DNA of 37,973 nt, taken from assembly GCA_012519025.1 (NCBI GenBank), contig JAAYQZ010000031.1:1-37973 (forward strand). The letters run 5' to 3'. Origin of the DNA: Bacillota bacterium (GTDB lineage: Bacteria; Bacillota; Limnochordia; DTU087). This document shows positions 1 through 37,973 of the stretch, in pieces. Made by a program: the position numbers and the translations under genes. Numbering within the stretch: position 1 is the stretch's first letter; the number at the start of each line of letters is the position of its first letter. Below the pieces are notes generated by a model. That model worked only from the letters and a program-made list of their open reading frames with translations. It was not told the DNA's origin and did not search any database.

Positions 1-708
1 GTAGATAAAATCGCAAGGAAATCAGAAAATCCCTCTATCACCAGGGATGTTTCCGGTGAGGGAGTGCAGCAGGCCCTGCTTAAAATCCTGGAAGGGACGG
101 TAGCAAGTGTGCCGCCGCAGGGAGGACGCAAGCACCCGCATCAGGAATTTATCCAGATCGACACAACAAACGTGTTGTTTATCTGTGGTGGAGCCTTTGA
201 CGGTTTAGAAAAACTCATTGAAACCCGAACAGGCAAGAAAACCATCGGGTTCGGTGCCGAAATCCAGCCAAAAGAGGAAAAACAGATTGGCGATCTACTG
301 CGTCAGGTTATGCCCGAGGATTTGTTGAAATACGGCCTGATCCCGGAATTCATCGGGCGGCTGCCGATAGTTGTGGCACTGGATGCCCTTGATGAAAGCG
401 CGCTGGTTCGCATTCTGCAGGAGCCGCGCAATGCTTTGGTCAAGCAGTACCAGAAATTCTTCGATATGGATGATGTCGAACTTGTTTTCGATGACGAAGC
501 ACTGCGCGCCATTGCCCGCAAGGCCATGGACCGAAAAACCGGTGCCCGCGGACTGAGAACTATAATTGAAGATATTATGTTGGATATCATGTATGAGCTC
601 CCTTCACAGGAGGACATTGTCAAGTGTCACATAACCTGTGAAGTAGTGGAAGATAAGGAATCACCTCAGTTGACCAGGCGGGAGCATCTAGCGGAAGAAC
701 CGGCCTAG
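1..708 (+). CDS. clpX: ATP-dependent Clp protease ATP-binding subunit ClpX, C-terminal part (5' end outside window)
   Basis: Frame open from base 1 ([66 protein letters not shown]...), characteristic ClpX sequence; stop at 708. Confidence 0.97.
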
Positions 709-730
709 CAACCCAAAAAGATAACATGTA

Positions 731-757
731 GAAGGACCCGGGTTTCCCGGGTCCTTC
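731..757 (+). terminator. Strong hairpin after clpX (no good T-run)
   Basis: GAAGGACCCGGG-TTT-CCCGGGTCCTTC perfect 12-bp stem. Confidence 0.6.
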
Positions 758-827
758 CGGTTAAAAGCCTCGAACCCTGCACATAATAGCTAGTGCGGTT
801 ATCAAACCATAGCGGGGTAGGTGGGCC

Positions 828-2501
828 ATGATGATGGGTGTGCTTGGGATCATAAACTTGTTTTTTGCCGTGGTAATCGGTATGTATTTTTGGAACCTGC
901 TGCGGGGCCAACAAAGCAATAAAACTGCCGTTGATCGGGAATCTAAGAAAGAACTGGAAAAACTGCACCGACTTAACTCCATTTCTTTAACAGAGCCGCT
1001 GGCGGAAAAGACCCGACCGATTTCTTTTGATGAAATTATTGGACAAGATGATGGGCTAAAAGCCCTGCGGGCTGCTTTATGCGGGCCCAACCCACAGCAT
1101 GTCATAGTTTACGGGCCGCCGGGGATTGGTAAAACTGCCGCCGCCCGATTGGTCTTGGAAGAGGCTAAAAACAACCCACTTTCTCCCTTTCGCCCTGCAG
1201 CTAAATTTGTGGAAGTTGACGCGACAACAGCCAGATTTGATGAACGGGGCATTGCTGATCCCCTAATGGGATCGGTTCATGACCCCATTTACCAGGGAGC
1301 CGGCCCGATGGGAGTTGCCGGTATTCCTCAGCCTAAGCCCGGGGCTGTCACCAAAGCCCATGGCGGTATACTTTTCATTGACGAGATTGGGGAACTGCAC
1401 CCCGTTCAGATGAATAAGCTGTTGAAGGTTTTGGAAGACCGCAAAGTATTTTTTGAAAGTGCTTATTACAGTTCGGAAAACAGCAATATCCCCTCCCACA
1501 TTCACGAGATTTTTCAAAAAGGACTGCCTGCTGATTTTCGTTTGGTTGGGGCAACAACCCGCACTCCTCAGGAGTTGCCGCCGGCTATTCGCTCCCGCTG
1601 TTTAGAAGTGTTCTTTAGGGCTTTGACCCCGGAGGAAATCGAAATCATTGCTCTCAATGCAGCAGCAAAGGTGGATTTCCCCATTCCTGCCGATGGCCTT
1701 GATGTGATCAAACGCTATGCGGCCAACGGTCGAGAAGCAGTCAATATGATTCAGATCGCCGGCGGTTTGGCCTTAACCAACAACCGGCAGGAGATCAGCT
1801 GCACTGATTTGGAATGGATTGTAAACAGCGGCCAGTATGTTCCCAGAGCAGACAAAACTATACCTAAAACCCCACAAGTAGGCTTTGTAAACGGTTTGGC
1901 AGTCTGCGGCCCCAACATGGGTACCTTGATCGAAATTGAGGCAACAGCCCTGCCGGTGGCCCAGGGGCAGGGAAAATTGGTAGTTACGGGAATTATGGAA
2001 GAAGAGGAACTTGGCGGATACGGCAAGACCATGCGCAGAAAGAGCATGGCTAAAAGTTCCATTGATAATGTGCTGACTGCAATCCGACAGCACTTAGGGG
2101 TCCAACCCCAAGATTATGATATCCATGTCAACTTTCCCGGGGGTTCCCCTATCGACGGGCCTTCAGCCGGTGTGGCAATGGTGGCGGCTATCTACTCATC
2201 GATTACCGGACGGAAGGTGAGCAATGTTGTAGCCATGACCGGTGAGATTTCCATTCGGGGATTTGTTAAGCCTGTTGGAGGTGTGGCCGCCAAATTGGAG
2301 GCAGCCAGGCGGGCGGGAGTGGAGCGGGCAATTATTCCAAAAGACAATTGGCAAGCCATATTTGAGGGAGCGGATGGTATGGCTGTCTACGGTGTGGAAA
2401 AACTGGAAGAAGCCATAAAGTTGGCATTAATTGAGGAAGATAGTCCTACACATATATCCAATTCTTCCGTTTCTAGTGGGCTGTTAAGTGCTTCCGGATG
2501 A
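828..2501 (+). CDS. lonB: ATP-dependent protease LonB (Bacillus LonB type, N-terminal membrane segment)
   Basis: Walker A GPPGIGKTA, S16 peptidase signature DGPSAGVAM, N-terminal hydrophobic stretch, location between clpX and lonA. Confidence 0.93.
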   Translation: MMMGVLGIINLFFAVVIGMYFWNLLRGQQSNKTAVDRESKKELEKLHRLNSISLTEPLAEKTRPISFDEIIGQDDGLKALRAALCGPNPQHVIVYGPPGIGKTAAARLVLEEAKNNPLSPFRPAAKFVEVDATTARFDERGIADPLMGSVHDPIYQGAGPMGVAGIPQPKPGAVTKAHGGILFIDEIGELHPVQMNKLLKVLEDRKVFFESAYYSSENSNIPSHIHEIFQKGLPADFRLVGATTRTPQELPPAIRSRCLEVFFRALTPEEIEIIALNAAAKVDFPIPADGLDVIKRYAANGREAVNMIQIAGGLALTNNRQEISCTDLEWIVNSGQYVPRADKTIPKTPQVGFVNGLAVCGPNMGTLIEIEATALPVAQGQGKLVVTGIMEEEELGGYGKTMRRKSMAKSSIDNVLTAIRQHLGVQPQDYDIHVNFPGGSPIDGPSAGVAMVAAIYSSITGRKVSNVVAMTGEISIRGFVKPVGGVAAKLEAARRAGVERAIIPKDNWQAIFEGADGMAVYGVEKLEEAIKLALIEEDSPTHISNSSVSSGLLSASG

Positions 2502-2517
2502 TGTATACTAAACTTTG

Positions 2518-2583
2518 AAGCCGCACCATTCTTAAGCCACGGGAGCTGTGCTTTACCAGCTCCTTTTTTCAATTGTGCGGCTT
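2518..2583 (+). repeat. Outer inverted repeat enclosing the lonB terminator
   Basis: AAGCCGCAC (2518-2526) and GTGCGGCTT (2575-2583), 9-bp perfect complement around the inner hairpin. Confidence 0.7.
2542..2569 (+). terminator. Intrinsic terminator after lonB
   Basis: GGAGCTG-TGCTTTAC-CAGCTCC followed by TTTTTT. Confidence 0.8.
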
Positions 2584-2620
2584 AAATGTTTGATCCTACC
2601 TTTGGAAGGGGAAGTTATCA

Positions 2621-5149
2621 GTGGCAGGAGAAGGAAAACATGTTAATAAAAATGATGTAGATAGAGAAACTGGCAATGAAAATGGGGGTGAGCCCGTGAG
2701 TGAGAACGTAAATGAAACTGAAGAAAGAAGACTATACCCACTTTTACCCCTGCGAGGTATGCTCGTCTTCCCATATATGATCACTCCATTGGACGTAGGC
2801 CGGGAAAGATCGGTGGAGGCTTTAGAAGAAGCTATGGCCGACGGACGGCGTCTAGTTTTGGCAGCCCAAATGGATGCGGAGGTTGCCGAACCGAGCGAAG
2901 ATGAGATTCATGAAATAGGGGTCATTGCGGAAATCAAACAGCTTTTGAAGATGCCGGAAGGGCAGATTCGCGTACTCGTTGAAGGGCTGTACCGTGTGAA
3001 AATAGAGGAGTTTTTCGATCAAGAGAACTGCCTTTATGTCGAGGTAAACAAACTTGAGGAGCAAGAAGAATCGGGGGCTGAAACTGAAGCACTTATGCGC
3101 ATGGTGCAAAATCAGTTTGAGGATTATGTCAAGCTGTCCCGAAAGGTGCCCTCTGAAGTAGTTGTGGCGGTGAACTCCATTCATGAACCGGGCAGGTTAG
3201 CTGATACCGTGGGCGCCCAGCTTTTAGTCGCCGTAGAAGAAAAACAGCACCTTCTAGAACGTACGTCTACTAAAGATCGCTTGGAGCATTTGGTACTGCT
3301 TTTGACTAAAGAAGTTGAGGTTCTGCGTTTGGAGAGAAAAATCCAAGGGAGAGTCCGCAAACAGCTTGAGAAAAACCAAAAAGAGTACTATCTGAGGGAA
3401 CAAATGCGCGCTATCCAAAAGGAATTGGGTGAAAAGGATGCCGCCGCCAGTGAAGTGGAAGAATTCACTGCGAAAATAGAGAAAGCGAAGATGCCCAAGG
3501 CCGCAAAAGAACAAGCACTGCACGAGCTTGGTCGGCTTGAGAAGATGCCTCCTATGGCAGCTGAGGCTGTGGTTGTGCGCACATATTTGGATTGGATGAC
3601 ATCTTTACCATGGTCCAAAGAAACCAAAGACCAGCTGGATATCGATGCTGCACAGACTATCTTAGATGAGGATCATTACGGGTTAAATAAAGTCAAAGAT
3701 CGCATCTTGGAGTTTCTAGCTGTTCGACACCTGACAAAGAAAATGAAGGGTCCCATCTTGTGCTTGGTGGGTCCGCCCGGTGTAGGTAAGACATCATTGG
3801 CCCGTTCTATTGCCAGGGCAATGGATCGTAAATTTGCACGCTTTTCGTTAGGTGGCGTCAGGGATGAAGCAGAGATTCGCGGCCACCGCCGAACTTATAT
3901 TGGAGCGATGCCCGGCAAAGTGATTCAAGCCATGAAGCAGGCTGGTTCCAGAAACCCCGTGATACTGCTTGATGAGATCGATAAAATGACCATGGACTTT
4001 AGGGGTGACCCGGCATCGGCGCTGCTGGAAGTGCTGGATCCTGAGCAAAACCACGCATTCGGGGATCATTACTTGGAAGTTACTTTCGATTTATCTAAAG
4101 TGTTCTTTATTACTACTGCTAACGTTTTGCATAATATACCAAGGCCTCTTTTAGATCGTATGGAAGTAATTGAAATCCCTGGATATACTGAAGAAGAGAA
4201 GCTTGGAATAGCCAAAGGTCACTTGTGGGAGAAAAATGTCGAGGCAAACGGCTTGAAATTAGATCAAATCATTATTTCCGACAATGCAATTCAAAAGATT
4301 ATTAACGAATACACCAGAGAATCCGGTGTGCGCAATTTAGAGCGGGAGTTGGGCTCTGTATGCCGCAAAGTGGCTAAAGATATTGTATCCGGTGCGGAGC
4401 CGCCCATTCGTGTGAATGTAAACTCCATTGACACTTACTTGGGTGCCCCTAAATTCATCCGAGCGCTTTCCGAAGGTGAAAGCAAAGTGGGGGTGGCCAC
4501 CGGTCTCGCCTACACGCAAGTGGGTGGAGATATTTTAGCCATTGAAGTCAGTGTTATGCCCGGTAAAGGCAAATTAACTATTACCGGCCGTTTAGGTGAT
4601 GTGATGCGGGAATCAGCCCAAGCAAGCTTAAGCTATGTCCGTGCCCGAGCAGCTAACTTAGGCATTCCAGTGGATTTTTATGAAAACCATGATATTCACA
4701 TCCATGTGCCGGAAGGTGGAATTCCTAAAGACGGTCCTTCCGCTGGCATCACCATCGCAACAGCGCTGGCATCTGCTTTGACCAACAGACCGGTACGAGG
4801 AGATCTGGCTATGACCGGTGAAATCACACTGCGGGGCAGAGTGCTGCCCATAGGCGGTGTTAAAGAGAAGATCCTTGCAGCACACAGGGCTGGGATCAAA
4901 CGTGTTTTGCTTCCCAAGGAAAACGCCAGGGATCTAGATGAGATTCCCATGAATATTCAAAGGAAATTGAAGATCGAAACAGTAGAGCATATGGACGAAG
5001 TACTGGAGAAGGCTCTTTTGGCCCCTGTATGTAAAGTGTCCGTTTTTGATGACGAGGACATCACATCTGAAACTATGCCCTTTCTCACAACCGGGCTAGG
5101 CGCTGAAGAGCATCATCCATGGACTGGTGACGCCCATGAACCTCAGTAA
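2621..5149 (+). CDS. lon: ATP-dependent protease La (Lon)
   Basis: Full-length Lon: [25 protein letters not shown]-domain, GPPGVGKTS Walker [10 protein letters not shown] catalytic Ser motif; GTG start. Confidence 0.96.
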
Positions 5150-5738
5150 TGGAATTTTTGAGTTAAGTGCAGTCAACGCTTCACAGTACCCGAAAGATTT
5201 CGGGGATCTCCCCGAAGTGGCCCTAGTTGGCCGTTCCAATGTGGGAAAATCATCTTTGCTCAATTATTTGGCCAACCGCCGGGATCTGGCTCATACCAGT
5301 TCCCGGCCGGGCCGCACCCAGACCATCAACTTCTATCGATTCCCCAACTGTCGGATCATAGATTTGCCTGGGTACGGATATGCCCGCGTCTCCAAGGAGA
5401 CCCGGGCCAAGTGGGGTCCCATGATTGAAGCCTACCTTGCCGAAAGGGAACAGCTCGTCGGTGTGGTTCAGATCGTCGATCTGCGCCATCCACCGTCTGA
5501 CGATGATATACTTATGGCCCATTGGCTGACAAGTTTTCAAATGCCGTTTGTGGTTGTGGCCACTAAGGCGGACAAAGTTTCTCGGGGCAGATGGCATCAA
5601 CACTCTAAAGTAATAAGTGAAGCCCTTGGGACGGAACCAATTGTATTTTCTATCCAGTCCGGTGCTGGTAAAAGTGCAGTGCTTGAGGCAATGTCAAAGC
5701 TTTTACAGAGTGTGCTTGTGGATGAGGGAGTGGAGTAG
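5136..5738 (+). CDS. engB: Ribosome biogenesis GTP-binding protein EngB/YsxC
   Basis: [13 protein letters not shown]1, [21 protein letters not shown]3, ATKADK G4; overlaps end of lon (ATG 5136 or GTG 5127). Confidence 0.94.
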
Positions 5739-5744
5739 CAACAG

Positions 5745-7133
5745 ATGCAGGTTCAAGAAAGAAGACGGCCGCCGATCAAAGTCAGGGACACTTTAACTAT
5801 AGAAATTGAGGGGTTGGGCCATGCCGGCGAAGGTGTGGGCAGGACCAACGGTTTTGCCGTATTTGTGGCAGACGCCATTCCCGGAGATAAGGCCCTTATA
5901 CGAATAGATGAGGTCAAAAAGAACTTCGGACGGGGCACTTTGATAGAACTCCTTCAGATCTCCACCCAGAGGACTGATCCCGGCTGCGAAGTCAGTAAAG
6001 ACTGTGGGGGCTGCCAGCTTCGACACATGGAGTACAGTGCACAACTGAAGTGGAAACAGCAGAATATTATAGATGCCCTGACTAGAATAGGCCGATTTAC
6101 CAATCCGTTGGTTGAACCGGTTATTGGTATGCAGTCCCCCAAACATTATCGCAATAAAGTTCACTACCCTGTTGGTGCATCCAAGGGTAAGTCTGCTTTA
6201 GGTTTCTATAAAAAAGGCAGCCATCAGCTGGTACCGATTAACACATGCCACAACGTTCACCCTCTTTGCAATAAAGCCCTGCAGGTTATAGGACCGCTTC
6301 TACACAAATATGACCTCTCCCCCTACAACAGTTCTGTGGGAAAGGGTTTGCTGCGGCACGTAATTTGCCGTGTCAGTACCACCAACAATGAGCTCATGGT
6401 CATATTGGTGACCAATGATGAGGTTATTCCCCACTTTGATGGTTTACTTAAAGATTTGCAGACATCTTTGCCCGAAATGGTTACTTTGGCCCAAAATATC
6501 AATCACAGCCGCAGTCGTGTGGTTTTGGGACGGAAAACCAATATCCTGTGGGGGGAGCCCTATCTGATAGAAAAGATCAACGATCTCAAATTTGCCATTT
6601 CCCCCAACTCCTTTTTCCAGGTCAACTCCCTGCAAGCTGAAGTTTTGGGCAAGCAAGTTGTGGACTATGCTGCACTTGGGGCAGATAGCCGGGCACTGGA
6701 TTGTTACTCAGGTACCGGAACCCTTGCTTTGCATCTGGCTAAAGCCGGTGCAAACGTTATTGGCGTTGAGGTAGTGGCAGATGCTGTGCGTGATGCTGTG
6801 CTGAATGCCGAGCTGAATGGGTTGCATAAAACTGATTTTCGAGTGGGTCAAGTGGAAACAGTGCTCGCGGAAATACTAAAAGAAGGATCAGTTGATGCTG
6901 CCGTACTGGATCCACCGCGCAAAGGCTGTGAACCAGAGGTGCTGAAAAACGTAATCGAAGCTAAAATTCCTCGGCTGGTCTATGTAAGCTGCAACCCCAG
7001 TTCTCTTGCAAGGGATCTGGCTCTGCTTGGGGAAGGCGGTTATAAGCTGAAGGAGATACAGCCCATTGATATGTTTCCCCACACAAGTCATGTAGAAGCA
7101 GTTGCCCTTTTGACAAGAAGCAGAACTATATAG
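5745..7133 (+). CDS. TrmA/RumA-family (uracil-5-)-methyltransferase, probably 23S rRNA
   Basis: N-terminal TRAM-like domain, Cys motif CGGCQLRHMEY, SAM motif DCYSGTGTLAL, DPPRKGCEPEVL, catalytic VYVSCNPSSLARD. Confidence 0.93.
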   Translation: MQVQERRRPPIKVRDTLTIEIEGLGHAGEGVGRTNGFAVFVADAIPGDKALIRIDEVKKNFGRGTLIELLQISTQRTDPGCEVSKDCGGCQLRHMEYSAQLKWKQQNIIDALTRIGRFTNPLVEPVIGMQSPKHYRNKVHYPVGASKGKSALGFYKKGSHQLVPINTCHNVHPLCNKALQVIGPLLHKYDLSPYNSSVGKGLLRHVICRVSTTNNELMVILVTNDEVIPHFDGLLKDLQTSLPEMVTLAQNINHSRSRVVLGRKTNILWGEPYLIEKINDLKFAISPNSFFQVNSLQAEVLGKQVVDYAALGADSRALDCYSGTGTLALHLAKAGANVIGVEVVADAVRDAVLNAELNGLHKTDFRVGQVETVLAEILKEGSVDAAVLDPPRKGCEPEVLKNVIEAKIPRLVYVSCNPSSLARDLALLGEGGYKLKEIQPIDMFPHTSHVEAVALLTRSRTI

Positions 7134-7182
7134 GTTGCAGCCGACAGTATCCATGCACAGAACGCCTAGGAAGGCAGTTCCA

Positions 7183-8268
7183 TCACACAGACAGCATCTG
7201 TTCCAAAAACGTTTTGTTGCTCAACATAATGGGATCTTCTGGGCGAAAGTGCCGGGCCGCCTCGTTGTGCAGATAAGCCAGGCGATATGCGCCCAGCTTA
7301 CTGTAGCAGACGCAAAGCTGTAAGTGGGGCAGCCAGGTGTATGCCGCCTGATTGGTGAAAGCCAAAAAATTATCACCGGGTTTGGCACGGGTGGCCAATG
7401 TATACCAAAACACAGCGGCAAGGTAATTGCCTGTCTCCAGAAAGTGATATCCCAAACGACAACAGAATTCAGGGCGGGGCGTGTCAAAGGCGAAGGCCCG
7501 CAGCACGCAGGCCACAGCCTTCTCCTTCTGGCCCAAGTTGTAATAACAGTCCGCCATTTTACCACAGCAGGCAATATTGTCCTCTACCCAGCCTTGATTA
7601 TCCTGCAAAAACTTCTCATAAACAGGTATTGCTTCTTGGTAGAGTTTGTGGTCCACTAATTCATTGCCATAGTAGTAAAGATCCCGCGGTGTGAAATTTT
7701 GTCCGTCTTTGATCATAGTCCTGTAGATCCTAAGATTGCGATCACTTGGTGCACCTTCACCATTGTGCTTGCTTTTGTGTACAACTGCCACATCACTGTG
7801 GATGATTGTACCACTCACCTCAAGATACTCATGAACTCGTCCCCGCCATTGAAAATGCCTGCTGCGTTTAACAAGGCGGTTGCGCCGCAAAGAAAAGCTG
7901 ACATTTCCGTATTCGTCAAAGGCCAGATGATAGGGCATTGTAACTACATCAACATCCTTGGCCAGTGTTTCCTTTAACTTGCGGAATTTCTGCTGATCTT
8001 CCGGTGTGAGAACATCATCGGCATCAAGCCAGAAGATGTAATCCCCTGTGGCATAACTGAAAGCCTTGTTTCGTGCTGCAGCAAAATCATCAATCCAGGG
8101 AAAATCATATATACGGCAAGAATACCCGGCCGCGATAGCCTTTGTCCCGTCGTCGGAACCTGTGTCCAGCAAAATAACTTCGTCTGCTAGATGTGCCGCG
8201 CTGTCTAGACAGCGTTCCAGTACTTCCTCTTCGTTCTTTACAATCAGGCAAAGGCTGATAGTTATCAT
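7183..8268 (-). CDS. Glycosyltransferase family 2 with C-terminal TPR-like region
   Basis: ISLCLIVKNEEEVLERCLDS, DGTKAIAAGY, FWLDADDVL (DXD-like); helical repeat C-terminus. Confidence 0.9.
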   Translation of the reverse strand: MITISLCLIVKNEEEVLERCLDSAAHLADEVILLDTGSDDGTKAIAAGYSCRIYDFPWIDDFAAARNKAFSYATGDYIFWLDADDVLTPEDQQKFRKLKETLAKDVDVVTMPYHLAFDEYGNVSFSLRRNRLVKRSRHFQWRGRVHEYLEVSGTIIHSDVAVVHKSKHNGEGAPSDRNLRIYRTMIKDGQNFTPRDLYYYGNELVDHKLYQEAIPVYEKFLQDNQGWVEDNIACCGKMADCYYNLGQKEKAVACVLRAFAFDTPRPEFCCRLGYHFLETGNYLAAVFWYTLATRAKPGDNFLAFTNQAAYTWLPHLQLCVCYSKLGAYRLAYLHNEAARHFRPEDPIMLSNKTFLEQMLSV

Positions 8269-8280
8269 CGGCTTCTCACC

Positions 8281-9393
8281 TCACTCCAAACGAATGACCA
8301 TCAAAGCAGCTCCCAATGCGTTGGATAAGAGCACGGCAATGCCTGCTGCACCGAAAAGCTGCAGTGATATAGTGGAACCGGCGGACAGGGTCGTTGTGAT
8401 CTCATTTTTGAAAGCGGATACGCCCAGCGCCGGTGGGATAATCGATTCTGTTACAGCACTGCCGTTAATCAGTAATTGAGTGCCCAGTAAAAGTGCTGCT
8501 GTTGCATTCAGTTGATATGAAATGCGGTAAGTGCCCGCGATTCCCACTGTGAAGACAGTGTTGGCTCCATTGGCGGTAATATCCGGTGATAGAACCTGGG
8601 CACTGGGCAGTGCAACCAAGGCCGGCCCCAGCAGTGTGCTGATGTTTGGACCAGTGGTATTGGCAACAAAGGCGGCGGTCCTGGATAGATCGGGTCCCGG
8701 TGGCCCTATGCCACCAGCTTCCCCCATCTGACCCTGCGGCCCTTCAGGGCCTGGCTCGCCGGTCGTGCCTGTGATACCGGTGGCACCGGTTGGTCCTGTG
8801 GCACCTGCCGGCCCCCTGCTACCCAGGGGCCCCGGTTCACCTTCGGGACCTGTTGCCCCGGAAGGTCCCTGTGTTCCGGTAGGGCCAGTTGGTCCTGTGG
8901 CTCCTACCGCCCCCGGTGCACCCTGGGCACCTCTGGGGCCCACAGTACCCTGCGGGCCGGCGGCTCCTTGAGCACCGGTAGCCCCGGTGGGACCAGGTAA
9001 ACCCGGTGTACCGACAGGGCCGGTATTGCCTGGTGCTCCCGGGGCGCCCTGGGCAGGACCGGTGGGTCCTGTAGGTCCTGTCGCGCCGACAGCACCTAAA
9101 ACTGCGGGGGCATCAACGGCCATCTGTAATTTCGACTGTAAAAACATTTGACTTTGAGCAGCATTTGCAAGCACATCTTGTATACTCTCGTTTATCTCCA
9201 GAATTTGGTCAAGTGTAGGCGTTTCACCGATCGGTTCGGACGATGTGCCCAAAACATACTGGAGTTTCTCCCCCTCCGCATTGATGACATGGCTGTAGCC
9301 CAGCTGCTCCATAGCGATGGAAGTGATGATGAGATTAAGCACATCATCTCGTGAAAGGGGTGGTGTCGCAACAGGAAAACTCGGTTGTGTCAT
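8281..9393 (-). CDS. Collagen-like triple-helix repeat protein with BclA-like C-terminal domain (A)
   Basis: 370 aa: N-domain [26 protein letters not shown]; Gly-X-Y from about residue 100 to 234; C-terminal [26 protein letters not shown] reminiscent of exosporium collagen-like proteins. Confidence 0.9.
8692..9096 (-). repeat. Gly-X-Y collagen-like repeat of protein A
   Basis: Near-continuous GXY triplets, rich in GPT/GAT. Confidence 0.9.
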
Positions 9394-9424
9394 TAGACTG
9401 ACATCCTTTACTAGTTGATTGGAT

Positions 9425-10537
9425 TTAGCTCAAGCGTACAATCATCAAACCTGCACCTGCGGCTGAAGGCAAGAAAGTGACATCACCGGCTAAGCCGAAA
9501 AGCTGCAGGCTTACGGTAGAGTTTGCGGGAACATCAATGATGAACTCCGCGAAAAAGGAAGATAGATTCAAAATGGGTGCTATTGTCGATTGAACCACGG
9601 GATTGCCGTTTAGAAGGATGCGGCTGCTCATAAGCAGAGCCACAGTTGTATTGACTTGGTAGGAAATGCGGTAAATCCCGGCATCGTTAATGGTGAAAAT
9701 GGTGTTGGTTGGATCGACAGCGATATTTGAAGGCAGGACTTGACCGTCCGGCAGCGGTAATAGGGTCCCTCCTAAGGCTACAGTAAGTGTGGACCCGCTG
9801 GTATTGGCAGCAAAAGCCGAGGTTGCGGTGACATTGATACCGGTAGGACCTGTGGGTCCGGTTGGTCCTGTAGGGCCAGTTGCACCAGTTGCACCAAGTG
9901 CACCGGTACTGCCTTGGGGTCCCTGGGCTCCCGTTGGACCTGCAGGGCCTGTATCACCGGTCGGGCCTGTTGCACCCGTGGCGCCGGTGGCACCAGTGAC
10001 GCCGGCAGCGCCTGCCGCCCCTGTGGGCCCAATACTGCCCATTGGACCCGGAACACCTGTTTCACCGGTTGGCCCGGTCGGTCCCGTTGGTCCGGTGGCC
10101 CCTGTTGCTCCTGTGGGTCCGGTTGCGCCCGGTGCACCAACTGCCCCAGCCGGCCCTGTGGCACCTGTGGCACCTTGGGGGCCTGTAGGGCCTCCGGCCG
10201 GTCCTGCAGGTCCGGTGGGTCCGGCAGGTCCCGTCGGCCCCTGCATCACTGAAGAACTTAAGGCGTTTTGCATTTTCGCATTCAGCAGCATCTGATACTG
10301 TGTTACACCGCCCAGTACTTTTTGAGTGCTTTCATTGACGGCCAAAACATCTTCAATAGTGCTCGGTGGGCTCGTGACCCCGGGGATAGTACCTAAAGCG
10401 AATTGGATTTTCTCCCCTTCGGCATTAATGAGATGGCTCAGACCCAGCTCTTCCATGGCAATGGAAGTGAGAATCATTGATATGGCGTCTTCGCGATCGA
10501 TGGGTTCCGGAAGAATTGGAAAACTTGGCTGTGACAT
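9425..10537 (-). CDS. Collagen-like triple-helix repeat protein with BclA-like C-terminal domain (B)
   Basis: 370 aa, same architecture as [30 protein letters not shown] region from residue 100, [26 protein letters not shown]. Confidence 0.9.
9836..10240 (-). repeat. Gly-X-Y collagen-like repeat of protein B
   Basis: Near-continuous GPT/GAT/GPA triplets with one 2-residue interruption (GPAG-GPT). Confidence 0.9.
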
Positions 10538-10671
10538 GTGATTATCTCCTCACTTTTAATACTGTCTTCTATGCAGTCTATGAATAGTTAGGGCATGCGT
10601 TCTCATCCTTTTCTCTCTTTTGCACCATTTTCCTCAAGGATCATAGAATGGAGAAAAAGGAGGAAACTATC

Positions 10672-11484
10672 ATGTCACAACCGGGAATCCCCGACATCTC
10701 GCCGACAATCACTATTGAACGTGATCAAGTATTGACACTACTTTTGGCCTCTATAGCTGTAGAGGAGATGGGATTGGCTCATATTCTGAACGCGGAAGGA
10801 GAGAAAATGCAGCTGGCTTTTGCCAAAAGCCAAGATGAAGGGATCTGCCTAAACCAAATCATCGAAGTTAATACCGGTGTGGAGCGGGTGATTAGATCAA
10901 TCACAAGGCTGCAGCTGCTTTTAGCGGAAAAACTGGAAAATGTGGTCACCCTTATAGGCTCCACACCCTGTTCACTACCGGCTCCCAGCCCACCCGTGCC
11001 TGGGTTGCATTGCTTCTATTGCGGTAAAGGCAGCGGAACAATTAGCCGCACCGATAGTGACTTTGCCGGTGCCGAAGCCACGCTTTTGTTCTGCGATGAG
11101 ACCTGTTTTCAATATACTTTATTTAGAAAGGGCAAACGAGGAATTATGTCAGCAAAGCTGGTGCCGTTGAAACAAGAGCTGAAAATTCGGTGCTTGGAAG
11201 GGGAACCCTGTCTGGGTATGGAAAAAGGCAACAGTCTCTTAGTAGCGGGAATAGGTGTCATGTGCATCAAAATGCCGTGTTCCAAAGCACAGCACAGTAC
11301 AGTGAATTTCGAACTTAAAGTATGCAGTTGTGGCCGCCACTCCAAATTTGAAGTTGTGACTTGGCAAAAAGATGACGATCTATTTAACCATGAAAGCGGC
11401 GCAGTGCAAGTCAGCAGCGGCGAATTACAGGTGTATGTAAAAAAAGGGGAGCAAGGTTCCTGCCAGTCGGATCCTAATTCCTAA
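10672..11484 (+). CDS. Uncharacterised protein: collagen-protein-type N-domain fused to Cys-rich C-terminal domain
   Basis: N-term SIAVEEMGLAHILNAEGEKMQLAF matches A and B; C-term HCFYC, FCDETC, RCLEGEPC, MCIKMPC, VCSC; RBS AGGAGG before ATG 10672. Confidence 0.8.
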   Translation: MSQPGIPDISPTITIERDQVLTLLLASIAVEEMGLAHILNAEGEKMQLAFAKSQDEGICLNQIIEVNTGVERVIRSITRLQLLLAEKLENVVTLIGSTPCSLPAPSPPVPGLHCFYCGKGSGTISRTDSDFAGAEATLLFCDETCFQYTLFRKGKRGIMSAKLVPLKQELKIRCLEGEPCLGMEKGNSLLVAGIGVMCIKMPCSKAQHSTVNFELKVCSCGRHSKFEVVTWQKDDDLFNHESGAVQVSSGELQVYVKKGEQGSCQSDPNS

Positions 11485-11561
11485 ATGAACTCGCTCTTAC
11501 GGGCAGTCATCGGTTAGATTGTGAAATGATCTACATTCGTTTGGCCATCGATTGCCAGATG

Positions 11562-11590
11562 CTCGCTTACTTTGAAGCGGGCTCTTTTAT
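11562..11590 (+). terminator. Putative intrinsic terminator
   Basis: GCTCGCTT-ACTTTG-AAGCGGGC followed by TCTTTTATT. Confidence 0.6.
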
Positions 11591-11681
11591 TAATATGTGT
11601 ACTACGTTCTTCTGACAAAGGATATTTACATTTTTTGCTCAAATATTAAGCAGGCAGAAACATTAATTATGGAGGGACATT

Positions 11682-14123
11682 ATGATACAGACGAAATTTA
11701 ATGACGGCTGGAAGTTTTGGGTGGAAACAAGATCATTTGCACTTGTGTGGGATATCCCGGCACATGCAAGGGACGTCACATTGCCCCATGATGCCATGAT
11801 CGAAAACGCACCAAGGGAAGACAGCCCCAACAGGACAAATACAGGATTTCGAGATGGCGGCATTTACCATTACGTTAAAATGATGCATGTCCCTTGGGAA
11901 TATCGCGACAAGACGGTTGTACTTAAGTTCGAAGGCGTCTATATGAATGCATTTGTCTATATTAATGGTCAACTGGCAGCGAAATCCCCGTTTGGATATT
12001 CGAATATTTTTGTGCCCATGAACGACTTTCTAAAATATGGGGAAGACAACGAGATTCGCGTCATCGTTCGAAATGGAGCCATGACCAACAGCCGCTGGTA
12101 CTCTGGCGGCGGTATTTACAGGGATGTCTACTTAATGGTGTCTGACTTAGTCCACATTACAGAAGAGGGCGTGCAGATTACCACAGAGTCTGTTTCAGAC
12201 GATTATGCGGTTATTAATGTCGCCACAGAATTAAAAAACAGATCCCATGCTGCAGAGGAATTGATTTTACAGACAAATATACTAGATGATACGGGAAATA
12301 CTGTCGCCACGGAGAAAAGCCGGCTGGTTTTGTTCCAGAATGAAAAACGGGTACTTCAACAAAGAATTCTAGTCGACCGGGCAAAATTGTGGTCTGCAGA
12401 AACACCTCATCTGTACAAATGTGCAAGCAGATTATCTAAGGTGAATGAAGACGGTTCCACCCTCGATGAAAGCCGCACTACATTCGGCATTCGCACATTA
12501 GAACTTGATGCCAAACAAGGTCTAAGAGTGAACGGAAAAACCGTAAAACTGCGCGGTGCATGCATTCACCATGACAGCGGTTTGCTGGGCGCAGCAACAT
12601 TTGAAGATGCCCAATACAGGCAGATCAGTATGCTAAAAAAAGCTGGTTTCAATGCCGTCAGAATGGCACATCACCCCATGGCACCCGCCATGCTGCGTGT
12701 ATGTGATGAGATAGGTATGTATGTAATGGACGAGACGTTTGACATATGGGTGCGGGCAAAATCAGGCTATGATTACAGTCTCAATTTTCATGAGTGGTGG
12801 GAAAAAGACGTGACTGCTATGGTGAAAAAAGACTACAACCATCCATCTGTTGTTATGTACTCGGTAGGAAATGAGATCCCGGAGATTGCTACAAAACAGG
12901 GTTCTCAAATATGTCACATGATCTCAGAAAAAATCAAATCCCTTGATCCTACCCGGTTTACTCTTGCCTCCATTAACGGGCCATTTACACTGGGAGACGC
13001 TGTCGAAAAGGTTATAAAGGATGTTGTCTCCGATCTAACAAAGCAGGGCAAAATCGACGGCAGTGTAAACGATCTAATGACCCTGATGCGGGCCCATATG
13101 GATGATATTGTCAAACATGAGGAAATTACTAAACGGCTTGAACTTGCCTGTGCTCCAACAGACATTGCCGGTTACAACTACATGACGGCAAGACACGAAG
13201 CAGATGGCAGAACCTACCCCAACCGCGTGATTGTCGGAGCCGAGACCTTCCCACCGCAGATTGCAGAAAACTGGGATATAGTGAAGCGATGCGGCCATGT
13301 GATTGGCGATTTTACATGGACAGGATGGGATTATATCGGAGAAGCCGGTGTTGGTGTACCGGCCTACAGTCCCGATAAAGGCGGGTTTCAGGCGGGTTAC
13401 CCCTGTCAGCTGGCTTATGTGGGTGATATTGATATCACGGGCTTTAGACGGCCGCTTTCCTATTTCAGAGAGATTGTGTTCGGTCTCAGAAAAGATCCTT
13501 ATATTGCTGTACAAAATCCCTATAAAGATCCAAAGCGTTATCTGAGGACACCGTGGCTGATGAGTGATACAGTTTCCAGCTGGACCTATGATGAGATCGA
13601 AGGGAAACCGGTAGTAGTTGAAGTATATTCCCCAGGAGATGAAGTGGAACTTATCCTAAACGGGGAATCTCTTGGAAGAAAGGCTGCCGGAAAAGAGGTT
13701 GGATTTGTGACCAAATTTGAAGTACCTTACCAACCCGGTGTTTTGACAGCAGTAGCTTTCCAGGAAGGTAATGAAATAGGCAAAGTGGAACTAGCCACAG
13801 CAGGTGAAAATAGGAAGATAGTATTGTCTGCCGAGGATTTAGAAACTAAAGCACTCATCTATCTTCCCATTGAAATTCATGATGACAAAGGCACACTTGC
13901 TGCAGATAAGGTTGTTAAGCTGGAGATATCAGTGGAAGGATCTGCAGCGCTTGTGGGATTTGGATCCGCCAATCCAAAATCTCGCTACAACTACAATGGA
14001 TGTGTCACTGAAACCTTCAACGGTCGCGCACAGGCCATTTTAAAGAAAAAAGGTCAAGGAGACGTTTCTGTAAGCGTATGCTCCAATGATGGGAAAAAAG
14101 CAGAACTCAACTTTAGAATCTAG
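11682..14123 (+). CDS. Glycoside hydrolase family 2 protein (beta-galactosidase-like)
   Basis: GH2 sugar-binding N-domain (GGIYHYVKMMHVP, RNGAMTNSRWYSGGGIYRDVYL), VRMAHHP, NHPSVVMYSVGNEIPE acid/base region, TWTGWDYIGE. Confidence 0.93.
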   Translation: MIQTKFNDGWKFWVETRSFALVWDIPAHARDVTLPHDAMIENAPREDSPNRTNTGFRDGGIYHYVKMMHVPWEYRDKTVVLKFEGVYMNAFVYINGQLAAKSPFGYSNIFVPMNDFLKYGEDNEIRVIVRNGAMTNSRWYSGGGIYRDVYLMVSDLVHITEEGVQITTESVSDDYAVINVATELKNRSHAAEELILQTNILDDTGNTVATEKSRLVLFQNEKRVLQQRILVDRAKLWSAETPHLYKCASRLSKVNEDGSTLDESRTTFGIRTLELDAKQGLRVNGKTVKLRGACIHHDSGLLGAATFEDAQYRQISMLKKAGFNAVRMAHHPMAPAMLRVCDEIGMYVMDETFDIWVRAKSGYDYSLNFHEWWEKDVTAMVKKDYNHPSVVMYSVGNEIPEIATKQGSQICHMISEKIKSLDPTRFTLASINGPFTLGDAVEKVIKDVVSDLTKQGKIDGSVNDLMTLMRAHMDDIVKHEEITKRLELACAPTDIAGYNYMTARHEADGRTYPNRVIVGAETFPPQIAENWDIVKRCGHVIGDFTWTGWDYIGEAGVGVPAYSPDKGGFQAGYPCQLAYVGDIDITGFRRPLSYFREIVFGLRKDPYIAVQNPYKDPKRYLRTPWLMSDTVSSWTYDEIEGKPVVVEVYSPGDEVELILNGESLGRKAAGKEVGFVTKFEVPYQPGVLTAVAFQEGNEIGKVELATAGENRKIVLSAEDLETKALIYLPIEIHDDKGTLAADKVVKLEISVEGSAALVGFGSANPKSRYNYNGCVTETFNGRAQAILKKKGQGDVSVSVCSNDGKKAELNFRI

Positions 14124-14226
14124 TCGTGAATCCAATTAGAACGGTATACCGGTCAAGGCGGCAGTCACTGCCGCCGACCGCTGTTTGAGACGAATTAGGC
14201 AAAATCCTAGAAATGGAGGCCCCTTG

Positions 14227-14373
14227 ATGGAGAAGTTTGAATATAAGTGTATCGGGATTTTAGGTGGTGGCCGAAGGACCACCAGGATTTTGAACGAATA
14301 CGGTCGTGATGGCTGGGAACTAGTATCCACCTGGTCAATCTGGCACTATTTTAAACGCAAGCTTTCTGTTTAG
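14227..14373 (+). CDS. Small DUF4177-like protein
   Basis: MEKFEYKCIGILGGGRRTTRILNEYGRDGWELVSTWSIWHYFKRKLSV; ATG 14227 preceded by GGAGG. Confidence 0.65.
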   Translation: MEKFEYKCIGILGGGRRTTRILNEYGRDGWELVSTWSIWHYFKRKLSV

Positions 14374-14428
14374 AGGTGATGTAAGTGTCTAGAACACCGC
14401 AAAACTTCACTGGGAATCGGGAGTGAAT

Positions 14429-14632
14429 ATGAAAACCATCTACAGGCAGGCCACCCCTGCCGATCTTGACACCGTTACAACACTGCTTTGCAGACTTTAC
14501 GGGGAAAACCAAGCGAAAGAGAAGCTCCTTTTAGAGCACAAAGCCATTCTTGAAAATGCAAAGCAGGCGGTTTTTTTCGGCAGTGGCGGTATTCCACCGC
14601 AGCATGAAATTGAACTTGAAATGAGGTTGTGA
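14429..14632 (+). pseudogene. Truncated GNAT / aminoglycoside 6'-N-acetyltransferase-like fragment
   Basis: MKTIYRQATPADLDTVTTLLCRLYGENQAKEKLLLEHKAILENAKQAVFF matches a GNAT N-terminus; acetyl-CoA-binding core absent. Confidence 0.55.
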
Positions 14633-14636
14633 ATAG

Positions 14637-15440
14637 ATGGAAATCATCGATGCACATGTCCACACTTTGGAATGTGGGATCATGTGCGGTGGGGATGTAA
14701 ATGTTGAATTTGCTGAAGTAAACAGCGGGCTAAAAGACCGAGGGATTGAGCGGGCTTTGTTAATGCCTATCAACGACACTTCCTGGCAGCCAGTCAAGAA
14801 AATGAACGATTACCTAGTGGATATCGTCAGCAGAAACAAGGAGTATGTCGGCTTTATTGATATTGATATATCGAAAGCACATTTTTACGGAGGTATAAAA
14901 GAGCTGGAAAGCGAGATTGTCCACTACTACAATCAAGGCTTAAAGGGAATCAAAGTTCATCTGCAGAACTTGGGGGTTTATGCAGATGACTGGAGGCTGC
15001 TCCCAGTCTATAGGCTTGCCGGTGAATTGGATCTCCCTATTACAATTCACTGCCATCCAGGCTCACCGCCGGGGCTTAGCGATCACTCCAATCCCATAGC
15101 CATTGAGAAGATAGTGCGGGTATTTCACAAAACGGAATTCATCATCGCCCACTTTGGCGGAATCAAGTACTTCTATGATATGCTGCATCTAAATCATAAC
15201 AACGTATACTTTGAAACATCCGGTATTATGCCGGTGCTGGTCCAATACGTTGATAAGAAAACTATCGCTCGGGTATTTCAGGAAATTGGGTATGAGAAGA
15301 TAATGTTTGGCTCCGACTTTCCTACAGCAGATATCGATCATACCATCACTATCCTTCGGGAATTAATACCCGAAGAAAATTTGGCTGATGTGATGTCCAA
15401 AAACATACTGACCTTTGGCCAAAAATACGATTGGTGGTAA
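14637..15440 (+). CDS. Amidohydrolase-family (amidohydrolase 2) metal-dependent hydrolase
   Basis: IDAHVHTLE, GIKVHLQ, ITIHCHPGSPPG, IIAHFGG, MFGSDFPTADIDHTI. Confidence 0.85.
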   Translation: MEIIDAHVHTLECGIMCGGDVNVEFAEVNSGLKDRGIERALLMPINDTSWQPVKKMNDYLVDIVSRNKEYVGFIDIDISKAHFYGGIKELESEIVHYYNQGLKGIKVHLQNLGVYADDWRLLPVYRLAGELDLPITIHCHPGSPPGLSDHSNPIAIEKIVRVFHKTEFIIAHFGGIKYFYDMLHLNHNNVYFETSGIMPVLVQYVDKKTIARVFQEIGYEKIMFGSDFPTADIDHTITILRELIPEENLADVMSKNILTFGQKYDWW

Positions 15441-15456
15441 AGACAGAACCGGACCT

Positions 15457-16074
15457 TTATTTTGCACTGATTCCAGTATCCAAGTAGAGGGCAGTGCGTT
15501 TTTGTAACATATGGGCGATACCCAAAAACAGGCTGGTGTACGCAAGGCTGAACAAGAATATGCCGACAAATGCCGAGACACTTATGTGGCTCACTATACT
15601 CTGCAGCCCCGGCAGACCAACTGAAAAAGTCAACAGGGCTATTCCGGAGGTAAGCAGCACAGCGGGGAACAGCAGCCTTTGCCATAAAGGCATATCTGAT
15701 GCCGCAAAAAAAGCCACTGACACACCCAAAGGCCCGGTCGCCAATAGGAAAATCACAGCTTCCTCCAAACTTGCAATGAACAAAAGTGCCCCTGATGTTA
15801 AAAACATCGGCAGTGCCATTTCTCTAAACAACAAAGTACCAACAATGATTGGAATGCTGCTCAGCGGGGAAAGGGCCATTCCAACGCCGGGCAAATAAAC
15901 AGGTGCTGCCTGCAAAATGGCCGCCGATGCTGCTAGAAGGCTTGCCACTGCCAGCCCCCGGTTTTGGGAATGCCGCTCTATAGGTGTAGCTCGGTTGGTG
16001 CGAGTCAACACCGCGAAAATGTAACCCAAAAGACCAAGATATGTCCCGAAAATTAAAACTGTACCCATAAACAC
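15457..16074 (-). CDS. Hypothetical integral membrane protein
   Basis: 205 aa ORF with multiple hydrophobic segments; convergent to preceding gene. Confidence 0.6.
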   Translation of the reverse strand: MFMGTVLIFGTYLGLLGYIFAVLTRTNRATPIERHSQNRGLAVASLLAASAAILQAAPVYLPGVGMALSPLSSIPIIVGTLLFREMALPMFLTSGALLFIASLEEAVIFLLATGPLGVSVAFFAASDMPLWQRLLFPAVLLTSGIALLTFSVGLPGLQSIVSHISVSAFVGIFLFSLAYTSLFLGIAHMLQKRTALYLDTGISAK

Positions 16075-16162
16075 ACCTCCGTACGATTTGTATTTAGTCT
16101 ATTCTTCGCTTATTGCATTATGAACGGGATTTACCTGCAATTTAATCTACCCTCAGAATGGG

Positions 16163-17158
16163 GTGTCCTGGGAAATGATTACATATAAAAAGGCCGATAG
16201 ATTCCATGTATGCCCAGCACTTGAGCTGGCCTGGGAAGTTTTTTTGGAATTTGATGCGGGGGAATGCGAGCCGGAGGCAGTTGCAAAGTTTAGAGCCGAT
16301 ATAGTTAATAACAAGGCTGCAATATCCAATTGGATGTCCGGCAAAACCTCTATGTATATTGCCTGTGATGGTGAGCAAATTGTGGGTGTGATCGGGGAAA
16401 AATGGAACAATGGACATATTAATATTCTGTTTGTCAAGGGTTCATATCATAGGCGAGGTATTGCAACCCAACTGATGAACCATATGGTTTGTGATTTGAA
16501 ACAGCGGGGCTTTGACAAGATAACAGTTTTCTCTTCGGGGTTTGCCTTACCGTTCTATAGGCAGTATGGGTTTGCGGCTACAGATAGTGAGCACCATGAA
16601 GACGGCTTTGTTTTTACTCCTATGGAATACACTCCAAATGAGATTTGGGATATTCTTGATGAACACGGCCGCAAAACCGGGCGGTTGATCGAGCGCGGCA
16701 GGGCAATGGTGATGGGGGATTATCATTTGGTTGTTCATGTATGGAAGCACAACCGTAGAGGCCAGTGGCTGATCAACAAGCGATCGAACAGGGGCAATGC
16801 TGAGATTGATGGTAAATGGGAAACTACAGGAGGATCAGCTCTCGCCGGTGAAGATAGTTTGGCCGCTGCCTTGCGGGAAACAAAGGAAGAATTGGGTGTG
16901 GATTTGGGCCTCCACCAAGGGGCTCTTTTCCGCAGAAACAGAAAACGTGAAAATGGGCGCACATGGTTTCAAGATGTCTGGGTGTTTGAGGCTGATGTCC
17001 CCATTGATGCTGTTTGTTTGCAAGCGGAAGAAACCTGTGATGCAAAGTGGGCAAGCACGGAAGAAATACGAGAGATGATGGCAGCAGGTGAGTTTTTAGA
17101 TGGGGTGTTTTACCCGTATTTCGAGGAAATGGTGCAGTGGCTTAGAAAGGGCAGCTGA
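16163..17158 (+). CDS. GNAT acetyltransferase-NUDIX hydrolase fusion
   Basis: GNAT: INILFVKGSYHRRGIATQLMNHMV...PFYRQYGF; NUDIX: GGSALAGEDSLAAALRETKEELGVDL. Confidence 0.88.
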   Translation: MSWEMITYKKADRFHVCPALELAWEVFLEFDAGECEPEAVAKFRADIVNNKAAISNWMSGKTSMYIACDGEQIVGVIGEKWNNGHINILFVKGSYHRRGIATQLMNHMVCDLKQRGFDKITVFSSGFALPFYRQYGFAATDSEHHEDGFVFTPMEYTPNEIWDILDEHGRKTGRLIERGRAMVMGDYHLVVHVWKHNRRGQWLINKRSNRGNAEIDGKWETTGGSALAGEDSLAAALRETKEELGVDLGLHQGALFRRNRKRENGRTWFQDVWVFEADVPIDAVCLQAEETCDAKWASTEEIREMMAAGEFLDGVFYPYFEEMVQWLRKGS

Positions 17159-17204
17159 TACTGCTGTTTAAACTTCTCAAGCACTCTCGGCACAAAAGTG
17201 GGGA

Positions 17205-18098
17205 TTAAAGCAAACCATCCGCGGTAAGCCATTCCCGGGCTACAAGTAAGGGATCCCGCTTTTTGGAATCCACCTCATAATTGAGACTGCGCATGGCTGC
17301 ATCATCCAGCCGATTCGCAAGCAGGCGTAAGACGCTTTTTAATTCCGGGTACTTTTTTAATACGTCCGCACGAAACAGCGGTGCGCCATGGTAGGCAGGG
17401 AAGTAGTGTTTGTCGTCTTTCAACGGGTGCAGGTCAAACGCTTGGATGCGCCCGTCAGTAGCAAACGCATCGATCACATCTACTTTTCCGACTGCCGCCG
17501 CCTGGTAGGTCAACCCGGGATCCAGTGCCCGGGTTTTTCCGAAAGCAAAACCATAATGCCGGGTTAGACCGGGATACCCATCTGCACGCTCCAAAAACTC
17601 ATGGGTGGCACCCAAAGTCAGCTCTGCGGCGAAGGGCTCCAGTTCGGAAAACTTAGTTACACCCAGCTCTTTCGCCTGCTTGGAATTGATAGTCATTACA
17701 TATGTATTGTTAAACCCAAGAGCATCCAGCCACTCAAGATCCCACAGAGTTTTGAACTCGGTTTCAACAACAAGACGGACCTCATCCGGATCAGATAGGG
17801 GCTCACGCTCTAAAAGAACAGTCAATCCGGTTCCCGTGTATTCAATATATCCGTCCAGACTCCCCTGGCGAAGGGCTTGAAAGGTTACCAATGTACCACC
17901 AAGAAATGGGCGCTGTCTTACTTTAAGACCAGTGTGAGACTCAATCAAGTCGCTGACCATGTGTACAAGTATTACCTGTTCTGTATAATTTTTGCCCCCT
18001 ATGGTCAGATCCGCTTTTCCGAAAAATAAGCTGGCAACCATGAGACCCAAAAGGAGAATGACAAAAATCCCAATGACGCGATAGCCTTCAAAAATCAT
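17205..18098 (-). CDS. Osmoprotectant (glycine betaine/choline-type) ABC transporter substrate-binding protein
   Basis: IGGKNYTEQVILVHMVSDLIESHTGLKV..., OpuBC/OsmF type; ATG overlaps restored permease stop (ATGA). Confidence 0.88.
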   Translation of the reverse strand: MIFEGYRVIGIFVILLLGLMVASLFFGKADLTIGGKNYTEQVILVHMVSDLIESHTGLKVRQRPFLGGTLVTFQALRQGSLDGYIEYTGTGLTVLLEREPLSDPDEVRLVVETEFKTLWDLEWLDALGFNNTYVMTINSKQAKELGVTKFSELEPFAAELTLGATHEFLERADGYPGLTRHYGFAFGKTRALDPGLTYQAAAVGKVDVIDAFATDGRIQAFDLHPLKDDKHYFPAYHGAPLFRADVLKKYPELKSVLRLLANRLDDAAMRSLNYEVDSKKRDPLLVAREWLTADGLL

Positions 18099-18732
18099 TC
18101 GGGCTCAGCTCCTGTGGGCATGAGTTTATGTTCAAGTTTGCTTAACAGAAAGTCTGTGACAACGGCTAAAAATGCTGCAGGAACGGCCCCGCGAAAATTA
18201 GCTTGTTGTTGGCCATGCTGATGCCGCCAAAAATGAGGTCACCTAATCCACCTGCTCCGATCAGCGATGCCAATGCGGCCACCCCAATAATAGTGACCGC
18301 CGCGGTACGAATGCCGGCCATAATCACAGGCAGTGCCAAAGGCAGTTCTACCATGAACAACAGCTGAGATGCGGTCATACCCATCCCTATCCCGGCCTCA
18401 ATTAAGGAGTCGTTTACACCTTGGATACCTGTATATGTGTTGCGCAGAATCGGCAGCAGTGAATATAAGAACAAAGCGACTATCGCCGGGCCTACCCCGA
18501 TTCCGATCAGCGGGATCATGAAACCTAAAAGCGCCAGGCTTGGAATTGTTTGGACAACACTGGCCATGCCAATGACAAGACCGGCCAGTTTTGGGGAGCG
18601 GGTGAGAGCTATCCCAACCAGCATCCCCACCGCTACGGCCGTGAGGAGGGCGACAATTGACAGCTGAATGTGTTCCCAGATAGCTAAAGACAATTGGGCC
18701 CTGCGGGATAAAATAAAGGATAAAAGGCCCAT
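18095..18732 (-). pseudogene. Osmoprotectant ABC transporter permease, frame interrupted near its 3' end by a 1-nt deletion
   Basis: Frame 1 ends ...MANNKLIFAGPFLQHF* at 18166; one extra G at the G4 run (18187-18190) restores ...MANNKLIFAGAVPAAFLAVVTDFLLSKLEHKLMPTGAEPE* ending at 18095. Confidence 0.8.
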
Positions 18733-19847
18733 CACGATTCCCCCCACTCCTCTGCAATTACATTGACAAGGCTTGCCCTGGTGACCAAACCCTGCAGTCG
18801 ATTGTTTTGATCCACTACAGGCAAGTAACCGACTTGCTCTGAAGTCATGATCCGAAGCACTTCAGGTACCGGAGTATCAGTTTCTATCTTGATCACGTCC
18901 TTTGACATGATTTTTTCTATAGTGCTCTTTTCGCCCATGTGTCTGTGAAGATCTTTCGCGGTTACGATGCCTAATAATTCCCGTTTGGTGTTGGTGACCA
19001 AAAGGCTGTCAACCCGTCTGCGTCTCATCACCCGCAGGGCCTCTGCAAGTCCGCGGTTGGGGTCAATGACAACCGGGTTATCAATTGTAATCTGAGCAAG
19101 GGAAATATCTGCTGGCCTCCCCGGCCGCTCAGCCCCTATAAAATCCCTGACAAATTCACTGGCCGGTTCCCTCAAAATATCGTCAACTGATGCCTGCTGT
19201 TCAACTTTTCCATCTCTCATAAGGACGACTACATCCGCAAGTTTCAATGCTTCATCCATGTCATGGGTGACAAAAACAACAGTTTTCCTGAGTTTTGCCT
19301 GCAGTAAAAGCAGTTCGTCTTGAAGTTGTTCCCGGCTGATGGGATCAAGGGCGCTGAAGGGTTCATCCATGAGAATTATGGGGGGATCAGCCGCTAGGGC
19401 TCGGATGACTCCAACCCTTTGCTGTTGTCCGCCGGAAAGCTGATTGGGATAGCGATTGCGGTAAAGTGCAGGCTCTAAATCCACCATAGATAATAGATCA
19501 TCAACACGTCTTTGGGAATAGGCGGGGTTTTCACCCCGCAATCTGGGAACAAGAGAAATGTTTTCGGCGATTGTCATATGGGGAAACAAGCCCACCTCTT
19601 GAATCACGTAACCTATATTCCGTCTCAGTTCTACAGCCGGAATCTTTGTATGGTTTTTCCCATCTATATAAATGAAACCGGATGTAGGTTCAATTAGACG
19701 GTTGATCATTTTCATGGTTGTTGTTTTCCCTGAGCCTGAGGGACCGATCAATACCGCAAGATGCCCTTTGGCAATCCTGAAATTTACTTCAGAAACGGCA
19801 TCAAGGCCGTCTTCGAAAGTTTTGCTTACTTCTTGGAATATAATCAA
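18732..19847 (-). CDS. Osmoprotectant ABC transporter ATP-binding protein with CBS domain pair (ProV/OpuBA-like)
   Basis: GPSGSGKTTTMKMINRL, LSGGQQQRVGVIRAL, ILMDEPFSALDP, two C-terminal CBS motifs; probable TTG start (IIFQEVSKTFEDG...), stop overlaps permease ATG (TGATG). Confidence 0.9.
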   Translation of the reverse strand: MIIFQEVSKTFEDGLDAVSEVNFRIAKGHLAVLIGPSGSGKTTTMKMINRLIEPTSGFIYIDGKNHTKIPAVELRRNIGYVIQEVGLFPHMTIAENISLVPRLRGENPAYSQRRVDDLLSMVDLEPALYRNRYPNQLSGGQQQRVGVIRALAADPPIILMDEPFSALDPISREQLQDELLLLQAKLRKTVVFVTHDMDEALKLADVVVLMRDGKVEQQASVDDILREPASEFVRDFIGAERPGRPADISLAQITIDNPVVIDPNRGLAEALRVMRRRRVDSLLVTNTKRELLGIVTAKDLHRHMGEKSTIEKIMSKDVIKIETDTPVPEVLRIMTSEQVGYLPVVDQNNRLQGLVTRASLVNVIAEEWGES

Positions 19848-20027
19848 AAGCCCACCCCTAACACAAGGTAGTGTTTCCAATTTCCACGACAATTTAGTCA
19901 AACTTTGCAATGTTGAGCTGGTGTCAAGGGTAAGTGGTCGGGAACATTCGATTAACATCCCGCGTAAAGGGCATAATAGTGCTGTTGTACGGCGTTTTTG
20001 AGCAAGCAAACACAAAGGTGGAAAGGC

Positions 20028-20537
20028 ATGGCAGCAGATAAGGAAATTGTATATTGGTCACTGTTGGACAACGGTACATGGCGTTTGCATATGGCGGCAA
20101 CTGATAAGGGTCTATGTTATGTTGGTTCCCAGGGTGCACCCTGGGAAGAGCTTGGCGAATGGGTGAGAAAACGGATTCCCAACCATGAGGTTGTGGAAGA
20201 TGAGCATGTGATGGAACCTTATAAAAATGAGCTTTTGGAGTACTTGGAAGGCAGACGCAGGGAGTTTTCCATACCTTTGGATTTAAGGGGTACCGAGTTC
20301 CAGCACCTGGTGTGGGATGAATTGCTGAAGGTGCCTTTTGGTGAATCGGCCACATACACAGATATTGCCGAAAGGATTCAAAGACCGGATGCTGTTCGGG
20401 CTGTGGGCACAGCCATTGGTGCCAACCCCGTTTTAATTCCTGTCCCATGTCACCGCATGTTTGGCAAACACGGTGAATGGCGGGGCTATCGAGGTGGTTT
20501 GAAAATGAAAAAACAGCTGTTGGAACTGGAAAAGTAA
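20028..20537 (+). CDS. ogt: Methylated-DNA--[protein]-cysteine S-methyltransferase
   Basis: PFGESATYTDIAERI, AVGTAIGANPVLIPVPCHRM active-site motif. Confidence 0.94.
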   Translation: MAADKEIVYWSLLDNGTWRLHMAATDKGLCYVGSQGAPWEELGEWVRKRIPNHEVVEDEHVMEPYKNELLEYLEGRRREFSIPLDLRGTEFQHLVWDELLKVPFGESATYTDIAERIQRPDAVRAVGTAIGANPVLIPVPCHRMFGKHGEWRGYRGGLKMKKQLLELEK

Positions 20538-20629
20538 AACCCTTAGCATGCTCGCACATCCCTTCTCATCCTCTCATACTCTAGGACTAATGGCCCGTGT
20601 ATGTGACAGAAAGGGCAAAAGGAGAGTTG

Positions 20630-21637
20630 ATGATGAGGAAGGGATGTTTTTTATTGCTTTGTGTGGTTTTGTTGGTTGGGTGTTTACAGATCCCGGTCTC
20701 GGCGGCACCCGTGGAAAAGATTAAGATTGCCGGCCAATTTGGATTGGTCTATGCTCCCTTGATGGTAGCAAAATCCCAAGGAATATTTCAAAAGTACGGA
20801 TTGGAGCCGGTTTGGAAGGAGTACGGCTCAGGAGGTGCCGTAAGAGAAGCACTGATCTCTGGGGAGGCCGATGTGGGCTTCATGGAGATTCCACCGTTTT
20901 TGATCGGTTGGGATAAAGGCTGTCCCTGGAAAGTAGCTGTCGGTTTTGTAGTTGTACCTATCGGGCTTGTCACATATGACCCTGAAATAAAAAGTCTCAA
21001 GGATTTCCGCCCGGAAGATAAGATCGCGGTACCCTCTCCGGGCAGCATCCAGCACATTCTTTTAGCAATGGCAGCGGAAAAGGAACTCGGTTCGCCCAAT
21101 GCCTTAGACAACAACATTGTCGCACTGCCTCATCCGGATGCATGTGCTGCCTTAATCTCTAAAAAAGGCATCAAAGCCCATTTTACTACTCCACCCTATC
21201 TATTTGAGGAACTCTCTGAACCTGGATTTCACTTAATAGTTGATGATATTGCTATCTTTGGCCACCCGTTTAGTTTCAATGTGGGGGTTGCCTCAGAAGC
21301 ATTTCACGAAAAGCAACCGGTTGTTTACAGCATTTTTGTCAATGCTATCGCCGAAGCAATGGCATGGATTAATAACAACAAAACAGCAGCCGCAGAGCTT
21401 CTGGCGCCGGAGTTTAAACTGAGCGCAGAAAAGACCCTCCAATATTTGGAGTGGGAAGGGATGAACTACACAACAGCCCCCTACGGTTTGATGGGATTTG
21501 CTGAGTTCATGCAAGAAGCCGGTTATATTAACCGCGTACCGAACAGCCTTGCGGATATTGCCTTTGAAAATATCTTAGCCTTTGTGGGCAGCAGAGCCGG
21601 TACACCATCAGATATTGAAAACTTACAGGAGAAATGA
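20630..21637 (+). CDS. NitT/TauT-type ABC transporter substrate-binding protein
   Basis: Signal peptide with lipobox-like LLVGC; KIKIAGQFGLVYAPLMVAKSQGIFQKYGLEP...SGGAVREALISGEADVGF. Confidence 0.85.
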   Translation: MMRKGCFLLLCVVLLVGCLQIPVSAAPVEKIKIAGQFGLVYAPLMVAKSQGIFQKYGLEPVWKEYGSGGAVREALISGEADVGFMEIPPFLIGWDKGCPWKVAVGFVVVPIGLVTYDPEIKSLKDFRPEDKIAVPSPGSIQHILLAMAAEKELGSPNALDNNIVALPHPDACAALISKKGIKAHFTTPPYLFEELSEPGFHLIVDDIAIFGHPFSFNVGVASEAFHEKQPVVYSIFVNAIAEAMAWINNNKTAAAELLAPEFKLSAEKTLQYLEWEGMNYTTAPYGLMGFAEFMQEAGYINRVPNSLADIAFENILAFVGSRAGTPSDIENLQEK

Positions 21638-21667
21638 TTTACAACGGCAGTTGTGGGGGGACCTTTT

Positions 21668-22456
21668 ATGAAAATGAGAAAACGAAAAAATAAAACTTAC
21701 GATCAGAGTCTGTTTGTTGTCAGTATTATGGTTTGCTGGGAACTATTAGCCCGCACTAAATGGTTCCCCCCACTTCTCTTTCCTCGTTTGACGACTGTTC
21801 TATACCAGTTGTTTGCCGATGTCAAAAGTGGTGAGATTTTAGGTAGACTTTACTTCTCACTGTACCTGATTGCCGTGGGATTGGGGCTTGCTATTGTAAC
21901 CGCGGTGATTGCCACGATCTTAGCCCTGTGCTCTCCTTTGATTTCCAATTGGGTGCAGGCGGTGATGACGATACTTCACCCCCTACCGGGTATCTCTATC
22001 CTGCCCGTTATTATCCTTTGGCTGGGAACAGGACCTCAATCAATCATTGCAGTGATCTGGTTTTCATCAGTATGGCCGTTAATAACTAATCTGCACACAG
22101 GATTGCGTTCAGTGCCGGTCACCCAAATTGAGGTGGGGAGAAATCTTGGAATAAAAGGAGTGGGGTTGATCCGCAAAGTGCTGCTGCCTGGTGCTTCTCC
22201 TTATGTACTGACCGGCTTAAGGGTAGCCTGGGCCAGAGCCTGGCAGGCTTCAGTAGCAGCTGAAATGGTTTTTGGTGCTTCAGGAGGCGAAGGTGGGTTA
22301 GGTTGGTTCATTTACAAAAAGCGATTTTTCATGGATATCCCCAGTGTCTTCGGTGGCATGATTGTGATCATAATTGTGGGTCTTATCGTCGAGAGACTGG
22401 GTTTTGAGTGGGTGGAAGTGCGCACAGTCAGACGCTGGGGCATGACGCAAGAATAA
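21668..22456 (+). CDS. NitT/TauT-type ABC transporter permease
   Basis: Multiple TM segments; PLPGISILPVIILWLGTGPQSIIAVIWFSSVWPLITN, LPGASPYVLTGLRVAWARAWQASVAAEM. Confidence 0.9.
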   Translation: MKMRKRKNKTYDQSLFVVSIMVCWELLARTKWFPPLLFPRLTTVLYQLFADVKSGEILGRLYFSLYLIAVGLGLAIVTAVIATILALCSPLISNWVQAVMTILHPLPGISILPVIILWLGTGPQSIIAVIWFSSVWPLITNLHTGLRSVPVTQIEVGRNLGIKGVGLIRKVLLPGASPYVLTGLRVAWARAWQASVAAEMVFGASGGEGGLGWFIYKKRFFMDIPSVFGGMIVIIIVGLIVERLGFEWVEVRTVRRWGMTQE

Positions 22457-22472
22457 GGGGTGTGGAGAACGA

Positions 22473-23361
22473 ATGCCTAACGAAAAGGATTTGATTATAG
22501 AAAACCTAAGCAAGACTTTCCATGTAGGAAACCACCAAATCGACGCCTTAAAGCAGATCAATTTGACAGTCAGTCCCGGTGAATTCATCAATATAATCGG
22601 TCCTTCCGGCTGTGGTAAATCCACACTGCTGCGCTGTATTGCCAATTTCGAAAAACCTTCTGCCGGACGTTTGATGCTTAAGGGCAAAGAGCTTAAAAGA
22701 ACCGGGGATAGATCGGATGATGGTTTTTCAGAATTTTGAACAGCTGTTTCCCTGGTATACAGTCAGAAGGAACATTACCTTTGCTTTGGATATCGCCTCC
22801 AAGTTCAGCAACAGCAAAACCAGGTCAAAAACAGCAGATTATTATCTGGAGCTTGTGGGGCTGAAGGGATTTGAGGATCTTTACCCACATCAACTGTCCG
22901 GAGGGATGCAGCAGCGCGTGGCAATCGCTCGGGCACTTTCGGTTCGCCCGGAGATACTTTTAATGGATGAGCCTTTTGGTAGTTTAGATGCGATTACCCG
23001 AGCTTCGCTGCAAAAGGAATTGATCCGGATTTGGGAAGAAACTAATGTAACGATTATTTTTGTGACTCACAATATAGAAGAAGCCATCATACTGGGAGAT
23101 AAAATTTTAGTACTTCAGGCCAATCCGGGCAAAATTAAACAGATAGTCCACAACCCTTTAAAACGACCCCGACTTCCGGATACAAAAGAGTTTAACGCGA
23201 TTTGGGAAAACATCCATTCGCTTTTGACTCCCGCCGGCAGTGGTAAAACCGAGGAAGAACCGAGGGTGAGGGGCTCTTTTCAACAAAAGCCGTTTCCGGT
23301 GGGTGCTTACTTTTTTGAAGTGGGGGCCGCAAAAGAGGGTTACCATCGGGAAAACAGCTGA
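22473..23361 (+). pseudogene. NitT/TauT-type ABC transporter ATP-binding protein, split by a +1 indel
   Basis: ORF 22473-22739 holds Walker A GPSGCGKST; ORF 22717-23361 holds VFQ Q-loop, LSGGMQQRVAIARAL, ILLMDEPFGSLD. Removing one G of the G4 run at 22704-22707 gives ...ELKRTGIDRMMVFQNFEQLFPW... Confidence 0.82.
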
Positions 23362-23401
23362 CCAGGATTTGCAGTCTGCCCGCGTTGGGTGCATGGGATG
23401 A

Positions 23402-23938
23402 ATGGTTATGGATATAGGTTGTGCAGCCTGTTTAGATGTCTACTATTGTGAAGATTCGGCAAAAGCGTGTGCTGTGGTATTCCAGCTCACAGCCAAACAA
23501 GAGGTTGTCTCAACCTACTGCAGCACAGTCCGATCAATAGAAGCATACAAACCGGGCCAATTTTACAAACGGGAGCTGCCCTGTCTGATGTCTGTTTACG
23601 AAACCATTGAGGAGGGCATTGGATTATTAATTGTAGATGGATATGTCCATTTAGGCCGCGGTCGGGGATTGGGCTTGCACTTGTTTGAGGCATTGAACGG
23701 ACAGATCCCTGTCATCGGAGTGGCAAAAACGCAATTCAAATATGCGGGAAAGCATATGCAGGTGCTGCGCGGCAAAAGCAAAAAGCCCCTTTATATAAGC
23801 AGTATCGGACTTGACCTTTACCAAGCCGCAGACATAGTTAGGAACTTGCAGGGAGACGCTAGAATTCCCCATGTACTCAAACAAGTAGATAAGTTAACCC
23901 GGGCCAGAGATGAAAGCCCGGCCCAAACCCGTTCATAG
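23402..23938 (+). CDS. Endonuclease V-like protein
   Basis: LDVYY, YKPGQFYKRELPCLMSVYE, LLIVDGYVHLGRGRGLGLHLFEAL, IPVIGVAKT, LYISSIGLDLYQAADIV. Confidence 0.78.
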   Translation: MVMDIGCAACLDVYYCEDSAKACAVVFQLTAKQEVVSTYCSTVRSIEAYKPGQFYKRELPCLMSVYETIEEGIGLLIVDGYVHLGRGRGLGLHLFEALNGQIPVIGVAKTQFKYAGKHMQVLRGKSKKPLYISSIGLDLYQAADIVRNLQGDARIPHVLKQVDKLTRARDESPAQTRS

Positions 23939-23950
23939 GAAATTACCATA

Positions 23951-24751
23951 TTAAGCTAATAAGGCCTTCTGATCGGGAAACTCTTCACCACTTGCTTGAT
24001 CAAAAAGATTGAGTAAGTATTCCACAGAGAGCCTTCTTTTGGCTTCTCCTTTGACGTCTAAGATAATCGTTCCATCATACATCATGACCAACCGATTGCC
24101 GTATCTAATGGCATCACGCATATTGTGGGTGACCATAAGTGTAGTCAGTTGCCTGTCTTGGACTATGCGATCGGTCAGCTCCAACACTCTGACAGCTGTT
24201 TTGGGATCCAAAGCAGCTGTATGTTCATCCAACAGCAGAACTTTCGGCTCTCTCAAAATGGACATTAATAAAGTAAGGGCTTGGCGCTGACCGCCGGACA
24301 GCAGGCCAACTTGGGTGTCCAATCGATGCTCAAGGCCTAGTTCCAATATTTTTAAGCGTTCTTGGAAAAGAGTTTTTTCTTTGGGAGCGATGCCGCGGCT
24401 CAACGTGCGCCTCATACCCCGCCTCAAGGCGAGGGCCAAGTTTTCCTCAATGGTCATTTGCGCAGAAGTACCCACCATCGCATCCTGAAAAACCCTTCCA
24501 AACACTTTGGCGCGTTTATGCTCACTGCAGCCGGTCAAATCCTGGCTATCAACAATTATGTGACCCTGATCAACATTGAAAACTCCTGCAATGCAGTTAA
24601 GTAACGTCGATTTGCCGGAGCCGTTACCTCCAATTAAGGTGACATAATCTCCCTGTTTTACATGGAGGCTGAGATTGCGCAAAGCAGCGGTTTCGTTAGC
24701 GGTACCCTGATTGAATGTTTTAGAAACATCTTTAACTTGTAACATCAACAC
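23951..24751 (-). CDS. ABC transporter ATP-binding protein (TrpXYZ-like)
   Basis: GGNGSGKSTLLNCIAG, LSGGQRQALTLLMSIL, VLLLDEHTAALDPKTA. Confidence 0.9.
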   Translation of the reverse strand: MLMLQVKDVSKTFNQGTANETAALRNLSLHVKQGDYVTLIGGNGSGKSTLLNCIAGVFNVDQGHIIVDSQDLTGCSEHKRAKVFGRVFQDAMVGTSAQMTIEENLALALRRGMRRTLSRGIAPKEKTLFQERLKILELGLEHRLDTQVGLLSGGQRQALTLLMSILREPKVLLLDEHTAALDPKTAVRVLELTDRIVQDRQLTTLMVTHNMRDAIRYGNRLVMMYDGTIILDVKGEAKRRLSVEYLLNLFDQASGEEFPDQKALLA

Positions 24752-25670
24752 GCCTCCTTATGCTGTTTTTGATTGGTTCCCAATGCGATTTAAACACCGG
24801 TAGTGCCAATGCAATGGCCACTGTGATGGCTGTAAAGAGCTTTAGATCCGAAGCCGGCATGCCCAGTTCCAATACTAATGCGATAATAAGGCGGTATGTG
24901 ATTGCACCTAGAACCACCGCCACCAAGCGACTTAAAAAACTTCGCCTGGCATACAACACTTCACCAATAATCACAGATGCGAGCCCAATGACAATCGAAC
25001 CGGTTCCCATCTGTACGTCGGCATAAGCCTGTTGTTGAGCAATTAGGGCCCCACTGAAAGCCACAAGCCCGTTGCTGATCATAAGGCCCAGGATAATCAT
25101 GCTGTTCGTATTGATGCCTTGGGATCTCGACATTCTGGGGTTATCTCCCGTAGAGCGAAGTGAGTATCCGATTTCTGTCCCAAAAAACCAGCGCAGCACA
25201 AAGATGGTTATCGCAACGCAAAGCACTGCCACGGCAAGTATAGGCAGTGTTTGACCAAGGCCTAATTGAGTAGAAAATCTGTCTTTGCCGATGCCTAAAT
25301 CTCCAAATACGGTGTAGATTGTTTTCAACCTAAGCAGTGACTGGTTTGCTTTGCCCAAAACGCGAAGGTTAATTGAATAAAGTCCTATCATAGTTAAAAT
25401 CCCGGAAAGTAAGGGGGGGATTCGCAGTTTTGTATGCAATAGACCGGTGGCAAGACCTGCAAGTACCCCACCAATGATGGCAAGTATGGTTGCTTTAAAG
25501 GGATCCATACCACTGTATATTGCTCTGGCAGCAATTGCAGCTCCCATGGCAATACTTCCTTCAACAGTTAAATCCGCGATATTGAGGATTTTATAAGTGA
25601 TATATACACCGATGGTAGTCAAGGCCCACAAAAGGCCCAAAATTACGGCTCCCATGGCTATTTGCAGCAT
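24732..25670 (-). CDS. ABC transporter permease (TrpXYZ-like, branched-chain-type fold)
   Basis: ADLTVEGSIAMGAAIAARAI, LLSGILTMIGLYSINLRVLG, overlaps ATPase gene. Confidence 0.9.
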   Translation of the reverse strand: MLQIAMGAVILGLLWALTTIGVYITYKILNIADLTVEGSIAMGAAIAARAIYSGMDPFKATILAIIGGVLAGLATGLLHTKLRIPPLLSGILTMIGLYSINLRVLGKANQSLLRLKTIYTVFGDLGIGKDRFSTQLGLGQTLPILAVAVLCVAITIFVLRWFFGTEIGYSLRSTGDNPRMSRSQGINTNSMIILGLMISNGLVAFSGALIAQQQAYADVQMGTGSIVIGLASVIIGEVLYARRSFLSRLVAVVLGAITYRLIIALVLELGMPASDLKLFTAITVAIALALPVFKSHWEPIKNSIRRRVDVTS

Positions 25671-25717
25671 GATGCGTACCTCCCCTTACTCAAGCACTCT
25701 GGCTTAACGGTTAGAAT

Positions 25718-26683
25718 CTAGTCGATAAAAAACTCCTGCAGATGGGCGGGGATTTCCAGCCCTATGTCTTCGGCAACCTGTCGATTGATCGCGTAGTCGA
25801 AGGTGCTTGCGCCTTCAATGGCCATGGTGGCCGGTGCGGCCCCTTCCTGAATAATGCGGACTGCCATCAAACCGGTTTGGTGGCCTAAATTGAAGTAATT
25901 TATGCCCAATGTGGCCAAAGCCCCGGACACTACCTGGCCTTCTTCGCCACCGATCATTGGAGTTTTGGACTGAACTGCTACTCCATGAATTACCGGTATG
26001 GCTGAAGCAATTATATTGTCTGTAGGTGTGTAAAGAGCATCTATACGTTTGACGATGGCCTGGGCAGCTTGCTGAACTTCGTTGGAATTTGACACAGTCA
26101 TTTCCACATATTCAAGACCAAGATCCTGGATTGCCTGTTTGGCGATTTGGGCTTGCAGTACCGAATTGTCTTCACTTGAAGTGTACAAGATACCGATTGT
26201 CTTCACGTCAGGCACTAAGGTGGTGATCAGCTCAATTTGTTCTTTGATGGGATTCATATCCGTAGTACCGGTGACATTGCCCCCTGGCACTTCATTGGAA
26301 TCGACAAGTCTGGCAACAACATAATCAGTGATCGCGGTACCTAAGATCGGAATATCCGCGGTTTTGCTGGCAATGGATTGAGCGGCGGGAGTGGCGATAG
26401 CCAACACCAAATCCACCTTTTTGCCGACAAAGCGATCACTGATCGTTGACAGATTGGACGCGTCTCCCTGGGCGTTTTGGTAGTCAATCTCAAAATCTTG
26501 TCCCAGGTGAAGGCCGCTTTCCTCCAAAGCCGCCAAAAAGCCCTCGCGAGCAGCGTCAAGTGCCGGGTGTTCCACGTACTGAATAATACCGATGGTTACT
26601 GGGCTACCGGCCCAAGCTCCCTCTACTGATAAAACTACCAAGGCAACCAGCACCAACAAACTTAAAACCCGATTTCTTTGCAT
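25718..26683 (-). CDS. ABC transporter substrate-binding protein (ABC_sub_bind/TrpX-like)
   Basis: Signal peptide; GIIQYVEHPALDAAREGFLAALEESG, NAQGDASNLSTISDRFVGKKVDLVLAIATPAAQ, GTAITDYVVARLVDSNEVPGGNVTGTTD. Confidence 0.92.
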   Translation of the reverse strand: MQRNRVLSLLVLVALVVLSVEGAWAGSPVTIGIIQYVEHPALDAAREGFLAALEESGLHLGQDFEIDYQNAQGDASNLSTISDRFVGKKVDLVLAIATPAAQSIASKTADIPILGTAITDYVVARLVDSNEVPGGNVTGTTDMNPIKEQIELITTLVPDVKTIGILYTSSEDNSVLQAQIAKQAIQDLGLEYVEMTVSNSNEVQQAAQAIVKRIDALYTPTDNIIASAIPVIHGVAVQSKTPMIGGEEGQVVSGALATLGINYFNLGHQTGLMAVRIIQEGAAPATMAIEGASTFDYAINRQVAEDIGLEIPAHLQEFFID

Positions 26684-26707
26684 TTTTTGCCCCCCTAATT
26701 TTTCTTA

Positions 26708-26984
26708 TAAAAAAACTCGCCACCTGTAACAGGGGCGAGTATTCGTCGCGGTACCACCTTGTCTTCGTTGTAAATAATTTACAACCTCAGCAAGCAACCA
26801 TCATTGCTTCTCCAATGTAACGGTTGGATCCCGGCACAGCCTACAGGGTAAATATACCTTTCGGTATGCAGCTCTTAGGATGTATTCACAGCACTCGGAC
26901 CTGCCTTTTTTCACCAAATCAAAGGCTCTCTGAAGGTTTTATGGCACTGCTACTAGTTCCCAGTCATGGCTTTTAAACTATGTT
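26708..26984 (-). promoter_or_regulatory. T-box leader (tRNA-sensing transcription attenuator) with predicted UAC (Tyr) specifier
   Basis: T-box AAGGTGGTACCGCG (26747-26760), Stem I AGTA (26951-26954) opposite GAA-TAC-A (specifier 26882-26884), AGAGAG motif, stem III GTTGTAAATTATTTACAAC, terminator ACTCGCC..GGCGAGT + T7. Confidence 0.93.
26709..26740 (-). terminator. T-box intrinsic terminator
   Basis: Minus strand ACTCGCCCCTGTTACAGGTGGCGAGTTTTTTT. Confidence 0.9.
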
Positions 26985-26990
26985 AAACCA

Positions 26991-27019
26991 AGCATACGCC
27001 TTGGGATAAAGTTTGTCAA
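26991..27019 (-). promoter_or_regulatory. Sigma-A-type promoter of the T-box transcript
   Basis: TTGACA (27014-27019), 17-nt spacer, TATGCT (26991-26996). Confidence 0.8.
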
Positions 27020-27180
27020 GTCCATTTTGTCCTGCCAATCCCGGACCGGGTGATCCAAAAGAGGCACCATATATCATGGGGAAAAGCAGGGCTTAGTTGA
27101 TTTGCATGAAATATATACCAAAGAAAGGGGAATTTCCCCTCCGGAGGCCGCAAGTCATCTAATTGCAAGGGGGTTTTCTA

Positions 27181-29103
27181 ATGACACCAAGACCAAAAAG
27201 CATGATGACGCCGGTTTCAATGACCCAAGTGAACATAAAAGACAATTTCTGGTCACCCCGTATAAGGACAAATCGCAATGAAACTATACCCCACGCATAC
27301 CGGCAGTGCAAGGAAACCGGTCGTATTGACGCTTTTGATTTGAAATGGGAACCCGGGGATGAGCCGGTTCCCCACTACTTCTGGGATTCAGATGTGGCAA
27401 AATGGATCGAGGCTGCTAGCTATTCTTTGGCCGCCCATCCGGATCCGAAACTGGATGCATTATTGGATGAGGTGATAGAAAAAATTGCCGGGGCACAGCA
27501 GCCTAATGGATATTTAAATGTATATTTTACCGTCGTGAAACCGGAAGCTCGGTGGCATAATCTTGGTATGTGGCATGAGCTTTATTGTGCCGGGCATTTA
27601 ATCGAAGCTGCCGCAGCCCACTATGGAGCAACGGGCAAAAGACAACTTTTGGATGTCGTGTGCCGATATGCCGATCATATTGATTCCGTTTTTGGGCCCG
27701 CGCCTAATCAAAGAAGCGGTGCACCGGGACACCAAGGAATAGAACTTGCGCTTGTCAAATTGTACAAAATCACGGGCAACCAGCGCTATCTCAATCTCAG
27801 CAAATTCTTTTTGGAGCAAAGGGGACAAAACCCGTCTGTGTTTCAGCTGGAGCTGGAAAACCTCTCTTCCGAGGATGCGGAATTGAATCGTCATTTCTTC
27901 CAAAAAAAAGCTGGGTTTGACACCAGATATTGCCAGGATCACTTACCTGTTAAAGAACAAACCGAAGTTGTAGGTCACGCGGTGAGAGCCATGTATATGT
28001 ACTGCGGTATGGTGGATGTGGCAGTCGAAACAGAAGATGATGGGCTTCTAGAAGCATGTCGACGACTTTGGGAGAATGTGTGTCAAAAACGAATGTATGT
28101 GACCGGCGGTATTGGCCCGTCAAGAGATAATGAAGGTTTTACTGAGGATTATGATTTACCAAACGAAACTGCTTACGCGGAAACATGTGCGGCGGTGGGC
28201 TTAATTTTTTGGAATCACAGACTGCTCCATGCAGAAGGTCGTGCACGCTATGCAGATATTATGGAAAAGGCGTTATACAACGGAGCATTGGCAGGTATTT
28301 CCTTGAACGGCAGAGAGTTTTTTTATGTCAATCCCCTGGCCAGCAGTGGTGCTCACCACCGCCAAGAATGGTTTGGCTGTGCCTGCTGTCCGCCGAATAT
28401 TGCCAGATTGATTGCTTCACTCGGTGGCTATATATACTCTGAAAGTGACAGTGATGCTTACATCCACCTATATATTTCCGGGCAGGGGATGTTGAGGACT
28501 GCTGGTACGCAGGTCTTGATCTCCCAAACCAGCAGTTACCCCTGGGATGGTTTGATTGATATCACAATCCAACCCAAGCGACCGGCAGTTTTCAGCCTGA
28601 ACTTGCGCATTCCCGGATGGTGCCGCAAGGCAGCGCTGTGGGTAAATGGGGACAAGATGAATCTTGATGGTTGTATTAAGCATGGGTATGCACGTGTCTA
28701 CCGCAAATGGCTGCCCGGGGATGAAGTGAGGCTTGAGCTAGATATGCCGGTTGAGCGGGTTAGGGCCCATCCCAACGTGAAGCAGAACCAAGGCTGTGTG
28801 GCTTTGGCTCGGGGCCCAATCATCTTCTGCTTGGAGGAGGCAGACAATCCTGCCCCCCTGCATCGGCTTATCCTGCCGAAGAGGGCGAAATTCAAAACCA
28901 TATATAACGGGGACACACTGGGTGGTATTGTTAAGCTTCAAACAGAAGCACTCTTTACAGAAGATACTGATTGGAGTGAGGGGTTATATCGGTTCCAACC
29001 ACCTAAAACACACCCTTGTTTGCTGACCGCCATACCTTATTATGCCTGGGATCACCGCGCACCGGGTGAGATGCAGGTTTGGATTAGAGAAGGTGGTGAA
29101 TAG
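27181..29103 (+). CDS. GH127-like protein (DUF1680, beta-L-arabinofuranosidase-type)
   Basis: VNIKDNFWSPRIRTNRNETIPHAYRQCKETGRIDAF, GGIGPSRDNEGFTEDYDLPNETAYAETCAAVG, WFGCACCPPNIARLIASLGGYIYS. Confidence 0.93.
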   Translation: MTPRPKSMMTPVSMTQVNIKDNFWSPRIRTNRNETIPHAYRQCKETGRIDAFDLKWEPGDEPVPHYFWDSDVAKWIEAASYSLAAHPDPKLDALLDEVIEKIAGAQQPNGYLNVYFTVVKPEARWHNLGMWHELYCAGHLIEAAAAHYGATGKRQLLDVVCRYADHIDSVFGPAPNQRSGAPGHQGIELALVKLYKITGNQRYLNLSKFFLEQRGQNPSVFQLELENLSSEDAELNRHFFQKKAGFDTRYCQDHLPVKEQTEVVGHAVRAMYMYCGMVDVAVETEDDGLLEACRRLWENVCQKRMYVTGGIGPSRDNEGFTEDYDLPNETAYAETCAAVGLIFWNHRLLHAEGRARYADIMEKALYNGALAGISLNGREFFYVNPLASSGAHHRQEWFGCACCPPNIARLIASLGGYIYSESDSDAYIHLYISGQGMLRTAGTQVLISQTSSYPWDGLIDITIQPKRPAVFSLNLRIPGWCRKAALWVNGDKMNLDGCIKHGYARVYRKWLPGDEVRLELDMPVERVRAHPNVKQNQGCVALARGPIIFCLEEADNPAPLHRLILPKRAKFKTIYNGDTLGGIVKLQTEALFTEDTDWSEGLYRFQPPKTHPCLLTAIPYYAWDHRAPGEMQVWIREGGE

Positions 29104-29108
29104 AGTTG

Positions 29109-29951
29109 ATGATCACAACAGTAGTGGAAAATACATCGATTACCGATCAGCTCGGCAGCGAACACGGTCTCAGCCTTTATATAGAAACAAATGGTCATAA
29201 ATTGCTATTTGATGTGGGAGCCAGTCATCTGTTTTTGGACAATGCTCAAAAACTCGGCATTGACATCGCCCAGATGGAATTCCTGATTATATCCCACGGT
29301 CATTACGATCACGGTGGGGGGCTTGGGATGTTTTTGCAGGAGAATAAGGCTGCCCAAGTGTTCGCACATTACCTGGCTTTCCATGATTACTATGCCTTTC
29401 GGCCCAATGGTGATTGGGAATTTGTTGGCCTCGATAAACATCTGAAAAAGCATAAGCAGATTAAGCTGACAGCAGATGAGATGATCGTTTGCGGCGGGGT
29501 CGAACTTTTTGCCGGTGTTGCACATAAATCTCCCCTACCGTCTTCGAACAACAATCTTTATATGGGGAAAATCGAGGATATGAATCTGCAAAAAGATAAT
29601 TTTGCCCATGAACAGAACCTGATCATTCGTGAGGACGGACTTTCACTTCTTGTGACAGGTTGTGCCCACAATGGTATCGTTAATATTCTGGAACATTTTT
29701 ATCAAATGAAGGGTTATATGCCGGATTACGTGATCGGGGGACTGCACCTTTATAACCGCACGACCAAGGAAAGCGAGGATCCCAAGATCATAGACTCTCT
29801 TGGGGAGTATTTGCTCAGTACGAAAGCGAAATACTACACCTGCCATTGTACGGGCAAAGAACCGTATCAAAGACTAAAGTCGATCATGGGTGAACGCATA
29901 GATTATATATCAACAGGAAGTAAAGTTGTGATCGGCAGCAGCAAACAGTAA
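29109..29951 (+). CDS. Metallo-beta-lactamase-fold hydrolase
   Basis: LIISHGHYDHGGGL, GLSLLVTGCAHNGIVNILEH, VIGGLHLY, YYTCHCTG. Confidence 0.88.
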   Translation: MITTVVENTSITDQLGSEHGLSLYIETNGHKLLFDVGASHLFLDNAQKLGIDIAQMEFLIISHGHYDHGGGLGMFLQENKAAQVFAHYLAFHDYYAFRPNGDWEFVGLDKHLKKHKQIKLTADEMIVCGGVELFAGVAHKSPLPSSNNNLYMGKIEDMNLQKDNFAHEQNLIIREDGLSLLVTGCAHNGIVNILEHFYQMKGYMPDYVIGGLHLYNRTTKESEDPKIIDSLGEYLLSTKAKYYTCHCTGKEPYQRLKSIMGERIDYISTGSKVVIGSSKQ

Positions 29952-30086
29952 CAAGGATTTTCAAGGCCCATAAAGAAATTATAGAGAATTCCAATGTCCC
30001 GGCAGCCGAATATGGACTGGAAAAAGGTTTAAGTACCGTTTTGCCCGGGAAACTATTGGATGAAAAAAATCGGAAGGATGATCATT

Positions 30087-30266
30087 ATGGAAACAGCAGG
30101 CAAGGTATTGGAAGCATTAAAAGGTGCCGGCAAACCTCTTAGAAACGCTGAAATAGCAAAAGAAACCGGATTGGATTCTAAAGAAATCACCAAAGCCATC
30201 AAAGAGCTCAGAAAACAAGGTGTGGTTGACTCACCAAAACGCTGCTATTATGCGCCGGTAGAATAG
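30087..30266 (+). CDS. Small winged-helix-like DNA-binding protein
   Basis: METAGKVLEALKGAGKPLRNAEIAKETGLDSKEITKAIKELRKQGVVDSPKRCYYAPVE; compact HTH pattern; upstream in-frame ATG at 30060 also possible. Confidence 0.65.
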   Translation: METAGKVLEALKGAGKPLRNAEIAKETGLDSKEITKAIKELRKQGVVDSPKRCYYAPVE

Positions 30267-30302
30267 GAATCCAGGGTATAATTAACACTTCATAGAATGC
30301 TT

Positions 30303-30332
30303 TTCGGCAGCCGTGCATCTTAGGCTGCCGAA
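30303..30332 (+). terminator. Hairpin terminator
   Basis: TTCGGCAGCC-GTGCATCTTA-GGCTGCCGAA, 10-bp stem. Confidence 0.65.
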
Positions 30333-30388
30333 GTTATTTGTGAAATAGTTTTCCTGTCAAGTTTCACCGACAGGATACAAGGGTATAT

Positions 30389-30404
30389 AGTGATAGAAGT
30401 CACA
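30389..30404. promoter_or_regulatory. Candidate CRP/FNR-family palindrome
   Basis: AGTGATAGAAGTCACA, close to TGTGA-N6-TCACA. Confidence 0.35.
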
Positions 30405-30437
30405 ACCCGCTAAAAACACTGGCCTGCCGGTGTTCAC

Positions 30438-30518
30438 CGGTCATCGGAGGTGATGGAACTCGACCGACAAAGATCCTACTGAAGCAGTGTATGAGGATGG
30501 GATAGGCGTCCATTTTTT
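30438..30518 (+). promoter_or_regulatory. Structured attenuator-like region
   Basis: CGGTC/GACCG helix; ATCCTACTG-AAG-CAGT..AGGAT hairpin; alternative GGATG-GGATAGG-CGTCC + ATTTTTT. Confidence 0.35.
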
Positions 30519-30537
30519 GAAAATAGCATTAAGGCGA

Positions 30538-30565
30538 TTGAAAGACTATTTCTAAGTGATATACT
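30538..30565 (+). promoter_or_regulatory. Sigma-A-like promoter for hcp
   Basis: TTGAAA (30538-30543), 16-nt spacer, TATACT (30560-30565). Confidence 0.55.
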
Positions 30566-30574
30566 TATATTTGT

Positions 30575-30591
30575 GTTCGCTTCATGCGAAC
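30575..30591. repeat. Inverted repeat at predicted hcp transcription start
   Basis: GTTCGC-TTCAT-GCGAAC. Confidence 0.6.
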
Positions 30592-30620
30592 CAAACAAAT
30601 AGATTCAAGGAGGTTTTACT

Positions 30621-32252
30621 GTGGGTATGTTTTGCTACCAGTGCCAGGAAGCATCCAAAGGAATAGGATGTGATGTTCGGGGGGTATGCGGCAAAAACGA
30701 AGAAGTTGCTAAACTGCAGGATTTACTAATTTATGCCCTTAAGGGGATTTCTCATATAGTAACTGAAGGGAAGCTCGATGTTGAGGCCCTCGGCGATGTG
30801 AACGGTGAAGTGCTGACCGGGCTTTTTATGACTATAACTAACGCAAATTTTGATGATGATGCCATTGAACGGCATATAAAAAAGGTGCTCGGTCTAAGAG
30901 ATGAATTGAGAGCCCAGGCTGAAGCAGAATTTGTGCATGATGCCGCCACATTCCAGGTGGAAAATCGCGAGGAAATGCTGGACAAAGCCGCTTTGGTAGG
31001 GGTGTTGTCTACAGAAAACGAGGATATTCGCTCTTTGAGAGAAATGATCATTTACGGTCTCAAGGGCCTTGCAGCCTATGCTGAACATGCTTTAAACATT
31101 GGAAAAGAAAATCCCGAGCTGTATGATTTCATATATCGGGCTTTGGCGGCTGCTTTAAACGATGATCTCAGTGTCGATGATCTTGTGGCATTGACATTGG
31201 AGACCGGCAAATACGGTGTGGATGTCATGGCTTTACTCGATAATGCAAATACTTCTAAATATGGGAATCCCGAGATTACTGAGGTCAATATCGGTGTAAG
31301 AGACAATCCTGCTGTACTAATTTCGGGGCATGACTTGGTTGACCTTGAGCAGCTTTTGGAGCAGACAAGGGGCACCGGAGTGGATGTGTATACCCACGGT
31401 GAAATGCTGCCGGCCCATTATTATCCCGCGTTTAAAAAATACGATCATTTCATCGGAAATTACGGCAATGCATGGTGGCAGCAGACCCAGGAATTTGCTA
31501 CTTTTAATGGCCCTATCCTCTTTACCACCAACTGCATCGTGCCGCCGCGCAGCGAGGAAATCAAAAATAGGATTTTCACTACCGGTTCCACCGGATACCC
31601 AGGATGCAAACACATTGAACCCGATGCCGACGGACGTAAGGATTTTTCTGAGATTATTGAAATGGCCAAGAATCTTAAAGCACCGGAGGAAATCGAAAGC
31701 GGTACCATTGTCGGTGGTTTTGCCCACCACCAAGTACTGGCTTTAGCTGATCAAGTAGTGGAAGCTGTGAAAACCGGGGCGATTAAGAAATTCTTTGTTA
31801 TGGCCGGTTGTGATGGCCGCATGAGATCAAGGGAGTATTACACGGAATTTGCTAAAAATCTGCCTGAAGATACTGTGATTATGACTGCCGGTTGTGCCAA
31901 GTATCGGTATAACAAACTGCCGTTGGGGGATATCAATGGAATTCCCCGAGTGCTTGACGCCGGTCAGTGCAACGACTCCTACTCACTGGCAGTGATTGCG
32001 TTAAAACTAAAAGAAGTTTTCGAACTGGACGATATTAACGATCTGCCTATTGCTTTCAATATAGCATGGTATGAGCAAAAAGCGGTCATCGTCCTGTTGG
32101 CACTGCTTTATCTTGGCGTTAAAAACATCCACTTGGGTCCGACTTTGCCTGCATTTTTGTCACCCAATGTGGCAAATGTTTTAGTTGAGCAATTTGGTAT
32201 AGGCGGTATCAGCACAGTTGAAGAAGATATAGCCATGTTCATGGGTGAGTAA
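30621..32252 (+). CDS. hcp: Hybrid cluster protein / hydroxylamine reductase
   Basis: [24 protein letters not shown]-terminal Cys motif; [59 protein letters not shown] start with AAGGAGG. Confidence 0.96.
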
Positions 32253-32268
32253 GTTGATTTATTGACCA

Positions 32269-32314
32269 TAAATGCCAAAGGCCCGGGATCTAAATCCTGG
32301 GCCTTTGGCATTTA
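32269..32314. terminator. Bidirectional hairpin between hcp and the merR-type gene
   Basis: TAAATGCCAAAGGCCCGGGAT...ATCCTGGGCCTTTGGCATTTA. Confidence 0.8.
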
Positions 32315-32346
32315 TAAGCCGTGTCAGTATCTGCAGCTAAAAGCCA

Positions 32347-33111
32347 TCAACTTGGATTATTGTGATGGTGGCTGTTGGCGAAAATCTGCATGGCATCTCG
32401 CATAAATACTGCCAGTCCTTCCCCGAATTTGTCGATGTTTTTGGTAAATCGAGGATCGTCGACATACATTTGCCCAAGGTTTTTAAAAATCTCAGGGGTA
32501 TAATAGTCCCCGAAGTTTTGGTTGAGAAAATCATACCATTCCTTGATGGCCATTTGTGCTGCTTCAGATGCAGGTGGTTTATGGCGAAGAGTCGCAAGCT
32601 TGGCATAGATCGTGTCCATGCTTTCGGGCAGGTTTGCCCGCTCTTTTTCGGAAAGCTCGTTAAGCTTTGCGTTTGCTTTATCAACAGCTGCGTCTCCCCA
32701 GCGCTTTCTAGCTTCTGCTTCATAGGGATTATCCCGATGATTAAAGCCCTCAAATCTTTCCTTGTTTGTCATGGCTCGTTTTCCTTTCCGATGTTGAATA
32801 GTCTTATCTAGATTCTCCAGCATTTTATCAAGGCGGCACCGTTTTTCCATGAGCATCTTGCGGTGCATTAAAAGGGCTTCCTCTTCATTGAAATGTGGAC
32901 TTTGTACTATGTCCTTGATGGTGTTTAAAGGCAGCCCCATTTCTTTAAAGAAAAGAATCTGCTGCAGTTCCCGCAGATTAGCACTGGAATACAAACGGTA
33001 GCCTGCTTTTGAGACTCCGTCCGGAATCAACAGTCCAATTGCATGGTAATGATGCAGTGTGCGTACACTGATGCCGACCATATCGGCTACTTCCTTAACC
33101 TTTAAGCCCAT
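32347..33111 (-). CDS. MerR-family regulator with C-terminal TipAS-type domain
   Basis: KVKEVADMVGISVRTLHHYHAIGLLIPDGVSKAGYRLYSSANLRELQQILFFKEMGLPL; TipAS-like ERFEGFNHRDNPYEAEARKRWGD. Confidence 0.9.
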   Translation of the reverse strand: MGLKVKEVADMVGISVRTLHHYHAIGLLIPDGVSKAGYRLYSSANLRELQQILFFKEMGLPLNTIKDIVQSPHFNEEEALLMHRKMLMEKRCRLDKMLENLDKTIQHRKGKRAMTNKERFEGFNHRDNPYEAEARKRWGDAAVDKANAKLNELSEKERANLPESMDTIYAKLATLRHKPPASEAAQMAIKEWYDFLNQNFGDYYTPEIFKNLGQMYVDDPRFTKNIDKFGEGLAVFMRDAMQIFANSHHHNNPS

Positions 33112-33199
33112 ACTGTGCCTCCCTTCACATCCTACTATAAAGTATCACGCGGCGTAAGAGTCAAGGGGCGCTACATGGGTGCCATATCCTTCACAAGGA

Positions 33200-33979
33200 C
33201 TATTCTATAGTCGCGGCAGCCTCACTTAGGCCACTTTGATGTTTATCAGCCAACATGAAACTGAATTTTGTGTGGTTGGAGCAGGTTTCAACAGATAGGG
33301 TGCCCCCCAGTTCAGTTGCTATCTGCCTGCATAAGGGCAACCCCCAATCTCCATCAGATTCGTCCAAGCAGTTTACACAGTTGTTCCCAAACGCTTCCAT
33401 CAACTTAGCGCGGGAAGCCTTTGAACGATTGTCTTCTACAGTAAGAAGCCTGCCGTTTGCAGTCCTCTTCCAGGTGAACTTTACTTTAGGTGCACTTTCC
33501 CGACCGGCGGCATCAAAAGCGTTATCTAAAAGCAATGCCGCGAGTTTCGGTAGTAGACGTTGTTCATATAAATCTGTGGGATAGCCGGTCTCCTCATGGA
33601 TCTGCAGGTCAATCCCCAGAAAGAATGCTTCTTCTTGTTTGCAGCTGAGCATTGACAGCCATGCCTGATCCGGCAGGTCACTGTAATTGTACTCATCCGC
33701 CAATCTCACCGATAGATAATTAATCGCCTGTTGAGCTGCGGCAACCATACCCATTTGCATGTATGACGAAATAGTCGCTAGATCATTCAAAACCTCATGG
33801 CGCTGTTCCCTCAGTGCCTTGATAGCCCGTTTTTGCAGCTTCGCCCGCTCTGCCTGACAACTTTGCACAAATGTTGCCTTTTTCAGTGCGGACCTCCTGG
33901 TTACGTATACAAAAGTGGCTAAGACAATCACAACGACACCCGAGATAAAGTTGGTAAGGTTAAAGGCAATCGATGGCAT
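33200..33979 (-). CDS. Spo0B-type sensor histidine kinase-like protein (single N-terminal TM)
   Basis: QRHEVLNDLATISSYMQMG phosphoacceptor-like helix; LLPKLAALLLDNAFDAA N-box; C-terminal GLPLCRQIATELGGTLSVET. Confidence 0.75.
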   Translation of the reverse strand: MPSIAFNLTNFISGVVVIVLATFVYVTRRSALKKATFVQSCQAERAKLQKRAIKALREQRHEVLNDLATISSYMQMGMVAAAQQAINYLSVRLADEYNYSDLPDQAWLSMLSCKQEEAFFLGIDLQIHEETGYPTDLYEQRLLPKLAALLLDNAFDAAGRESAPKVKFTWKRTANGRLLTVEDNRSKASRAKLMEAFGNNCVNCLDESDGDWGLPLCRQIATELGGTLSVETCSNHTKFSFMLADKHQSGLSEAAATIE

Positions 33980-34299
33980 ATCTATCCATCCAATCAATTG
34001 AATTTATTACGTATTTCCACTTATAAGTAAACAGCACCTTCACAGAAATTTGTATTTTTTATTAGGAAACTATCTTATTACCCAGAAGAGGCTTGAATCC
34101 CCGTGAAATCAGCACCATCAAACAGACAGGATTCTAGAGGCTTTTAGATTATTTATCGCGGTGAAATATAACAACATAGTAAAAGGGATCTGAACATTGG
34201 CGCAGAAGTATCAAGTTAAGCGACAAGATCAGAAAAGGGGGTCTTTGAGCTACAATTGTGGTGTGAAGGGAAAACATAGCAGAAGTTGGAGGTGGTGAG

Positions 34300-35193
34300 G
34301 TGGGGAAGGGCTCACCGACAACCCGCAGAAATCGCCGTTTAGGTCTTTTGTTTACCGCGCCTTGGCTGATAGGTTTTGCGATTTTCACGATTTATCCGTT
34401 TGCAGCCTCAATTGGCCTCAGTTTTACACAGTACAGTGTTTTAAGTCCGCCTAAATTTATTGGATTTGGCAATTACCTGGATCTATTTAATGATCCCCTA
34501 TTTTGGACTTCACTCTACAACACTTTTTACTTCAGTGTCTTTTCCGTTCCTTTAGGCACAATAATTGGAGTTTTACTCGCCCTGTTGCTGAACCAAGATG
34601 TGCGGGGTCTGCCCATATACCGCACGATATATTACCTGCCCTCAATTGTACCGGTAGTGGCCTCAGCCATAATTTGGATGTGGTTGCTCAACCCTTATTA
34701 TGGCATCATCAATGCCATTTTGGAGTCAGTTGGTATTTCCGGTCCCGGTTGGATTGCCGATCCTGCCTGGTCAAAACCGGCGTTGATAATCATGAGTCTT
34801 TGGGGGGTTGGAAACGCCACTTTGATTTATCTTGCCAGTTTGCAGGATGTCCCGGTTTCTTTATACGAATCAGCGGATCTCGACGGAGCTACTGCATGGC
34901 ACCGCACTCGGCACATTACCATTCCCATGATCACGCCGACAATTTTGTTCAATGTGGTAATGGGTCTAATTAATACTTTTCAGTACTTCACACAAGCATA
35001 CATAATGACAAACGGCGGTCCTGCGGATTCAACGCTGTTTTACTCTTTGTATTTGTACAACAATTCCTTTAGATATTTCAAGATGGGATATGCATCAGCC
35101 CAGGCCTGGCTGTTGTTTGTTGTGATTATGTTTTTTACGCTGCTTTTACTGCGCAGTGCACGTCATTGGGTGTTTTACGCCGGTGAGAGCTAA
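34300..35193 (+). CDS. Carbohydrate ABC transporter permease (MalF/UgpA type)
   Basis: APWLIGFAIFTIYPFAASIGLSFTQY; EAA-like YESADLDGATAWHRTRHITIPMITP. Confidence 0.93.
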   Translation: MGKGSPTTRRNRRLGLLFTAPWLIGFAIFTIYPFAASIGLSFTQYSVLSPPKFIGFGNYLDLFNDPLFWTSLYNTFYFSVFSVPLGTIIGVLLALLLNQDVRGLPIYRTIYYLPSIVPVVASAIIWMWLLNPYYGIINAILESVGISGPGWIADPAWSKPALIIMSLWGVGNATLIYLASLQDVPVSLYESADLDGATAWHRTRHITIPMITPTILFNVVMGLINTFQYFTQAYIMTNGGPADSTLFYSLYLYNNSFRYFKMGYASAQAWLLFVVIMFFTLLLLRSARHWVFYAGES

Positions 35194-35274
35194 AACCGTC
35201 AAAGGAGGTCGGTATTGAACCGATAGTCAGTCGCGGTGGGTAATTGAAGGATGGTTAACAAGGAGGTAAGCTTA

Positions 35275-36564
35275 ATGAAAAGGCGTGTATTACTGCTTTG
35301 TGCGGCGGCTTTGCTCATCGTATCTTTGCAGGGTGCAGTAGCTGCCCAAGAGCCGGTGACCATTACGCTTTGGCACGGATGGACCGGTGCATGGACACAA
35401 ACGATAAATGAAATAGTCGAGATGTTTGAAGCAAGTCATCCCCATATCAAAGTCAACCCGCTGGTGGTGCCTTATGATGAGCGGGATACGAAACTGATGG
35501 CCGCCATCGCAGCCGGCGATCCCCCGGATATCATCTTTACTATGACAAATATCGTCTCCTATGCTGCTAGAGATGCCATCGTACCAGTAGATAAACTCAT
35601 GCCCCCAGATCAGCTTCAAGAATACCTTGACTACCAATATCCTTTCTACGAAGGCAACAGATACAAAGGGCACATATGGTCGTTCCATGGGTTTGTGGAT
35701 GCCATTGCTTTGTATTACAACAAAAACCATTTCCGGGAAGTGGGTCTTGATCCTAATGCCCCTCCCAAAGATATCGCTACATTGGATGCGTATGCCGAAA
35801 AACTGACTAAAGTAACCAGTGGTGGTCAAATTGATCGAGCCGGTTTCCTACCGGATGATCTTTATCGCTGGGCTGATGTTTTTGGAGGCAGTTGGCTGGA
35901 TGGTGACAAAATCACTGCCACTCATCCCAAAAATATCGAGGCGGCGAAATGGATGGCTTCCTACTCCGAGAAGTATGATGTGCGCAGAATTACTGCTTTC
36001 AACGCCGGCCTGGCCACAGAAAGGGCCCAGGCTTTAGATCCATTTGTCTCAGAGAGATTTGCCATGCAGAATATGGGGCAGTGGAAGATTCTTGATATCG
36101 ATCGCTATGCACCTGAAGGTTTCGATTACGGAGTTGTGCCCCTACCGGCACCACCGGAAGGCCGGCAAAACTCCATGATTATCCCTTCCGGATATGGCTT
36201 GATTCCCAAAAATGCTAAACATCCTGAAGCCGCCTTGGAGTATCTCTTGTATTGGGTAGGCAAAGGACATGAAGCCGATCGGGCCAAGATATTCACGCTC
36301 GGTGGATGGTTCCCACTTGCTGATGCAGTTACTGAAGAACCTGTTTACCAGGAGTACATTAGAAGGTACCCGGAATTCCAGGTATTTAGTGATTTGCTGC
36401 GCTCCAGTGATCCCACGGGATTCGCCACCCCTGTGGAGCTTTATTATCTTGACAGAATTAACAATGCCAGGGACCGCATCCGACTGCTGCAGGGTGATCC
36501 TGCCCAGGTTTTAGAGCAGGTGCAAAAAGAGGTTCAGGCTGAGTTGGATAAGCTGGAAATATAA
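35275..36564 (+). CDS. Carbohydrate ABC transporter substrate-binding protein
   Basis: Signal peptide; VTITLWHGWTGAWTQTINEIVEMFEASHPHIKV, AAIAAGDPPDIIF; RBS AAGGAGG. Confidence 0.93.
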   Translation: MKRRVLLLCAAALLIVSLQGAVAAQEPVTITLWHGWTGAWTQTINEIVEMFEASHPHIKVNPLVVPYDERDTKLMAAIAAGDPPDIIFTMTNIVSYAARDAIVPVDKLMPPDQLQEYLDYQYPFYEGNRYKGHIWSFHGFVDAIALYYNKNHFREVGLDPNAPPKDIATLDAYAEKLTKVTSGGQIDRAGFLPDDLYRWADVFGGSWLDGDKITATHPKNIEAAKWMASYSEKYDVRRITAFNAGLATERAQALDPFVSERFAMQNMGQWKILDIDRYAPEGFDYGVVPLPAPPEGRQNSMIIPSGYGLIPKNAKHPEAALEYLLYWVGKGHEADRAKIFTLGGWFPLADAVTEEPVYQEYIRRYPEFQVFSDLLRSSDPTGFATPVELYYLDRINNARDRIRLLQGDPAQVLEQVQKEVQAELDKLEI

Positions 36565-36579
36565 AGTCGGCAGAAAAAC

Positions 36580-36608
36580 AGTTGGGCGGGTCTTTTGCCT
36601 GCCCAACT
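36580..36608 (+). terminator. Intercistronic hairpin between substrate-binding and permease genes
   Basis: AGTTGGGCGGG-TCTTTTG-CCTGCCCAACT, 11-bp stem, no T-run. Confidence 0.7.
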
Positions 36609-36638
36609 AATATTGTTCGCTTTGGGAGGTATTCAGGC

Positions 36639-37490
36639 ATGGCAGATAATAAACTAGGCATGAAACGGCGCAAACAAGCTGCTCAGTTGGTGAGTCACCT
36701 GATTTTGGTCTTTTTTGGTCTTATGTTTATCTTGCCCTTGGTGACCATGTTGACCACAGCCGTAAAACCCGATCGGCAGATCTTCGCGTGGCCACCGGTT
36801 TGGATTCCGCATCCCAGGGTGTGGGGGAACTTTCCCAGGGCATTGACTTTTGTGCCCATGCTGCTTTATGCAAAAAACACTATTATTATCACCGCGTTAA
36901 ATGTAGTGGGTGTGCTGATATCGAGTCCTCTTGTGGCATATGGGCTTGCCCGTATTGACTGGCAGGGACGCAATATACTTTTCCTGCTGATAGTGTCCAC
37001 GATGATGGTGCCTTATCAAGTTACCATGATTCCGGTTTATTTGCTGTTCAATTCATTGGGCTGGATCAATACATACTTGCCTTTGGTTGTGCCTAGTTTC
37101 TTTGGGAACGCGTTTTTCATCTTCCTTCTACGTCAATTTTTCATGACGATACCTGGTGAGCTCTCTGATGCGGCTCGCATTGATGGGTGTTCTGAGCTTG
37201 GGATCTACCGCAGGATTATTTTACCTTTGGCAAAACCATCTTTAGCAGTGGTTGCTTTGTTTCAGTTTATTTGGGTTTGGAACGACTTTTTAGGTCCCTT
37301 GATCTATCTCAAAGATCAAACCCGCTACACTTTATCCCTGGGGCTGCAGCAGTTTCAAAGCGGATACCAAACAGAGTGGGCTTTACTGATGGCATCGGCA
37401 ACCATGATGACCATGCCTATTATCATTTTGTTTTTCTTTACACAGCGAACTTTTATTCAAGGAATTACGTTGACCGGTATCAAGGGCTAG
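36639..37490 (+). CDS. Carbohydrate ABC transporter permease (MalG/UgpE type)
   Basis: MVPYQVTMIPVYLLFNSLGWINTYLPLVVPSFFGNAFFIFLLRQFF; EAA-like LSDAARIDGCSELGIYRRIILPLAKP; GGGAGG RBS before ATG 36639. Confidence 0.93.
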   Translation: MADNKLGMKRRKQAAQLVSHLILVFFGLMFILPLVTMLTTAVKPDRQIFAWPPVWIPHPRVWGNFPRALTFVPMLLYAKNTIIITALNVVGVLISSPLVAYGLARIDWQGRNILFLLIVSTMMVPYQVTMIPVYLLFNSLGWINTYLPLVVPSFFGNAFFIFLLRQFFMTIPGELSDAARIDGCSELGIYRRIILPLAKPSLAVVALFQFIWVWNDFLGPLIYLKDQTRYTLSLGLQQFQSGYQTEWALLMASATMMTMPIIILFFFTQRTFIQGITLTGIKG

Positions 37491-37577
37491 GCAACCCAGC
37501 GCAGGGAATTTCCTCCTTCCAATGAATTAGTACTTAAGAGGTTTCACAGCAGGAACAACCGAAGGAGGAAATTTGTG

Positions 37578-37973
37578 ATGTCTTATCCTGTGTTTGATCG
37601 TTCACAGCTTCAGGTTAAGCCGCTGGCTGAAAGACAGCATGATATGCATCTAGAGGATGTTTTGCCTTTGGATGTGGCGATACCCGAGTTCTTTGATCCT
37701 GCCCTTGAAATGACGGCACAGCGCATCATTAACGCGCGTTCTCGAGGAGCCGCCGTGATCGTGATGATGGGCGCTCATGTGATTAAACAAGGCATGAGCC
37801 GCTTTGTGATTGAGCTGCTTAAAGAAAACTATGTGACACATTTTGCCTTAAATGGTGCAGGTGCCATTCATGACTATGAATTGGCTTTGGTTGGGGGAAC
37901 AACCGAAAGTGTGGCCCGCTACATCAGTGACGGCCAGTTTGGACTTTGGGAGGAAACCGGGCAAATCAATGAC
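37578..37973 (+). CDS. Conserved protein, N-terminal part (runs off window); possibly deoxyhypusine-synthase-like
   Basis: ATG after GGAGG; MSYPVFDRSQLQVKPLAERQHDMHLEDVLPLD...VIVMMGAHVIKQGMSRFVIELL...ALNGAGAIHDYELALVGGTTESVARYISDGQFGLWEETGQIND, open to the window end. Confidence 0.6.
   Translation, partial: MSYPVFDRSQLQVKPLAERQHDMHLEDVLPLDVAIPEFFDPALEMTAQRIINARSRGAAVIVMMGAHVIKQGMSRFVIELLKENYVTHFALNGAGAIHDYELALVGGTTESVARYISDGQFGLWEETGQIND

Follow-up and report, generated by a model that had tools for sequence, protein, structure and literature searches.

The window (the whole stretch of DNA analysed, 37,973 nucleotides) very probably carries a transcription-terminating tRNA-Tyr T-box controlling an importer of tyrosine, and possibly of phenylalanine as well. 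The leader, its specifier triplet, its T-box bulge and terminator, the downstream operon and the kinship of the encoded binding protein were all directly observed. Together they give a well-supported prediction of what this ABC transporter carries, where annotation would label it a tryptophan or unknown importer.

A T-box leader upstream of a three-gene ABC operon

The window was searched with cmscan and Rfam 15, in which the T-box family RF00230 has a cut-off of 93 bits. RF00230 was the single Rfam match in the window, at 26976–26728 on the minus strand (111.3 bits, E = 5.4e-24), and the match covered model positions 1–219, the full length of the model. The features of the leader and the operon are as follows.

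26991..27019, minus strand: promoter-like site, TTGACA - 17 nt - TATGCT (read directly)
26728..26976, minus strand: T-box leader (full-length RF00230 match)
26951..26954, minus strand: AGUA, forming the 5' strand of the S-turn that lies above the specifier (sequence and Rfam alignment)
26885..26887, minus strand: GAA, 3' side of the S-turn (sequence and Rfam alignment)
26882..26884, minus strand: specifier UAC (Tyr), with A as the next base, 26881 (Rfam alignment; all 58 homologous leaders have UAC or UUC here)
26753..26756, minus strand: UGGU of the T-box bulge, pairing with an ACCA (A73) tRNA end (Rfam alignment; same in all leaders tabulated)
26731..26761, minus strand: antiterminator, approximate limits (Rfam alignment)
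about 26709..26739, minus strand: intrinsic terminator with U run (read directly; CUCGCCC in common with the antiterminator)
25718..26683, minus strand: substrate-binding protein, ABC_sub_bind, CD0873-like (PF04392, 280 bits; 6hni, E = 1.1e-71)
24732..25670, minus strand: ABC permease (PF02653, 89 bits)
23951..24751, minus strand: ABC ATPase (PF00005, 101 bits)

The promoter boxes lie just upstream of the T-box (TTGACA at 27019–27014 and TATGCT at 26996–26991, with 17 bases between them), exactly as given in the preliminary description of this DNA. Its account of Stem I was likewise confirmed in the sequence: AGUA stands opposite GAA, UAC-A follows GAA, and GGGA and UCCU close the specifier loop. 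The 55-nt stretch containing the terminator has a folding energy of -18.5 kcal/mol, and CUCGCCC serves both as the 5' arm of the terminator and as the 3' arm of the antiterminator, so that the two structures are mutually exclusive. The operon is complete, with a PF04392 binding protein whose start is at 26683, a PF02653 permease and an ATPase, which bears out the link between T-box and transporter that had been proposed.

The specifier reads UAC

The 3' side of the specifier loop reads GAA-UACA-UCC, and the reading frame is the one point that needs care. The source genome has 13 T-boxes; in its pheS, aroF, ilvB and metG leaders one nucleotide separates GAA from the triplet (for example, GAA-G-UUC-A in pheS and GAA-G-AUG-G in metG), and the same spacer in the window leader would give ACA (Thr). 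The Rfam alignment, however, places a gap directly after GAA and UAC on the consensus specifier, a layout 1 nt shorter between GAA and triplet than the commonest one in this genome. The TBDB position rule, by which the specifier is nucleotides 2–4 counted back from the 3' end of the bulge (PMC7778990), gives UAC as well. The tight layout GAA-NNN-R also occurs in the same genome, in the leaders of valS (GAA-GUC-G) and leuS (GAA-CUC-G) and in a Trp leader (GAA-UGG-A, bulge UGGC); for valS and leuS the triplet read in this way is the one that the gene demands. The preliminary description had named the RF00230 alignment and TBDB-type annotation as checks on its tyrosine specifier, and a different codon in the covariance alignment as grounds for giving it up; both procedures return UAC.

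Relatives of the binding protein were collected from one scan of genome contigs, giving 80 loci with 52–73% identity. Of these, 56 had a T-box pattern in the 700 bases upstream (the pattern scan missed the L030 leader, which was found by Rfam). Rfam was applied to eleven of these loci, and nine reached the cut-off, including L100 with two T-boxes, while L077 and L097 fell below it. No T-box above the Rfam cut-off was detected in others, such as the group of L061, L070, L079 and L107 and several Actinomycetota-labelled MAGs. In 58 homologous leaders the specifier was UAC (17) or UUC (41) and nothing else: the first base was always U and the third always C, only the middle base varying between A and U. 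One further leader, that of L097, has a specifier that could not be read confidently and is outside the 58. The bulge was UGGU in 57/57 tabulated leaders. Separately, a scan of L062 revealed an OLE RNA (6867–7469, 439 bits) in an Actinomycetota-labelled MAG; OLE RNA is mainly known from Firmicutes, and this label deserves a check.

The discriminator bases in the source genome are U73 in tRNA-Thr, G73 in tRNA-Trp and tRNA-Ser, and A73 in tRNA-Phe and tRNA-Ile. A tRNA-Tyr gene was not found in the 165-contig draft, in which 40 tRNA matches are present, probably reflecting an assembly gap; six genomes belonging to the same family have a tRNA-Tyr with A73, matching the UGGU bulge. The discriminator A deduced earlier from this bulge therefore agrees with the family's tRNA-Tyr, but the bulge is insufficient against tryptophan when taken alone, because 46% of Trp T-boxes carry U at this position, with G-U wobble pairing (PMC7778990). 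It is the UAC triplet itself that excludes tryptophan.

Alternative frames were weighed against this evidence. A threonine specifier, ACA, with a pump for threonine, would follow from the one-base spacer of pheS, aroF, ilvB and metG, but it is very improbable: the U73 of tRNA-Thr and the UGGA of this genome's thrS T-box disagree with UGGU, Acetobacterium loci have, close to the UGGU T-box, another with UGGA (its triplet in L055 being ACC), the same frame would turn the UUC homologues into UCA or UCG (Ser, G73), and the ligands of the protein family are aromatic amino acids. We consider equally improbable an isoleucine specifier in the -1 frame, AUA, which would make the homologues AUU; both are Ile codons and the A73 of tRNA-Ile fits the bulge, but the first base would belong to the conserved GAA of the S-turn, three leaders with GAG would then specify Val, AUC (the triplet of this genome's ileS leader) is absent from the tabulated homologous leaders, and the family's aromatic ligands again do not fit. 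Threonine, isoleucine and tryptophan were thus each tested as the amino acid specified, and each was rejected. Sequence evidence favours the UAC frame over ACA and, with the Rfam alignment, the TBDB rule, the same-genome layouts, the discriminators and the homologous leaders in agreement, it is near certain that the window leader reads Tyr.

Repeated switching between Tyr and Phe triplets

Mapped on the protein tree, the UAC and UUC states require five changes, and on the leader tree six; in the latter, the window leader stands beside a UUC leader, L030, with support of 96/82. Since UAC and UUC leaders are intermixed on the leader tree, the triplet appears to have changed in place by single substitutions. 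The trees thus suggest that the triplet has switched between Tyr and Phe at least five times in this clade, based on the protein tree. Both states can occur together: L100 has two adjacent copies, one with a UAC and one with a UUC leader, and the pairs L032 (UAC) and L030 (UUC), and L103 (UAC) and L101 (UUC), each come from one MAG.

An unusual arrangement was observed in L082 (3380–3840; Eubacteriaceae UBA6119, DIVZ01000003.1), where tandem Stem I units, UAC followed by UUC, precede a single antiterminator and terminator. Rfam scores only the second Stem I unit, and L073, a close relative, has the UUC unit only. The tandem is possibly a two-amino-acid sensor or an assembly artefact.

A tentative idea, which we hold to be rather less probable than its negation, is that the RNA and not the protein sets the shortage to which the operon responds, a pump of dual Tyr/Phe specificity being retuned by a single A/U change of the middle base. 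If so, duplicate pumps, or duplicate Stem I units as in L082, would let one genome answer both amino acids. The clade offers a natural experiment, with similar UAC and UUC leaders sometimes in one genome, in which the co-evolution of regulatory and transport specificity is testable.

The binding protein and the substrate of the pump

The closest solved structure to the binding protein is CD0873 (6hni, phmmer 245 bits), followed by 3lkv (Phe bound) and 3lft (Trp bound). CD0873 has been shown to bind tyrosine both in a crystal structure, where Glu-263 contacts the hydroxyl, and in thermal shift experiments, and it is selective for this amino acid; a Trp binder has Gln-284 where CD0873 has Tyr-279 (PMC6816091). 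The window protein keeps the equivalents of Glu-263 and Tyr-279, where TrpX SP1069 has Ala and Gln; Gln-284 of SP1069, the indole-binding position, is not conserved and is Tyr in the window protein. With the NCBI TrpX equivalog NF041285 the window protein scored 314.1 bits, below the cut-off of 390. The operon had been called TrpXYZ-type, a term that holds at the superfamily level (PF04392), while the protein itself misses the TrpX cut-off and is nearer to CD0873.

Glu-263 and Tyr-279 are invariant in the UUC (Phe) copies and also occur in L085, a paralogue under a UGG T-box, and so do not separate Tyr from Phe. They mark the CD0873 side of the family and do not single out tyrosine, and we dropped Glu-263 as proof of tyrosine, given its presence in every UUC copy and in the UGG-controlled paralogue. 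In L085, the UGG T-box (505–746) precedes a PF04392-type protein (986–1855), a counterexample to a simple rule linking pocket and specifier. A post hoc scan for residues tracking the triplet gave hints: of the five lineages, two had Met-266 replaced by Gln and three had Asn-278 replaced by Ser. All 39 of the 39 UUC copies have Met at residue 266; in the window clade, L103 and L100a it is Gln. This post hoc result hints at a pocket that changed together with the triplet in two lineages, though not in the others.

It is possible, although doubtful, that the operon answers tRNA-Tyr while its pump carries mainly phenylalanine or all aromatics, only the RNA having changed specificity. The same two selectivity residues in UAC and UUC copies and the intermixing of their leaders are consistent with such a pump; the tyrosine selectivity of the nearest solved relative and the contrast at residue 266 argue against it. 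A true TrpXYZ tryptophan transporter with an odd specifier is far less probable still. It would accord with the superfamily and with UGGU, which is common in Trp T-boxes, but the triplet is UAC and not UGG, the TrpX score is below the cut-off, and Tyr replaces the Gln-284 of TrpX. By comparison, L138, which is above the TrpX cut-off, does have a T-box read as UGG and a pocket with Ala-263 and Gln-279. Based on its sequence, the pump likely imports tyrosine and may import phenylalanine too. For the clade, most T-box-controlled relatives read UUC and the protein misses TrpX and nears CD0873; "aromatic, Tyr/Phe" is hence the safe description.

Genome context

A second PF04392 gene of the source genome, on contig C24, is 50% identical and common to the whole family, and Rfam gave no T-box above its cut-off upstream of this gene. 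For the copy under T-box control, no close counterpart was found in the ten other genomes of the family or in the other class members sampled in a phylum-wide set, which suggests that this copy was acquired by transfer. Prephenate dehydrogenase (PF02153) is present, so the genome probably makes its own tyrosine and import would supplement biosynthesis. The lipobox cysteine is absent from the binding proteins at 25718–26683 and 35251–36564. An Omp85 protein (G000:C131, 11011–11871) is a sign of an outer membrane, and a binding protein without a lipobox fits this; the Firmicute-like host bacterium probably has such a membrane.

Further features of the source genome were recorded. A T-box at G000:C55 23469–23727 (L002; GAA-UGG-A and UGGC, Trp, G73) precedes an SBP_bac_5 peptide-type binding protein (PF00496), and two tandem T-boxes whose specifiers are not obvious precede a class I/II aminotransferase (G000:C140 178–672; L013, L008). 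The window itself encodes two neighbouring collagen-like proteins (8281–9393 and 9425–10537), both with long repeats of the GPTGPTG type.

Predicted mechanism

The T-box mechanism at this operon would be the standard one, with tRNA binding, antitermination and ligand predicted from the features above. Under tyrosine shortage, uncharged tRNA-Tyr (GUA) would base-pair through its anticodon to UAC and through its ACCA end to UGGU; the antiterminator would then form and the three-gene operon would be transcribed. The binding protein would then capture tyrosine, possibly also phenylalanine, outside the cytoplasmic membrane for import by the pump. With charged tRNA-Tyr, the terminator would form and transcription would stop.

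Comparison with known systems

The leader resembles the B. subtilis tyrS-type T-box (RF00230) in its long Stem I with S-turn, apical loops and K-turn motif, its Stem II and IIA/B region, its UGGN bulge and its terminator/antiterminator switch, but it controls a transporter and not a synthetase. The C. difficile CD0873 transporter (6HNI) has the same Pfam family, Glu-263 and Tyr-279, and similar transporter parts. Its sequence is nevertheless distant and CD0873 is a lipoprotein, unlike the window protein, and the published CD0873 descriptions examined do not mention a T-box such as the one before the window operon. In Streptococcus suis trpXYZ (PMC9382623), a T-box likewise precedes an operon of binding protein, permease and ATPase from the same superfamily; its specifier is Trp, whereas the window has a Tyr specifier and a CD0873-type pocket. 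Wels et al. 2008 described T-box-controlled transporters for Tyr (NhaC) and Phe (NSS), using the triplet to infer the substrate; ABC transporters appear in their table for Trp, and none for Tyr or Phe (PMC2494555). The same inference from the triplet is made here, for a transporter family other than NhaC and NSS.
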